Source: Sphaerotilus uruguayifluvii (lineage in GTDB: Bacteria > Pseudomonadota > Gammaproteobacteria > Burkholderiales > Burkholderiaceae_C). Taken from it: 64,000 nucleotides of DNA. Positions 1 through 64,000 of this stretch are shown piece by piece (the first letter of the stretch is position 1; every line of letters begins with the position of its first letter). A program made the translations under genes and the position numbers. The notes under the pieces were generated by a model, which worked only from the letters and a program-made list of their open reading frames with translations, had not been told where the DNA came from and ran no database searches. The DNA lies in contig NZ_JABSNM010000003.1 in NCBI RefSeq assembly GCF_013294065.1, forward strand, positions 1 through 64,000, in the 5' to 3' direction.

Positions 1-55
1 CAAGGCCCAAGCCGCCACCAGGCTGCACGGTCCGGTCTGGCCGCCTCAACGGCGT

Positions 56-1606
56 TCAGACTCTACCGCGCTGGTCTGGTCTGAAACATACAAGCAGGCC
101 GGTCAGGTCGTCGTGGCAGGCCTGCCAGGTCAGCTCGCGCTCGCGCTGGTGCGCCGCCAGCGCCACCGCCAGCCGGTCGCGCAGCTCGGCCGCATGGCCG
201 AGCCGCTCCGGCGCCGGCGCGCGCTCCCAGCCGATCAGCAGCACGCCCAGCGTGCGCGCCTGCCAGCGCAGCGGCAGCACCTTCAGCCCCTCGCCGAGCG
301 CACGCGCCCAGGCCGCGCCGGCCCAGTCGCCATCCTGGTCGACCGCCAGCAGCGCCTGATGCTCGACCGGGGTCAGGACCCGCAGGCTGCGGCGCACCTT
401 GTGCAGATGGCGCCGGTCGTTCCACTGCAGCAGCAGCCGCGGCACGCGGCCCGGCTCGACGCTGGCCAGCGCCATCACCCGGCATTCCAGCGGCAGCAGC
501 GCCTGCACCAGCACCCGGCGGAAGAGCTCGTCGACCTCGCGGCGCGCGACGATGTCGCGGTCGATCGAGGCCAGCAGCTGCAGCGAGTCGAACTGCGCGT
601 CGATGCGCGCGGCCATGCGGTTGAAGGCCTGGCCGAGCTCGCCGAACTCGTCGCGGCCGCGCAGGTCGACACGCGCCCCGCCCTCGCGCCGCTCGAGCCG
701 GTCGACGCCGGCGCGCAGCTGCTGCAGCGGCCCGAGCGTGCGCCGCACCAGGCTGACGCTCAGCAGCGCCACCAGGATCAGCGTGCTGCCGACCGCGCCC
801 GACAGCAGCCGCACCATGGTCATGCCGGCCAGCTCGAAGGGCGGCGGCGGCGCCACCAGGTCGAAGCGCCAGTCGCCCGGCCCGGGAGCGGCGAAATCGC
901 CGTCGAGGAACAGGCTCCACGAGGTGTGCAGCTGCCTGCGGACCGCGGCACCGTCCGCGGCGTCCGCATCGCCCTGCCCCGACGGCGCGGCCGGGCAGTG
1001 CAGCCGCACGCCCTGCACGTCCTGCACGCACCACAGCGCCTCCGGCGCCGACTCCAGCATCGGCTGCCACAGGTAGCTCGGCGAGAGCTCGGCCAGCCAG
1101 CGTCCGCCCTGCGGCGAGGCCATGCTCATCAGCACCAGCGCGCGGCCGTTGCGCTCGCGAACCTGCAGCGTGCCGGCGCGCTGGGCCGTCATGCCGTCGA
1201 GCAGCTCGCGCGTGGCCGCGTCGCCGGCGTCGACGCGCCCCTGCGCGTCCAGATGGAGCGCACGCACGAAGCCGCGCCCCAGCCCGGGCAGCGCCGGCGC
1301 CTGGCCCGGCCGGGCCAGGTCGGGCTCCGGCCAGTCGCGCATCAGGTCGCGTGCCAGCAGCAGCCGCTCGTGCACCTGCAGCGCCGCGAGCTGCAGCACG
1401 CGGGCCTGCTCGCGCCGCCCGGCCACCGCCGCCAGCGTCTCGACCATCTGCGCGCTGCCCAGGCCCAGCAGCAGCAGCGGCAGGCCCGACGCCAGCAGGA
1501 ACAGCAGCAGGATGCGCCGCCCCAGGCCGCTGGCGAGCAGCGCGCCGGTCAGCGGCAGGCGCGGCATGCTGCGCGGCGCCCAGGAGGGCCAGGAGAGCCT
1601 CGGCAT
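56..1606 (-). pseudogene. HAMP-domain sensor, GGDEF domain truncated at its start
   Basis: This is a membrane sensor of the diguanylate-cyclase type. An N-terminal membrane segment (about residues 28-50) is followed by a periplasmic region of about 200 residues, a second membrane segment (about 270-290), a HAMP linker ending in the typical DEFGELGQAFNRM block, and a GAF-like region. The last recognisable motif is HDDLTGL, which normally opens a GGDEF domain. Only about ten unrelated residues follow before the stop, so the roughly 160-residue catalytic domain is missing. The protein cannot make cyclic di-GMP as it stands. An insertion, deletion or rearrangement just inside the window edge is the simplest explanation. 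An ATG at residue 14 is an alternative start. Confidence 0.75.
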
Positions 1607-1628
1607 CGCTCGTGTCCGCCCGGCCCGC

Positions 1629-2120
1629 TCAGTCGGCGAAGTCGGCCGCGATGCCGATGAAGCGGCCGTTGTTGGCGCGGATCACGTCGTCCTGCGAGAC
1701 CGTGGCCGTCAGCGGCCGCTGGCTGTCGCCGTCCGGGCCGAGGCTGTAGAGGTCGAAGTCGCTGTTGATCGGCGTGAGCGAGCGGTTCTTGCGCGCCTGG
1801 CTGGTCTTGCCGGTTTCGAGGTTGTAATAGACGTACGCACGTTTCCACGGATCGAGCCGGCCGGCCATGCCGACGTCCGCCAGGGAGGCGGGCGCGCCCT
1901 GGTTGTCGAGCCGGTACTGCGTGATGACCGCCGACATCGCCGAGATCTCCTGCGCGGCCTGGCGCTGCAGCGCGCGGTCTCGGTGGCTCTTCCACATCGG
2001 CAGCCCCATCGCCAGCAGCAGCCCGAGCAGGCCCAGCACCAACATCGCCTCGATCAGCGTGAAGCCGGCCACCCGGCGCGCGGACCGGGACGCGACCCGG
2101 GACAGGGAGGAATTCAGCAT
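1629..2120 (-). CDS. Type IV pilin-like / GspG-type pseudopilin
   Basis: The protein begins with a short basic leader and the prepilin peptidase motif AGFTLIEAMLVLGLLGLLL, that is G, F at +1 and E at +5, then a hydrophobic helix. About 110 residues of soluble domain follow. This is typical of class III-signal pseudopilins of type II secretion or type IV pilus systems. I chose the ATG at 2118-2120 because it places the leader at the usual short length; the open frame extends 33 codons further upstream. No other secretion genes are adjacent, so the system it belongs to is unknown. The downstream sensor gene lies 22 bp away on the same strand. Confidence 0.75.
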   Translation of the reverse strand: MLNSSLSRVASRSARRVAGFTLIEAMLVLGLLGLLLAMGLPMWKSHRDRALQRQAAQEISAMSAVITQYRLDNQGAPASLADVGMAGRLDPWKRAYVYYNLETGKTSQARKNRSLTPINSDFDLYSLGPDGDSQRPLTATVSQDDVIRANNGRFIGIAADFAD

Positions 2121-2335
2121 GGTCGGCAGGCCTGCGCAGGCAGGCAGTTCGAAAGAACCGGCAGATCCGGCATGAACAGTTGGTTGCGATATCGGAGCCC
2201 CCCTGGCGGTCTTGAGCAATTGCCAACTTCGTCACGCTGCGCCAGACTGCCCGGGCATCGGCGGCCCTTGTCGGGCCGCTGCACGCATGTCCGCGGCCGG
2301 ATCCGGCCCTGCCGCCGGAGCTTCCGGAGCTGTCC

Positions 2336-4581
2336 TTGAACCTGTCCGTCCCTTCTGTCACGCCCGATCCGCCGCCCCGGATCCTCGCCGTCGATGACGA
2401 TCCGGTCTTCCGCCGCTCGATCGCGTTCGCGCTCGACGGCTACCGCTTCCAGGGTCGCGAGGTCGAGCTGCTGCAGGCCGGCAGCGCGGCCGAGGCGCTG
2501 GCGCTGATCGAGCGCCATCCCGACATCGCGGTCATCCTGCTCGACGTGGTGATGGAGGACGACGAGGCCGGCCTGCGCCTGGTGCGCCACCTGCGCGGCA
2601 CGCTGGGCCGGCGCGAGATCCGCATCGTGCTGCTGACCGGCCAGCCGGGCATGGCGCCGATGCACGACGTCATGCGCGACCTCGACGTCGACGAGTACTG
2701 GCACAAGACCGAGCTCGGCAGCGAGCGGCTCGAGGCGCTGCTCAGCGCCAACCTGCGCAGCCACCAGTCGATCCTGCGCGAGCAGCAGGGCCGGCGCCGC
2801 TTCGAGCGGCTGCTCGCGGCGGTCGACCGGGCCAGCCACGGCCAGGACCTGACCGGGCTGGCGCGCCAGCTGCTCGACGATGTCGCCGCGCTGCTCGAGA
2901 CCGAGCCGGCCGGGATGGTGGCGATGTGGCCGCCGCACACCACCGGTCCGCTGGTCATCGGCGCGGCCGGTGCGCAGGCCGAGCTGCAGGGCCTGCCGCT
3001 GGTGGTCGACCCGGCGCCGGACGACGACGCGCTGGCGGCGCTGGCCGCGCGCATCGAGCGCGCGCTCGGCGGCGCGCAGACCGAGCCGCCGGACGAGACC
3101 GAGCGCCCCGAGCTGCTGCTGGGGCTGCATCCGGGCCCGATGCCGCGGCAGGCGCTGCGCAGCGGCGCCGACGCCGCGCACCAGACGCTGTTCGCGCTGT
3201 GGGTGCCGCGCCCGCGCGTGCCCGATGCGGCCGAGCGCGAGATGGTGCGGCTGCTGGCAGCGAATGTCGGCGCGCAGATGCACCGCCTGGACCTGATCGC
3301 GCAGCTCGACCGCATCGCCTACCAGGATCCGCTGACCGGCCTGCCCAACCGCAACGGCCTGCTGCGGCGCATGCACGCCGCCGGCGACCGGCTCTCGACG
3401 ATGGTGCTGCAGTTCGAGGACGTCGACCAGTTCTCGAACCTGAACCTGATGCTCGGCTTCGAGACCGCCAACCGGCTGCTGCAGGCGCTGGCCGAGCGGC
3501 TGCGCGAGGAGGCCGGCCCGGACGTGATGGTGGCGCGGGTCGACAACGACACCTTCGCGCTGCTGGGCCCGCACGACCAGCTGGTGCACCAGCTCTACCG
3601 CGACCGCACCGAGGGCATCACCGTCAGCGACGGCCATTTCTCCGCGGTGCTGCACCTGACCGGCGCGCAGGTCGACCTGTCGCTGGTCCAGGGCCCGCCC
3701 GAGGAGACGCTGGCGACCGCGCGCTACCTGCTCAACGATGCCAAGCGCCACGGCTGGGGCCAGCAGGTCGCCTACCAGCCCGGCATGGAGGCGCAGGCGC
3801 GCGACAACTACCGCCTCGGCCAGGCGCTGCACGAGGCGCTGCGCGCCGGCGAGATCCGCATCGCGCTGCAGCCCCAGGTCTGGCTGCACGACGGCAGCCT
3901 GAAGGGCTTCGAGGCGCTGGCGCGCTGGACCGACCGGCGCGGCCGCGAGGTACCGCCGCTGACCTTCATCGCGCTGGCCGAGGCCTCCGGCCACATCTCG
4001 GCGCTGTTCCACCAGGTGCTGCAGCAGTCCTGCCATGCCTGGCGGGTGCTCGACACGCTGGGCCTGGGCCACCTGCGCATCGCGGTCAACCTGTCGGCGC
4101 AGCAGCTCGCCGACCCGGCGCTGGCGCAGGACATCGCCGCGCGCTGCAGCGCCGCCGGCGTGCCGGCCGACGCCATCGAGCTGGAGGTCACCGAGAGCGC
4201 GATGATGGTCGACCCCGACGGCGCGACGGTGCAGCTCGACCGGCTGCGCCAGCTCGGCTTCGAGATCGCGCTCGACGACTTCGGCACCGGCTTCTCGTCG
4301 CTGGCGCGGCTGCGCGGCTTCGACCTCGACTGGATCAAGATCGACCGCGCCTTTCTCGACGAGATCGGCCAGCGCCCGGACGAGGAGACGCTGCCGAACA
4401 TGATCGTGTCGCTGTCGCGCCAGCTCGGGCTGAAGTCGCTGGCCGAGGGCGTCGAGACCGACGCGCAGCGCCGCTGGCTGACGCGCAGCGGCTGCCAGGC
4501 CGCGCAGGGCATGCTGATCGGTCGGCCGATGCCGGTGTCGGAGCTGCCGGGCTGGCTGCGCAGCCAGGGCCACCTGCCGCA

Positions 4582-4585
<4 letters not shown>
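2336..4585 (+). CDS. Response regulator with REC, DUF3369-like, degenerate GGDEF and EAL domains
   Basis: A 749-residue cyclic-di-GMP signalling protein. A receiver domain lies at about 15-140, with acidic pocket LAVDDDP, phospho-acceptor Asp in LLDVVMED, and the late Thr in LLTGQ. A GAF-like DUF3369 middle follows. The GGDEF domain starts at DPLTGLPNRNG but its active-site loop reads VDNDTF instead of GGDEF, so cyclase activity is unlikely. The C-terminal EAL domain keeps FEALARW, NLSAQQL, EVTES, DDFGTG and KIDRAF, so it should be an active phosphodiesterase. Translation starts at a TTG preceded by CCGGAG. The stop overlaps the GTG start of the following kinase, which suggests a cognate two-component pair. 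Confidence 0.88.
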
Positions 4586-6438
<1,853 letters not shown>

Positions 6439-7847
6439 CGGCCGCGCCCGGCTGCACATGCACCACCCGCTGCGGGAACGGGATGCCGATGCCCTCGCGC
6501 CGCAGCTGCGCCAGCACCGCGAGGTTGACCTCGGAGCGCACGTTGCCCTGGCCGTTCTCCGGGTCGCCGATCCAGAAGAAGATCGACATCTCCAGGCCGT
6601 CGGCGCCGAAGGCCGTCAGCTGCACCGCCGGGCCCGGATCGGCCAGCACCCGCGGCACCGCCGCCACCGTCTCGATCAGGCGCGCCCGCAGCGCCTCGAC
6701 ATCGGTGTCGTAGTCGACGCCGACGACGGTGCTCAGCAGCACGCGCCGGTCGGCCAGCGACAGGTTCTGCACCGTCGTCGTCAGCAGCGTCTCGTTGGGC
6801 ACGATCGCCTCGCGGCCGGAGGGCGAGCGGATCAGCGTGTAGCGGGTGGTGATGTCGGTGATCTGGCCCTCGAAATCGGCCACCCGGACGATGTCGCCGA
6901 TGCGCAGCGAGCGCTCGGCCAGGATGACGAAGCCGCTGACATAGTTGGCCGCCAGCTTCTGCAGGCCCAGGCCGATGCCCACGCCGAGCGCGCCGCCCAG
7001 CACCGACAGCGCCGTCAGGTCGATGCCCACCGCCGACAGCGCCAGCAGCAGGCCGACGAAGAGCATCATCGCGCGCAGCGCGTTGGCCGCGACCTTGCGC
7101 AGCGACAGCTGCGCGCCGCTGGCGCCGGCCAGCAGCCGCGCCTCCAGCGCCGCCGAGATCCACAGCACCACCACCATCACGAAGCCGGCCGACAGCCCGC
7201 CCTCGATCAGGTTGCGCAGCGACATCGGATGGCTGCCGACCTTCCAGCGGATGTCGTCGAGCTCGTCGAGCAGCACCGGCAGCACCCCGGTGACCCACAG
7301 CACCATGCCCAGCCAGGCGAACCACGAGATGGTGCGCTCGACCACCCGCATCAGCCTCGAGGCCGGAAAGGCGGCGCTGAGCACGCGCACGCTCAGCCGG
7401 ATCACCGCCAGCGACAGCAGCACCGGGATCGCGATGCGCCACAGCGCCACCGGCTGGCCCAGGTCGATCAGCACGCGCCGCGCCACATGCGCCAGCGCCA
7501 GCATCAGCAGCGGAAACAGCACGCCGTCGACCAGGTGCGCCCCGAACCAGATCGAGCCGCGGCCGGTGTCCGGCTCGGCCGCTGCCCGCCGCGCCCCGTG
7601 CAGCAGCCACACCAGCAGCCAGCTCGCGAGCATGACCACGGCCAGGACCGCGAACTCGACCAGCACGGTCGGCCGGGTCAGCTCGGCCATCAGCGCGGCC
7701 AGATCCTGGGGCGGCGCGGGAAGGGTCGGGGTCAGGAGCGTCGAGGTCAGCAGCGACATGCAGGCGAGGAATCGTTCGGAAGGCGCCGATTGTGCCGTCC
7801 CCGCCCGCCGGCTCCACGCAACAGGGTGTCAGCGTCGTCAGACGACA

Positions 7848-8528
7848 ATGCCGGCCATGACCGAAGACTCCGATCCGGATCCGATCGCGCTGATCCACCT
7901 CGACGAGGCGCTGCTGGTGGTGCGCAAGCCCGCCGGCCTGCTGTCGGTGCCCGGGCGCGGGCCCGGGAACGCCGACTGCGTCGCCGCGCGGGTGCAGCGC
8001 CGCGTGCCCGACGCGCTGATCGTGCACCGGCTCGACATGGCCACCTCCGGCCTGCTGCTGATGGCGCGCGGCGCCGAGATGCACCGCCGGCTCAGCCGGC
8101 TCTTCGCCGACCGGCAGGTCGACAAGCGCTACGAGGCGGTGGTGGCCGGCTGCCCGGACGCGCAGGCCGGCGAGATCGACGCGCCGCTGATCTGCGACTG
8201 GCCGAACCGGCCGCGCCAGATGATCGACGCGGAGCGCGGCCGCCCGTCGCTGACGCGCTGGCGGCGGCTTGACGGCGGCGACAACGGTGGCAGCGGCGAC
8301 GGGGCCGCCGGCACCAGCCGGCTCTCGCTCGAGCCGGTCACCGGGCGCTCGCACCAGCTGCGGGTGCACCTGCTGTCGATCGGCCACCCGATCCTCGGCG
8401 ACGAGCTCTATGCGCCGCCGCCCTGGCGCGAGGCCGCGCCGCGGCTGCTGCTGCACGCCTGCCGGCTGGCCTTCGTGCATCCGGCCCGCGGGGAGCCGGT
8501 GCACTTCGAGGATCCCGCGCCGTTCTGA
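7848..8528 (+). CDS. RluA-family 23S rRNA/tRNA pseudouridine synthase
   Basis: A 226-residue enzyme converting uridine to pseudouridine in structured RNA. The catalytic motif HRLDMATSGLLLMAR carries the conserved Asp; further family blocks are VRKPAGLLSVPGRG, VDKRYEAVV and GRSHQLRVHLLSIGHPILGDELY. There is no S4 domain, and its size fits RluA (23S U746 / tRNA U32) rather than RluC or RluD. An alternative ATG lies three codons downstream at 7857. It is divergent from the MscS gene. An Asn/Gly-rich insertion (GGDNGGSGDG) sits before the last conserved block. Confidence 0.88.
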   Translation: MPAMTEDSDPDPIALIHLDEALLVVRKPAGLLSVPGRGPGNADCVAARVQRRVPDALIVHRLDMATSGLLLMARGAEMHRRLSRLFADRQVDKRYEAVVAGCPDAQAGEIDAPLICDWPNRPRQMIDAERGRPSLTRWRRLDGGDNGGSGDGAAGTSRLSLEPVTGRSHQLRVHLLSIGHPILGDELYAPPPWREAAPRLLLHACRLAFVHPARGEPVHFEDPAPF

Positions 8529-8564
8529 GCGTTCCGGGCCCGCGGCGCGGGCCTCGGCACGACC

Positions 8565-8732
8565 TCAGTGCGCGCCGGCGGCCTTGGCGGCGCGCTCGGC
8601 CGCCTCGGTGTCCTGGCGGATGTGCTTCACGAAGTAGTTGACGTAGAAAGCGCCCATGCCGAGCGTGATGGCGATGACCACCGCGCTGAGCAGGCCGTAG
8701 TCGGTGGAGAAGAAGTCGATCAGGGCATGCAT
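8565..8732 (-). CDS. Small DUF3149-type membrane protein
   Basis: A 55-residue protein with the pattern MHALIDFFSTDYGLLS, one transmembrane helix, and a charged cytoplasmic tail ending AAKAAGAH. This matches the small DUF3149 proteins common in betaproteobacteria; their function is unknown. The start is supported by an AGAGGGG ribosome-binding site about eight bases upstream. It is a single-gene unit between rluA-like and polysaccharide genes, on the opposite strand to the former. Confidence 0.8.
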   Translation of the reverse strand: MHALIDFFSTDYGLLSAVVIAITLGMGAFYVNYFVKHIRQDTEAAERAAKAAGAH

Positions 8733-8863
8733 GGTGTCGTCCCCTCTTGGCGTGGACGGCCCGCAGGAAGCGGACCTCGGTTGAACATGACGCCATCTGA
8801 CCGCGTCGCGCGCCGGCCGTCCTTGCGTCAGGTCAACCCGCCGGGGTATGCCCGGGAGGGACG

Positions 8864-8902
8864 AAAAAAAAGACCTCCCGGCTTGATGTGGGCCAGGAGG
8901 TC
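8864..8902 (-). terminator. Rho-independent terminator
   Basis: Read on the minus strand, an 11-bp stem (GACCTCCTGGC against GCCGGGAGGTC, with one G-T pair) and a nine-base loop are followed directly by eight T residues. It lies about 125 bp downstream of the acetyltransferase stop and probably ends the two-gene glycosyltransferase transcript. The remainder of 8903-9028 shows no gene. Confidence 0.88.
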
Positions 8903-9028
8903 AATGCTCTGATGCGCCGACCACGAGGGTGAAAACCTGCGCTCGACAGGTCCGAGACTAGCGCCATCGACGCTGCGCGGCACTAGGGAATGCGTTGATC
9001 CAGAAGCTGGAACTTCGTCAGCCGTGCG

Positions 9029-9538
9029 TTAGGCACGCGGTGCGCGCATGCGCGCCGGGATGCCCAGCGCGGTGTGGCCGGCCGGCACGTCGTGCAGCAC
9101 CACCGCGTTGGCGCCGACGCGCGCGCGGTCGCCGACCGTGACCGCGCCGATGATCTTGGCGCCGGAGCCGACGAAGATGTCGTCGCCGAGCCTCGGGAAG
9201 CCGCCGCGGTTCTCGCCGATCACCACGCTGCTCTCGAGCCAGACGTTGCGCCCGCCGCGCACGCTGGAGTTGATGACCACGCCCACCGGGTGGATCAGCA
9301 CGAAGCCCGGCCCGAACTGCGCCTTCACGCCGATGACGCAGCCGTTGAGCCACTTGTTGACGACATGAGGGATCAGCGCCAGCGGCGCCAGCCCGAGCCG
9401 CGCCAGCCAGGCCTGCAGCCGGTACAGCGCGTTGGCCAGCGTGCCGTCGGCCAGCACCACCTTGATCAGCGAGACGGGCGGTCCGCCCTCGCCGTAGAGC
9501 ACCTGCTTGGCGCGCAGGTCGGACAGCAGCAGCTTCAT
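9029..9538 (-). CDS. Serine O-acetyltransferase-like hexapeptide acyltransferase
   Basis: A 169-residue left-handed beta-helix acyltransferase of the CysE/SAT type. Features are the conserved His-Pro pair in FVLIHPVGVVI, hexapeptide turns through GGRNVWLESSVVIGENRGG and GDDIFVGSGAKIIGAVTVG, and the C-terminal block GANAVVLHDVPAGHTALGIPA. It lacks the long alpha-helical N-terminus of biosynthetic CysE. It lies 16 bp downstream of a glycosyltransferase, so it more likely acetylates a sugar or polysaccharide precursor than serine; this is inference from context. Confidence 0.8.
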   Translation of the reverse strand: MKLLLSDLRAKQVLYGEGGPPVSLIKVVLADGTLANALYRLQAWLARLGLAPLALIPHVVNKWLNGCVIGVKAQFGPGFVLIHPVGVVINSSVRGGRNVWLESSVVIGENRGGFPRLGDDIFVGSGAKIIGAVTVGDRARVGANAVVLHDVPAGHTALGIPARMRAPRA

Positions 9539-9554
9539 GCCCGCTCCCCCGCCC

Positions 9555-10760
9555 TCAGCGGCCCTTGACCTGCTCGCGGAAGTCGACGAGCTGCAGGATG
9601 TTGTTGCGCCACTGGCGCTCGCGGGCGATGTAGGCGCGCGCGGCCTGGCCGACGCGGCGCAGGTTGTCGCTGTCCTGGCTGCGGCGCAGCACCATCTGCA
9701 CCGCGCTCTCCAGGTCGCCGGCCTTGAACATCCAGCCGGTCTCGTCTTCCTTCAGCACCTCGCGGATCGGCACGAAGTCGGGCGCCACCGGCGGAATGCC
9801 GCAGGCCATGAACTCGAACAGCTTGACCGGCGAGGTGTAGTCGCCCGCGCTGGGCAGCACCGCCATGTCCATCGCCGCCAGCAGGCCCGGCACCTCGTCG
9901 TGCGAGACGCGCCCGGTCATCACCACCTGGTCCTGCAGGCCGTTCTTCTGCACGAACTCCTGCACCGTCGGGAAGGTGGCGCCGTCGCCCACCAGCAGCA
10001 ACTTGAGCTGCGGGTTGGCCTTGAGCCGATCAGCGATCTTGTAGACGAACTGGTCGATCGCGTGCCAGGGCACGAAGGCGCCCAGGTAGCCGCAGACCAC
10101 GCTGCCGTCGAGCTTCCACTTGGCCCGCGCGGCGGCGCGCTGCTCGGGCGTGGGGCTGAACTTGTCGATGTTGGCCGCGTTGTGCGAGACGATGGTCGGC
10201 GCGATCTTGCCGCCGTGCGCCTTCGACACATGGTCGCGGAAGGCGCCCGAGACGAAGACCAGGCCGTTGGCGTTGCGGAACACCCAGCGCTCGATCATCG
10301 TGGCCAGACGCTGGAAGAACAGCGGCCGCACCCGGTAGACGGTGGTCGAGTCGTTGATCTCCAGGATCACCGGGATCCTGCGGGCCCGCGCGATCATGAC
10401 CGCCACGAACATGTAGAGCGAGTAGCGCTCGTAGATCAGATCCACGTCCTTGTGCGCGTTCAGCGACTCGCGGATGCGCCAGCCGGCCACCGCGTTGTAG
10501 CCCAGCTCGGCCAGCTCGAACAGCGGCTCGGGCAGGCTGGTGACCCACTTCATCCACGGCCGCGCCTGCTTGGTCGGGCTCAGCGCCTTCGGGCTGGCGT
10601 ACGGGTCGGCGCCGGGCAGCGAGATGATGTCGACGGTCACGCCCTCGGCGCGCAGCGCGTCGGTGATGCCGCGGATGTGCACGCCCTCGACGGCCTTGCC
10701 CTGGGTGCGGTGGTGATAGAGGACGCGCCGCAGGGGCGGCTGGACAGCAGGCTTGTTCAT
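9555..10760 (-). CDS. Glycosyltransferase family 4 protein
   Basis: A 401-residue GT-B glycosyltransferase. The N-terminal half has the acceptor-side pattern VEGVHIRGITDALRAEG. The C-terminal half has the nucleotide-sugar site with GYLGAFVPWHAID, LLLVGDGAT and the E-x7-E-like block SPVKLFEFMACGIPPVAPD. No signal peptide or membrane segment, so it should act on the cytoplasmic face of the membrane in exopolysaccharide assembly. It is the first gene of a two-gene unit with the acetyltransferase. Donor and acceptor cannot be read from sequence. Confidence 0.87.
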   Translation of the reverse strand: MNKPAVQPPLRRVLYHHRTQGKAVEGVHIRGITDALRAEGVTVDIISLPGADPYASPKALSPTKQARPWMKWVTSLPEPLFELAELGYNAVAGWRIRESLNAHKDVDLIYERYSLYMFVAVMIARARRIPVILEINDSTTVYRVRPLFFQRLATMIERWVFRNANGLVFVSGAFRDHVSKAHGGKIAPTIVSHNAANIDKFSPTPEQRAAARAKWKLDGSVVCGYLGAFVPWHAIDQFVYKIADRLKANPQLKLLLVGDGATFPTVQEFVQKNGLQDQVVMTGRVSHDEVPGLLAAMDMAVLPSAGDYTSPVKLFEFMACGIPPVAPDFVPIREVLKEDETGWMFKAGDLESAVQMVLRRSQDSDNLRRVGQAARAYIARERQWRNNILQLVDFREQVKGR

Positions 10761-10987
10761 GCAGGAATCGTCAATCGTGGAAATCGTGGAAATACGGCGG
10801 CGGACGCGGCCGAGATCTTAAGCGCCGCGCCCGACGATTCCCGTGGCGGGACCGATGTTTCGTCGACACACAACGGTACGCAGTAATTCCAGATTAAGAC
10901 GCTTCCGTACCACGGCGGGGGGGGCCTGATGCTCCAGCGTCACCGGCGCGCATTAGGATCGGGCCTTTTGCACGAATCGACGATCGG

Positions 10988-12364
10988 ATGATGAGCTTCG
11001 CGGTCTTTCTGGTGTACGTGTTCCTGAGCTTCTTCCGCCCGATCGAGCTGTTCGTGCCGGAGGTGGCCGAGTACCGGCCGATGCTGGTGCTGTGGAGCCT
11101 CGGCTTCGTGCTGGCGGGCGCCCGCGCCATCGCGCGCAAGGAGGTCGCCGCGCGCGCGATCGACTTCAAGCTGCTGTTCGCCTTCATGGCGATGCTGGGG
11201 CTGTCGCTGGCGCTCAACGGCTGGGTCGGCGGCGCCTTCGCCGCGATGAACGACTTCACCACCTCGTCGATGCTGTTCGTGCTGGTGGCGCTGAACGTGA
11301 CCTCGCTGCGCCGGCTCAAGCTGACCTGCGCCGCGGTGGTGCTGTCGATGCTGTTCGCCGCCGGCTTCGGCATCCAGGCCTATCACACCGGCCAGTTCGT
11401 CGACCAGCTGGTGCTGCGCCAGACCGCGCCGCAGCACGAGGACGAGGACCCGAGCCGGGCACCGCCCTCGGCCGCCGCGGAGATCCCGGCGCAGGACCAG
11501 ACCGGCTGGTACCTGTGGCGGGTGCGCGGCCAGGGCTTCCTGAGCGACCCGAACGACTTCTCGCAGGTGCTGGTGATGAGCCTGCCGATGCTGTTCGTGC
11601 TGTGGCGCCAGAGGGCCTGGCTGCGCAATCTGCTGCTGGTGGTCGCGCCCGGCGCGATGATGATTTACGCGATCGTGCTGAGCCAGTCGCGCGGCGCGCT
11701 GCTGGGCACGGCCTCGCTGCTGTTCTTCATCGTGCGCGACTGGCTGGGCACCACCCGCACCGCGATCCTCGGCGGCCTGGCCGGCGTGGCCTTCCTGGGC
11801 GCCAGCGCGGTGGGCGGGCGCGGCTTCTCGTCGCAGGAGCAGTCCGCCGGCGAGCGCATCGAGGCCTGGGCGGTGGGCCTGGAGCTGCTGAAGTGGCGTC
11901 CGCTCTGGGGCGTGGGCTACGGCAACTTCCTCGACCACAACCCGCTGACGGCGCACAACTCCTTCGTGCTGTGCTTCGCCGAGCTCGGCCTGCTCGGCTA
12001 CTTCCTGTGGCTGGGCATGATCGTGCTGACCTACCGGAGCCTGAGCACCGCGATCGAGGTGCTGCCGGCGCGCAGCCCGCACCGACAGATGGTGGTGCTG
12101 CTGCGCAACTCGCTGCTGGGCTTCCTGGTCTGCGCCTGGTTCCTGTCGCGCACCTACCAGCCGGTGCTGTATTTCCTGCTGGCGCTGTGCGTGTCGGCCT
12201 GGTGGTGCGCCAGCAACGCACCCGGCATGACCGATCAGGAATCGCCCAGATATGAAAAATTGCACAAGGTGACCTGGGTGAAGAGCACGCTGCTGCTCAT
12301 GGTCCTGAGCATTCTCGCGGTCCGGGCATTCGTTTTTTCACACCAGATGGGCCGAGGCGGCTGA
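10988..12364 (+). CDS. O-antigen ligase / Wzy-type polymerase-like membrane protein
   Basis: A 458-residue polytopic membrane protein with roughly 10-12 hydrophobic helices and a large periplasmic loop containing RGQGFLSDPNDFSQ. The C-terminal block LKWRPLWGVGYGNFLDHNPLTAHNSFVLCFAELGLLGY is the Wzy_C/O-antigen ligase signature: GxGxGNF-type start, then AHNSFV. It probably polymerises or ligates an exported polysaccharide. A second ATG is three bases downstream. It opens a plus-strand group of polysaccharide genes and is divergent from the glycosyltransferase at 9555-10760. Confidence 0.85.
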   Translation: MMSFAVFLVYVFLSFFRPIELFVPEVAEYRPMLVLWSLGFVLAGARAIARKEVAARAIDFKLLFAFMAMLGLSLALNGWVGGAFAAMNDFTTSSMLFVLVALNVTSLRRLKLTCAAVVLSMLFAAGFGIQAYHTGQFVDQLVLRQTAPQHEDEDPSRAPPSAAAEIPAQDQTGWYLWRVRGQGFLSDPNDFSQVLVMSLPMLFVLWRQRAWLRNLLLVVAPGAMMIYAIVLSQSRGALLGTASLLFFIVRDWLGTTRTAILGGLAGVAFLGASAVGGRGFSSQEQSAGERIEAWAVGLELLKWRPLWGVGYGNFLDHNPLTAHNSFVLCFAELGLLGYFLWLGMIVLTYRSLSTAIEVLPARSPHRQMVVLLRNSLLGFLVCAWFLSRTYQPVLYFLLALCVSAWWCASNAPGMTDQESPRYEKLHKVTWVKSTLLLMVLSILAVRAFVFSHQMGRGG

Positions 12365-12473
12365 CGCTAAGGCGCGCTGGGGTCGGAGTGACAGGCGGCA
12401 ATGCTAGAGTTCGCCCCGATTGCGCGCAGCGAACATTCTTTTTCCGCCTTCTCATCTTCATTTCAAGGTTCCG

Positions 12474-13652
12474 ATGACGGTCGTCTATGTGCTCCTCGCC
12501 GTGCTGCTGGCCCTGTGTGCGGCGGTCGCGCTGTTCATCCGCCAGCGCAACATCCAGGAGTGGCTTCTCAGCTACATGAAGCAGGACTGGCGCGCACCCG
12601 TGCCGCCCGGCACGACGAAGCATGTGATGTTCTGCTTCGTCGACCACTACGAGCCGATGTGGAAGCGCCCGGACTACGCCACCGAATGCCGCCGCGTGGC
12701 GCGCTGGCGCCAGGAGTATCCGGCGCTGTGCGACCAGTTCCGCGACGCCGACGGCCGCGGCCCGATCCACAGCTTCTTCTACCCGGAAGAGGAATACCGT
12801 CCCGAGCACCTCGAGCCGCTGGTCGAGATCTGCCGCATGGGCTACGGCGAGATCGAGATCCACCTGCACCACGACAAGGACACTGAGGCCGGCCTGCGCG
12901 AGAAGCTGCGCCGCTTCACGCAGCTGCTGGTCGACCGCCACGACGCGCTGCCGGTCGATCCGGTGACGAAGCAGCCGCGCTGGGCCTTCATCCACGGCAA
13001 CTGGGCGCTGGACAACTCGCACCCGAAGGGCTGGGGCTGCGGCGTCAACAACGAGCTGATCGTGCTGCGCGAGGAAGGCTGCTACGTCGACTACACCTTC
13101 CCGGCCTCGCCGGACCCGTGCCAGACCTCGACGATCAACAAGATCTACTACGCCAAGGACGATCCGCACCGCTGCAAGTCGCATGACACCGGCGTGCGGG
13201 TGAAGGTCGGCGGCAAGCCCTGGGGCGACCTGATGCTGATCCAGGGCCCGCTGGGCTTCAAGTGGAACGACCGCAAGTTCGGCATCATCCCGCGCATCGA
13301 GAACTCCGACATCCGCACGAGCTGCCCGCCCACGCCCGACCGCGTCGACGCCTGGGTCGAGACCGGCATCCACGTCGAAGGCAAGCCGGAATGGATCTTC
13401 GTGAAGATCCACACCCACGGCACGCAGGAGCGCGACATGGACACGCTGCTAGGCGAGCCGATGAAGCGCTGCTACGAGTACCTGCAGTCGAAGTACAACG
13501 ACGGCAAGGAGTGGAAGCTGCACTACGTCAGCGCCCGCGAGATGTACAACATCGTCAAGGCCGCCGAGCAGGGCCTGCCCGGCGAACCGGGCCAGTACCG
13601 CGACCACGTCATCCCGCGCCCGGGCTACCGCCCGATGCCCGCGGGGCACTGA
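12474..13652 (+). CDS. Conserved polysaccharide-cluster protein of unknown function, membrane-anchored
   Basis: A 392-residue protein. Residues 1-21 form an N-terminal membrane anchor, followed by a large soluble domain with unusual His/Asp-rich motifs: FCFVDHYEPMW, EIEIHLHHDKDT and FIHGNWALDNSHP. The distribution of these motifs on predicted beta strands resembles the metal-dependent polysaccharide deacetylase / glycosidase barrel, but I do not recognise the family with certainty. The ATG at 12474 is preceded by AAGG; the frame runs 18 codons further upstream. It sits between a polymerase-like gene and a GT2, with only 3 bp to the GT2 start, so a role in polysaccharide synthesis or modification is likely. 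Confidence 0.75.
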   Translation: MTVVYVLLAVLLALCAAVALFIRQRNIQEWLLSYMKQDWRAPVPPGTTKHVMFCFVDHYEPMWKRPDYATECRRVARWRQEYPALCDQFRDADGRGPIHSFFYPEEEYRPEHLEPLVEICRMGYGEIEIHLHHDKDTEAGLREKLRRFTQLLVDRHDALPVDPVTKQPRWAFIHGNWALDNSHPKGWGCGVNNELIVLREEGCYVDYTFPASPDPCQTSTINKIYYAKDDPHRCKSHDTGVRVKVGGKPWGDLMLIQGPLGFKWNDRKFGIIPRIENSDIRTSCPPTPDRVDAWVETGIHVEGKPEWIFVKIHTHGTQERDMDTLLGEPMKRCYEYLQSKYNDGKEWKLHYVSAREMYNIVKAAEQGLPGEPGQYRDHVIPRPGYRPMPAGH

Positions 13653-13655
13653 ACG

Positions 13656-14876
13656 GTGGCCGAGCTGCTGCTGGCCATCGTCGCGATCGGAGGGGTCGTG
13701 GCGGTGGTCTACTCCTACGCCCTCTATCCGCTCGCGCTCTTCGTCGTCGGCGCCCTCAGCCAGGGCCTGCGCGACGTCGCCTTCGTCTTCCGCAAGAGCG
13801 AGCGCCGGCTGGAGATGCAGCGCTCGGCCGCCGGCACCGAGCCGGACTGGCCGCCGGTGGCCATCGTCATCTCGGCCTACAACGAGGAACGCCACATCGT
13901 CTCGCGCATCGAGAACCTGCTGTCGCTCGACTATCCCGCCGACCGGCTGCGCGCCTACATCGGCTCGGACGGCAGCCGCGACCGCACCGCCGAGCTGATG
14001 GGCCGCTTCGAGGGCGAGGCGCGCATCGTCGCGCTGCCCTTCGAGCAGAACCGCGGCAAGGCCAGCGTGCTCAACGACCTGGTCTCGCGCACCACCGAGC
14101 CGATCGTCGTCTTCTCCGACGCCAACACCTACTTCGAGCGCGGCGCGCTCAAGAAGCTGGTCTCGCGCTTCGACGACCCGAAGGTCGGCGGCGTGACCGG
14201 CGAGCTGCGCCTGCTGGGCAACGCCGGCGGCGACAACCAGGACAGCCTGTACTGGCGCATCGAGCAGTTCCTGAAGTTCTTCGAGGCCCGCATCGGCGCG
14301 CTGCTGGGCGCCAACGGCGCGATCTACGCGATCCGCCGCGCGCTGTGGCAGCCGATCCGTCCGGACACCATCTGCGACGACTTCGTCATCGCGATGAACG
14401 TCTCGGCCGGCGGCCACCGGCTGGTCTACGAGCCCAAGGCCTGGGCCGAGGAAGACACGCCCGAGGAGATCGGCGAGGAAGTCAAGCGCCGCATCCGCAT
14501 CGGCATCGGCAACTTCCAGGCGCTGGTGCGCCATCCGCAGTACCTGACGCGCACCTCGGCGGCGACCGCCTTCGCCTATGTCTCGCACAAGGTGCTGCGC
14601 TGGACCGCGCCGCACCTGCTGCTGCTGGCGCTGGCCGCCTCGGTGGCGCTGGCGCTGCGACCCGGCTCGACCGGCTGGGCCCTCTACGCGGCCGGCCAGG
14701 CGCTGGCCTATGCGGCGGCCTGGGCGGGCTGGCAGCTGAGCAGCCGCGGCGCGAAGCTGCCGACGCTGGTCAAGCTGGCGGCCTTCCTGTTCGCGCTGAA
14801 CTGGGCCTTCCTGGTCGCCTCCTGGCGCTATGCCACCGGCCGCTACGCCGGAAGCTGGGGCCGCACCAGCCGCTGA
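13656..14876 (+). CDS. Membrane-associated family 2 glycosyltransferase
   Basis: A 406-residue GT-A glycosyltransferase starting at GTG three bases after the previous stop. An N-terminal membrane helix (about 5-30) precedes the catalytic domain: VAIVISAYNEERHI, YIGSDGSRDRT, FSDANTYFE as the DxD-equivalent, GANGAIYAIRR, and a C-terminal Q/RxxRW-like region followed by two or three membrane helices (about 300-395). The layout resembles processive polysaccharide synthases of the cellulose/hyaluronan synthase group. It is probably co-transcribed with its neighbours on both sides. Confidence 0.87.
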   Translation: MAELLLAIVAIGGVVAVVYSYALYPLALFVVGALSQGLRDVAFVFRKSERRLEMQRSAAGTEPDWPPVAIVISAYNEERHIVSRIENLLSLDYPADRLRAYIGSDGSRDRTAELMGRFEGEARIVALPFEQNRGKASVLNDLVSRTTEPIVVFSDANTYFERGALKKLVSRFDDPKVGGVTGELRLLGNAGGDNQDSLYWRIEQFLKFFEARIGALLGANGAIYAIRRALWQPIRPDTICDDFVIAMNVSAGGHRLVYEPKAWAEEDTPEEIGEEVKRRIRIGIGNFQALVRHPQYLTRTSAATAFAYVSHKVLRWTAPHLLLLALAASVALALRPGSTGWALYAAGQALAYAAAWAGWQLSSRGAKLPTLVKLAAFLFALNWAFLVASWRYATGRYAGSWGRTSR

Positions 14877-14922
14877 GCCGCCGAGCCGCAGGAAAAATCG
14901 TGTTTCTCTCCGGGAGCGAGAT

Positions 14923-16035
14923 GTGTTGAGGGTAGGAATCATCGGCTGCGGCAAGATCGCCGACGGCCATGTCGAACAGATCCGCGCGATCGGCCGCGGC
15001 GAGGTGGTCGCGGTCTGCGACCGCGAGCCGCTGATGGCCGAGCAGCTGGCGGTGCGCATGAAGATCCCGGGCCGCTACGACGATGCGGCCGAGATGTTCG
15101 CCAAGGAGCGCCTGGACGTCGTGCACATCGCCACGCCGCCGGATTCGCACCTGTTCCTGGCGAAGATGGCCTTCGCGGCGGGCTGCCATGTCTTCATGGA
15201 GAAGCCCTTCGCGCTGACCGCGGCGCAGGCGCTCGAGATCCTGAAGCTGGCCAGGGAGGCCGGCCGCAAGGCCGGCGTCAACTACCTCTACAACTACGAG
15301 ACCCCGGGCCTCGAGCTGGAGGAGCTGCTGAAGAAGAACGAGCTGGGCGAGATCGTCCACCTCGACACCAACTACGGCTACAACCTGTCGGGCGACTACG
15401 GCCTGGCGGTGATGACCGACCCGGGCCACTGGGTGCACCGGCTGCCGGGCAAGCTGTTCCACAACGTGCTCGACCATGTGCTGGCCAAGGTGGTGCCCTT
15501 CCTCGGCGACGAGATCGACACCCGCGTGCTGGCCTTCCGCCGCCGCGGCCCCACCGGCTCGGCCATCGTCGACGCGATGCCCGACGAGCTGCGCTTCATC
15601 CTGCGCAGCGGCGGCGTCACGGTCAGCGGCAACGTCAGCGCCCACGGCCGTCCGGTGCCGCACACGCTGAAGGTGGTCGGCACCACCGACTCGGTCGAGC
15701 TCGACTACACCTCGCGCACGCTGATCCGCGCCTCGCGCTGGTCCGCGCCCAGCGCGCTGGGCCGCCAGTTCATGGCATGGACCCAGGCCAGGCAGCTCGC
15801 CGCCAACGGCCGGCGCAACATCACGCGCTTCCGCAACTACGAGTTCCACTACTTCCAGTGCATGCGCGTGCTGCTGGACCGCTTCTACGACGCGGTCGAG
15901 GGCAAGGGGGCGGATCCGATTCCGCCCGAGCAGATCCTGCGCGTGTGCCGCGTCATCGACCAGATCGTCGAGGGCGTGGACGCCTGCATGGCCGACCCGA
16001 AGAACTCCACCTCCGCCACGGAGGCCCGCGCATGA
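14923..16035 (+). CDS. Gfo/Idh/MocA-family sugar oxidoreductase
   Basis: A 370-residue NAD(P)-dependent dehydrogenase. The N-terminal Rossmann fold shows VGIIGCGKIADGHVEQI and the family motif MEKPFALT (EKP) near residue 90; the C-terminal domain has the usual mixed-sheet pattern with DPGHWVHRLPGK. The start is uncertain: GTG at 14923 has GGAG ten bases upstream, and TTG three bases later also fits. The stop overlaps the ATG of the epimerase gene (ATGA), indicating translational coupling. It probably oxidises or reduces a nucleotide sugar for the polysaccharide, which is inference. Confidence 0.85.
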   Translation: MLRVGIIGCGKIADGHVEQIRAIGRGEVVAVCDREPLMAEQLAVRMKIPGRYDDAAEMFAKERLDVVHIATPPDSHLFLAKMAFAAGCHVFMEKPFALTAAQALEILKLAREAGRKAGVNYLYNYETPGLELEELLKKNELGEIVHLDTNYGYNLSGDYGLAVMTDPGHWVHRLPGKLFHNVLDHVLAKVVPFLGDEIDTRVLAFRRRGPTGSAIVDAMPDELRFILRSGGVTVSGNVSAHGRPVPHTLKVVGTTDSVELDYTSRTLIRASRWSAPSALGRQFMAWTQARQLAANGRRNITRFRNYEFHYFQCMRVLLDRFYDAVEGKGADPIPPEQILRVCRVIDQIVEGVDACMADPKNSTSATEARA

Positions 16036-17042
16036 AGATCCTCCTCACCGGCGCCGGCGGTTTCCTCGGCAAGCAGATCACCCGCAGCCTGCTGATGGCG
16101 GGCCAGAACGACCTGCGGCTGCACTTCCGCAGCCGCGCCCCGGCCGGCCTGATCGAGTCGCTGCAGAAGGAATTCCCGCAGGCCCGCCTCGAGACCGCGG
16201 GCGCCAACCTGATCGCGCGCGGCTCCTTCGACGCGATGCTCGAGGGCGTGGACTGCGTCATCCATGCCGCCGCCGGCATGAAGGGCGCCGCGGCCGACAT
16301 GTTCGCCAACACGGTGATGGGCAGCCGCAATGTCTTCGAGGCGTGCGGGCGCGTCGGCACGAAGCGCATCGTGCTGATCAGCTCCTTTGCGGTCTACAAG
16401 ACCGACGCGATGAAGCCGGGCGACACGCTGGGCGAGGACACCCCGATCGAGCCGGTCGGCGTCGACAAGGGCCCCTACGGCTACGCCAAGACCCGCCAGG
16501 AGCACATGTTCCTGGACTTCGCCAGGCAGCACGGCTTCGAGACGGTGATCCTGCGCCCGGGCGTGATCTACGGCCCCGGGGGCGGTGCGCTGTCGCCGCG
16601 CGTCGGCCTGAAGGCGATGGGCCTGTTCGCCAGCCTGGGCAACGGCGCGCTGCTGCCGCTGACCTATGTCGAGAACTGCGCCGACGCGGTCGCCCGCGCC
16701 GCGGTGCATGCCCCGAGCGGCAGCGCCTTCGCGGTGGTCGACGACCAGATCCCGACCTGCCGCCAGTACCTCGACGGCTACCTGAAGAACGTGCAGAAGA
16801 TGCGCGTCGTCACGCTGCCCTTCAGCGCCTTCCTGTGGGTGTCGGGCAAGCTGGTGGCCTACAACAAGAAGTCCAAGGGCCAGATGCCGGCCGTCTTCAC
16901 GCCCTATGTCGTGAAGTCGATGTACACGCCGATCCGCTACAGCAACGACGGCCTGAAGAAGATCGGCTGGACGCAGCGCGTGCCCACGCCCGAAGGCCTG
17001 AGCCGCACCTACGCCTGGCTGAAGGCTCAGCTGCCGCGCTGA
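16032..17042 (+). CDS. NAD-dependent epimerase/dehydratase (extended SDR)
   Basis: A 336-residue short-chain dehydrogenase of the extended type. The dinucleotide motif is TGAGGFLGKQI at the N-terminus; the catalytic Tyr-x3-Lys is YGYAKTRQE, with Ser in LISSFAVY. The block LRPGVIYGPGG is typical of nucleotide-sugar epimerases. It overlaps the upstream oxidoreductase by four bases and is the last plus-strand gene of this polysaccharide group. Its 3' end overlaps the convergent Cys-rich gene by 16 bp. Confidence 0.86.
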   Translation: MKILLTGAGGFLGKQITRSLLMAGQNDLRLHFRSRAPAGLIESLQKEFPQARLETAGANLIARGSFDAMLEGVDCVIHAAAGMKGAAADMFANTVMGSRNVFEACGRVGTKRIVLISSFAVYKTDAMKPGDTLGEDTPIEPVGVDKGPYGYAKTRQEHMFLDFARQHGFETVILRPGVIYGPGGGALSPRVGLKAMGLFASLGNGALLPLTYVENCADAVARAAVHAPSGSAFAVVDDQIPTCRQYLDGYLKNVQKMRVVTLPFSAFLWVSGKLVAYNKKSKGQMPAVFTPYVVKSMYTPIRYSNDGLKKIGWTQRVPTPEGLSRTYAWLKAQLPR

Positions 17043-17284
17043 TCCGCAGCAGCCCCGGCCCGGTCGATCGTGACCGGCCGGGCCCCGGCGCCGCTGCCGC
17101 AGGCGCTGCCCGCGCTGCTGCCGCAGCCGCTGCAGCCCCCGCAGGCGGCGCCGCCACCGACTGCCGCGCCCGCCGCGGCGCCACGCCGCAGCTTCAGCTT
17201 CAGCACCCGCGTGGCGACATGCCACAGCGCCCAGCCGCAGGCGGCGGCGATCACGGTGGTCTCGAAGGCGGCGTAGAGCGTCAT
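17027..17284 (-). CDS. FeoB-associated Cys-rich small membrane protein
   Basis: An 85-residue protein with an N-terminal membrane helix (about 5-25), a basic stretch KLKLRR, then a Gly/Cys-rich segment with four Cys in CGGCSGCG and a later Cys. This is the layout of FeoB-associated Cys-rich proteins. The start overlaps the feoB stop (ATGA), so it is translationally coupled as the third gene of the feo operon. A role in handling Fe(II) at the cytoplasmic side of FeoB is suggested by position and cysteines only. Confidence 0.78.
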   Translation of the reverse strand: MTLYAAFETTVIAAACGWALWHVATRVLKLKLRRGAAAGAAVGGGAACGGCSGCGSSAGSACGSGAGARPVTIDRAGAAADQRGS

Positions 17285-19143
17285 GTCAGGGCCCGGGCGA
17301 CGTGGAAGGTGATGAAGGCCGAGCCGTAGGCCAGCGCGGTCAGGTAGGCGGCCGACAGCCACATCGTGCGCACCGAGTTGGTCTCGCGGCGGATCACCGC
17401 CAGCGTCGAGATGCACTGCGGCGCGAAGATGTACCAGGCCAGCAGCGACAGCGCCGTCGGCAGGCCCCACTGCGCGCCGATCAGGCCGGCGAGCTGGTCG
17501 GCGGCGCCCTCGCCGGTGTCCGACAGCGCGTAGACGGTGGCCAGCGCGCCCACCGCGACCTCGCGGGCAGCCATGCCCGGCACCAGCGCGATGCAGATCT
17601 GCCAGTTGAAGCCGATCGGCGCGAACACCACCTCCAGCGCATGCCCGAGCATGCCGGCGAAGCTGTACTCGATCGCCGCGCGGGTCGCGCCCTCGGGCGG
17701 CGCGGGAAAGCTCGCCAGGCCCCACAGCAGCACGCTCAGCGCCATGATCACCGTGCCCACGCGGCGCACGAAGATGCGCGCGCGCTCGAGCAGGCCGATC
17801 GCCAGGTCGCGCAGGTTCGGCAGCCGGTAGGCCGGCAGCTCCAGCAGCAGCGGATGGTCGCCCGCGCCGGCGCGCCGGCCCAGGCGCTTCATCACCATCG
17901 CGACGATCACCGCGCTGACGATGCCCGCCAGGTAGAGCCCGAACATCACGATGCCCTGCAGGTTGAACAGCCCCGCGACCGGACGGTCCGGCACGAAGGC
18001 GCCGATCAGCAGCGCGTAGACCGGCAGCCGCGCCGAGCAGGTCATCAGCGGCGCCACCAGGATGGTCACCAGCCGGTCGCGCGGGTGCTGGATGCTGCGC
18101 GTGGCCATGATGCCCGGCACCGCGCAGGCGAAGCTCGACAGCAGCGGAATGAAGGAGCGCCCCGACAGGCCCGCGCCCACCATCAGCCGGTCGAGCAGGA
18201 AGGCCGCGCGCGGCAGGTAGCCCGACTCCTCGAGCGCGAGGATGAACAGGAACAGGATCAGGATCTGCGGCAGGAAGACCAGCACGCTGCCGGCGCCGGC
18301 GATCACGCCGTCGGCCAGCAGTCCGCGCAGCGGCCCCTCCGGCAGCCCGGCGTTGACCTGCTCGGCCAGCCAGGCCATGCCCTCCTTGATGCCGTCCATC
18401 AGCGGCGCGGCCCAGGAGAACACCGCCTGGAACATCAGGAACAGCACCGCCGCCAGGATCAGCGGCCCGGCCACCGGATGCAGCAGCACCGCGTCGATGC
18501 GCTCGTCGCGGTGCGTGACCGACTCGTCGAAGACCACCGCCTCGGCCAGCAGCCGGGTCGTCTCGGCATGCAGATCGGCCGGCGCAGCCACCGCGGGCGC
18601 GGCCGGCACGCCCTGATCGAGCAGCTCGACCAGCGCCCGTGCGCCGTCCTTCTCGACCGCCACCGCCTCGACCACCGGCACGCCGAACTCGCGCGCCAGC
18701 CGCTCGCGGTCGATGCGCATGCCCAGGCGGCGCGCCTCGTCCATCATGTTGAGCACCAGCACCATCGGCCGGCCCAGCGCGCGCAGCTCCAGCGCGAAGC
18801 GCAGGTGCAGGCGCAGGTTGGTCGCCGAGACCACCGCCACCAGCACGTCGGGCAGCGGCTCGCCGGCGAACTCGCCCAGGCAGACCGCGCGCGTGACCTC
18901 CTCGTCCGGACTCTTGGCCTGCAGGCTGTAGGTGCCGGGCAGGTCGAGGATGCGGAAATGCCGCCCCGAGGGCGCGACGAAGCGGCCCTCCTTGCGTTCG
19001 ACGGTCACGCCGGTGTAGTTGGCCACCTTCTGGCGGCTGCCGGTCAGGCGGTTGAACAGCGCGGTCTTGCCGCAGTTCGGATTGCCGACCAGCGCGAGAT
19101 GGCGCACCGCGTCCGCGGCGCCCGACAGACCGGCGGCGCTCAT
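17281..19143 (-). CDS. feoB: Ferrous iron transporter FeoB
   Basis: A 620-residue Fe(II) permease. The N-terminal G domain shows GNPNCGKTALFN (G1), the switch region with YTGVTVERKEG, DLPGTYSL (G3) and LNMMDEA (G4). The membrane domain includes two gate-like blocks, FACAVPGIMATRS and VPGMAAREVAVGAL. It is shorter than the 770-residue E. coli protein but fits the compact proteobacterial form. It overlaps feoA by four bases at its start and the Cys-rich gene by four at its end. Confidence 0.94.
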   Translation of the reverse strand: MSAAGLSGAADAVRHLALVGNPNCGKTALFNRLTGSRQKVANYTGVTVERKEGRFVAPSGRHFRILDLPGTYSLQAKSPDEEVTRAVCLGEFAGEPLPDVLVAVVSATNLRLHLRFALELRALGRPMVLVLNMMDEARRLGMRIDRERLAREFGVPVVEAVAVEKDGARALVELLDQGVPAAPAVAAPADLHAETTRLLAEAVVFDESVTHRDERIDAVLLHPVAGPLILAAVLFLMFQAVFSWAAPLMDGIKEGMAWLAEQVNAGLPEGPLRGLLADGVIAGAGSVLVFLPQILILFLFILALEESGYLPRAAFLLDRLMVGAGLSGRSFIPLLSSFACAVPGIMATRSIQHPRDRLVTILVAPLMTCSARLPVYALLIGAFVPDRPVAGLFNLQGIVMFGLYLAGIVSAVIVAMVMKRLGRRAGAGDHPLLLELPAYRLPNLRDLAIGLLERARIFVRRVGTVIMALSVLLWGLASFPAPPEGATRAAIEYSFAGMLGHALEVVFAPIGFNWQICIALVPGMAAREVAVGALATVYALSDTGEGAADQLAGLIGAQWGLPTALSLLAWYIFAPQCISTLAVIRRETNSVRTMWLSAAYLTALAYGSAFITFHVARALT

Positions 19144-19412
19144 GCGCCGCTCACCGAGGCGCTGTCGATCATGACCCGCTCGGCCTCGGCACGGCGCAGC
19201 GCGAAGCGGGTGAAGCCGACCTGCACCGCGATCGGCTCGCGGCCGAAGGGGCCGCGGGCGACGACGCGGATCGTCTCGCCGGGCACGAAGCCGAGTTCCT
19301 CCAGGCGCTGCGCCACCGCGTCGGGCATCGCGTGCGGGACGATCGCGGCGATGCGGGCGGAGGCGCGCTGCGGCAGATCACGCAGCGACATCAGCAGGGG
19401 CGAGCGGGTCAT
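19140..19412 (-). CDS. feoA: Ferrous iron transport protein A, SH3-like
   Basis: A 90-residue FeoA with the SH3-like fold pattern: LRDLPQRASARI, RLEELGFVPGETIRVVARGPFG, and a C-terminal RFALRRAEAERVMI. It is a cytosolic partner needed for FeoB activity. I chose the ATG at 19410-19412 because GAGGA lies about eight bases upstream; the open frame continues 18 codons further without support. First gene of feoA-feoB-Cys-rich. Confidence 0.9.
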   Translation of the reverse strand: MTRSPLLMSLRDLPQRASARIAAIVPHAMPDAVAQRLEELGFVPGETIRVVARGPFGREPIAVQVGFTRFALRRAEAERVMIDSASVSGA

Positions 19413-19482
19413 GGTGCGGTCCTCATTCCGGAATCCGGGGCATGTGCGCCGGAGAATCCGGGACATGCGACGGGGACATCCT

Positions 19483-19500
19483 AAACGAGAATGGTTCGCA
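19483..19500 (-). promoter_or_regulatory. Possible Fur operator of the feo operon
   Basis: On the minus strand about 70 bp upstream of feoA, the stretch around AACCATTCTCGTT matches 10 of 13 positions of the Fur-box core AATGATTCTCATT. Fe(II) uptake operons are usually Fur-repressed, so position and sequence agree. The match is partial and was judged by eye. Confidence 0.4.
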
Positions 19501-19520
19501 ACCTCTTCTTTTCGAGCGAT

Positions 19521-20879
19521 TCACTCGTCTTTTTTGCCCGGCATGCGACGTTCCGTGCCCGGGGATTGATCCAGATCAGGCGCTGGGCCGGACGCGGCCG
19601 GGACCGAGCCCGCGGCCGCAGCGGCGGCCGCCGCCCTCAGCCTGTCCTTCTTGCTCGGACGCCGGCCCTTGATGCCGCCGGCGGACTGGTCGGGCGTGGC
19701 CGTCTCGGTCGGCTCGTAGCCGGCGAGCTGCTCGCGCGGCACGCGCCGGCCCTGACGCTTCTCGATCAGGCGGAAATGCGCCTCGGTCGCGGCGCTGACG
19801 AAGCTCACCGCGGTGCCGCTCAGCCCGGCGCGGCCGGTGCGGCCGATGCGGTGGGTGTAGTCGTCGGTCGAGCGTGGCAGGTCGTAGTTGACCACCGCCG
19901 GCAGCGCCGGGATGTCGATGCCGCGCGCGGCCAGGTCGGTCACCACCAGCACGCGGATGCGCCCGGCGCGGAAGGCCGCGAGCACCTCGGTGCGGGTGCC
20001 CTGGCTGAGCTCGCCGTGCAGCGCATGCGCCGGCACGCCCTCGCGGCCGAGCTTGTGCGCCACCAGCTCGGTGGCATGGCGGGTGGCGACGAAGACCAGC
20101 ACCCGGTCCCAGCCGTGCGTCTTCAGCAGCTGGCGCAGCACGCCGGTGCGCCGGCCGGCGTCGAGCGCGATCGCGCGCTCCTGGATGTCGGGATGGGCCG
20201 AGGCGCCCTCGCCCCCCTCCCCGGCCGAGCCGGCGACCGGCCCCGGCGCGATGTCGATGCGCACCGGAGCGCGCAGCAGCGCATCGGCCAGCGACTGCAC
20301 CGACGCCGGGAAGGTCGCCGAGAACAGCAGGTTCTGCCGGCGCGCCGGCAGCAGCGCCAGCACCCGGGTCAGCTCGTCGGCGAAGCCCAGGTCGAGCAGC
20401 CGGTCGGCCTCGTCGAGCACCAGCGTGCGCACATGGTCGAGCCGGATCGCGTTGTGGTCGACCAGATCGAGCAGCCGGCCCGGCGTGGCCACCACCAGCT
20501 CGGTGCCGCCGCGCAGGCCCATCATCTGCGGATTGATCGACACGCCGCCGAACAGCACCGACACCCGCGGCGGATCCGGCAGCCGGCGCGCCAGATCGCG
20601 CAGCAGCTCGCCGGCCTGCATCGCCAGCTCGCGGGTCGGTACCAGCACCAGCCCGTGCGGCGCGCGCGGCCAGGCACGGGTGGCGGCCAGATCGGCCTGC
20701 AGCAGCGGCAGCGCGAAGGCCAGCGTCTTGCCCGAGCCGGTCTGCGCCGAGACCTGCAGATCCGCGCCCGAGAGCGCGGCGGGAATCGCCTCGGCCTGCA
20801 CCGGCGTGGGCTGCGTGAAACCGAGTTCGCGCAGCGCGCTCGACAGGGGCGGCTTCAGGCCGAGGGAAGCGAATGACAT
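19521..20879 (-). CDS. DEAD-box ATP-dependent RNA helicase, RhlE-like
   Basis: A 452-residue helicase. Motifs in order: Q motif (FTQPTPVQAEAIP), I (AQTGSGKT), Ia (PTRELA), II (DEAD within LDEADRLLD), III (SAT), IV (VLVFVATR), V (TDLAARGIDIP) and VI (HRIGRTGRAG). A basic, low-complexity tail follows (GIKGRRPSKKDRL). This order and the tail fit RhlE-type helicases involved in RNA decay and ribosome assembly. The start was set at ATG 20877-20879 next to the conserved MSFASLGL; a TTG eight codons upstream is possible. Convergent with nothing; feo lies downstream on the same strand. Confidence 0.9.
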   Translation of the reverse strand: MSFASLGLKPPLSSALRELGFTQPTPVQAEAIPAALSGADLQVSAQTGSGKTLAFALPLLQADLAATRAWPRAPHGLVLVPTRELAMQAGELLRDLARRLPDPPRVSVLFGGVSINPQMMGLRGGTELVVATPGRLLDLVDHNAIRLDHVRTLVLDEADRLLDLGFADELTRVLALLPARRQNLLFSATFPASVQSLADALLRAPVRIDIAPGPVAGSAGEGGEGASAHPDIQERAIALDAGRRTGVLRQLLKTHGWDRVLVFVATRHATELVAHKLGREGVPAHALHGELSQGTRTEVLAAFRAGRIRVLVVTDLAARGIDIPALPAVVNYDLPRSTDDYTHRIGRTGRAGLSGTAVSFVSAATEAHFRLIEKRQGRRVPREQLAGYEPTETATPDQSAGGIKGRRPSKKDRLRAAAAAAAAGSVPAASGPAPDLDQSPGTERRMPGKKDE

Positions 20880-20948
20880 GGGCGGTCCAGGCGGAGGGGG
20901 CAAGGGCAGGAGGGCCGCGATTGTCGCAGCCTGCGACCCGCCCGAGCC

Positions 20949-22064
20949 TCACCGCCCCCGAGCGCGCTGATAGAACTCGCTGCAGGTGCGGTAGAGCGCA
21001 CCGATCGAGGCGTGTTCGCCCACCCAGTCGCAGGCGGCCTGGCCCAGGCGCTCGCGCAGCGCGGCGTCGGCCAGCAGCCGCTCCAGCGCCGCCTGCAGCG
21101 GCTCGCCCTGATCGGGCGGCACCAGCAGGCCGGTCTGGCCGTCGCGCACGATCTCGGGGTTGCCGCCCACCGCGGTGGCGACGATCGCCAGCCGGGTCGC
21201 GCAGGCTTCGAGCAGCGCGATCGACAGGCCCTCGGTGAGCGAAGGCATCGCGAAGATGTCGAAGCCCGGCGTGAGGTCGGCCACGTCCTTGCGCTGGCCG
21301 GTGAAGATCACCCGCGCGGCCACGCCGGCGGCCTCGGCCTGGGCGCGCAGCTCGGCCTCCAGCGGGCCGGAGCCCACCAGCGCCAGGTGCAGCGAAGGGT
21401 GCCGCTTCAGCAGCGCCGGCATCAGCGCGATCAGCAGCCGGTGGTTCTTCAGCGCCACCTGGCGGCCGACGGCGCCGATCAGCAGCGCGTCCTCGGGCAC
21501 GCCCAGGCGCTCGCGGGCGATGCGGCGGCGCTCGAGCGTCCAGCGGAAGCGCTCGACCGGGATGCCGTTGAGCACCGTGGTGGCCCGCTCGGCCGGCACC
21601 AGGCCGTCGCCGACGTAGCGGCCATGCACCTGCGAGCCCACCATCGCCACGCCGCGGGTGTGCTTGAGCGACCACAGGAAGTACTGACGCAGCCGCTTCT
21701 CGCGCTCGAGCCGGAAGCCCATGTCGTGCAGGCTGCAGACCTGCACCGGGCCGCCGAGCATCGTGCGGATCGCCGCGGCGGCGTGGTAGTTGGGCACGAA
21801 GTTGTGGGCATGCACCAGATCGATGTTGCGCCAGGCCATCGCGCGGCGCAGCCGCAGGATCAGCCCGAGATCGAGGCCGTCGCGCTTGTTGCCGACGATC
21901 ACCTCGACGCCGGCGGCCTCCAGCTCGGGCTTGAGCCCCTCGGTGGCCAGCAGGCTGAAGACACAGACCGTGTCGCCGCGGCGCTTCTGCTCGATCGCCA
22001 GATCGGTGACCACCCGCTCGAGTCCGCCGAACTCGAGCGAGTCGACGATGTGCATCAGCCTCAT
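20949..22064 (-). CDS. Glycosyltransferase family 4 protein (polysaccharide synthesis)
   Basis: A 371-residue GT-B enzyme beginning MRLMHIVDSLEFGGLERVV, typical of family 4 transferases that act in exopolysaccharide and lipopolysaccharide synthesis. The donor site shows LIGAVGRQVALKNHR, LALVGSGPLEAEL and the EGLSIALLEACATRLAIVAT block with its Glu pair. The frame is open 13 codons upstream, but this ATG aligns with the family start. It is divergent from the first beta-helix gene, and a shared regulatory region of about 117 bp lies between them. Confidence 0.86.
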   Translation of the reverse strand: MRLMHIVDSLEFGGLERVVTDLAIEQKRRGDTVCVFSLLATEGLKPELEAAGVEVIVGNKRDGLDLGLILRLRRAMAWRNIDLVHAHNFVPNYHAAAAIRTMLGGPVQVCSLHDMGFRLEREKRLRQYFLWSLKHTRGVAMVGSQVHGRYVGDGLVPAERATTVLNGIPVERFRWTLERRRIARERLGVPEDALLIGAVGRQVALKNHRLLIALMPALLKRHPSLHLALVGSGPLEAELRAQAEAAGVAARVIFTGQRKDVADLTPGFDIFAMPSLTEGLSIALLEACATRLAIVATAVGGNPEIVRDGQTGLLVPPDQGEPLQAALERLLADAALRERLGQAACDWVGEHASIGALYRTCSEFYQRARGR

Positions 22065-22181
22065 GAAATCCAGTCCCCTCCCCGAGACATCCGTCGGGTG
22101 CAAAAAAGGTCGATCCGACCATGTTATCGCAGCACTGCGGCAAGATCAGGTCCGATCCCAGGGACTTGCAGGAGACGATCG

Positions 22182-23813
22182 ATGCCGATCCGCCGAATTT
22201 CCACGCTCGCGGCGCTGCTGGCCGCACTGCTCGCGCCGGGCCTGATGCCGGCCCGGGCGCAGTCGGTGCGCATTCCCGGCCCCGATTCGGGCCGCTTCCT
22301 CGACAGCGCGCCGCCCCCGGTGGCCTCGCCGGCCAGCCCGGGCGCGAGCGGCACCGCGCCGGCGCGCGACGACCGGCCCTGGCCGCCGCCGGTGTCCGAG
22401 CCGGCCAGCGCCGACGGCTGCAGCACCGCGCTCTCCGGCAGCGGCCGCACCTACCACGTCGGCCCGGGCCGGCAGTTCACCGAGCTCGACGACGTGCCCT
22501 GGCTGTCGCTGCAGGCCGGCGACGTGGTCAACATCCACCATCGCGCCGAGCCCTACCGCACCAAGATCGGCCTGCGCGCGCAGGGCCGCGCCGACGCGCC
22601 GGTGGTCCTCCACGGTGTGACCGACGCGCAGTGCCGCCGCCCGGTCATCAGCGGCGAGAACGCCACCACCGCCCGCGACGCCGCCGCCAGCGGCTTCTTC
22701 AGCAAGCAGCACAGCGAGCCCTACGGCCTCATCTTCATCTACAAGTCGCGCGACGAGGCCTGGGGCAGCCGGCCGCGCCACATCCGCATCGAGAACCTGA
22801 AGCTCACCGGCGCGCACAAGGACAAGCGCTTCACCGGCATGGACGGCCAGGGCGCCAGCTACGTCGGCGGCGCCGCGGCGATCTACGCCATCGTCGTCGA
22901 GGACCTGACGGTCGAGAACTGCGAGATCACCGGCAACGGCAACGGCATCTTCGTCAACAGCCGCTCCGACGAGGAGGCCAGCCGCAACGTCTTCATCCGC
23001 CACAACCGCATCTGGAACAACGGCAACGTCGGCAGCTGGCTGGAGCACAACCTCTACGTGCAGACCGCGCGCGCGCTTTACGAGGGCAACGACATCGGCC
23101 AGCTGGTCCCGGGCGCGCGCGGCTCCTCGCTGAAGGACCGCTCCAGCGGCACGGTGGTGCGCTACAACCGCATCACCGCGGCGGCGCGCGCGCTCGACCT
23201 GGTCGAGATCGAGGGCGGCGTGCGCCCGGTACGCGAGGACCCGCTCTACGACCGCGCCTGGGTGATCGGCAACCTGCTCATCAACGACTTCGAGCAGCCC
23301 GGCGGCGCCTCGGTGAAGATGATCCACTGGGGCGGCGACAACGACGAGCGCTTCTTCCGCGGCGGCACGCTGGAGTTCGCCCACAACACCGTGATCGCCC
23401 GCGGCGAGCAGTCGAAGGTCTGGTACATGGCGCTGTTCGACCTGCCCACCGAGCGCCAGACGGTGCGCGCCAGCGGCAACCTGATCGCCAGCCTGGGCAG
23501 CACCGAACTGCGCCTGGGTCACGAGGCGGGCACGATCGAGCTGGCGGGCACGAACTGGATCAGCCGCGGCTGGGTCGCCTCCGGCCCCGGCGCGCGGGTG
23601 CGCCTGACGCGCGCGGCCGGATCGCGGCTGCTCGAGGGCCAGGCGCCGGCCTTCGACCTGCGCACCGGACGGCCCGCCGGCGCGCTGGCGCTGCCGGACA
23701 GCACGGCCTCCGTGCTGCCGCCCCCCACCCACCAGTTCCGCTTCCCCGCCGGCGTCGTGCCGCGACCGGACCGCGGACACCCCCCCGAACCCGGGGCCTT
23801 CGCGCTGCGCTGA
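22182..23813 (+). CDS. Secreted right-handed parallel beta-helix protein, paralog 1
   Basis: A 543-residue exported protein. A signal peptide (about residues 1-27, ending PARAQ) is followed by a Pro-rich linker and a repeat region with Asn-ladder turns such as IRIENLKLTG, LTVENCEITGNGNGIFV and VFIRHNRIWNNG, typical of pectate-lyase-like beta-helices. It shares the entry module YHVGPGRQFTELDDVPWLSLQAGD with the two downstream paralogs but is the most divergent of the three. AGGAG precedes the ATG by about nine bases. Likely role: binding or cleaving the polysaccharide made nearby; no catalytic residues can be assigned. Confidence 0.82.
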   Translation: MPIRRISTLAALLAALLAPGLMPARAQSVRIPGPDSGRFLDSAPPPVASPASPGASGTAPARDDRPWPPPVSEPASADGCSTALSGSGRTYHVGPGRQFTELDDVPWLSLQAGDVVNIHHRAEPYRTKIGLRAQGRADAPVVLHGVTDAQCRRPVISGENATTARDAAASGFFSKQHSEPYGLIFIYKSRDEAWGSRPRHIRIENLKLTGAHKDKRFTGMDGQGASYVGGAAAIYAIVVEDLTVENCEITGNGNGIFVNSRSDEEASRNVFIRHNRIWNNGNVGSWLEHNLYVQTARALYEGNDIGQLVPGARGSSLKDRSSGTVVRYNRITAAARALDLVEIEGGVRPVREDPLYDRAWVIGNLLINDFEQPGGASVKMIHWGGDNDERFFRGGTLEFAHNTVIARGEQSKVWYMALFDLPTERQTVRASGNLIASLGSTELRLGHEAGTIELAGTNWISRGWVASGPGARVRLTRAAGSRLLEGQAPAFDLRTGRPAGALALPDSTASVLPPPTHQFRFPAGVVPRPDRGHPPEPGAFALR

Positions 23814-23819
23814 GCCTTG

Positions 23820-23840
23820 CCGGCCGCGCATCGCGGCCGG
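23820..23840 (+). terminator. GC-rich hairpin after beta-helix gene 1
   Basis: A perfect 9-bp stem, CCGGCCGCG against CGCGGCCGG with a three-base loop, begins seven bases after the stop. There is no T run, so it may act as a weak or Rho-assisted terminator or an mRNA 3'-end stabiliser. Confidence 0.5.
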
Positions 23841-24270
23841 TGCACACCCTGAAACGAAAAATCCGATCGCCGGAATTGGGGGGTATTTCCGGCCAGTTGT
23901 AATCCGACCCGCCCTGCCCCGTACAGGAAAAACCCGGCGGGACCCGGAACCGCTTTTCGCGACCACCGCCACCTGAGCGCAAATCCCGTGAACCGATTCA
24001 CGAACGATCGCTCCGACCCCGGCCCGAAATGATCCGGAAATGACAGATACGTCACGATCCGGAGGCCGTCCGTGCGTCTGGCGCGTTACAAGTCAGACCT
24101 TTTTCTTACGTTCCGCCTTTTTCGCCCGCCTACCTTTCGCTCCGTGAAATACGGCCGTCCTGAATCCCCGCATCCAGATGCCGACATTCAACAAGGGGAA
24201 TCCGGACTTTTGCATTTTCAGGAATCTTGTTCCGGATTCCCGCCCATTACCGGCGCGAAAGGTTGTCTCC
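23841..24270. other. Long intergenic leader before beta-helix gene 2
   Basis: About 430 bp without a convincing gene. It is lower in GC than its surroundings, with T-rich stretches near 24099-24135 (for example TTTTTCTTACG) where a promoter for the next gene is plausible. An ATG at 24178 opens in frame with the next gene but lacks a ribosome-binding site and would hide the signal peptide. Confidence 0.5.
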
Positions 24271-25929
24271 ATGTTTCATTCCACCCGGGCATTCGGTTTT
24301 CATTCATTTCCGGCACACGCCGGAATGGCGCTGGTCATCGCCGCCCTGCCCGTCCTGCCGGCCCTGGCCCAGACGAGCACCCGCGGCGCCTACCTGGCGA
24401 GCCCCTCCACGGCCAGCGCCACGACCGGCACCACGACGACGGCCACCTCGTCGCGCACCGTCGCCTCCACCGCGCTGAACCTGTCGCCCTGCCAGCCCAG
24501 CGGACTGGGCAGCGACTACACCGTCGGTCCCGGCCAGCGCTTCGCCTCGCTCGACCAGGTGCCCTGGGAAAGCCTGAAGGCCGGCGACACGGTGCGCATC
24601 TTTCCAGCGGCGACCGCGTACAAGGGCAAGTTCGTCATCACGGCCAGGGGCACCGCCAGCGCGCCGGTGCGCATCTGCGGCGTGCGCGCGGCCGACGGCT
24701 CGCGGCCGGTGATCGACGGCAGCGGCGCGACCACCCGGGCCGCGCTGCACAACATCTACGCGACCAGCGACTATGCCCGCGACATCCACCAGGACCGCTC
24801 GCTGGTGCTGATCAAGGCCGCGCCGGCCCAGGGCTGGACCGCCTTCCCGAGCTGGATCCAGATCGACGGCCTGAAGATCACCCGCGGCCATCCGGACCAG
24901 ACCTTCACGAACGCCGCCGGCGCCCAGCGCCGCTACGCCGCCTTCGGCGCCTGCATCTGGGTCGAGCGCGGCCAGAACATCTCGATCCTCGACAACGAGA
25001 TCACCGACTGCCAGATGGCGGTGTTCAGCAAGTCGACCGATGACGGCGACTTCGCGGTGACGCGCAACCTGCGCATCGCCGGCAACCGCTTCGCCGGCCA
25101 CGGCATCGTCGGCGACGTGCACCAGCACACCACCTACACCCAGAGCATCGGCACGACGATCGAGTTCAACATCTACGCCCCGCTGCGCAACGGCTCGCCC
25201 GGCAACGCGATCAAGGACCGCTCGGCCGGCACCGTCGTGCGCTACAACCGCCTCGAGGAAGGCTCGCACGCGCTCGACCTGGTCGAGGCCGAGGACTTCC
25301 CCCTCACCGCGATGGCCACGCCCGCCTACCGCAGCACGCTGGTCTACGGCAACCAGATCATCAAGACCGGCGACAGCGGCAGCGTCGTCCACTACGGCGG
25401 CGACCATTTCGGCAGCCAGCCCGGCGCCGGCTGGGGCGAGCCGATCTTCCGCAAGGGCACGCTGCATTTCTTCCACAACACGCTCTACCTGAAAGGCACG
25501 ACCGCCTGGGTCTTCCAGGTCTCGACGACCGAGGAGCGGGTGGAAGCCTGGAACAACGCGATCCACTTCGCGCCGACGGTCGCGCAGAAGAACCTGCGCA
25601 TGGAGCAGGACGTCGTCGCGCCCTGGGTCGGCGGCGGCATCGTCAACCTCGGCCGCAACTGGATCACCACCGGCTGGCAGGACTCCGACGTGTGGCACAA
25701 GGTGCGCGGCCAGCTGCTCGGCACCGGCCTGCAGGTCGGCGGCACGGCCGCCCCGTTCGACGTCACGACGCTGCAGCCCGGCTACGGCTCGGCGCTGATC
25801 GACGCGGCCGCCGGCGCACCCGTGTCGATGGCCACCACGCTGCCGCTCTTCCAGTTCGACCGCGACCTGCTGCCGCAGGTGCGCCGCCAGCGCGGCGCGG
25901 CCAGCGATCTGGGCGCCTTCGAGTACTGA
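24271..25929 (+). CDS. Secreted right-handed parallel beta-helix protein, paralog 2
   Basis: A 552-residue exported protein with a signal peptide ending near LPALAQ (about residue 34), a Ser/Thr/Ala-rich linker, then a beta-helix with Asn-rich turns (ISILDNEITDCQMAVF, LRIAGNRFAGHG, VVRYNRLEEG). It is closely related to paralog 3: both carry VPWESLKAGDTVRI, YKGKF, APVRICGVR and a shared STDDG turn. AAGG lies upstream of the chosen ATG. It is preceded by a long leader and followed by another, so each paralog seems to have its own promoter. Confidence 0.82.
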   Translation: MFHSTRAFGFHSFPAHAGMALVIAALPVLPALAQTSTRGAYLASPSTASATTGTTTTATSSRTVASTALNLSPCQPSGLGSDYTVGPGQRFASLDQVPWESLKAGDTVRIFPAATAYKGKFVITARGTASAPVRICGVRAADGSRPVIDGSGATTRAALHNIYATSDYARDIHQDRSLVLIKAAPAQGWTAFPSWIQIDGLKITRGHPDQTFTNAAGAQRRYAAFGACIWVERGQNISILDNEITDCQMAVFSKSTDDGDFAVTRNLRIAGNRFAGHGIVGDVHQHTTYTQSIGTTIEFNIYAPLRNGSPGNAIKDRSAGTVVRYNRLEEGSHALDLVEAEDFPLTAMATPAYRSTLVYGNQIIKTGDSGSVVHYGGDHFGSQPGAGWGEPIFRKGTLHFFHNTLYLKGTTAWVFQVSTTEERVEAWNNAIHFAPTVAQKNLRMEQDVVAPWVGGGIVNLGRNWITTGWQDSDVWHKVRGQLLGTGLQVGGTAAPFDVTTLQPGYGSALIDAAAGAPVSMATTLPLFQFDRDLLPQVRRQRGAASDLGAFEY

Positions 25930-26373
25930 CGCCGGGCCGACAGGTTGCAACGCGGTGTATGGAGTGCAGCAGGCCGACCGGGCGCATGCCAGCGCGCCGC
26001 GCTTCGTCACGGCGCCCCGAACGGCCCGACGCCCTCTCGCCCGCCCGGATCACCCGCAAACTTCTTCACAAGTCCGGTCAGCCACCCGTGAAACAAATCA
26101 CACAAACATTTCATGCAACAGAACAACTGCACTTGATGGTTTCATTATTTCCACTCAGACACCCCTCATTCACGAGGGGAGACACTTGATGGATTGACGG
26201 TTACACATCAGGAGAATGCTTACGAGGCCGCAGGGAGCCTCTCCTATCGTCCGATTCCTCATGACGCCCGCAGAAGGCGTCGTGTCCCTGCGACCGGCCC
26301 CGGCGCCGAGCGATGCGCAATGGCGGTGGCCGGCATGAACACCCGACACGAACACGAAAGAGCGGACGACAGA
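25930..26373. other. Long intergenic leader before beta-helix gene 3
   Basis: About 440 bp with no supported gene. The middle (about 26085-26190) is AT-rich compared with its surroundings and contains CAAATCACACAAACATTTC-like sequence, a likely promoter area. Open frames that run into the next gene begin without ribosome-binding sites. Confidence 0.5.
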
Positions 26374-28011
26374 ATGGGAATGGCACGGACGGACCTGAAA
26401 CGATCGATGCGCGTGCGCACGCTGTGGATGGCTGCGGCCGCTGCGCTGGCCGCGGGCGGGCTGGTCGGCTGTGGCAGCGGGGGCTCCGAAGACACCTCGG
26501 GCGGCGGCACGGCGCCGGCACCGACCCCGACGCCCCCGGCGGAAACCCTCGCGCTGACCGCCTGCGCCGCCTCGGGCAAGGGCACCGACTACCCCGTGGG
26601 CCCCGGCCAGACCTACACCACGCTGGACCAGGTGCCCTGGGAAAGCCTGAAGGCCGGCGACACGGTGCGCATCTACTACTCGTCGACGCCGTACAAGGGC
26701 AAGTTCCTCGTCGCCGCACAGGGCACGTCCACCGCGCCGGTGCGCATCTGCGGCGTGCGCGGGCCGAACAACGAGCGTCCGATCATCGACGGCAGCGGCG
26801 CCACCACGCGCGCCGCGCTGCTCAACGCCTACGGCAACACCGCCGAGACGCAGAACATCCACCAGACCCGCAGCGTCATCGTCATCAAGGCGCTGGCCAA
26901 CGGCAGCTACAGCGACTATCCGACCTGGATCCAGATCGACGGCCTGAACATCCGCGCCGGCCATCCGAACTACACCTTCACCGACGCGGCCGGCGCGACC
27001 CAGCGCTACACCGACTTCGGCGCCTGCGTCTGGGTGGACCGCGGCCAGAACATCCTGATCGCCGACAACGAGATCAGCGACTGCCAGATGGCCGTCTTCA
27101 GCCGCTCGACCGACGACGGCGAATTCACGGTCACGCGCAACCTGCGCATCGCCGGAAACTATCTCTGGGGCCACGGCGTCGTCGGCAGCGAGCTCGAGCA
27201 CACCACCTACACCCAGAGCGTGGGCACCGTCATCGAGTTCAACCGCTACGGGCCGCTGCGCACCGGGGCGCTGGGCAACTCGGTCAAGGACCGCTCGGCC
27301 GGCCTGGTGGTGCGCTACAACCGCATCGAGGGCGGCGCCCGCTCGGTCGACATGGTCGAGGCCGAGGACTTCCCCACCACCGCCCGCGCCCTGAGCGCCT
27401 ACCGCAGCAGCTTCGTCTACGGCAACCAGTTCAAGAAGAACGGCGACGACGGCAGCTTCTTCCACTACGGCGGCGACCATTTCGGCGCCCCGGCCGGTGC
27501 CAACTGGGGCGAGTCGCTGTTCCGCCGGGGCGTGCTGTACTTCTTCAACAACACCGTGCACGGCACCGGCACGAACGCGCGCCTCTTCCAGATCTCGACG
27601 ACGCTGGAGCGGGTCGAGGCCTGGAACAACGTGTTCTGGTTCGATCCCTCGGTGACCCTGGTGAACCTGCGCCAGGCCGAGAACGACTCGCTGTCGACCA
27701 GCTACACGCCCGACGGCATCCTGAACCTGGGCGTCAACTGGATCCGCAGCGACTGGACCGACACCGACGCGTGGCACACGCTCAAGGGCCAGGTCATCGG
27801 CACGGAAAAGCTGATCGGCGGCACCAGCGCGCCCTTCGACACCAGCAGCAGCTTCGTGCCGCTGGCCTCCAGCTCGATCATCGACGCCGGCCAGGCCAAC
27901 CCGAGCGCGGCCAGCGCCTACGGCGTCAACTACCAGCTCAACAGCAGCTACACGCCGGTGGCACGCACCGTCAAGGGCGCGGCCATCGACCTCGGCGCCG
28001 TCGAGCGCTGA
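26374..28011 (+). CDS. Beta-helix lipoprotein, paralog 3
   Basis: A 545-residue protein with a lipoprotein signal: hydrophobic stretch then lipobox LVGC followed by GSGGSED, so it should be membrane-anchored by lipid rather than freely secreted. A Gly/Thr/Pro linker leads to a beta-helix very similar to paralog 2 (shared VPWESLKAGDTVRI, RPIIDGSGATTRAALLN, DNEISDCQMAVFSRSTDDG). The start is uncertain; in-frame ATGs exist at 26335 and upstream. Position beside two secreted paralogs suggests a division between cell-attached and released forms. Confidence 0.82.
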   Translation: MGMARTDLKRSMRVRTLWMAAAAALAAGGLVGCGSGGSEDTSGGGTAPAPTPTPPAETLALTACAASGKGTDYPVGPGQTYTTLDQVPWESLKAGDTVRIYYSSTPYKGKFLVAAQGTSTAPVRICGVRGPNNERPIIDGSGATTRAALLNAYGNTAETQNIHQTRSVIVIKALANGSYSDYPTWIQIDGLNIRAGHPNYTFTDAAGATQRYTDFGACVWVDRGQNILIADNEISDCQMAVFSRSTDDGEFTVTRNLRIAGNYLWGHGVVGSELEHTTYTQSVGTVIEFNRYGPLRTGALGNSVKDRSAGLVVRYNRIEGGARSVDMVEAEDFPTTARALSAYRSSFVYGNQFKKNGDDGSFFHYGGDHFGAPAGANWGESLFRRGVLYFFNNTVHGTGTNARLFQISTTLERVEAWNNVFWFDPSVTLVNLRQAENDSLSTSYTPDGILNLGVNWIRSDWTDTDAWHTLKGQVIGTEKLIGGTSAPFDTSSSFVPLASSSIIDAGQANPSAASAYGVNYQLNSSYTPVARTVKGAAIDLGAVER

Positions 28012-28056
28012 CGTCCAGGCCGGGCCCGGCTCCGGGGCCGCGGCCCCGCGCCCCGG

Positions 28057-28851
28057 TCACAGCCCCTCGGCCGCCAGCAGCTCGCGCACCGCCGCGAGCT
28101 GGCGGCGCGACACCGCCAGCCACTCGTCGGTGGCGGCGATGCGCACCGCCCAGGCCTCGAGCTCGGTGCCGTCCTCGCCCTGCCAGCGCCGGCGCTCCAG
28201 CGCCGCCACCGCATCGACGGCCACCAGCGCGTTGCGATGGATGCGCACGAAGCGCTCGCCGAGCCGCTCCTCGAGCTCGGCCAGCGACTCGTCGAGCAGC
28301 AGCGCGCGGTGCGCGGTGCGCAGCGTCACGTACTTCTGCTCGGCCTTCAGGTAGAGCGCCTCGGCCAGCGGCACGCGCAGCAGCTCGCCACGCTCGTGCA
28401 CGACGATGACCGGCCCGGCCGCCGCCGGCTCCGCCAGCGGCGCGGGCGCCGTCGCCGCCAGCGCGCCGCGGCGCTGCACCACCCGCGCCAGCGCCTCCTG
28501 CAGCCGCAGGCGCCGCACCGGCTTGGTCAGGTAGTCGACCGCCTCGACCTCGAAGGCCTCCAGCGCGTGCTCGGCATGCGCGGTCACGAAGATCACCAGC
28601 GGCGGCCGCGGCATCGCGCGCAGCCGTCCGGCCAGCGCCAGCCCGTCCATGCCGGGCATGCGGATGTCGAGCAGCACCACGTCGGCCGCATGCAGCGCCA
28701 GCCAGTGCAGCGCCGCCGCCGCGGTCGCCGCCTCGCCGACCACCTGCGCCGGCGGATCGACGCAGTCGGCAATCAGCGTGCGCAGGCGCAGCCGCGACAG
28801 CTCCTCGTCGTCGACCAGCAGCACCCGCAGCGCAGCGATCCGGTGGTCCAT
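28057..28851 (-). CDS. LytTR-family response regulator (AlgR-like)
   Basis: A 264-residue regulator. The receiver domain (about 8-125) has LLVDDEELSR, phospho-acceptor Asp in VVLLDIRMPGMDG, the late Thr in FVTAHAEHA and Lys in YLTKPV. The LytTR DNA-binding domain (about 150-258) shows EALYLKAEQKYVTLRT, the HRALLLDESLAELEERL helix and RIHRNALV. It acts downstream of the LytS-type kinase encoded 12 bp upstream on the same strand. AlgR-type regulators often control exopolysaccharide, which fits the neighbourhood; the target here is unknown. Confidence 0.9.
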   Translation of the reverse strand: MDHRIAALRVLLVDDEELSRLRLRTLIADCVDPPAQVVGEAATAAAALHWLALHAADVVLLDIRMPGMDGLALAGRLRAMPRPPLVIFVTAHAEHALEAFEVEAVDYLTKPVRRLRLQEALARVVQRRGALAATAPAPLAEPAAAGPVIVVHERGELLRVPLAEALYLKAEQKYVTLRTAHRALLLDESLAELEERLGERFVRIHRNALVAVDAVAALERRRWQGEDGTELEAWAVRIAATDEWLAVSRRQLAAVRELLAAEGL

Positions 28852-28863
28852 CGCCCCTCTCCT

Positions 28864-29880
28864 TCAGTCCGGCATCGTGATGGCGATGCGCACGCGGAAG
28901 CGCCCGCCCTCGATCGGCCCGGCCTCGAAGCGCGCGGCCAGGTCGTGCAGCAGCAGCAGCCGCTCGCGCACGTTGCGCAGCGCGATGCCGTGGCCGCGGC
29001 GCGGGCGGCCCTCGCCCAGCGGATTGGTCACCGTCAGCAGCGCCATGCCGTGGCGCACGCCGGTGCGGATGACGATCTCGCCGCCGTCGGGTGTCGGCTC
29101 GATGCCGTGCTTGACCGCGTTCTCCACCAGCGGCTGCAGCATCAGCACCGGCACGCGCGCCCGCGCGGCCGCCTCGTCGAGCTGCCAGCGCACCCGCAGC
29201 CGCGCGCCGAAGCGCACCTGCTCGATGGCGATGTAGCGCTGCGCCAGCTCGATCTCCTGGCCGAGCGTGACCGGCGCGTCGGCGCTGGCCAGCGCGGCGC
29301 GGAACAGCTCCGACAGGTCCTCCAGCACCGCCTCGGCACGCACCGGATCGATCTGCACCAGCGTGATCGCGCTGTTGAGCGCGTTGAACAGGAAGTGCGG
29401 CCGGATGCGCGACTGCAGCTCGGCCAGCCGCGCCTGCGTGCCGGCGGGCAGGTTCAGCCGCATGCGCTGGCACAGCCACTGCCAGACGGCCACCGCCAGC
29501 GCCGCGCCCGACAGCAGCGCGCCCAGCCCGGCGAGCGGCTCGGGCACCGCCGAGTCCAGCCACAGCAGCTCGGCCCAGGCCGCCAGCGCGCAGGCCGCGC
29601 CCAGCCCGGCCACCGCGGCGGTCTGCACCGCCGCGGCACGCCGGGCCAGCCAGGGCCGGATCGCGCAGCCGAGCAGCAGCCAGACCAGCGTCGCCGGCAG
29701 CACCGCGGCCACCATCACCGACAGGTCGACGATCCCGCCGATCACGCTGCCGCCGCGCAGCAGCATGCCCAGCGCCAGCACGCCGTGCACGAACAGCACC
29801 GTGCGCAGCACCACGCCGCCCTGGCAGAGATCGGGCGGGGAAGGCGGGGGCGGCGAGGAACTGTCGCTGGCGGGAGGCAC
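28864..29880 (-). CDS. LytS/AlgZ-type sensor histidine kinase
   Basis: A membrane kinase of about 338 residues with four hydrophobic helices in the N-terminal half, then the His_kinase domain: phospho-His in [15 protein letters not shown], the [16 protein letters not shown] block and an ATP-binding N box [17 protein letters not shown] and [11 protein letters not shown]. The N-terminal [12 protein letters not shown] resembles the start of AlgZ proteins, so I place the start at GTG 29878-29880 although no ribosome-binding site is evident; GTG at 29812-29814 is an alternative. Divergent from argH. Confidence 0.82.
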
Positions 29881-30007
29881 GTTCGGGATGGCGGCGCAGC
29901 CGCGCTCTCTACAATCGGCGCCATTGTCGCCCGCCGCCCGCCTCCGGCCGGCATGCGCGGCATTTCTGCCACTTCCGGATCCGCCGATCCGCCACCTGCA
30001 CCATCCG

Positions 30008-31450
<1,443 letters not shown>

Positions 31451-31460
31451 AGTGCCGGCG

Positions 31461-31799
31461 ATGAGCACGCCCGCCGACAACCCCTGCCTCGCCTGCGGCG
31501 CCTGCTGCGCCAGCTTCCGGGTCGACTTCTCGCCCGAGGAGCTGCAGTCGCGCGGCGGCTGCGTGCCCGACGGCTTGGCGGTCGAGCTCGGCGACACGCT
31601 GGCGCGCATGCGCGGCACCGACCACGCCCGGCCGCGCTGCGCCGCGCTGGTCGGCACCGTCGGAGCAAAGGCCGGCTGCGGCATCTACGAATGGCGCCCC
31701 GGCCCCTGCCGCGAGTTCGGCATGCTCGCGCCGCTGGGCCGCGGCGACGAGGCCTGCGCGCGCGCCCGGCTGCGCCACGGTCTGACGCCGCTGGGCTGA
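31461..31799 (+). CDS. YkgJ-type zinc/iron-chelating cysteine-cluster protein
   Basis: A 112-residue protein with CLACGACCASFRV at the N-terminus, the CxxCxxCC(x)F signature of the YkgJ/UPF0153 family, and further Cys in RCAALVG, GCGIYEWRPGPCREF. These cysteines are expected to bind Zn or an Fe-S cluster. Function is unknown. ATG 31461 was preferred to the GTG nine bases upstream. It starts 10 bp after argH and probably shares its transcript. Confidence 0.82.
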   Translation: MSTPADNPCLACGACCASFRVDFSPEELQSRGGCVPDGLAVELGDTLARMRGTDHARPRCAALVGTVGAKAGCGIYEWRPGPCREFGMLAPLGRGDEACARARLRHGLTPLG

Positions 31800-32228
31800 G
31801 CCGCTGGACCGGGCCGCTCCGGCCCGGCTGCAACACTCTGCGCCAAAACTGAGGGACACCCGCGTGACGCGGCCGTGTCGTGCTGTGTCGTGTCCGGGGC
31901 GCGCGCTGCCGCGCCCTGCGCCGCCGGCCTCTCCCGCCCGGCACCGGAGCCGCTCCGGCCCCGCCGACCGGCCCGGGACTTTCCCTGATGTCCGACCCCG
32001 CCGGCGCGCCCCGAGCGGCGCCGCCACGGCCTGACGTGCCCGGGTTCGCGGGTTTTCACGGAGCGGGACCGCCTGCAGGCCTTCGCGGCGGCCCCTGCGG
32101 AGGGGCAGACAGGCACGGGAGTTGCGGAATGTCCCCCGAGCAGACAGGGTTCGCGCCGGTCCGGTGGCTACCGGCGCTCCCACTCCCACCCGTCGCGCCC
32201 AAAGACCACCCGCGCCCAAGGAGACAAC
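31800..32228 (+). promoter_or_regulatory. Long upstream region of the xox operon
   Basis: About 430 bp without a convincing gene. At 31809-31827 a perfect 8-bp GC stem with a three-base loop (CCGGGCCG/CGGCCCGG) may end the argH transcript. A repeated TGTCGTG element occurs near 31876-31896. The xoxF promoter and any lanthanide-dependent control should lie here, but I cannot place -35/-10 boxes with confidence. AAGGAG lies a few bases before the xoxF start. Confidence 0.5.
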
Positions 32229-34058
32229 ATGATGAAGACTCGAGACAGCTGGAGTTCCTGGATGGTCCGTGGCGCCTGCGCCGCGATGGCGGCCGGCCTG
32301 CCGGCGCTGGTCATGGCCAATGCCGATGTCGAGAAGCTGACCGCGAACCCGAAGAACTGGGCGATGCAGGCCGGCGACATGTTCAACCAGCGCTACAGCC
32401 AGCTCAAGCAGATCAACAAGGACAACGTCGGCAAGCTGCAGGTCGCCTGGACCTTCTCGACCGGCGTGCTGCGCGGCCACGAGGGCTCGCCGCTGGTGGT
32501 CGACGGCACGATGTACCTGCACTCGCCCTTCCCGAACAAGGTCTTCGCGATCGACCTCGACACGCAGAAGATCAAGTGGAAGTACGAGCCCAAGCAGGAC
32601 CCGGCCGTCATCCCGCAGATGTGCTGCGACACCGTCAACCGCGGTCTGGCCTACGCCGAGGGCAAGGTCTTCCTGCAGCAGGCCGACTCCAACCTGGTGG
32701 CGCTGGACGCGAACACCGGCAAGATGATCTGGACCGTCAAGAACGGCGATCCGAAGCTCGGCGCGGTCAACACCAACGCCCCGCACGTCTTCAAGGACAA
32801 AGTGATCACCGGCATTTCCGGCGGCGAATGGGGCGTGCGCGGCTTCCTGGCCGCCTACGACATCAACACCGGCAAGCAGGTCTGGAAGGGCTACTCGACC
32901 GGCCCGGACAGCGAGATCCTGATCGACCCGCAGAAGACCACCACCTGGACCGACGGCCGGGTCGCGCCGGTCGGGCCGGACTCCTCGCTGAAGACCTGGC
33001 AGGGCGACCAGTGGAAGATCGGCGGCGGCACCACCTGGGGCTGGTACAGCTACGACAAGGCGACCAACTCGGTCTACTACGGCACCGGCAACCCCTCGAC
33101 CTGGAATCCCTCGCAGCGCCCGGGCGACAACAAGTGGTCGATGTCGATCTGGTCGCGCGACGTCGACACGGGCCGCGTCAACTGGGTCTACCAGATGACC
33201 CCGTACGACGAGTGGGACTTCGACGGCATCAACGAGATGATCCTGGCCGACATCAAGGTCAAGGGCCGCGACACCAAGGCGCTGGTGCACTTCGACCGCA
33301 ACGGCTTCGGCTACACGCTGGACCGCACCAACGGCGCGCTGCTGGTGGCCGAGAAGTACGACCCGGCGGTCAACTGGGCCACGCACGTCGACATGAAGAC
33401 CGGGCGGCCGCAGGTCGTCTCGCGCTACTCGACGGCGCAGAACGGCCCCGACGTCAACACCAAGGGCGTCTGCCCGGCCGCGCTCGGCTCGAAGGACCAG
33501 CAGCCCGCCGCCTTCGACCCCGAGACCAGGCTCTTCTACGTGCCGACCAACCATGTCTGCATGGACTACGAGCCGTTCAAGGTCGAGTACACCGCCGGCC
33601 AGCCCTATGTCGGCGCGACGCTGGCGATGTACCCGGCACCCAACAGCCACGGCGGCATGGGCAACTACATCGCCTGGGACGCCGGCACCGGCAAGATCGT
33701 GCAGAGCAAGTCCGAGAAGTTCTCGGTCTGGTCCGGCGCGCTCAACACCGCCGGCGGCCTCAGCTGCTACGGCACGCTCGAGGGCTACCTGAAGTGCGTC
33801 GACAAGAAGGACATCAACAAGGAGCTGTTCAAGTTCAAGACGCCCTCGGGGATCATCGGCAACGTCTTCACCTACGAGCACAAGGGCCGGCAGTACATCG
33901 GCGTGTTCTCGGGCATCGGCGGCTGGGCCGGCATCGGCATGGCCGCGGGCCTGGAGAAGGACAACGACGGCCTCGGGGCGGTCGGCGGCTACCGCGAGCT
34001 GAGCCAGTACACCGAGCTCGGCGGCTCGCTGACGGTGTTCGCGCTGCCCAGCAACTGA
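32229..34058 (+). CDS. xoxF: Lanthanide-dependent PQQ methanol dehydrogenase, XoxF type
   Basis: A 609-residue periplasmic quinoprotein oxidising methanol. A signal peptide ends near residue 30 (LVMANA). The beta-propeller carries W-motif repeats, the vicinal disulfide pair C132-C133 (MCCDTV) that stacks on PQQ, and DEWDFDG, in which D330 is the catalytic base position and D332 the extra Asp that coordinates a lanthanide; calcium MxaF enzymes have Ala there. That Asp and the absence of an mxaI-like small subunit gene support XoxF. It heads a tightly packed operon of periplasmic helpers that runs to 40689. Confidence 0.95.
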
Positions 34059-34140
34059 ACCGAGCCTGCACCGGACGGCCTCCCCCGCGGGGTGGGGCCG
34101 CTCCTGCCGAGCCTTCGCCCGTCCTGCCCTGCCCATCGCC

Positions 34141-34542
34141 ATGAAGACATCCGCACTCGCCCTCGCCCTGCTGCTGATCGGCCCGGCCCTCGCCGCCCGG
34201 GCCCAGGCCACCACGCCCGACAAGCCGCTCTACACCGTCCAGGAAGGCTACAAGGTCGACGCCGACACGATGAAGGGCTTCCGCACCTGGCGCTCGGCCG
34301 CCTGCGACCGCTGCCACGGCCCGAACCAGGAAGGCATGGTCGGCCCGTCGCTGGTCAACAGCCTGAAGGTGCTGACCAAGGCCGAGTTCATCGCCACGGT
34401 GACCGGCGGCCGCCTCGACAAGGGCATGCCCAGCTTCGGCGCCAGCCCGGTGGTCGCCGACAACATCGAGCACCTCTACGCCTACCTGAAGGGCCGCTCC
34501 GACGGCGCCATCACCCAGGCCAAGGTGCAGGAGATCAAGTGA
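34141..34542 (+). CDS. xoxG: XoxG-like cytochrome c, electron acceptor for XoxF
   Basis: A 133-residue exported cytochrome with a signal peptide (about 1-23, ending ARAQA) and one heme site, C55-D-R-C-H59 (CDRCHGPNQEGMVGPSL). Likely Met ligand in KGMPSFG. It is shorter than cytochrome cL (MxaG), which is common for XoxG. Position directly after xoxF and before xoxJ is the standard order, so it should take electrons from XoxF to the respiratory chain. The stop overlaps the xoxJ start (TGATG). Confidence 0.88.
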   Translation: MKTSALALALLLIGPALAARAQATTPDKPLYTVQEGYKVDADTMKGFRTWRSAACDRCHGPNQEGMVGPSLVNSLKVLTKAEFIATVTGGRLDKGMPSFGASPVVADNIEHLYAYLKGRSDGAITQAKVQEIK

Positions 34543-35438
34543 TGCGCCCGCGTGCCTCGCGTCGTCCGCTGGCGGCCGCGCTGCTGGCGCTGGCCTGCGC
34601 GGCGCTGTCGGCCCCGGCCGCGCTGGCCGACGAGCCGGCGCGCCGCGCATTGAAGGTCTGCCAGGACCCGAACAACCTGCCCTTCTCCAACCTCGCCGGC
34701 GAGGGGCTGGAGAACCGGCTGGCCGAGCTCCTCGGCCAGGCGCTGGGCCTGCCGGTCAGCTACTACTCCTTCCCGGCGCGCATGGCCTTCATCCGCAACA
34801 CGCTGCGCTACAGGCTGCCCGGCGAGGACTTCCGCTGCGACATCGTCATGGGCGTGCCGGCCGGCTTCGATCAGGTCTCGGCGACGAAGCCCTACTACCG
34901 CTCGACCTACGCGCTGGTCTACGCGCGGGGACGCGGGCTCGACGGCGTGCGCAGCGGCGCGGACTTCCTCGCGCTCGACCGGGCGACGCTGAAGGCGCTG
35001 CGCATCGGCCTGTTCGACCGCTCGCCGGCCTCGGAATGGCTGGCGCGGCACGATCTGGTCGACCAGGGCGTGCCCTATCCGATGCTCAACGCCGACCCGG
35101 CGCAGTACCCGGGCGAGCTGATCGAGAAGGAGCTGGCCGGCGGGCGGCTCGACGCCGCCATCGTCTGGGGTCCGATCGCCGGCTACTACGCGCGGCGGGT
35201 CCGGCAGCCGGAGCTGGTGGTCGTGCCGCTGGCGTCCGAGCCGGGCGTGAAGTTCGACTACGCGATGGCGATGGGCGTGCGCCACGGCGAGCCGGAGTGG
35301 AAGGCGCAGGTCGAGCGGCTGCTCGAGCGCGAGGCGCCGCGCATCCGCGCGATCCTGCAGGACTACGGCGTGCCGCTGGTCGAGGCCGATCCGGCCACGG
35401 CCCCGACCGCCACGGCCTCGGCCGCAGCGAGCCGCTGA
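34542..35438 (+). CDS. xoxJ: XoxJ, periplasmic-binding-protein-like methanol dehydrogenase partner
   Basis: A 298-residue exported protein with a signal peptide ending PAALA and a type-2 periplasmic binding fold: LKVCQDPNNLPFSN at the start of the mature protein, CDIVMGVPAGFD, and GGRLDAAIVWGPIAGYYA. This is the quinoprotein-associated MoxJ/XoxJ family, thought to help activate or mature the dehydrogenase rather than transport solutes. It overlaps xoxG at its start and the next gene at its end (TGATG). Confidence 0.88.
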   Translation: MRPRASRRPLAAALLALACAALSAPAALADEPARRALKVCQDPNNLPFSNLAGEGLENRLAELLGQALGLPVSYYSFPARMAFIRNTLRYRLPGEDFRCDIVMGVPAGFDQVSATKPYYRSTYALVYARGRGLDGVRSGADFLALDRATLKALRIGLFDRSPASEWLARHDLVDQGVPYPMLNADPAQYPGELIEKELAGGRLDAAIVWGPIAGYYARRVRQPELVVVPLASEPGVKFDYAMAMGVRHGEPEWKAQVERLLEREAPRIRAILQDYGVPLVEADPATAPTATASAAASR

Positions 35439-36181
35439 TGCGCCGCCGGATCGCCCGCCTGCTCCTGCCGGCCGCGGTGGCGGCGGCTGCGCTGGTCCTG
35501 CCGGGCGCGGCAGCGCTCGCGGCCGAAGACGCGCCCTCGAACACGCCCCCGGGCACGCCCGACTATTCCGCCGCCGAGCGGCTGCTGCTGATGGACGACC
35601 AGCTCTCGGCGCTGCTGCCGCGGCTGCCGCTGACGCTGGGCTACCGCTTCGAGCGGCGCGGCCGGCTCGACGCGGCCTTCGCCGAGCCGGTCGGCATCGC
35701 GGTGGCGCGCGAGGCCGACGGCAGCTGCTGCCACGCGCGCGGCGACTTTCTCGCCGGCGAGCACCGCGTCGACCTGCCCGAGGTCGACCATGCTCGCGGC
35801 AACCCGGTGGTGCTGTATTTCCTCGAGCACGACATCCGCGACCTGAACCGGCGCACCCGCGGCTCGGTGGCCTACTTCCGCAAGCGCATCCGCATGGCGC
35901 TGTACGAGGCCGCGCGGATCGACGAGGTCGCCTTCGTCTACCAGGGCCGCCGCACCCAGGGGCGGCGCATCACCATCGAGCCCTACCTGAACGATCCGCA
36001 GCCGGCGCGGCTGCGCGAGTTCCTGCGCCGGCGCTATGTCTTCGTGCTGTCGGCCGAGGTGCCCGGCGGCATCGCGGCGATGCAGGCCGGCACGCCCGCC
36101 GCAGACGCCGGCGCCGGCACCGAGCCGCTGCTGCTCGACGAGCTGCGCCTGGACGGCGTCGAGCTCGGCCCGCCGGCCTGA
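35438..36181 (+). CDS. Exported protein of unknown function in the xox operon
   Basis: A 247-residue protein with a signal peptide (about 1-28, ending LALAA). The mature part contains a Cys pair in DGSCCHARGDF, the segment LPEVDHARGNPVVLYFLEHDI, and a basic helix (YFRKRIRMALYEAARI). I do not recognise the family. Tight coupling with xoxJ (overlapping stop/start) argues for a periplasmic role in methanol dehydrogenase assembly or electron flow, which is inference. Confidence 0.7.
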   Translation: MRRRIARLLLPAAVAAAALVLPGAAALAAEDAPSNTPPGTPDYSAAERLLLMDDQLSALLPRLPLTLGYRFERRGRLDAAFAEPVGIAVAREADGSCCHARGDFLAGEHRVDLPEVDHARGNPVVLYFLEHDIRDLNRRTRGSVAYFRKRIRMALYEAARIDEVAFVYQGRRTQGRRITIEPYLNDPQPARLREFLRRRYVFVLSAEVPGGIAAMQAGTPAADAGAGTEPLLLDELRLDGVELGPPA

Positions 36182-36213
36182 CCCCTTCGCCACCGCCCGC
36201 CCAGGCCGCCACC

Positions 36214-36594
36214 ATGACGAAGCTTCCCGTACTGACCCGGCCCGCGCCGGCCCTGTCGTCCGCCCTGTCGCTGGCGCTGCTGCTGCTCGTGCCGGGCGCC
36301 GCCCGGGCCCACGACTACCCCACCGTCGACCGGGTGCTCTACGTGCAGGACTGCCTGCGCGCCCATCCCGGCCCGGCCTTCGAGATGATCAACAAGTGCT
36401 CCTGCGCGGTCGACCGCATCGCCGAGGCGGTCCCGCACGAGGAGTACCTGACGATGCTGACCGCCTTCAACGCCAACACCATCGGCGGCGAGCGCGGCAG
36501 CGCGATCCGCGACGCCGAGCCGATGCAGCAGCTGGTGCGGCGCTTCCGCGAGCTGCAGGGCCGGGCGAAGAAGGCCTGCTTCATCACGCCCTGA
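36214..36594 (+). CDS. Small exported Cys-containing protein in the xox operon
   Basis: A 126-residue protein with a signal peptide (about 1-32, ending GAARA). The mature part has four Cys: QDCLRAHP, KCSCAVDRI and KKACFITP, spaced as two possible disulfides. The family is unknown to me. It sits between two periplasmic genes of the same operon, so it probably functions in the periplasm alongside the methanol oxidation proteins. Confidence 0.7.
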   Translation: MTKLPVLTRPAPALSSALSLALLLLVPGAARAHDYPTVDRVLYVQDCLRAHPGPAFEMINKCSCAVDRIAEAVPHEEYLTMLTAFNANTIGGERGSAIRDAEPMQQLVRRFRELQGRAKKACFITP

Positions 36595-36608
36595 AGCCCG
36601 CGCCCGCC

Positions 36609-37646
36609 ATGTCCGCGTCCGCACTCCGCACGCTGAGCGCCCCGGGCGTCATCGGCGCCCTGATGGCGCTGGGCCTGCCCGCGCACGCCCAGCCCGTCCG
36701 GACGCCGCCGCCCGCGCCCGCGCTGGCCTGGATCACCAACCAGGGCAGCGACGACGTCAGCGTCATCGACCTGCAGGCGCGCCGCGTCGTCGCCACCGTG
36801 CCGAGCGGGCCGGCGCCGGCCGGCGTGGCGGTCCTGCCCGGTCGCGGCGAGGTCGCGGTGGCCCATGCAGGCGACGGCAGCATCGGGCTGATCGACATCG
36901 CCACGCGGCGCGAGGTCGCGCGCATCGCCGCCGGCGCCGGCACGGTCGGCGTGGCCGCCAGCGCGGACGGCCGGCGGCTGTTCGCGGCCGACTGGCACGG
37001 CCAGGCGCTGGTCGTCATCGACCCGGCGACGCGGCAGGTGCTGCGGCGCGTGCCGCTCGGGCGCGCGCCGGCCGGGCTGGCGGTGCAGGCCGACGGCCGC
37101 CATGTCTGGGTCGCCGAGCGCGACGACGACCGGGTCGCGCTGGTCGATGCCGAGGCCGGCACGCTGCTGGCGCGCATCGGCGTGGGCGCCGGGGCGCATC
37201 CCTTCGCGCTGCTGCTCGACGAGCAGCGCGGCCGGCTGCTGGTGCTGGGCGTGCAGGACAGCCGCCTGTCGGTGATCGACCTGGCGCGGCGCGAGCTGCT
37301 GCGGCAGCTGCCGACCGGGCGTGCGCCCTACGCGGCGGTGCTGGCCGACGCGGGCCGGCGGCTGCATGTCAGCAGCCAGCAGGACGACCGCATCGACGTG
37401 TTCGACGCCGACACGCTCGCGCCGCTGGGCACGGTCGGCGACCTGGCCTGGCCGGAGGGCCTCGACGCGCATGGCGGCGAGGTCTGGGCGGTCAGCTGGA
37501 TGGACGACGCCGTCGTCGCCCTCGACGCCGCCAGCGGCCGGCTGCTCGCGCGCATTCCGGTCGGCCGCAATCCGCGCGGCTTCGGCCGCTTCGTGTCGGT
37601 CGACGACACGCCCGCTTCCCCGCCCCCAGGAGACCGGAGCCGATGA
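36609..37646 (+). CDS. YVTN-type beta-propeller protein, quinoprotein-associated
   Basis: A 345-residue exported protein with a signal peptide ending PAHAQ. It consists of about seven repeats of roughly 42 residues with the YVTN-like pattern, for example AWITNQGSDDVSVIDLQARRVVATV and RLFAADWHGQALVVIDP. Such propellers accompany PQQ-dependent dehydrogenases, but their role is not established. The stop overlaps the next gene (ATGA). Confidence 0.82.
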   Translation: MSASALRTLSAPGVIGALMALGLPAHAQPVRTPPPAPALAWITNQGSDDVSVIDLQARRVVATVPSGPAPAGVAVLPGRGEVAVAHAGDGSIGLIDIATRREVARIAAGAGTVGVAASADGRRLFAADWHGQALVVIDPATRQVLRRVPLGRAPAGLAVQADGRHVWVAERDDDRVALVDAEAGTLLARIGVGAGAHPFALLLDEQRGRLLVLGVQDSRLSVIDLARRELLRQLPTGRAPYAAVLADAGRRLHVSSQQDDRIDVFDADTLAPLGTVGDLAWPEGLDAHGGEVWAVSWMDDAVVALDAASGRLLARIPVGRNPRGFGRFVSVDDTPASPPPGDRSR

Positions 37647-38197
37647 AGACCTCCCCCCTCGCCCTGTCCCGCCGCCCGCTGCTGGCGCTGCTGGCCTGGC
37701 CCCTGCTGCTGGCGGTGCCGCCGGCCGGCGCCCACGGCCCGACGCGCCAGAAGGTGGTCGAGTCGGTGCTGATCGACGCCCCGCCGGCGCGGGTCTGGGC
37801 GCTGATCCGCGACTTCTCGGCGCTGAAGGACTGGCACCCGGCCATCGCCGAGAGCCCGGCCGACCAGGGCAACACGCCCGGCTCGGTGCGCACGCTCAAG
37901 CTCAGGAACGGTGCGACGCTGGCCGAGACGCTCGATGCCTGGGACGACGCGAAGATGCGCTACACCTACCGCGTCAAGGACGGCCTGCCGGCGCTGCCGG
38001 TGAGCAACTACGCCTCGACGATCAGCGTCAGCGACCAGGGCGGCCGCGCGCTGGTCGAGTGGCGCGGCGGCTTCTACCGCGGCCATCCGAACAACGATCC
38101 GCCGCCGGAACTCAACGACGAGGCCGCGGTCGCCGCGGTGACCGGCGTCTACCGCAGCGGGCTGGAGCAGCTGAAGAAGCTCGCCGAGGGCCGCTGA
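37643..38197 (+). CDS. MxaD-like SRPBCC-domain periplasmic protein
   Basis: A 184-residue protein with a signal peptide ending PAGAHG and a START/SRPBCC (helix-grip) domain: VVESVLIDAPPARVWALIRDFSALKDWHP at the N-terminus and a C-terminal long helix (VYRSGLEQLKKL). This matches MxaD, a periplasmic protein that aids electron transfer between methanol dehydrogenase and its cytochrome. It overlaps the propeller gene by four bases and lies one base before the next start. Confidence 0.85.
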   Translation: MKTSPLALSRRPLLALLAWPLLLAVPPAGAHGPTRQKVVESVLIDAPPARVWALIRDFSALKDWHPAIAESPADQGNTPGSVRTLKLRNGATLAETLDAWDDAKMRYTYRVKDGLPALPVSNYASTISVSDQGGRALVEWRGGFYRGHPNNDPPPELNDEAAVAAVTGVYRSGLEQLKKLAEGR

Positions 38198-38198
38198 C

Positions 38199-39242
38199 AT
38201 GGTGCAGGCCGGTCGGCGCCGCCTGCTGGGACTGCTCGGGGCGGGCCTGTGGCGCGGCAGCCGGGCCGCGCCGCCCGGCCCGCCGGACAAGCCGCCGCCC
38301 GAGCTGCCGCTCGAACTCGCGCCCGGCGTCTTCATGTTCCGCGGCGCCCGCGGTGAGCCCGGCCCCGACAACCTCGGCCGCACCGGCAACGCCGCCTTCG
38401 TCGTCGGCCCCGGCGGCGTGGTCGCGGTCGATGCCGGCGTGTCGTGGCGGCAGGGCCGGCAGCGGCTGGCGGCGATCGAGCGCCAGACCGGCCGCCGTCC
38501 GGCCGCGCTGCTGCTGACGCAGGCGCGCCAGGAGTTCCTGTTCGGCGCCGCGGCCTTCGAGGACGCCGGCGTGCCGCTGCTGATGCATGCCGACGCGCTG
38601 GCGCTGATGCGCTCGCGCTGCGAGACCTGCCTGCGCCGGCTGCGCCAGCAGCTCGGCGAGCCGGAAATGCACGGCACCCGGCTGCCGCGGCAGATCCGCG
38701 CCTTCGACGCCACGCAGGCCCCGGCGGCGCTGCCGCCGATCGGCCGCGCGCTGCAGCTGCTGGTGGCACAGGACGGCCGCACGGACGCCTGCCCGGGCCG
38801 CGCCGCGCTGCTCGACGCGGACAGCGGAACGCTGATCGCCGGCGCGCTGCTCGACGTCGAGACGGTGCCCGACGTGCAGGACGGCGACCTGCCCGCCTGG
38901 CTGGCACGGCTCGACGCGCTGGCGGCCGCGCCCGCGCCGCTGCGCCACTGCGTCGGCGGCCACGGCCCGCCGGGCCGCGCCGACGCCGTGGCGCGCACCG
39001 CGCACTATCTGCGCACGCTGCAGCAGGACTGCGCCGCCCGGCTCGCCGAGGGCCTGCCGCTGGCCGAGGTGGCCGACGCGGTCGCGCCGCCCGCGGGCTG
39101 CGAGGACTGGGACGGGCTGGACATCACGCACCGCCGCAACGCCTCGGTCATCTACCTGCGGCTCGAGCAGGCGCTGCTGCGCGCCCGCGCGGACCCGCCC
39201 GCCCCGCCCGTCCTGTCCACCCCGTCCGGAGGTCCGCCGTGA
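38199..39242 (+). CDS. Quinoprotein-relay metallo-beta-lactamase-fold protein with lost metal motif
   Basis: A 347-residue protein related to the quinoprotein relay zinc metallohydrolases. The fold start is clear (GNAAFVVGPGGVVAVDAGVSWRQG). Where the family has HxHxDH it reads LLLTQARQEFLFGAAAF, so three expected metal-binding His and the Asp are replaced. The late glycine-His segment (VGGHGPPG) is kept. It probably does not hydrolyse as other members do, and may act as a structural or binding protein. An N-terminal twin-Arg-like stretch (GRRRLLGLL) precedes a short hydrophobic segment. The next gene overlaps its stop. Confidence 0.8.
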   Translation: MVQAGRRRLLGLLGAGLWRGSRAAPPGPPDKPPPELPLELAPGVFMFRGARGEPGPDNLGRTGNAAFVVGPGGVVAVDAGVSWRQGRQRLAAIERQTGRRPAALLLTQARQEFLFGAAAFEDAGVPLLMHADALALMRSRCETCLRRLRQQLGEPEMHGTRLPRQIRAFDATQAPAALPPIGRALQLLVAQDGRTDACPGRAALLDADSGTLIAGALLDVETVPDVQDGDLPAWLARLDALAAAPAPLRHCVGGHGPPGRADAVARTAHYLRTLQQDCAARLAEGLPLAEVADAVAPPAGCEDWDGLDITHRRNASVIYLRLEQALLRARADPPAPPVLSTPSGGPP

Positions 39243-40126
39243 TGAACCCGAAGCGCCGCCATCTTTCCCTGCTCGCCGCGGCCTGGGCCGCGCCGCTGCT
39301 GGCGCCGCGGCGGACCTGGGCGGCCGACAGCCCGATCGGCACACCCGGCACGCCCGGCCTGCCCGGTCCGGTCGGCCACGGCGACGGCTCGCCGCAGTGG
39401 ACGCTGCTGCGCCGGCGCCTGTTCGGCGAGCGCGAGATCCTCGTCGGCGAGGCCTCGCGGGTGCGGCTGATCGTGCCGCTGCGCGCGGCCTTCGGCGCGT
39501 CGGTGCCGGTGCGCATCGTGTCGCGGCAGGCGCCGGGCGCATCGCCGCGGGTGCGCCGCGCCTGGCTGCTGGTCGACCGCAATCCTTCGCCGCTGGCCGC
39601 GACGATCGACTTCGGCGAGGACATCGGCCCGGCCGACCTGGAGACACGGCTGCGCGTCGACGAGTACGGCCACATCCGCGTCGTGCACGAACTCGACGAC
39701 GGCTCGCTGCACGCCGACTCGCGCTACGTCAAGGTCTCGGGCGGCTGCAGTGCGCCGCCCAACCGCGACACGCCCGAGCTGATCGGCCGCACGACGCTGC
39801 GCCTGCCCGAGGGCCTGAACCCGGGCCGGCCGACGCCGCTGGAGCTGACGGTGCTGCACCCCAACGACACCGGCTTCGAGATGAACCAGCGCACGCTGCT
39901 GTACGTGCCGGCGCATTTCGTGCGGCGCCTGAGGCTGCAGCTCGGCGGGCGCCTGCTGCTCGAGGCCGAGACCGACTTCTCGATCAGCGAGAACCCGCAC
40001 TGGCGGCTGTCCTTCCTGCCGCGCGAGCGCGCCGAGGTCCTCTCGGCCGAGATCGAGGACTCGCGCGAGCAGCATTTCCACGCCCGGCTCGATCCGGCCG
40101 GGGGCCGCGACGGGGGCGGTTCATGA
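39242..40126 (+). CDS. Quinoprotein-associated SoxYZ-like carrier protein
   Basis: A 294-residue exported protein; the N-terminus has RRHLSLLAAAWAAPLLAPRRTWAA, a leader of the Tat-compatible kind. A SoxY-like immunoglobulin domain is followed by a SoxZ-like one (about 195-285, LELTVLHPNDTGFEMNQRT). The link holds VSGGCSAPPNRDTPE, with a single Cys. SoxYZ carriers bind substrates through a Cys near the C-terminus; here it is internal. By family it belongs to the quinoprotein relay gene set. Overlaps its neighbours by one and four bases. Confidence 0.82.
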   Translation: MNPKRRHLSLLAAAWAAPLLAPRRTWAADSPIGTPGTPGLPGPVGHGDGSPQWTLLRRRLFGEREILVGEASRVRLIVPLRAAFGASVPVRIVSRQAPGASPRVRRAWLLVDRNPSPLAATIDFGEDIGPADLETRLRVDEYGHIRVVHELDDGSLHADSRYVKVSGGCSAPPNRDTPELIGRTTLRLPEGLNPGRPTPLELTVLHPNDTGFEMNQRTLLYVPAHFVRRLRLQLGGRLLLEAETDFSISENPHWRLSFLPRERAEVLSAEIEDSREQHFHARLDPAGGRDGGGS

Positions 40127-40689
40127 ACGCGCCGGCCGCCGGCCGGGGCTGGACGCGCCGCCGGGCGGCGGCCGCCGCGCTGCTGCCCGTGCTGCTTCCG
40201 CTGGCGGGCGCGGCGGACGCCGGTGTTCCGGCCGCGTATGCGCCGGTGGTGGTCGAGCCGCGCCCGGACGACGCCGGCCGCCTCGAGTTCGACCTGCGCC
40301 CGGCGCAGCAGCGCGCGCGCCAGCTCGGCCGCGCGCTCTATGTCTACCTCGGCGCCGACGACTGCCCCTACTGCCGCCGCTACGAGGATTTCCTCGCCGA
40401 GAACGCCGGCGCGCTGGCGCGGCGCTTCGCCGCCGGCTATGTGGTGGCCGACCTGCGCGGGCGGCTCTCGCTCGCGGCCGAGCGGCTGATGCTGCGCACC
40501 GAGGCGCTGCGCCTGCCCTATGCCGACTTCCAGCGCGCGATCGGCGACGCACGCGCGCGGCTGCTGGTCTACCCCTGCATCTGGCTGCTCGATGCCGGCA
40601 GCGGCCGGCCGCTGATGCAGATGCCCGCCGGCGCCGGCACCTTCCTGACCGTCGACGAGCAGATCGAGATCCTGGACCGGATCGAATGA
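40123..40689 (+). CDS. Exported thioredoxin-fold protein, last xox-operon gene
   Basis: A 188-residue protein with a basic N-terminus and hydrophobic leader ending AGAADA. The mature part has a thioredoxin-like fold with active-site-like GADDCPYCRRYEDF (CPYC). This motif is that of periplasmic disulfide reductants/isomerases and of the SoxW group. It may keep the SoxYZ-like carrier or XoxF disulfides in the right redox state, which is inference from order. It overlaps the upstream gene by four bases. Confidence 0.8.
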   Translation: MNAPAAGRGWTRRRAAAAALLPVLLPLAGAADAGVPAAYAPVVVEPRPDDAGRLEFDLRPAQQRARQLGRALYVYLGADDCPYCRRYEDFLAENAGALARRFAAGYVVADLRGRLSLAAERLMLRTEALRLPYADFQRAIGDARARLLVYPCIWLLDAGSGRPLMQMPAGAGTFLTVDEQIEILDRIE

Positions 40690-40709
40690 AGCCGCCTGCG
40701 GCCTGCGGG

Positions 40710-41063
40710 TCAGCCGCCGGCGCGCTTGACCGTGCGGCCCTTGGCCTGCAGCCAGGCGACGACCTTGGCGACATGGTCGCCCTGGATCTCGACCACGCCG
40801 TCCTTGGCGGTGCCGCCGCTGCCGCAGGCGGCCTTCAGCGCCTTGGCCAGCGCCGTCAGCTCCTCGCCCGCCAGGCCCAGGCCGCGCACCACGGTGACCG
40901 CCTTGCCGCCGCGCCCCTGCGTCTCGCGGCTGACCTTGACGACGCCGTCGGGCGTGCCCGAGACGGCCGCCGCGCGGCACAGGCATTGCAGCACCGGCTG
41001 GCGGCAGTCCGGGCAGACCCGGCCGGAATCGGTGGAATAGACGAGGCGGGAATCGGCAGGCAT
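40710..41063 (-). CDS. yciH: Sui1/YciH-family translation initiation factor-like protein
   Basis: A 117-residue protein starting at MPADSRLVYSTDSGR, the usual YciH start. An N-terminal zinc-ribbon-like segment (CPDCRQPVLQCLC) is followed by the SUI1 domain: VVKVSRETQGRGGKAVTVVRGL and ELTALAKALKAACGSGGT with KDGVVEIQGDHV. It resembles eIF1 and is thought to influence start-codon fidelity. The frame is open 15 codons further upstream. Convergent with the xox operon, about 20 bp apart. Confidence 0.87.
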   Translation of the reverse strand: MPADSRLVYSTDSGRVCPDCRQPVLQCLCRAAAVSGTPDGVVKVSRETQGRGGKAVTVVRGLGLAGEELTALAKALKAACGSGGTAKDGVVEIQGDHVAKVVAWLQAKGRTVKRAGG

Positions 41064-41112
41064 CGGCGCGGCGCAGCGGAAGGTGGCGACAGGGAGACAG
41101 GACATCAAGGAA

Positions 41113-41793
41113 TCAGGGCGCCGAGGGTAGCACCGGCCGCGCGATCACCGGCCAGCCGGCGGCCTGCGCGTGCGCGGCCAGCCGCGCGTCCGGCCCCACC
41201 GCGACCGGGTCGCTGACCGCCTGCAGCAGCGGCAGGTCGCTGGCCGAGTCGGAATAGAACCAGCTGCGCGCCACCGTCGCGAGCGAGCGGCCGAAGCAGC
41301 GCGCCAGCCAGCGCTCGACATGCAGGATCTTGCCCTCGCGGAAGCACGGCTCGCCGACGATCTCGCCGGTGCGCCGGCCGGCCTCGTCCAGCCCCGACTC
41401 GGTCGCCAGCAGGTGCGGCACCTCGAACAGCGCCGCCAGCGGCTCGGCCAGGAAGCGCGGCGTCGCGGTCACGATCGCGCAGAGGTCGCCGGCCTCGCGG
41501 TGGCGCGCCACCAGCGCATGCGCGGCCGGCGCCAGCCGCGGCGCCAGCTCGGCGCGGAAATCCGCCAGCCACCGTGCCAGCGTCGGCGCCGGCACCTCGC
41601 GCAGCCGCCCGACGCTGCCGCGGTGCATCGCGTGCAGGTCCAGCGTGCCGGCGACGTACTGGCGGCAGAAGTCGAGATAGGTCTCGCGCGCTTCGGCCGG
41701 CCAGTGACCGCGCCGGATCAGGAACTCGGTCCAGGCCTGGCCGGTGTCGAAGGCGATGAGCGTGTGGTCGAGGTCGAACAGGGCGATCTGCAT
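41113..41793 (-). CDS. HAD-superfamily hydrolase, phosphoserine phosphatase-like (subfamily IB)
   Basis: A 226-residue phosphatase. Motif I is LFDLDHTLIAFDTG with the nucleophile Asp, motif II the Thr in AIVTATPRFLAEP, motif III Lys in REGKILHVERWL, and motif IV YSDSASDLPLLQ. The helical cap lies at about 20-85. Subfamily IB includes phosphoserine phosphatase-like and other small-substrate phosphatases; the substrate is not readable. It lies 33 bp downstream of the fae-like gene, so it might belong to the same transcript. Confidence 0.85.
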   Translation of the reverse strand: MQIALFDLDHTLIAFDTGQAWTEFLIRRGHWPAEARETYLDFCRQYVAGTLDLHAMHRGSVGRLREVPAPTLARWLADFRAELAPRLAPAAHALVARHREAGDLCAIVTATPRFLAEPLAALFEVPHLLATESGLDEAGRRTGEIVGEPCFREGKILHVERWLARCFGRSLATVARSWFYSDSASDLPLLQAVSDPVAVGPDARLAAHAQAAGWPVIARPVLPSAP

Positions 41794-41826
41794 GGCCGCG
41801 GATGATGCCCGGATGGCGAGCGCCGG

Positions 41827-42399
41827 TCAGCCCCCGGCGCCGGCCTCGGCCGCGTCGCCGGGGGTGGCGCTCCAGTCGTCCATGTCGTGGCGGATCGCGT
41901 GGCGGTTGGCGATCAGCTCGTCGATGGTCGGCTCGTTCGAGAGCGCGCGGCGCAGCGCCAGCCGGGTGGCCTCGTAGTTGGTGCGGTACATGTCCTTCTT
42001 GTCGAGCTGCGGGTCGGTGGCGCAGCGCGGGTCGATCCAGACCAGGCTGATGATGCAGAGATCGTCGACCAGCGCCTTCGGGATCACGCCCTCGATGACG
42101 CAGTCGAGCACCGCGTCGGCGGTGGCGCTCTGCACCACGCCGCCGAAGAGCTCGATGTTGGCCATGTCCTTGAGCGTCACCTTCGGCACGGTGATCGTCG
42201 CCGGGCGGACCATCTGGTTGCAGGCGCGGATCGCGAACATCGCGGTGTGGCCCTTGGTCTGCGCCATCATCGACGCGAAGGCCTGGCCGACGGGGCCGTC
42301 GACGCGGCCGATCAGCACCTCCGGCATCGCGTCGGTGAACTGGCCCTCGGCGGCCAGCACGGTCGCCTCGCCGGCGTGGAAGGTGTAGGGAAGGGTCAT
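41827..42399 (-). CDS. Formaldehyde-activating enzyme paralog (Fae-like)
   Basis: A 190-residue member of the Fae family, which condenses formaldehyde with H4MPT. Family blocks: IGRVDGPVGQAFASMM, GHTAMFAIRACNQMVRPATITVPKVTLKD and an extended C-terminus. It is more diverged than the gene at 62031-62543; the segment equivalent to [17 protein letters not shown] reads GHTAMFAIRACNQMVRP. Paralogs of this type often act as sensors or have altered activity. It overlaps the fhcDC stop by four bases and is the last gene of the fhc operon. Confidence 0.85.
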   Translation of the reverse strand: MTLPYTFHAGEATVLAAEGQFTDAMPEVLIGRVDGPVGQAFASMMAQTKGHTAMFAIRACNQMVRPATITVPKVTLKDMANIELFGGVVQSATADAVLDCVIEGVIPKALVDDLCIISLVWIDPRCATDPQLDKKDMYRTNYEATRLALRRALSNEPTIDELIANRHAIRHDMDDWSATPGDAAEAGAGG

Positions 42400-44267
42400 C
42401 GGACAGGCTCCTCGGGATCGGAAACGGGGGCAAGAAGGAACAGCTCGCCGAGCCCGTCGACCGCGAGGTCGCCGCGCAGCCGCGGCGGTGGCGCCCGGTC
42501 GTCGAGCCGGTCGGACATCGGCCGGAAGGCGGCACGGCCCGCGGCCTCGGGCACGGCCTCGATCTGGCGGCGCAGGTCACGCGCGATCAGCGTCCAGGCC
42601 ACCCGCACATCGCCGCCACCGGGCACCAGGCCCGGCTCGCGCTGCGCCGCCGCCTGCGCGCCGGCGTCCAGCAGCACGACGCTGCCGCGCCGCAGGCCCC
42701 AGGCCGGATGGGCGCCTACCGCGCCGCCGATGACGACGGTGCCGGCCACCAGGCGCGAGAGCGCGAAGTCGCCGGCGCCGCCGGCCACCAGCAGCGTGCC
42801 GCGGCGCATCCGGTCGGCCAGGCGGGCGCCGGCACGCCCGGCGATGCTCAGCAGGCCGCCGCGCATGCCGTCCGGGCTGCCGGGCCGCGCCGACGCGACG
42901 AAGTCGCCGGCGTCGCCGGCGATGTGCAGCGCGCCGCCCTGCATCTCGACGCCGGCCTGGTCGCGCACCGAGCCGCGCACCTCGATCCGGCCGCCGCTCA
43001 TGCCGGCGCCGACCTCGTCGCCGGCGTCGCCGTGCACCACCAGCCACCCGCGCGTCATGCCCGCGCCGATGCGGTCGAGCCGCGCGCCGTCGGCGGCGTC
43101 CGGGAAGACCAGCACCAGCTCGCCCGCCGCGCCGGCCGGTGCGACGTCGAACCAGTCCGACAGCGGCGGCCGCAGGCGGCCCAGGCGCAGCGGCAGCGCC
43201 GCCACCGCCGCGGCGTCGAGCCCGTCGAGCGTCTCGGGCAGAAGGCCGTCGAGCTCCAGGCGCAGCGCCGGGCGACGACGCAGCGTCAGCCGCCAGCCGT
43301 GGCCGGTCGGCACCTCGGCGGCCGCCGGCGACGACGCGGCGGTCGCAGCGATCGCCTCGGCCGGCCGGTGCTCGTGCAGCCGGCGCAGGTGGAAATGGAA
43401 GGGCCCGAGCTTGCCGCCGTAGTTGCCGGCCGACACCCGCAGCAGGCCGCCGGCCGCGTCGTCGGTGGCCAGCGGCCGCACCGCGTCGAGCCCGGCCTGC
43501 ATCGACCGGGCGACCGCCGTGGCGCTCAGGCCGTCGACGACGATCTCCAGCACGCTGCCGATGCCGGCATCGAGCTCGCTGCGCGGCACCAGGCCGAGCT
43601 GCGTCGGACAGAAGGCGTCGTTGGTCGAGGCCATCAGCGCCGGATAGCGGCTGCCGACCTTCGAGCCCGAGCGCACCACGCCGCCGGGAAACGGCAGGAT
43701 CACGCCGGGCACCGCGCGCATCGCCTCGGCCGCACACTGCGCCGCGCGCAGCGCCGCGTCGGTGTCGCGCGCCAGCAGCAGCAGGTTGCCGCCGCCGACG
43801 CCCTTGACCACCGGCGTCGTCTCGTCGGCGACGAACTCGCCGTCCATCACCGGCACCCGCCACAGCCGCCGCCCGGCGATGCGCTTGCCGATCTGGCCGC
43901 CGTCGCCGAAGAAGCGCAGGCCCCGGCCGAGCGCGATCGGCTCGCCGGCGTCGGCCGGCAGGCCGGCATAGACCGCCGTCGTCGGGCAGGTCAGCACGCA
44001 CTGGCCGACGCGGCGCTCGACCTGCCTGGCCAGCTCCTTGCCGCTCATCGCGAAGATCAGCACCGCCAGGCCCGGGCGGCCGTCGGGCGTCTCGTCGGGG
44101 CGCAGCTCGCGCTCGATGCCGGCCTCGCAGCCGCAGGCGATCACCGAGGTCGCGAAGCCGGTGGCCGCCACCGCCGCGTGGCGCGCCCAGACCGGATCGT
44201 GCGCGGTGATCAGCAGCCGCGTCGCCTTCATCGGGAAGGCCTCGGCGAAGGTGTCGTCGATGATCAT
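42396..44267 (-). CDS. fhcDC: Fused FhcD-FhcC: formyltransferase plus formylmethanofuran dehydrogenase subunit C
   Basis: A 623-residue protein joining two normally separate Fhc subunits. Residues about 1-300 are FhcD, formylmethanofuran:H4MPT formyltransferase, with MIIDDTFAEAFPMKATRLLIT, GCEAGIE, CPTTAVYAGL and KGVGGGNLLLLARD, ending GNYGGKLGPFHFHL. An Ala/Pro/Glu-rich linker (about 305-330) leads to FhcC (about 330-615), with its glycine-rich parallel beta-helix repeats such as GMSGGRIEVRGSV and GMRGGLLSIAGRAG. Both halves look complete. It starts with an ATGA overlap on fhcA. In the pathway it transfers the formyl group and hydrolyses it to formate. Confidence 0.9.
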   Translation of the reverse strand: MIIDDTFAEAFPMKATRLLITAHDPVWARHAAVAATGFATSVIACGCEAGIERELRPDETPDGRPGLAVLIFAMSGKELARQVERRVGQCVLTCPTTAVYAGLPADAGEPIALGRGLRFFGDGGQIGKRIAGRRLWRVPVMDGEFVADETTPVVKGVGGGNLLLLARDTDAALRAAQCAAEAMRAVPGVILPFPGGVVRSGSKVGSRYPALMASTNDAFCPTQLGLVPRSELDAGIGSVLEIVVDGLSATAVARSMQAGLDAVRPLATDDAAGGLLRVSAGNYGGKLGPFHFHLRRLHEHRPAEAIAATAASSPAAAEVPTGHGWRLTLRRRPALRLELDGLLPETLDGLDAAAVAALPLRLGRLRPPLSDWFDVAPAGAAGELVLVFPDAADGARLDRIGAGMTRGWLVVHGDAGDEVGAGMSGGRIEVRGSVRDQAGVEMQGGALHIAGDAGDFVASARPGSPDGMRGGLLSIAGRAGARLADRMRRGTLLVAGGAGDFALSRLVAGTVVIGGAVGAHPAWGLRRGSVVLLDAGAQAAAQREPGLVPGGGDVRVAWTLIARDLRRQIEAVPEAAGRAAFRPMSDRLDDRAPPPRLRGDLAVDGLGELFLLAPVSDPEEPVR

Positions 44268-45949
44268 GCCGCCCCGCCCTCCCGGCCCGCGAAGCATTCG
44301 ACCGGCAGCAGCCGGCCGCCGCGCCCGCAGGCGCACAGCTCGTCGCAGCCGATCTCCAGATGGTCCGGATTCACCGTGCCCCAGCGCGCATGGCGCCGGC
44401 GCAGCGCGCGGCCGATGTCCGGATCGAAGTCGGGCACGACGAAGAAGGTGCCGCCGACCGGCTCCTGCCCCGGCTCGGTGGCGCGCCGGCCCTGGCGGGC
44501 AACGACCGCGCCGTCCTTGAAGACCCATTCCGGCGTGGTGAACATGCGCTCGCGGTCGAGCGGGTCGTCGCGGTAGACGGCGAGGTCGGCCACCGCGCCG
44601 ACCCCCAGATGGCCGCGGTCGCGCAGGCCGAGCAGCCGCGCCGGGCCGGCACGCGTCATGATCGCCACCTCCTGCAGCGTCAGCTCGCGGCGGATGTCCT
44701 TCAGCGCGCACTGCTGCGCCACGTCCGGGTGCAGGCGCGCGAGCTGCGCGTCGCGGAAGTCGCGGTCGCACAGCAGCCGGATCAGGTGCGGATAGCTGGT
44801 GAAGGGGCCGCCGTTGGGATGGTCGGTGGTCAGCACCACCTGCCACGGGTCCTTCGCCTGCAGGAAGATCTCCAGCCCGATCGCCCACTGCAGCGCGTTG
44901 ACGTAGCTGCTCTCGCGGTAGCGGAAGGGCACGACGCCGCAGCCGGCCTCGCACTCGATGTCCGAGAACACCGACTTGCGCGGGCTGGCCAGCCCGGCGT
45001 TGGCGAACTGGCGCATCGTGTCGCCGGAGGCGGTCACCGTCTGGCCGAACAGGATCTGGCCGACGTCGACGCTGAGCTGCGGGCGCGCGTCCAGCGCCTC
45101 GACCAGCGCGCGCGCCGCCGACGAGAACTTCTTCGGCCCCTCGCGGCCGTAGGCATGGAACTGCACATGCGTCAGGTGCGCGGGCAGGCCCTCGAGCGCG
45201 TCGATCGTCGCCAGCGTCGAGTCGATGTTGCCGGCCACGCCGAGGTTGCTGGCGTGGATGTGCAGCGGATGCGGCACGCCCAGCGCCTGCAGCCCCTGCG
45301 CCAGCGACTGCAGCACCTGGCGCGGCGTGACCTGCCAGTGGCGGTGCGGCTCGTCGACGTCGAGGCGGCGCTGGTCGAACTTGAAGGCCGAGATGCCGGC
45401 CGGATTGACCACCTTCACGCCCATCGCCCTGGTCGCGTGCAGCGTCCAGGCGATCAGGTCGCGGATCTCCTCGGGGCCGGCGCCCTCGGCGAGCCGGCGC
45501 AGCAGCATCTCGTCGTTGCCGAGCATCACGTAGGCGCCGTGGTCCAGCACCGGCGTGTCGCCCAGCTCCATGTGGGTCTGGCGCGCGTTGGCCGCCACCA
45601 TCGCCGGCTCGAAGGCCGCGGTGTAGCCCATCTCGACATAGCGCCAGCCGGTCTCGATCGCGCCGGGCGCGACATGGCGGCACGGGTCGCCGTCGGCGTG
45701 GCGCTGCAGCTCGGGCAGCAGCAGCCGCGCCAGGTTCATCTTGCCGCCGCCGATGTGGGTGTGCAGGTCGATGCCGCCGGCCATGACGATGCAGCCCGAC
45801 AGGTCGATCGTCGTGTCGGCCGGCTCGCCCGGCGCCGGCTCGACCAGGCGGCCGCCGCGCAGCCAGAGGTCGCGCACCTCGCCGTCGACGCCGTGGACCG
45901 GGTCGTGCACGCGGCCGCCGCGCAGGCAGGTCAGACGGTGGCCGCTCAT
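44264..45949 (-). CDS. fhcA: Formylmethanofuran dehydrogenase/hydrolase subunit A
   Basis: A 561-residue amidohydrolase-fold subunit of the formyltransferase/hydrolase complex. Metal-site and family blocks: GCIVMAGGIDLHTHIGGGK (the HxH motif), HIHASNLGV, THVQFHAYGREG and TTDHPNGGPFTSYPHL with catalytic His/Asp positions. It binds the metals that hydrolyse formylmethanofuran to formate. It overlaps fhcB (ATGA) upstream and fhcDC downstream, so all subunits are coupled. Confidence 0.92.
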   Translation of the reverse strand: MSGHRLTCLRGGRVHDPVHGVDGEVRDLWLRGGRLVEPAPGEPADTTIDLSGCIVMAGGIDLHTHIGGGKMNLARLLLPELQRHADGDPCRHVAPGAIETGWRYVEMGYTAAFEPAMVAANARQTHMELGDTPVLDHGAYVMLGNDEMLLRRLAEGAGPEEIRDLIAWTLHATRAMGVKVVNPAGISAFKFDQRRLDVDEPHRHWQVTPRQVLQSLAQGLQALGVPHPLHIHASNLGVAGNIDSTLATIDALEGLPAHLTHVQFHAYGREGPKKFSSAARALVEALDARPQLSVDVGQILFGQTVTASGDTMRQFANAGLASPRKSVFSDIECEAGCGVVPFRYRESSYVNALQWAIGLEIFLQAKDPWQVVLTTDHPNGGPFTSYPHLIRLLCDRDFRDAQLARLHPDVAQQCALKDIRRELTLQEVAIMTRAGPARLLGLRDRGHLGVGAVADLAVYRDDPLDRERMFTTPEWVFKDGAVVARQGRRATEPGQEPVGGTFFVVPDFDPDIGRALRRRHARWGTVNPDHLEIGCDELCACGRGGRLLPVECFAGREGGAA

Positions 45950-47235
45950 GCCGCCGCCCTCCCCGCGCCGAGGCGCTCGAGCAGCGCCAGGACCTGCGCC
46001 GCCGCCGGGGGCGCCGCCCGCCCGCCGGCGGCGTGCAGCGGCATCAGCACCGAGCCGTCGACCCGGAACAGATGGCCGCCGTGGTCCCAGCCCGGCACGC
46101 CGGCCGGCAGGAAGACGGTGCCGGCCTCGTCGCCCAGATGCCCGCCCGTGACCAGCGCCGCCGGCCCGATCACCACCCGCACCGGCGCGGCCGGCACGTC
46201 CTGCGGCGCCAGGCAGGCCACCCACAGCAGCGCGTCGACCGCGCCGTCGGCCAGCAGCCGCGCCGCGCCGAAGCGCCGGCCGTCATGCTCGGGCACCGCG
46301 CGACCGCCGCCGTCCGGCGCGAGCGCGTGGCGGCTGCGCAGCGGCTGGCCGGTCATCCAGGCGTGCACGTACTGCGCCGTCATCGCGCCGTCGCCGCCGC
46401 TGACGGGCAGCGCCGCGGCGCGGGTCACGCGGTTGAGCCGCATCAGCAGATGCGTCAGCCGCTCGATCGGCAGCGCCGCCTGCGCGCCCAGCTTCGACGG
46501 CTCCCACAGCAGCGCGACGTAGCGGGCCGCGCGCATCCGCGCCGCCAGCGCCCGCACGTCCGGCGGCGTGGCCGCGCGCGCCGCCTCGGCCTTGTCGCCC
46601 AGCTCCAGATGCAGCTGCACCAGCAGGTCGGGCAGATCGTCCGCGCCGCCGGGCAGCGCCAGCAGCTCGGCCTCGGCGCCGGCCGGGCGCTCCGCGTCGC
46701 GGCCGACATGGATCCACGCCGGCCGCGGCGCCCGTCCGGCCTCGCCGCGCCCGGCCAGCAGCCGCTCGACCAGCCGCGGCGCGGACGCCGTCACCGCGCT
46801 GCCGAGGCTGACGATCAGGTCGGCGCGCTCGCGGATCTCGGCCAGCGTGGTGGTGAAGCTGCCGCGGTCCTGCAGCGCGCGCAGGCCCTGCGCCAGCGGC
46901 TCGCCGGCCGCGGTGCCGACATCGACCACCGCGCCGAGCCGCTGCGCCAGCCGCACCAGCGCGCGCGCGCCGTCCACATCGCAGCCCCAGCCGCCGAGCA
47001 GCGCCTGTCCGGCCGCCTCCAGCCGCGCGGCCGCGACCGCCAGCGCCTCGTCGAGCGCCACCTCGCGGCCATCGACGCGCGCCTGCGCCGCGGGCATCGC
47101 CTGCAGCCCGGCCAGCGCAGACTGCGCCTTCGGGCAGCCGGTGGCCTCGGGCCGGCGGTCATCGCACAGCAGCGGGCAGAAAGGACAGGTCCAGGGCGGC
47201 GGTCCGGCAGAGACAGGGGGAGACGTCGGCAGCAT
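45946..47235 (-). CDS. fhcB: Formylmethanofuran dehydrogenase subunit B homolog
   Basis: A 429-residue subunit related to the molybdopterin-binding FwdB/FmdB but without its redox cofactor role in methylotrophs. The N-terminus shows TCPFCPLLCDDRRPE, keeping a Cys cluster, then GCPKAQSAL; the molybdopterin-like fold follows (LLGGWGCDVDGAR, GSFTTTLAEIRERADLIV). The start was set at ATG 47233-47235; the frame is open 25 codons upstream, including another ATG. First gene of fhcB-fhcA-fhcDC-fae-like. Confidence 0.88.
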   Translation of the reverse strand: MLPTSPPVSAGPPPWTCPFCPLLCDDRRPEATGCPKAQSALAGLQAMPAAQARVDGREVALDEALAVAAARLEAAGQALLGGWGCDVDGARALVRLAQRLGAVVDVGTAAGEPLAQGLRALQDRGSFTTTLAEIRERADLIVSLGSAVTASAPRLVERLLAGRGEAGRAPRPAWIHVGRDAERPAGAEAELLALPGGADDLPDLLVQLHLELGDKAEAARAATPPDVRALAARMRAARYVALLWEPSKLGAQAALPIERLTHLLMRLNRVTRAAALPVSGGDGAMTAQYVHAWMTGQPLRSRHALAPDGGGRAVPEHDGRRFGAARLLADGAVDALLWVACLAPQDVPAAPVRVVIGPAALVTGGHLGDEAGTVFLPAGVPGWDHGGHLFRVDGSVLMPLHAAGGRAAPPAAAQVLALLERLGAGRAAA

Positions 47236-47326
47236 GGAGCCTGCCAAGGCAATCGCCATGCCACGCGCGCCGGCCGGGCCGCCTGCCCGGGCCGGCCCCA
47301 GGAACGCCACAGTCGCGCCTCATTCG

Positions 47327-47366
47327 CGCGACAGTCACGCCACAGTCTGTGGCGCAGAGTGTCGCG
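47327..47366. promoter_or_regulatory. Nested palindrome upstream of the fhc operon
   Basis: A perfect inner inverted repeat, GCCACAG-T-CTGTGGC (47339-47353), lies inside an outer one, CGCGACA (47327-47333) with TGTCGCG (47360-47366). A further copy of the half-site CGCCACAGTC is at 47305-47314. It lies about 90-130 bp upstream of fhcB and downstream of the HisA-like stop, in a good place for an operator controlling the fhc operon or for a hairpin at the 3' end of the upstream transcript. The binding protein is unknown. Confidence 0.5.
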
Positions 47367-47470
47367 TTTCCCTGCCAGCGGCGGGTCGACAGCCGGCCGG
47401 CCACGGTGGCACGGAACCTGATTCCGCTGCCTTCACCATGCCGCTCGCGCCGCACCTCCCCGGACCTGCC

Positions 47471-48265
47471 TCAGCCCCCGTCGCCGAGGCGGCCGTCATG
47501 CAGCGCGCTGGCCACCAGCCAGGCGCGCGCGCCGGCCGCGGCGGCGCGGCGCAGGTCGGCCGCACCGCGCAGGCCGCCGGCGCCGATCAGCATGACCTCG
47601 GGCGCGCGCCGGTGCAGCGCGGCCAGCGTGTCGAGATCGGGCCCGCCGTCGCTGCCGACCCGCTCGAGCGTCATCACGATCACCCGCCGCGGCCAGTGCC
47701 GGGGCTGCTCCCACAGCCCCGCGGCATCGAGCCGCCGGCCGTCGCGCCGGTCCAGCGACAGCAGCGCGCGCGCGCCGACCGGATCGGCCGGATCGAAGCA
47801 GCCGGCGACCGCGCCGGCGTCATGCATCGACTCGCTGGCATGGACCGGATCGACCCGCTCGGCCAGATCGCCGAGCCGCGCCAGCAGCGCCCGCGCGGCG
47901 CCGGCATCGGCGAAGCCCGCGTCCAGCCACAGCCGCCGGCGCGGCGCCCGCACCAGCAGCGCCCGCAGCAGATCCAGCTGCGCCGCGCCGCCCTGCAGCG
48001 CGTCCAGGTCGGCGACATAGAGCGTGTCGCTGCCGGCGCGCCGCGCCAGCGCGTCGGCCAGCCCGAGCGGATCGCGCCCGCCGTCGCCCAGCGGCGAGCT
48101 CCACGGCGCGTAGCGGTGCCGCTCGCCGCGCTGCGCGCGCACCAGCGCGCCGCCCATCAGATCCACCACCGGAACGATCACCGGAACGATCACCGGAATG
48201 CTCGACGGAGCGATGCCCGCGGCCCCGGCCGCGGCCTGCCCTTCTGCTGCTGAAACGACGCCCAT
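47471..48265 (-). CDS. HisA/HisF-related TIM-barrel protein of the H4MPT gene set
   Basis: A protein of up to 264 residues with a HisA-like beginning (VPVVDLMGGALVRAQRG), the DPLGLADALARRAGSDTLYVADLDAL block and a phosphate-binding end (MLIGAGGLRGAADLRRAAAAGARAWLVASALHDG). HisA-like genes occur in most H4MPT/methanofuran clusters, and the function is probably in cofactor synthesis, not histidine. Start uncertain: the ATG at 48263-48265 overlaps the start codon of the divergent gene; GTG at 48191-48193 is an option. The N-terminal VIVPVIVPV comes from a 12-bp tandem duplication. Confidence 0.75.
   Translation of the reverse strand: MGVVSAAEGQAAAGAAGIAPSSIPVIVPVIVPVVDLMGGALVRAQRGERHRYAPWSSPLGDGGRDPLGLADALARRAGSDTLYVADLDALQGGAAQLDLLRALLVRAPRRRLWLDAGFADAGAARALLARLGDLAERVDPVHASESMHDAGAVAGCFDPADPVGARALLSLDRRDGRRLDAAGLWEQPRHWPRRVIVMTLERVGSDGGPDLDTLAALHRRAPEVMLIGAGGLRGAADLRRAAAAGARAWLVASALHDGRLGDGG
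48169..48192. repeat. 12-bp tandem duplication in the HisA-like gene
   Basis: Two exact copies of CCGGAACGATCA lie back to back. They encode the repeated PVIV near the N-terminus of the HisA-like protein, just before the conserved VVDLMGG. Confidence 0.7.
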
Positions 48266-49289
48266 GACCTCGATCCTCGTTCTCGAATTCCTCTCGGCCG
48301 GCGGACTGCACGGCGACCCGGCCGAGGCGGTGCTGATGCCGCTGGGCGTGTCGATGCGCGACGCGATGGCCGCCGACCTGCTCGCGCTGCCCGGTGCGGA
48401 CCTGCGCGTGACGGTGGCCGACTGTAGCGCCGCGCCGGCCGAGGCGCTGGCCGCGCGGCTGCCGGCGGCGCAGGCAGCCCGGCTCGGCCGGGTGCGCGCG
48501 CGGCCCGGGCAGGCGCTGCTCGACTTCGTCGAGGCGCAGGCCGCCGCACACGATCTGGCCTGGATCGTCGCGCCGGAGACCGGCGAGCTGCTGCCGCGCT
48601 GCCGCGAGCGCGTCGGCGACGCGCGCTGGCTCGGCAGCAGCGCCGACGCGCAGCACGCCGCCGCGCGCAAGAGCCGCACGCTGGCGCGGCTGGCCGCCGC
48701 CGGCCTGCCGGTGCCGGACGATGTCGCGGGCGATGCCCGGCGCTGGGTGGTCAAGCCCGACGATGGCGCCGGCGCCGTCGACACCGTCGTGCTGGCGGAC
48801 GAGGCGGCGGCCCGGGCGCTGGCTGCGCGCCGCGCCGCCGCCGGCGAGCCGGTGATCGTGCAGCCCTGGGTGGAGAGCGCCGACAGTGCCGACGACTCGG
48901 CCTGCAGCCTGTCGATGCTCTGCGGCCCCGGCCTGGCCGGCGGCGCCGAGGCCCTGGCGCTGAACCGCCAGCGCATCCGCGTCGATGCCGCCGGCCAGGT
49001 GCACTACGACGGCCTGGAGCGCCTGTGCACCGACCCGGCCGATCCGCGCTGGCCGGCGCTGCAGGCGCTGGCCGAGCGCATCGCCGCGGCGATGCCGGGG
49101 CTGCGCGGCTTCGTCGGCGTCGATCTGGTCCGCCACGCCCGGCTCGGCTGGGTGCCGATCGAGGTCAACGCGCGGGTGAGCTGCGCCTGGGTCGGGCTGT
49201 CGGCCGTGCTGGGCCGGCCGCTGGCGGGCGAGGTGCTGGCGCTGCACCGCCGCGCCCGGGCGCAGGAGCCGAGCGATGTCGCGGCCTGA
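48264..49289 (+). CDS. ATP-grasp ligase, MfnD-like (methanofuran biosynthesis)
   Basis: A 341-residue ATP-grasp protein, related to MfnD, which joins glutamate to tyramine in archaeal methanofuran synthesis. Features: MTSILVLEFLSAGGL at the start, DLAWIVAPETGELL, RRWVVKPDDGAGAVDT as the ATP-clamp Lys, EPVIVQPWVESAD, and a Mg-binding FVGVDLV...VPIEVNARVS block. Methylotrophs use a tyrosine-based methanofuran analog, so the acceptor may differ. It is the first plus-strand gene of an mfn-like group and overlaps the next gene by 14 bp. Its start codon overlaps that of the divergent HisA-like gene. Confidence 0.82.
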   Translation: MTSILVLEFLSAGGLHGDPAEAVLMPLGVSMRDAMAADLLALPGADLRVTVADCSAAPAEALAARLPAAQAARLGRVRARPGQALLDFVEAQAAAHDLAWIVAPETGELLPRCRERVGDARWLGSSADAQHAAARKSRTLARLAAAGLPVPDDVAGDARRWVVKPDDGAGAVDTVVLADEAAARALAARRAAAGEPVIVQPWVESADSADDSACSLSMLCGPGLAGGAEALALNRQRIRVDAAGQVHYDGLERLCTDPADPRWPALQALAERIAAAMPGLRGFVGVDLVRHARLGWVPIEVNARVSCAWVGLSAVLGRPLAGEVLALHRRARAQEPSDVAA

Positions 49290-50424
49290 GGCACAGGGGC
49301 CCGTCGTGATCGGCTGGGATGTCGGCGGCGCGCACCTGAAGGCGGCGCGCTGGCGCGGCGGCCGGATCGACGCGGTGCGGCAGCTCGCCTGCCCGCTGTG
49401 GCAGGGCATGACGCATCTGGACGCCGCGATCGACGCGGTGCGGGCCGCCTGGCCCGAGGTCGACGCGCCGGCCTGCCGCCACGCGGTGACGATGAGCGGC
49501 GAGATGACCGACCTGTTCGCCGACCGCGAGGACGGGGTGCGCCGCATCGGCGCGCGGCTGCGCGAGCGGCTGGCCGGCGAGCTGCGGCTCTACGCGGGCC
49601 CGGGGCGCTGGCTGGAGGTCGAGGCCGGCGGCGACGCCTGGCCGCAGGTCGCCTCGGCCAACTGGCGCGCCACCGCCAGCCACTGCGCCGCTCGGATGCC
49701 GCGCGGCCTGCTGGTCGACATCGGCAGCACCACCACCGACCTGATCGCCTTCGCCGGCGGCCGGGTGCTGGGCTCGAGCGTGAGCGACCGCGACCGGCTG
49801 GCCAGCGGCGAGCTGGTCTACCACGGCGTGGTGCGCACGCCGCTGTGCGCGCTGGCGCGGCGCATCGCGCTGCAGGGGCAGGAGCTCAACGTCATGAACG
49901 AGTTCTTCGCCACCAGCGCCGATGTCTACCGGCTGACCGGCGAGCTCGACCCGGCGCACGACCTGCACCCGCCCGCCGACGGCGCCGGCAAGTCGCTGCG
50001 CGAGACGCGGGCTCGGCTGGCGCGCATGGTCGGCTGCGACGTGCGCGACGCCGGCGAGGCCGACTGGCTCGCCTTCGCGCGCGCCTGGCGCGCCCGGCAG
50101 GTCGACGTGATCGCCAGCCAGGCCGGCCGGGTGCTGGCCGCGCACCGCGCCGCCTTCGGCCCGGCGCCGCCGGTGCTGGTGGCCGCCGGCTGCGGCGCCT
50201 TCCTGCTGCCGGAGCTGCAGGCGCGGCTGGGCCTGCCGGGCGCGCCGCTCGACTACGGCCGCGACATCGCCGGCATCAGCGATGCGGCGGTCGCGACGAT
50301 GGCGCGGGTCTGCGCGCCCAGCGTCGCGGTCGCGGCGCTGCGGGCGGACGCGGACCACGACGACGACGGGCACGGAGACACGATGCGCCACCACGGCGCG
50401 CGGGAGACGCTGCGATGTGGGTGA
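49276..50424 (+). CDS. MfnF-like hydantoinase/oxoprolinase-fold protein
   Basis: A 382-residue actin-like ATPase-fold protein of the hydantoinase A group. Phosphate loops: VVIGWDVGGAHLKAA at the N-terminus and LLVDIGSTTTDLIAF in the second half; the acidic pair and the late GCGAFLLPEL are also present. In archaea MfnF couples the furan and tyramine-glutamate halves of methanofuran. Adjacent MfnD- and MfnE-like genes support the same role here. It overlaps the next start by ten bases. A His/Asp-rich tail (DHDDDGHGD) is unusual. Confidence 0.82.
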   Translation: MSRPEAQGPVVIGWDVGGAHLKAARWRGGRIDAVRQLACPLWQGMTHLDAAIDAVRAAWPEVDAPACRHAVTMSGEMTDLFADREDGVRRIGARLRERLAGELRLYAGPGRWLEVEAGGDAWPQVASANWRATASHCAARMPRGLLVDIGSTTTDLIAFAGGRVLGSSVSDRDRLASGELVYHGVVRTPLCALARRIALQGQELNVMNEFFATSADVYRLTGELDPAHDLHPPADGAGKSLRETRARLARMVGCDVRDAGEADWLAFARAWRARQVDVIASQAGRVLAAHRAAFGPAPPVLVAAGCGAFLLPELQARLGLPGAPLDYGRDIAGISDAAVATMARVCAPSVAVAALRADADHDDDGHGDTMRHHGARETLRCG

Positions 50425-51023
50425 TCAAGCTGGGGGGAAGCCTGCTGGGCGACGCACGCCTGACCGACTGGCTCGCGCTGGTCGAGCAGCTCGGCGGCGG
50501 GCGGGTGACGCTGGTGTGCGGCGGCGGCACGCTGGCCGACGAGGTGCGCCGGCTGCAGGCGCGCTGGCAGGTCGACGACCTGACCGCGCACAACATGGCG
50601 GTGCTGACGATGGTGCAGAACGCCCACCTGCTGCAGGCGCTGGCGCCGACGCTGCAGCCCGTCGCGCGCGAGGCCGACATCATGCCGACGCTGCGCCGCG
50701 GCGGCGTGGCGCTGTGGATGCCGCTGGACCTGCTGCGCGCCCGCCCCGACCCCGACACCAGCTGGGACGTCACCAGCGACAGCATCGCGCTGGCCCTGGC
50801 CCAGCGCCTGCACGCCGAGCGCCTGGTCGTCGTCAAGTCCTGCGAGATCGACGAGCGCCTGACGCTGGACCAGCTCGGCGACCTCGACATCCTCGACCGC
50901 CGCTTCGCCACCCTCGCCGCCACCGGCAGCGTGCCGATCGACGTGCTGTGCCGGTCGCAGGTGGAGGTGCTCAGGGGGGGGTTGCTGGGGGCGTGCGAGG
51001 GGGGGAGCCGGCGGTACGGATGA
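50415..51023 (+). CDS. MfnE-like amino-acid-kinase-fold kinase (furan phosphate)
   Basis: A 202-residue kinase of the aspartokinase/uridylate kinase fold: MWVIKLGGSLLGD, VTLVCGGGTLADEVRR, WDVTSDSIALALAQRL and RLVVVKSCEIDE. MfnE phosphorylates the aminomethylfuran intermediate to a diphosphate for coupling by MfnF. It ends 46 bp before the first IS fragment, and its natural partner mfnB lies beyond the island at 55777-56490. Confidence 0.82.
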   Translation: MWVIKLGGSLLGDARLTDWLALVEQLGGGRVTLVCGGGTLADEVRRLQARWQVDDLTAHNMAVLTMVQNAHLLQALAPTLQPVAREADIMPTLRRGGVALWMPLDLLRARPDPDTSWDVTSDSIALALAQRLHAERLVVVKSCEIDERLTLDQLGDLDILDRRFATLAATGSVPIDVLCRSQVEVLRGGLLGACEGGSRRYG

Positions 51024-51068
51024 ACGGAGTGGACGTGGTCCGCAAGTGCTTGACGGGGGAGCTTAGGC

Positions 51069-51319
51069 TCGCACTGCTCGTCCGACAGGTTGTACAGCAC
51101 CTGCAGGAACACCATGCGCACCAGCGCCTCGGTAGGGTATGGCGGGCGTCCGCCCTTGCTGCGGTCAGCGCGAGGGCAGGCCTTGTCCACCGCCGCAAAC
51201 ATCGCCGCCAGCGTCTGCACGTAGCCCTCCAGCTTGGCCTTGCGCTGCTGCGCCACGAACAGGTCGTCCGCGGCCTCCTCAGGGAAGAAGCTCGATGGCT
51301 TGATGCGGGGCGTGATCAT
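51069..51319 (-). pseudogene. IS5-type transposase, N-terminal fragment
   Basis: The first 83 residues of a transposase: MITPRIKPSSFF start and KGGRPPYPTEALVRMVFLQVLYNLSDEQCE, the typical DNA-binding/early region of IS5-family transposases. Similarity stops at DEQCE and the frame runs into unrelated sequence toward mfnE. No catalytic DDE residues are present, so it is a dead remnant. Confidence 0.8.
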
Positions 51320-51479
51320 GGGGCGCCATCTTGCCGCAATCCTCGGTTCAGGTGGCGGTCAGGGCTGGTTTCGAGAAGTGCCCACAGCGTCAGCCCCCCC
51401 CCCGCGCCTTCAGCGCTGCGTTGTAGGCCTTCCAGTTCTCCGTGCGGTACTTCGTCCGTCGCTTCTTGGCTTTGCTCAC
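51316..51479 (-). pseudogene. Second IS5-type transposase start, frameshifted
   Basis: A GTG at 51477-51479 opens KRRTKYRTENWKAYNAALKARGG, the hallmark N-terminus of a different IS5-group transposase, normally continuing as SLTLW. The continuation LTLWALLE is found in another frame; the shift is at a run of ten C on the plus strand (51394-51403). The rest of the gene is missing. It abuts the first fragment. Confidence 0.75.
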
Positions 51480-51505
51480 GAGCTCCGTCTACGAGCAGCG
51501 ACGGC

Positions 51506-51527
51506 GGGCTTTGTGCAACAGAGCCCA
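51506..51527 (-). repeat. Probable IS5-type terminal inverted repeat end
   Basis: Read on the minus strand, GGGCTCTGTTGCACAAAGCC lies about 30 bp upstream of the second transposase fragment, where the left IS end should be. Two further copies of the pattern GGGCTCYGTTG occur in 51520-51546. Confidence 0.55.
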
Positions 51528-51555
51528 ACGGAGCCCAACAGAGCCGAGAATTACC

Positions 51556-53571
51556 CTACAAAGTGCGCGTATCGATCCACTCTACACACGAAGTACGACG
51601 ATCGACCTCAGCCTTGAGATGTGCGGTTCCCCCTGGACCATCGCCGGACTGCCCATCCCATAACGCAATGAAATGCAATTTCTCCGGGCCATGCGCCAAG
51701 GCACTGTCCAGCAACCACAGGTTGCAGCGCTCGTAGGCATTGATCTTCCCTGGAGGATCCCCCAGTTCGACTGGCATGAGTCGGATTGGCAAACCCAAGT
51801 CCGGCTTCAATGCTAGCCATCGATCTCGCCAGCCTTCCTCACCAGGCACATTCAAACTGGGGGCGATCGATTCCTTGACGAATTTCGGCTCATCGAAAGG
51901 CAGCAGGACCTGACAACGCACACCACGTGCACGACAGGCCTCCAAGAAGATGATATCTCCCCCGGCAGCAGCTTGGCTAAAAGCAAGATCCCCTGAACCT
52001 GCACGCCAATGATCCAAGACCGTTGAAATCCGCTCAGCAACCGCAGCAGCCATTTTTGGTGGAAAACGGGGCTTCGCTCGATCATTTCGATCCATCATGT
52101 GCCCAGTGAAGAGAAAAACCCGATCCGACTGCACTGGCGGAACACATTGTTTCAGCTCAGAGTCAAGAATATCCCGTGCGATAGCCACTTCATCCGGTCG
52201 GAACTGGAGTTCCTGCAATAACTGCACAGTCTGAAGTGATGAATCGATGGCAAACCAGTCATGATCAGCCGCCGGAACCGCTTTGCACCAAGCCTTGCGC
52301 ACAATATCCTGATTTTCATGCAGAAGGATGAGTTCAGCACGGGAAGCAAGCGCCCAATAGTCATCCGACTGAGCAGACAACACACTATCGATAGCATACC
52401 GTACGGCGCCGCGCAGATCGGCAAGATCCTGCATTCCTGTCAGCCCTTGATCTATATATTCACTCACTTCGGCCTGTTCGACCAGATGACGATGTAAATA
52501 CATCAGCGTCAGTGCATTTATGCCTGCATAGTGACTGCGCGGATCGATCAGGAAGCCTCGTCGGTAGATCTTAATCGCACGACCCAGAAGTTCAAGTCCA
52601 GCCGTCGCGGTGTCTATCGATGGTGCATTGATATAGCGGCGCCAAGCGGCAAGCCAGCGCATTTTTTCGAGTCGCCCCAGCAAAGCCCAGCTTTCCGCAT
52701 CATCCGGATGCTCCGCGACTAGCTCTTCAGCCTCACTGCGAGCCTCGTCCATCCGGCCCAAGCGTCCGAGACAGACCAGCCTTTTTTGCTTGACTGCCAG
52801 AGCGTCGGGATCGATCTCAAGCGCACGGTCGAACTGTTCCAGTGCCAGCGCGCATTGATCAAGCGCCAGAAGCGCATTCCCTGCGGCGCAGTGGCCTTCC
52901 ACAGCCAAGGCCCTCACGGGAGTCTCATCCGCCAGAACCATTACGTCCCCGGCCAACATCCGGCGGCGCGCCGTTTTCAGCGAATTCATCCAACTGCGAT
53001 ACGTCGCACTGGACTCGTTGTCCGTACCCAGCAGCAGCGATCGCCATTCGGGCGGCCGCAAATGGGGAAGCAACTGGTAGACGGGACTGACCTTGCGACG
53101 GGTCGAACTGTGGCGACTTTCCTTGAGCATTCCGACCAATGCCTCCAGTGTCGCTTTCAACGTGACAAGATCTGGTCCACCATCATCGGCCAGTCCATAT
53201 CTCAGCTTCCGGTCTGTGTAGACGTCGAAGGCCTTCGCGGACTCGCCTGACGGCAGCGCACCGTAGACCAGTACCACCCCGCGGTCCCGCAGTGCGTGCC
53301 GAACACCGAGTTCATACCAGACATTCGGATTGGGAATGGTCAGATCAGCGAGAACCAGATCGGCAGCTAGCAGTTCCTGGAACATATCAGACCGGATATC
53401 ACCGGGGCGCCGCTCCTCATCCGCCCGGAAGGCCTCGAAACCCGCACGCTCCAGCGCAGGTTTCAGCAATTTTTTCCAGACCACATCGAAATCAACCCAA
53501 GTCTTCCCATCGGGCCCAGTCTTTTTTCCGAACGGCATTGCAACAAAAGCATGGGGACGAATCTGTGACAT
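51556..53571 (-). CDS. Large conflict-system-like protein: deoxyribosyltransferase/TIR-like domain, TPRs, SLOG-like C-terminus
   Basis: A 671-residue cytosolic protein. Residues about 5-120 (HAFVAMPFGKK, FRADEERRPGDIRSDMF, ADLVLADLTIPNPNVWYELGVRHAL) have the alpha/beta pattern of nucleoside deoxyribosyltransferase- or TIR-like nucleotide-processing domains. Residues about 215-330 carry TPR-type helices. Residues 485-671 (VFLFTGHMMDR, GSGDLAFSQAAAGGDIIFLEACRARG, PEKLHFIALWDG) resemble a Rossmann-like SLOG/LOG nucleotide-sensing domain. GC is clearly lower than in the flanking genes. It lies 24 bp after the patatin gene on the same strand, so they probably form one operon. Role in defence is inference. 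Confidence 0.78.
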   Translation of the reverse strand: MSQIRPHAFVAMPFGKKTGPDGKTWVDFDVVWKKLLKPALERAGFEAFRADEERRPGDIRSDMFQELLAADLVLADLTIPNPNVWYELGVRHALRDRGVVLVYGALPSGESAKAFDVYTDRKLRYGLADDGGPDLVTLKATLEALVGMLKESRHSSTRRKVSPVYQLLPHLRPPEWRSLLLGTDNESSATYRSWMNSLKTARRRMLAGDVMVLADETPVRALAVEGHCAAGNALLALDQCALALEQFDRALEIDPDALAVKQKRLVCLGRLGRMDEARSEAEELVAEHPDDAESWALLGRLEKMRWLAAWRRYINAPSIDTATAGLELLGRAIKIYRRGFLIDPRSHYAGINALTLMYLHRHLVEQAEVSEYIDQGLTGMQDLADLRGAVRYAIDSVLSAQSDDYWALASRAELILLHENQDIVRKAWCKAVPAADHDWFAIDSSLQTVQLLQELQFRPDEVAIARDILDSELKQCVPPVQSDRVFLFTGHMMDRNDRAKPRFPPKMAAAVAERISTVLDHWRAGSGDLAFSQAAAGGDIIFLEACRARGVRCQVLLPFDEPKFVKESIAPSLNVPGEEGWRDRWLALKPDLGLPIRLMPVELGDPPGKINAYERCNLWLLDSALAHGPEKLHFIALWDGQSGDGPGGTAHLKAEVDRRTSCVEWIDTRTL

Positions 53572-53595
53572 GGCCGAATCTCGGTAAATGATGGG

Positions 53596-54786
53596 TCAAC
53601 CAACGAATCCGCTCAAGTGAGCTGGCAGGACTGACTGTCTGGCATAGGTCTGTCCCACCAGTTGGATCTGCTCGATGAATTCCACCGAGTCGAGTGCCTG
53701 CACCTGTTCAGGGAGAACCTTGTTTTTCAATCCCATGCGGTCCAGACCTGTCGCGCTGACATCCGGATCGTAGCGCAGATAGGTGAAGAGCTTCGGCACG
53801 GTACTGGTTGGAGCCCCAATGACATCTGCGGTCATTGTCTTGACCTCCCGGTCGATTTCACCGCCAAACCGGCAATTCCCCAATGTGCGGCAGGCCATGT
53901 CCCACCCGGCACTGGCAGCGTTCATCAGTGCACCCGGAACGTTTTTCGCGTTGTCCAGCAACCACATATCCTTGGGTTCCAGATCCGGTCGCGCTTTCGC
54001 CGCGCTGCCTGTCCCCACGGAGACAATCAGCATCTTGTCTTCACCCGTGGCCCAGTTCATGTTGTAAGGTTTTGCCGTAGCCATTTGGAATGCCAGAAAG
54101 GCCGGATTGTTGTAGGTAGTCACACCTCCGTCGACGAAGATGAACTTGTACTCCTGAGGCTGACCTGGGCAGAAAGTGACGATCTCGGGTGGGAAATAGG
54201 TGGGAGCAGCCGTGCTGGCTCGCACAAGTTGCCACAGTGGTAGTTTCAGGTTGCAGTCTGGTCGAAGCCGCTCGTTGTAGTGTGCATCAGGATTGTTGGT
54301 AATCGGCCAAGGTGAATCCGTGCTGTGATTGCGCAGCACCATCATCAACAAGGTGCGCAGACGCGGATCTCCGAGTTTTTCTGCCATCTCGGGATCCGGG
54401 CAAGGCCCCTGCTTATTTAGTGCCTTAGCCAGTTCGTCTTTCAGTTTGAGGGCCAAGGGCTCGGCCTTGTAGTCGTAGTGCAATCGGTTCAACAGTCCGG
54501 CCTTGGTGAACATATCCCGGCCACTGTCGACATAGAAGCGGCGGATCTGTTCGGTGCTCATGCCCGCGGAAATGCAGGCAGCCACGATGGCGCCCGTGCT
54601 CGTGCCGCAAACAAAGTCGAACCAGTCACCCAAAACCAGATCAGGCTTTTGAGTGAGCGTCCGCAACTCGGTTTCAATCTGCGTCAATATTTCAACGCTG
54701 ATCAAGCCGAGAATACCTCCACCATCACAGGCGAGGATGCGCTTTGAAAACTTCTCCGGGCGAACCGAAAAATTACATTCAGACAT
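53596..54786 (-). CDS. Patatin-like phospholipase (CapV-like effector candidate)
   Basis: A 396-residue patatin. Oxyanion loop CDGGGILGL (residues 20-28), nucleophile Ser63 in GTSTG, and catalytic Asp219 in VDGGV; ASTAAPTYFPP is the usual conserved block. It should hydrolyse membrane phospholipids. Similar patatins act as killing effectors in CBASS-type defence, but no nucleotide cyclase gene is present here. GAGG precedes the ATG. GC is low. It is the first gene of a two-gene unit with the TPR/SLOG-like protein and is divergent from the TIR gene. Confidence 0.85.
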   Translation of the reverse strand: MSECNFSVRPEKFSKRILACDGGGILGLISVEILTQIETELRTLTQKPDLVLGDWFDFVCGTSTGAIVAACISAGMSTEQIRRFYVDSGRDMFTKAGLLNRLHYDYKAEPLALKLKDELAKALNKQGPCPDPEMAEKLGDPRLRTLLMMVLRNHSTDSPWPITNNPDAHYNERLRPDCNLKLPLWQLVRASTAAPTYFPPEIVTFCPGQPQEYKFIFVDGGVTTYNNPAFLAFQMATAKPYNMNWATGEDKMLIVSVGTGSAAKARPDLEPKDMWLLDNAKNVPGALMNAASAGWDMACRTLGNCRFGGEIDREVKTMTADVIGAPTSTVPKLFTYLRYDPDVSATGLDRMGLKNKVLPEQVQALDSVEFIEQIQLVGQTYARQSVLPAHLSGFVG

Positions 54787-54972
54787 TTACGCCTCATTTA
54801 AAATCAACAACATCCAACAGGATGAAAATTCATCACCGCACCACATCGACAACACAAAAATAACACCCCCAATTCTCATCTTCAAGACAAGCAACACCCT
54901 CATAAATCAAAATTTGATCGATATCAAAATGCATGCAAAAATTTCAGCAACAATCAAACAAAGCAACTCACC

Positions 54973-55745
54973 ATGCTAACCATGTCGAAGATATTTATCT
55001 GTCACGCATCAGAGGACAAAGAAATTGCAGATGCAATTCATCTCGCACTCAAATCAGATGAACACGATGTATTTTTTGATGACACATCTTTAAAAGAGAC
55101 CGCGGACTACAACAACAAAATAATATCAGCAATCAAGGGGTGCGATCTGTTTATATTTCTAATATCAAAAAACTCCATAAGAAAGGGAAAGTATGCACTG
55201 AGCGAGCTGAAAATAGCACAAAAAAAATGGGGGCGCCTAATCATCATGTTCTACCAATAAATATAGACAACACGCCTCTGGAATCAATCCCACCATATCT
55301 AAAAGCAACCACCATACTCAACCCAATAGGAGACATTGTAATTGAAACAAAAGTAGCGGCAAGCAATCTACTTAAAGGTGGTCGAGCAATAAAAAACATT
55401 GCGAAAATAGCTTTTATTGCCACGGCCGCCACGGCCGCCACGGCCGCAACATATTTTGCAAACATCAGTGAGATCGAATATAGATTACTTGGCTGCAAGT
55501 TTGGCGGTCGCGTCGGTCAAGTGGAAATAGTCAACAACTCCTTATACCCCTTAGAAATAAAATACTACCACCCAAACAACTACAAAGAGTACATTAGGTT
55601 TTTTGTCAATGGACAATCCAGCCACACCGAACAGTTTAATGTCGGAGAAGACTGGGGAATAAAAATAGGGAGCAGGCGTGTTCAATGCCTAGCAACCGCA
55701 TCCGAGTGGAAAGACAAAAAATTTATTGTATTCACAGACAAATAA
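54973..55745 (+). pseudogene. TIR-domain membrane protein, split by a frameshift
   Basis: An AT-rich gene in two frames. The first part (54973-55260) is a TIR domain: KIFICHASEDKEIADAIH, VFFDDTSLK, DLFIFLISKNSIRKG and YALSEL, ending soon after KKWG. The second part continues in the -1 frame from about 55229 with APNHHVLPINIDNTPLESIPPYL, exactly the usual TIR continuation, then a hydrophobic helix (about IAKIAFIATAATAATAATYF) and a beta-rich domain. The shift falls at AAAAAAAATGGGGG (55220-55233). It may be a real mutation, a sequencing error, or programmed/slippage decoding. If joined it makes about 256 residues: TIR, membrane segment, and an unknown beta domain. An ATG at 54982 is an alternative start. 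Confidence 0.72.
55419..55445 (+). repeat. Three 9-bp tandem repeats in the TIR gene
   Basis: Three copies of GCCACGGCC encode ATA repeats in the predicted membrane helix. They are GC-rich within a very AT-rich gene. Confidence 0.75.
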
Positions 55746-55776
55746 CTTTAATAACCAACACGCCAAAAAATTAGTA

Positions 55777-56490
55777 CTATTCCGAACGTAGCTGCTCACA
55801 CAAGCTCATACGCCAAGCAAACGACAGCAAAGATTCCACCCTCGCCCCATCCAACTGTTGCCCCCTCCCCCCCTCACACACCGCCGACCTGAACCCCGCA
55901 AAGTCCGCCCCCAGCCGCCGCAGCGTCGGGATCTCCTCCAGGCGCAGCGCGCCGGCCAGGCCGGCCAGGGCGCCGGTGGCGCGGACGGTGGCGATGAAGT
56001 GCTGCAGATCGGCGGCGGGAATGCGGTCGAGCAGCGAGCCGCCGCGCTTGTCGGCGGTGTCGAGCATGACCGCGGCGAAGCCGCCGGCGGCGGCCAGGCG
56101 CAGGCGTGCGGGGTCGATGCCGTCGTCGGCGATCAGCACCGGCACGACCGGGGTGCCGGTGGCCTTCAGCGTCGCCAGGCGGTCGAGCAGCGCCAAGGCG
56201 GCTGGGCCGCGCTCGACGCCGACCTTGACCTGATCGACGCCGGTGGCGGCCACCCGCAGCACCCGCTCGGTGATCTCGTCGAGCGCCTCGGCCGGCCAGT
56301 CGCCGATGGTGGCGGTCACCGGCGTGGCCGGCGCGTCCCGGCGGATCTGGCGCAGCAGCGCGGCGACGGTCTCGACCGGCAGGCCGCCGAGCGCGCCGAG
56401 CGAGGGCTCCTTCAGGTCGATGAAGTCGACGCCGGCGCGCGCCACCAGCGCCGCCTCGTGCGCGTCGCGCACGCTCACCAGCACCTTCAT
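55777..56490 (-). CDS. mfnB: MfnB-like (5-formylfuran-3-yl)methyl phosphate synthase
   Basis: A 237-residue TIM-barrel enzyme (DUF556) making the furan precursor of methanofuran from two glyceraldehyde-3-phosphate. Blocks: MKVLVSVRDAHEAALVARAG, FIDLKEPSLGALGG (catalytic Lys), VTATIGDWP, VDQVKVGV and VMLDTADKRGGSLLD. The last 15 residues lie in the lower-GC border with the island and may be altered. It overlaps the DUF447 gene by four bases. It begins the minus-strand cofactor operon's last position. Confidence 0.87.
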   Translation of the reverse strand: MKVLVSVRDAHEAALVARAGVDFIDLKEPSLGALGGLPVETVAALLRQIRRDAPATPVTATIGDWPAEALDEITERVLRVAATGVDQVKVGVERGPAALALLDRLATLKATGTPVVPVLIADDGIDPARLRLAAAGGFAAVMLDTADKRGGSLLDRIPAADLQHFIATVRATGALAGLAGALRLEEIPTLRRLGADFAGFRSAVCEGGRGQQLDGARVESLLSFAWRMSLCEQLRSE

Positions 56491-57134
56491 GCGGTCGCTC
56501 CCCGGGCCGTCACCGCGGCCGGACGGGCCACCGGCCGGCGCCGGCGCGCCTCGACCGCCTCCAGCAGCCAGGACCAGGCCTCGCGCTCCTCGGGGCCGGC
56601 GCTTCGGTCGATCGCGACCTGCAGCGCGGCCATCTCCTCGGCGATGCGCTCGACCGGCAGCAGGTGCAGCCGGCTGACCAGCACCGCGCCCTCGATCACC
56701 GCCGCCTGAGCGCGGTTCATGCCGTCGAAGGGCGCGTGCGTCACGTCCTCGACCGGGTCGAGCCGGAGGCGCGGTCGCTGCGGATCGTCCTCGACCGCGG
56801 CGACCCGCAGCGCGACATGGCGCAGCGCGCAGTCCAGCCGCGCCGGCCACGGCCCGTGGCCGTCCCCCGCCACCGCGCGGCTCGGCCAGTCGCGCCGGCC
56901 GGTCACGCAGCCGGCGAAGACCCGCGCGTCCACCAGCAGGTTCAGCACCGCGACCCGCTCGCGCAGCAGGTTGTCCAGCGTCGTCGACGGCCGGAAGGGC
57001 ATCAGCACCGCCTGCAGCGCCCCGCCCGGCCCGCCGGGCTGCCAGCGCACGCCCATCGGCGCGCTGCGCAGCCGGCCGTCGGCGTCGCGGGTGCAGACCA
57101 CCGCCTCGTGGATTCTTGCGGAAACAGGGCTCAT
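56487..57134 (-). CDS. DUF447-family protein of the H4MPT gene set
   Basis: A 215-residue protein with the flavin-reductase-like split-barrel pattern: ARIHEAVVCTRDADGRLRSAPMGVRW, MPFRPSTTLDNLLRERVAVLNLLVDARVFAG and HVALRVAAVEDDPQRPRL. DUF447 members cluster with H4MPT/methanofuran synthesis genes in methylotrophs and archaea; the reaction is not known. It overlaps mfnB and the DUF6513 gene by four bases each. Confidence 0.83.
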   Translation of the reverse strand: MSPVSARIHEAVVCTRDADGRLRSAPMGVRWQPGGPGGALQAVLMPFRPSTTLDNLLRERVAVLNLLVDARVFAGCVTGRRDWPSRAVAGDGHGPWPARLDCALRHVALRVAAVEDDPQRPRLRLDPVEDVTHAPFDGMNRAQAAVIEGAVLVSRLHLLPVERIAEEMAALQVAIDRSAGPEEREAWSWLLEAVEARRRRPVARPAAVTARGATA

Positions 57135-58576
57135 GACGTTCTCCTTGCGGCATGGCGCTCCAGCGCGGTGGGCGCCATCGTCGCGCCGGGCGCGCAGGCG
57201 CGCGACAGATCCTCGGGCGGCGCGTCCGCCGCGACGCCCCAGTCCAGCGGCCGGTCCTGCACATAGCGCTTGCCGAGCTGCCAGGCGATCTCGGCGCGCG
57301 CCAGCTCGGCGCCGAGGTAGAAGGCGTGCGCCGCATCGCCCGGCGCGTCGCCCAGACCCAGGCGCGGCCACAGCGACATCGCGTCCTGCGCGTGGCGCAG
57401 ACCGTCGCGGTTGTAGACGTGCAGCCCGTCGGCGGCGACCTGGATGCGGAAGTTCGGGTCGCGCACCTGCGCGGCGGTCGCGGCGATCTCCTGCGGGCTG
57501 TCGGGCCAGGGCCGGCGCTCGTGCACCGTCGCCAGCCCGCCGCCGAGGTCCTTGGGCAGCGTGCGCAGCGTCGCGGCGGCGTGCATCAGCCGGCGCGCCG
57601 CGTCGGCCTCGCGCAGCGCGCGGCGGGCGTGCGGGCTGACCTGCGTCGTCAGGATCGCGCGGATGTCGAGCTCGGCGCACAGGCCGAGCAGCACCGCATG
57701 GATGCCGCTGGTGTCGGCCTCGGTCAGCTCGGTCAGGTTGCCGGTGCCCATCAGCATCGGCGCGTCGGGAAAGCGCTCGCGCAGCCGGTGGTAGCGCACG
57801 ATCGAGCGCGCCAGCCCGAAGGGAATCGGGTCGAGGATCGGATCGGCGAGAAAGGCGCGGCCGCGCGCCTGCAGCCGCTCGACCGAGGCCCACAGCCCCG
57901 CCTCGTCGTCCGGCGTCGCGCCGACCAGCACCGGCGTGGCGGCGACCTCGTCGGCGATCCACAGCAGCTCGGGCGTCAGGCTGAGCAGGTAGTCGGCGCC
58001 GGCCCGGCCGCCGCGCAGCAGTTCGTCCGGCTGCTGCGAGTCGACGCTGACCTTCAGGCTCAGGCCATGAAGCGCCTGCACCGCGTCTTCCAGGTGGGGA
58101 AACGGCGTGCCGGGCAGGCCGCCGAGGTCGATGACGTCGGCACCTTCGCCGGCCAGCGCCAGCGCCCGCGCGACCAGCGCCTCGAGCGTCAGCCGCGGCG
58201 CGTCGGTGATCTCGGCGAAGATCGCCACCCGGTGCTCGTGCAGCGGCACCGGGCGCGCGGCGCGGCGGAAGAAGGCCGGCAGGTCCTTGAGCTCCTCCGG
58301 CCCGCGCTGCACCGGCCGGCCCAGCGCCTGCGCCAGCGCCTCGAGGTCGCCGCGGCAGCGCCCGGGCACGATCACCCGGTCGATGCCCGCCAGCCGCTCG
58401 CGCGGCAGCCGGCGCGCGATCATCTCGGCGGTCATCAGCGCGGCGACCTGCAGGCCCGGCTCGTGCACCGTCCAGTCGAAGGGCCGCGCGGGATCGCTCG
58501 GGTCGGCCAGCTCGCCCAGCACCCGCTCGAGCGCGGGCAAGGCCAGCCGCCCGGTCAGGAAGAGCAGGTGGTCCAT
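57131..58576 (-). CDS. DUF6513 dihydropteroate synthase-like protein (H4MPT synthesis)
   Basis: A 481-residue protein. The N-terminal about 120 residues are family-specific (MDHLLFLTGRLALPALERVL). The centre and C-terminus form a pterin-binding TIM barrel: EGADVIDLGGLPGTPFPHLEDAV, LKVSVDSQQPDEL, AFLADPILDPIPFGLARSIVRY and PMLMGTGNLTELTEADTSG. This suggests the H4MPT counterpart of dihydropteroate synthase, joining the pterin to the beta-RFAP arylamine. It overlaps the flavoprotein gene by 22 bp and DUF447 by four. Confidence 0.87.
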   Translation of the reverse strand: MDHLLFLTGRLALPALERVLGELADPSDPARPFDWTVHEPGLQVAALMTAEMIARRLPRERLAGIDRVIVPGRCRGDLEALAQALGRPVQRGPEELKDLPAFFRRAARPVPLHEHRVAIFAEITDAPRLTLEALVARALALAGEGADVIDLGGLPGTPFPHLEDAVQALHGLSLKVSVDSQQPDELLRGGRAGADYLLSLTPELLWIADEVAATPVLVGATPDDEAGLWASVERLQARGRAFLADPILDPIPFGLARSIVRYHRLRERFPDAPMLMGTGNLTELTEADTSGIHAVLLGLCAELDIRAILTTQVSPHARRALREADAARRLMHAAATLRTLPKDLGGGLATVHERRPWPDSPQEIAATAAQVRDPNFRIQVAADGLHVYNRDGLRHAQDAMSLWPRLGLGDAPGDAAHAFYLGAELARAEIAWQLGKRYVQDRPLDWGVAADAPPEDLSRACAPGATMAPTALERHAARRTS

Positions 58577-59137
58577 GCCAGCTCCAGCGTGTGCAGACGG
58601 TGCTCGAGCGCCCGCTCCAGCTCGGCGGGCGAGGCGACGACGCGGGTGAACTCGAGGCCGCGCAGCCGCTCGACATGGTCCAGCTCGACGCGGCGCGGCC
58701 GCAGCGTGACCCAGTCGTGCGGCGCGCGGGTCACGACCACCGGCTCGGTGTCGCAGGCGAAGACCAGCGTCTCGATGCCGAGCTTGCCGGCCTGCGCGTG
58801 CAGATTGGTCGGCAGCGTGTCGCTCAGGCCCAGCGCGCACTTGGCCACCGTGTTGCTGGTCGCCGGCGCGATGACGACGGTGTGGTAGACGCCGGTGTAG
58901 AGCCGCCCGACCGGCACGCTGCTGGCGGTCTTGTCGCGGAAGACCCGGAAGCGCTCGCGCAGCGAGGCCAGCGTGATGCCGTAGATCGCCAGCACCTCCT
59001 CGCCGGCGGCCGACAGCATCAGGTCCACCCCCGGCAGGCGCGCCGCCAGCGCCAGCGCCTCGTGCAGCCCGTGGCCCGAGCCGGTCACGCACCAGGCGAA
59101 GCGCGAGCCCGGCGCGCCGCCCGCGTCGTCGTCCGGC

Positions 59138-61231
<2,094 letters not shown>

Positions 61232-61389
61232 GGTGGGACTCCGAGCCTGTGGTGCTTGCTGTTGTCGTGATCGCGCCGCAGGGCCGGCCGGCCCCGGGTC
61301 TTGCCCGCTCTTTTGATGATGAACGGGAAAAAATCCCGCGTCGCCGGGGAAAGCCCCGATGGCCGGCGAAACGGCCGCCCGCGCGGACC

Positions 61390-61405
61390 GGGCACGCCTC
61401 CTGCA
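61390..61405 (+). promoter_or_regulatory. Putative sigma-54 (-24/-12) promoter
   Basis: The sequence GGGCACGCCTCCTGCA has GG (61391-61392), ten bases, then GC (61403-61404), the invariant spacing of sigma-54 promoters, with only two mismatches to the wider consensus TGGCACG-N4-TTGCA. It lies about 55 bp before the folB-like start and next to the divergent sigma-54 activator gene. Confidence 0.6.
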
Positions 61406-61459
61406 GGTACCGGGCGGTCATTTCCCGACGATTGCCCCACCGAACGAGGACCGCCCGCG

Positions 61460-61957
61460 ATGAGCCCGATGCCCACGCCCCTGCCGCTGAGCCCTGCCCT
61501 GCCGCCCGCCGCCGCGGCCGCCGACGAGCCGGCCGCGCTCGACCTGATCCTGATCGAGGGCTGGCAGGGCCAGACCGTCATCGGCATCCACGACGACGAG
61601 CTGCACCGGCCGCAGCCGCTGGTGATCGACCTGCATGCCGGCCAGCCGCGCGCGCGCGCCTGCAGCACCGACCGCATCGGCGACACCATCGACTACGGCG
61701 CGGTCTGCGCCCGGCTCGACGCGCTGATGCTCGACCACGGCGTGCAGCTGCTCGAGGCGCTGGCCGAACGCATCGCGCGCCTGCTGCTCGACGACTTCGG
61801 CGCGAGCTGGGTGCGGGTGCGCATCGTCAAGCCGCGCAAGTTCGCGCATGTCGCCTCGGTGGGCGTGCAGATCGAGCGCCGCGCCGCGAGCCCGGCCCCG
61901 CGCCCCGGCGCGCAGGTGCTGGGCTGGATCGGCTCGGGCCTGGTGCCGCAGTCCTGA
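61460..61957 (+). CDS. Dihydroneopterin aldolase-like protein (FolB family)
   Basis: A 165-residue T-fold protein: LDLILIEGWQGQTVIGIHDDELHRPQPLVIDLH, DTIDYGAVCARLDALML and LLEALAERIARLLLDDF. These match FolB; here it may cleave the dihydroneopterin precursor for H4MPT synthesis. The first about 25 residues are Pro/Ala-rich and variable. GAGGA lies about ten bases before ATG 61460; the frame is open 53 codons further upstream. Expressed from the putative sigma-54 promoter. Confidence 0.87.
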   Translation: MSPMPTPLPLSPALPPAAAAADEPAALDLILIEGWQGQTVIGIHDDELHRPQPLVIDLHAGQPRARACSTDRIGDTIDYGAVCARLDALMLDHGVQLLEALAERIARLLLDDFGASWVRVRIVKPRKFAHVASVGVQIERRAASPAPRPGAQVLGWIGSGLVPQS

Positions 61958-61985
61958 GCCGCCGTCCTGCGCCGCGACGCACGCA

Positions 61986-62013
61986 GGCCCGGCCCCCTTG
62001 CAGGGGCCGGGCC
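61986..62013. terminator. Strong GC hairpin between convergent folB-like and fae genes
   Basis: An 11-bp perfect stem, GGCCCGGCCCC against GGGGCCGGGCC, with a six-base loop, lies between two convergent stops (61957 and 62031). No T tract on either side; it could act on both transcripts. Confidence 0.65.
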
Positions 62014-62030
62014 CGGTCGCAGCGTGCGCG

Positions 62031-62543
62031 TCAGGCGTGCGCGGCGAAGGGGTGCGTCGCCTCGGCCTTGCGCGAGACCACCTCGTCGGCGGTCGGCAGA
62101 CCGGCCACCGCACGCTCGAGCGCCTCCTTCGTGGCGGCGTAGTTGTAGTCCTGGATCTTGGCGTCGTCGGCGGCCAGCCAGTGGATGAAGACGCCCACCG
62201 AGATGAACAGGTCGTCGGCCTCGGCGGCCGGAATGACGCCGGACTCGACGCAGTCGGCCACCGCCATCGCCACGCCGCGCTGCGCCGGGCCGAACATCTG
62301 CACCGCCTGCTTGGCGCCCTTGATCGTGACCTTGTTGAACATCACGGTGGCCGGCTTGGCCATCAGGTTCGGGGCCACCACCGCCAGCAGCGAGGTGAAG
62401 CCGTCCTTGTTGTTGGTCAGCGCATTGGCGAAGGCGGTCTCGGCGGCGCTGCCACGCGGGCCGATGATGAGGTCGATGTGCGCGACCTCATTGCCATCGC
62501 CGACGAGCGACTCGCCCACCATCATGCGATCGATCTTTGCCAT
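62031..62543 (-). CDS. fae: Formaldehyde-activating enzyme
   Basis: A 170-residue Fae1-type enzyme joining formaldehyde to H4MPT in the cytoplasm, the entry to the C1 oxidation pathway. Blocks: [24 protein letters not shown] (with the conserved His), [21 protein letters not shown] and [21 protein letters not shown]. Normal length. A very strong AGGAG ribosome-binding site is present, as expected for an abundant protein. Downstream of the citG-like gene by 73 bp. Confidence 0.93.
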
Positions 62544-62616
62544 GTCGTGTGTCTCCTGGTGTGAAGGAATGTGCGAAGGGATGAAAGAGAGATCCGGGGG
62601 GATCGGGGGAGAAGAA

Positions 62617-63531
62617 TCACGATTCGTGCCACCGCCCGCCGCCCTGCAGCGTGGCCAGCATCAGCGTCGCCACCACCAGGTCGGCGCTGGTCCCGGGGTT
62701 GATCGAGGCCGATTTCAGCGCCTCGTCCCAGGCCGCGAAGGCCGGATCGCCCTGCAGCGGCCGCCCCGGGCCCACCCGCGCCAGCCAGGCCCCGGCCTGC
62801 GACAGGACAGTCTGTGCCGCGGCCTCGCCGTGGCGCCGGACAATGTGTGAATCGGGCGCGGAGGCCAGCCAGGCCAGATGCAGATGCTCCACCGCCGCCA
62901 CCCGGGCGGCGTCGGGCACGGCCGGCGCCGGCCCCAGTCCGCCCTCGAGGCCGTGCCGCGCCAGCACCGCCAGGCCCAGGTCGAGCAGCTCGGCCGCGCC
63001 GTCGCGGTACTGGCGCGCGATGCGGTCGCGCCCGGCCGCCAGCGCCATCGCCGCGCGCAGCGCCAGCGTCGGCGGCTGGTGCACGTCCTGCTGCGCCGCC
63101 GCGCCCAGCCCGCCCGGCGACGCGACGACGATGGCGCGGAACACCGCCGCCGCATCCTCGCGGTCCAGGTCCGCGAACACCGCCTCCAGCGCCCGGCGCC
63201 AGACCTCGGGGCCGGCCCCGAGCCGGCCCGGACGCTCGGCCGCCGCCGCCAGCGGCGCGCACAGCAGCACGATGCCGAGATTGGTGTTGCAGCCGACCGC
63301 CGCACGGGTGGCCCGCACCGCCGCCTCCACCCGCTCCCCGACGCGCCGGCCCGGCGCGACCAGCGCGCCGACGCAGGCGCGCGCGCTGGCCAGGAAGTCC
63401 TCGGCCTGCATGCGGTGGCCGGGCGAATGCAGGCTGACATTGCCCGGCTTGCGCACCGCCACGTCCCAGGCGCAGGCGTCGAGAAAGGCCTGCGCCACCG
63501 TCGCCACAGCGACCTCCGCCGCGGCGGTCAT
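62617..63531 (-). CDS. Triphosphoribosyl-dephospho-CoA synthase-like protein (CitG family)
   Basis: A 304-residue CitG-like protein: [23 protein letters not shown] at the N-terminus, [20 protein letters not shown] and [16 protein letters not shown] near the end. CitG transfers triphosphoribosyl groups from ATP; in H4MPT clusters these homologs probably make a phosphoribosyl precursor of the cofactor rather than citrate-lyase prosthetic group. It overlaps the upstream ATP-grasp gene by four bases (ATGA). Confidence 0.84.
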
Positions 63532-64000
63532 GCGCAGCGCACCGGCGCGAGGCCGGCAGACCGGCCGCCGATGCGGCGGTCGATCAGGTCGTCGACCAGC
63601 GCCTGCGCGATCGGAAACGGCGTGACGCGCTGCAGCCCGCGCCAGGCGGCCACGCCGTTGACCTCCAGCACCCAGGGCCGGCCGTCGGGGCCGGGCATCA
63701 GGTCGACGCCGGCGTAGTCGGTCTGCAGCGCCGCGGCCGCGGCCTCGGCGGTGGCGGCCAGCGCCGGCTCCAGCGCGGCGGGCTCGCAGCGCGCGCCCTG
63801 CGCGACGTTGTGCACCCAGTGCGCGCTCACGCGCCGCATCGCCGCGATCGCGCGGCCGCCGACGACCAGCACCCGCCAGTCGAAGCCTTCCGCCTGCGCG
63901 TCGTCCGGGGGCGAGGACGGCAGGAAGCGCTGCAGATAGGCCAGCCCGCCCGAGCGCGACAGCGGCGGCAGCGCCACCGGCTCGCCCTCGACCCGGCCGA
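63528..64000 (-). CDS. RimK-like ATP-grasp ligase, C-terminal part (runs off window)
   Basis: The C-terminal about 157 residues of an ATP-grasp ligase: FLPSSPPDDAQAEGFDWRVLVVGGRAIAAMRRVS, YAGVDLMPGPDGRPWVLEVNGVAAWRG (Mg-binding Asp/Glu/Asn) and a C-terminal helix. Similar genes in H4MPT clusters add glutamate to a cofactor or precursor (MptN-like). The beginning lies beyond base 64000; the frame is open to the window edge. Confidence 0.82.
   Translation of the reverse strand, partial: GRVEGEPVALPPLSRSGGLAYLQRFLPSSPPDDAQAEGFDWRVLVVGGRAIAAMRRVSAHWVHNVAQGARCEPAALEPALAATAEAAAAALQTDYAGVDLMPGPDGRPWVLEVNGVAAWRGLQRVTPFPIAQALVDDLIDRRIGGRSAGLAPVRCA

Follow-up and report, generated by a model that had tools for sequence, protein, structure and literature searches.

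A protein joining a predicted DrHyd/TIR-type fold, TPR-S and a SLOG fold beside a patatin-like phospholipase gene in Sphaerotilus uruguayifluvii: a candidate immune module

The window, meaning the whole stretch of 64,000 nucleotides analysed here, holds an island at about 51.0–55.75 kb, between a gene of the amino-acid-kinase family and the 4-HFC-P synthase gene. Within the island, the gene for the protein P0001 is preceded on the same strand by a patatin gene that stops 24 bp upstream of the P0001 start, and a transposase remnant adjoins the end of the kinase-family gene. The features are as follows.

51020..51319 (left limit approximate), minus strand: truncated remnant of an insertion-sequence transposase at the island edge (DUF772, 4.1e-07)
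51556..53571, minus strand: P0001, DrHyd/TIR-fold + TPR-S + SLOG protein, 671 aa
51559..52128, minus strand: P0001 tail, residues 482–671, predicted SLOG fold (AlphaFold2 and fold matches; no Pfam match above cut-off)
52189..52611, minus strand: MAP3K_TRAF_bd (PF13281), residues 321–461 (1.8e-08; score 34.2 against a cut-off of 24.1)
52501..52851, minus strand: TPR-S (PF20308), residues 241–357 (Pfam, 1.8e-18)
53107..53571, minus strand: P0001 head, residues 1 to about 155, predicted Rossmannoid fold of the deoxyribosyltransferase/DNPH1/TIR type (AlphaFold2, fold matches, profile alignment and conservation)
53596..54786, minus strand: patatin-like phospholipase, 396 aa (Pfam, 6.2e-23; GTSTG and DGG motifs)
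54973..55745, plus strand: divergent TIR gene in two frames, with a break near 55220–55260 (TIR_2, 5e-15)

The P0001 frame is a genuine open frame that starts from ATG. Some match to P0001 at E ≤ 1e-10 was observed in 38 of 399 genomes of the order, and full-length relatives were observed in 14 of the 399 with the window included, the 13 further ones being 44–52% identical to P0001. A scan of a species-genome collection, in which WYELGVRH was used as pattern, returned 194 relatives. Out of these 80 were kept, and 78 of them match P0001 over essentially the whole query. P0001 was accordingly taken to be a real gene on account of both the full-length relatives in the order and the 194 in the species-genome collection. 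Judged by record titles, the 80 relatives stem mostly from beta- and gammaproteobacteria, and also from Nitrospira, cyanobacteria and others. No second match at E ≤ 0.001 was found in the 4.9-Mb genome. None of the 22 pattern matches in a viral collection encodes a P0001 relative, and of the 59 plasmid records that match P0001 in part none covers 80% of the protein.

The flanks of the island were compared in eight fetched relatives, seven of the genus and one of the family. The kinase-family and synthase genes were present and convergent in seven of the eight, at a distance (between match ends) of about 60–230 bp in six and of about 1.9 kb in one, and no synthase was found within the 10-kb stretch of the eighth, which is the one of the family. 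As the flanks adjoin in relatives and a transposase remnant is present, we infer that the island was inserted, as expected of accessory defence cargo. Counting that of the window, three of 13 genus genomes have a full-length copy, and the other two copies lie away from the window's site, which suits a mobile accessory module. The first frame of the divergent TIR gene stops at 55260 and a likely continuation is read in another frame from about 55220. This break lies beside A and G runs and may represent a broken gene, a sequencing error or a slippage switch; the second frame had no match in plasmids. Membership of the TIR gene in the P0001–patatin system is uncertain.

The middle of P0001 had been read as tetratricopeptide repeats in the initial annotation, and this reading was confirmed as both TPR-S, at 67.4 bits against a cut-off of 27.6, and MAP3K_TRAF_bd were found above their cut-offs. 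TPR-S stands for tetratricopeptide repeats-sensor, and Burroughs and Aravind (2020, J Bacteriol) reportedly proposed it as a sensor of NAD-derived signals. At E ≤ 0.001 the genome has no TPR-S match besides P0001.

The head and tail were modelled with AlphaFold2 from 39 sequences, namely that of the window and 38 of the 80 relatives. The model of residues 1–175 was of middling confidence (pLDDT 79.9) and matched DNPH1 (Z 13.8, rmsd 2.5, 128 aligned), nucleoside deoxyribosyltransferase (Z 12.5, rmsd 3.2, 128 aligned) and MilB (Z 12.4), with TIR domains (Z up to 12.4) close behind the deoxyribosyltransferase. Matches of the head structure to receiver domains were rated a common arrangement, and the best hit of a profile search with the head against PDB sequences (E 0.37) was rated chance. 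In terms of sequence families, two of the 39 members match PF05014 at E ≤ 1 (best 0.0085) without reaching its cut-off, the window head not being among them. For TIR PF13676, matches at E ≤ 1 were obtained for 18 of the 39 (best 0.0035), and the window head scored 12.3 against a cut-off of 28 bits. PADLOC models matched P0001 weakly only (5.3e-05 and 0.0019), the latter match being that of a TIR effector model to residues 23–91.

When the head was compared by profile with nine PF05014 proteins of the order, its Glu87 fell on the invariant Glu of the deoxyribosyltransferase E-x-G motif (pairwise E 3.4e-05, probability 72). Glu87 is retained in all 14 relatives that were found without the pattern, the window included, and in all eight distant heads; for the 80 loci, the scan pattern WYELGVRH in part presupposes that Glu87 and the residues around it are conserved. 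The strand 1 active-site tyrosine that is a criterion for nucleoside 2-deoxyribosyltransferases and DNPH1 is absent from the P0001 head, which has Phe9 instead. Phe9 was placed at Tyr24 of human DNPH1 and Tyr7 of the Chroococcidiopsis enzyme from the first aligned residues of several fold-match rows, the tyrosine numbers being those in PDB titles and the equivalence being an offset and not a residue-by-residue alignment. Phe9 is found in 78 of the 80 relatives, with gaps in the other two, and seven of the eight distant heads likewise have Phe at this place, the exception being L056 with Tyr. According to PMC11204291, TIR domains usually have Phe or Ala where deoxyribosyltransferases have the tyrosine. 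By way of the offset the exchange of Tyr for Phe leans towards NAD-like over deoxynucleotide chemistry, and Phe9 hints at TIR/NAD-like chemistry of the predicted head.

The model of the tail (residues 476–671) had a pLDDT of 91.4 and a pTM of 0.90. Its closest match was YpsA (Z 14.9, rmsd 3.6, 158 aligned), followed by DprA (Z 11.1), ShosA (10.7), LOG (8.8) and TRPM channels (8.2 and below), and at the level of the predicted fold the tail is securely a SLOG domain. Foldseek rows for sugar isomerases (SIS-type), with E from about 2e-03, were rated a common arrangement, the top rows being SLOG, and the best PDB sequence in a profile search with the tail (E 0.14) was rated chance. No Pfam family, SLOG families included, reaches its cut-off in the tail. 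The SLOG family YAcAr was weakly matched by the tails of four of the 39 members and, below cut-off, by separate SLOG copies in L048 (2.5e-4) and L050 (0.0094). Conservation in the tail is extensive in that all 80 relatives have His491, Asp494, Arg498, Arg502, Gly537 and Asp539 and 79 have Gly538, Gly647, Gly648 and Thr649, and 13 SLOG versions, be they fused, separate or cyclase-linked, show no variation at the GH, D, R, RF, G-D and GG positions. The motif of LOG phosphoribohydrolases is PGGxGTxxE. It is absent from the tail, where the sequence reads DGPGGTAHLKAE, and a binding role for the tail would on this ground be more likely than the LOG reaction. The results point to a SLOG group that has no Pfam match above cut-off and is common to P0001-type proteins and TPR-S cyclases. 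In another setting, a SLOG-like domain is fused to a glycosyl hydrolase 108 and a peptidoglycan-binding domain (L052:316-1731, minus strand), and its divergent neighbour is a TIR-like gene that reaches the end of the contig and codes for at least 872 aa.

Both ends of P0001 had previously been called nucleotide-handling folds by eye on the basis of short motifs, all of which are present in P0001, and the predicted structures bear this call out (head to DNPH1, Z 13.8; tail to YpsA, Z 14.9). Separate profile and structure searches of the two ends had been suggested along with a check of active-site conservation. The structures do match nucleotide folds, but no family cut-off was reached by sequence, and conserved residues such as Glu87 of the head are present at both ends. 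The failure of either end to reach a curated sequence cut-off would also follow if both were degenerate, the head and the SLOG tail serving as scaffolding that neither catalyzes nor binds. We regard this as very improbable as Glu87 is kept in 14 of 14 pattern-free relatives and 8 of 8 distant heads, and the SLOG GH/D/R/G-D/GG residues are kept whether the domain is fused, separate or cyclase-linked.

The adjacent patatin gene, absent from the initial annotation of P0001, is the strongest clue to the role of the protein. Its product matched the PADLOC model 'Effector, Phospholipase' at 1.2e-39 and NCBIfam CBASS_lipase at 4.5e-29, which is under the cut-off of that model. A patatin gene adjoins the full-length gene in at least six of the 14 relatives of the order (window included), and of the 80 relatives 24 have one no more than 150 bp away on the same strand and 32 have one within 5 kb when both strands are counted. 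Other effector types within 5 kb were CHAT proteins (24 of 80; the one scanned also matched TPR-S), caspases (16), the TIR/STAND (TIR/nSTAND) type (11, of which 8 on the same strand) and SLATT (4). In total, 57 of the 80 relatives have at least one of these five types within 5 kb on the same strand, as do 43 of the 62 that remain after dropping relatives at least 85% identical, and in 22 of the 80 patatin is the only one of the five. None of the five was found within these limits in 23 relatives, for 13 of which the sequence extends 5 kb or more to either side. These counts were made with a simple open-frame finder, on account of which very short or frameshifted neighbours may be missed, and with one TIR/STAND profile, so that TIR genes outside the profile, such as that 84 bp upstream in L063, are uncounted. 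Of the two other full-length relatives in the genus, L197 has none of the tested effectors in its 15-kb stretch, and around L198 only a caspase at a distance of about 3.5 kb and a partial match to CHAT were found. The distances among patatins and among TPR-S proteins correlate over 24 pairs, the window and 23 others (r 0.42, reached in 0 of 5000 permutations), a modest value in which shared species descent may still be contained. Two further proteins were observed near such genes. One, of 1956 aa (L099:10931-16801, plus strand), has DUF7379, CHAT and TPR-S matches with LCAT just under cut-off, and 24 of the 80 full-length genes have a relative of it within 5 kb. The other, of 568 aa (L038:5409-7115, plus strand), has a similar head at its C-terminus, adjoins a patatin and TPR-S pair and has no Pfam match at E ≤ 0.001.

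Taken together, P0001 and the patatin probably form an immune module of two genes in a putative operon, one of the TPR-S class and the abortive-infection type, with P0001 as its control protein. In the resting cell, fused P0001 would hold the neighbouring patatin phospholipase inactive, probably by means of TPR-S contacts. Infection would disturb nucleotide or NAD pools, upon which the SLOG tail would bind a nucleotide-type ligand. The head would be an N-glycosidase of the TIR/deoxyribosyltransferase fold that uses Glu87 to act on an NAD-like or nucleotide substrate, and this processing would either make the ligand or be a second toxic activity. The TPR-S scaffold would then relay the change to patatin, which would cut membrane lipids so that the cell stops or dies. 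It had been suggested earlier that a single chain might both make and sense a signal. In that case the head would be a messenger-making enzyme (through Glu87), the SLOG tail the receptor and TPR-S the transducer to an exchangeable effector, resulting in a cis-acting, self-contained pathway resembling Thoeris with no signal diffusing between proteins; we hold this more specific version to be rather unlikely.

An equally doubtful reading assigns the killing to P0001 itself. The head would be an NADase or nucleotide N-glycosidase with the SLOG tail as its sensor, patatin would be a second, parallel effector, and the signal would be made elsewhere, for instance by a TIR protein, and not by P0001. 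In agreement with this, a TIR gene lies beside the pair in the window, 11 of the 80 relatives have a TIR/STAND type no more than 5 kb away, and the head has Phe9 in place of the deoxyribosyltransferase tyrosine, where TIR domains usually have Phe or Ala; SLOG domains of ThsA moreover bind 3'cADPR made by TIR proteins, according to PMC11204291. The TIR gene of the window is, however, frame-broken and divergent, and 22 of the 80 have a patatin and no other of the five effector types on the same strand inside 5 kb.

For P0001 as the control protein of the patatin, the parts of the pair are also informative where they are arranged differently. L050 encodes SLOG alone, patatin and head + TPR-S in three successive genes of the same strand. 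The row on a Rhizobium plasmid (L186) runs from SLOG alone through a head gene that matches P0001 residues 6–218, a short open frame, SLATT and a muramidase to patatin, and in L049 a head + TPR gene is followed by a fusion of TPR-S with patatin. That the same parts are found fused or separate argues for the parts acting together. A second architecture with the same SLOG group is TPR-S + SLOG + cyclase. L054, L057 and L058 have TPR-S + SLOG joined to an adenylate/guanylate cyclase domain that scores above cut-off; the cyclase match of L059 falls just short of its cut-off, and L053 has SLOG + cyclase without a TPR-S match. These fusions could reflect a broader signalling role and count against the immune module, as do the 23 relatives with none of the five effector types, the neighbourhoods of L197 and L198, the outcome of the viral and plasmid searches, the weak PADLOC matches and the modest r. 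The fusions would also fit a general stress- or metabolite-sensing regulator with no part in immunity, in which SLOG would respond to a metabolite and TPR-S would govern lipid turnover or the production of cyclic nucleotides. Such a regulator is nevertheless improbable as conflict-type effectors come and go next to the full-length gene and as full-length copies are present in only 3 of the 13 genus genomes, two of them off-site. If the immune reading of P0001 and patatin is true, the module has its enzyme and sensor fused, and the same control protein is employed beside phospholipase, caspase, CHAT or TIR/STAND effectors.

Compared to known systems, the P0001 tail shares its fold with the SLOG superfamily (YpsA, DprA, LOG and TRPM; Z 14.9 to YpsA over 158 residues) but differs in having no Pfam SLOG family above cut-off and no LOG motif. 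Similarly, the head shares the fold (Z 12.5–13.8) and the motif Glu of nucleoside 2-deoxyribosyltransferases and DNPH1 (DrHyd), whereas it stays below the PF05014 cut-off and has Phe9 in place of the active-site tyrosine. MAP3K_TRAF_bd links to the regulatory region of animal ASK1 (MAP3K), on the origin of which TPR-S proteins are said to bear. This domain is shared by P0001 above cut-off, while P0001 differs from ASK1 in that it has no kinase match and is encoded by a bacterial gene beside a phospholipase. CBASS with a CapV-type phospholipase was considered because the window patatin is CapV-like, resembling the CBASS phospholipase model (below cut-off) and PADLOC effector models. It was set aside as SMODS PF18144, the sole CD-NTase family searched, had no match in the genome, with matches in 3 of 14 control genomes. 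With Thoeris, composed of the TIR protein ThsB and the SIR2-SLOG protein ThsA, P0001 has in common an enzyme of TIR-like fold and a SLOG domain, and the active site in one subfamily of ThsB is similar to that of deoxyribosyltransferases (PMC11204291). P0001 differs from Thoeris in that the head and SLOG share a chain with TPR-S, no SIR2 match is present and the partner is a phospholipase; neither a ThsA SIR2-SLOG nor a TM-macro effector was found among the four window proteins scanned. Literature searches, with Burroughs and Aravind 2020 outside the comparison, returned no paper on a chain that joins a DrHyd/TIR-fold head, TPR-S and SLOG. PMC9503650 places TIR, DrHyd and SLOG together in a class whose members may bind nucleotides or process them. 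Like TPR-S conflict systems, P0001 has TPR-S above the curated cut-off and neighbours of the conflict type, and it differs from them in that the DrHyd/TIR-fold head and SLOG tail flank TPR-S in one chain. P0001 with its patatin would be a variant within TPR-S-type immune modules and not a separate class.
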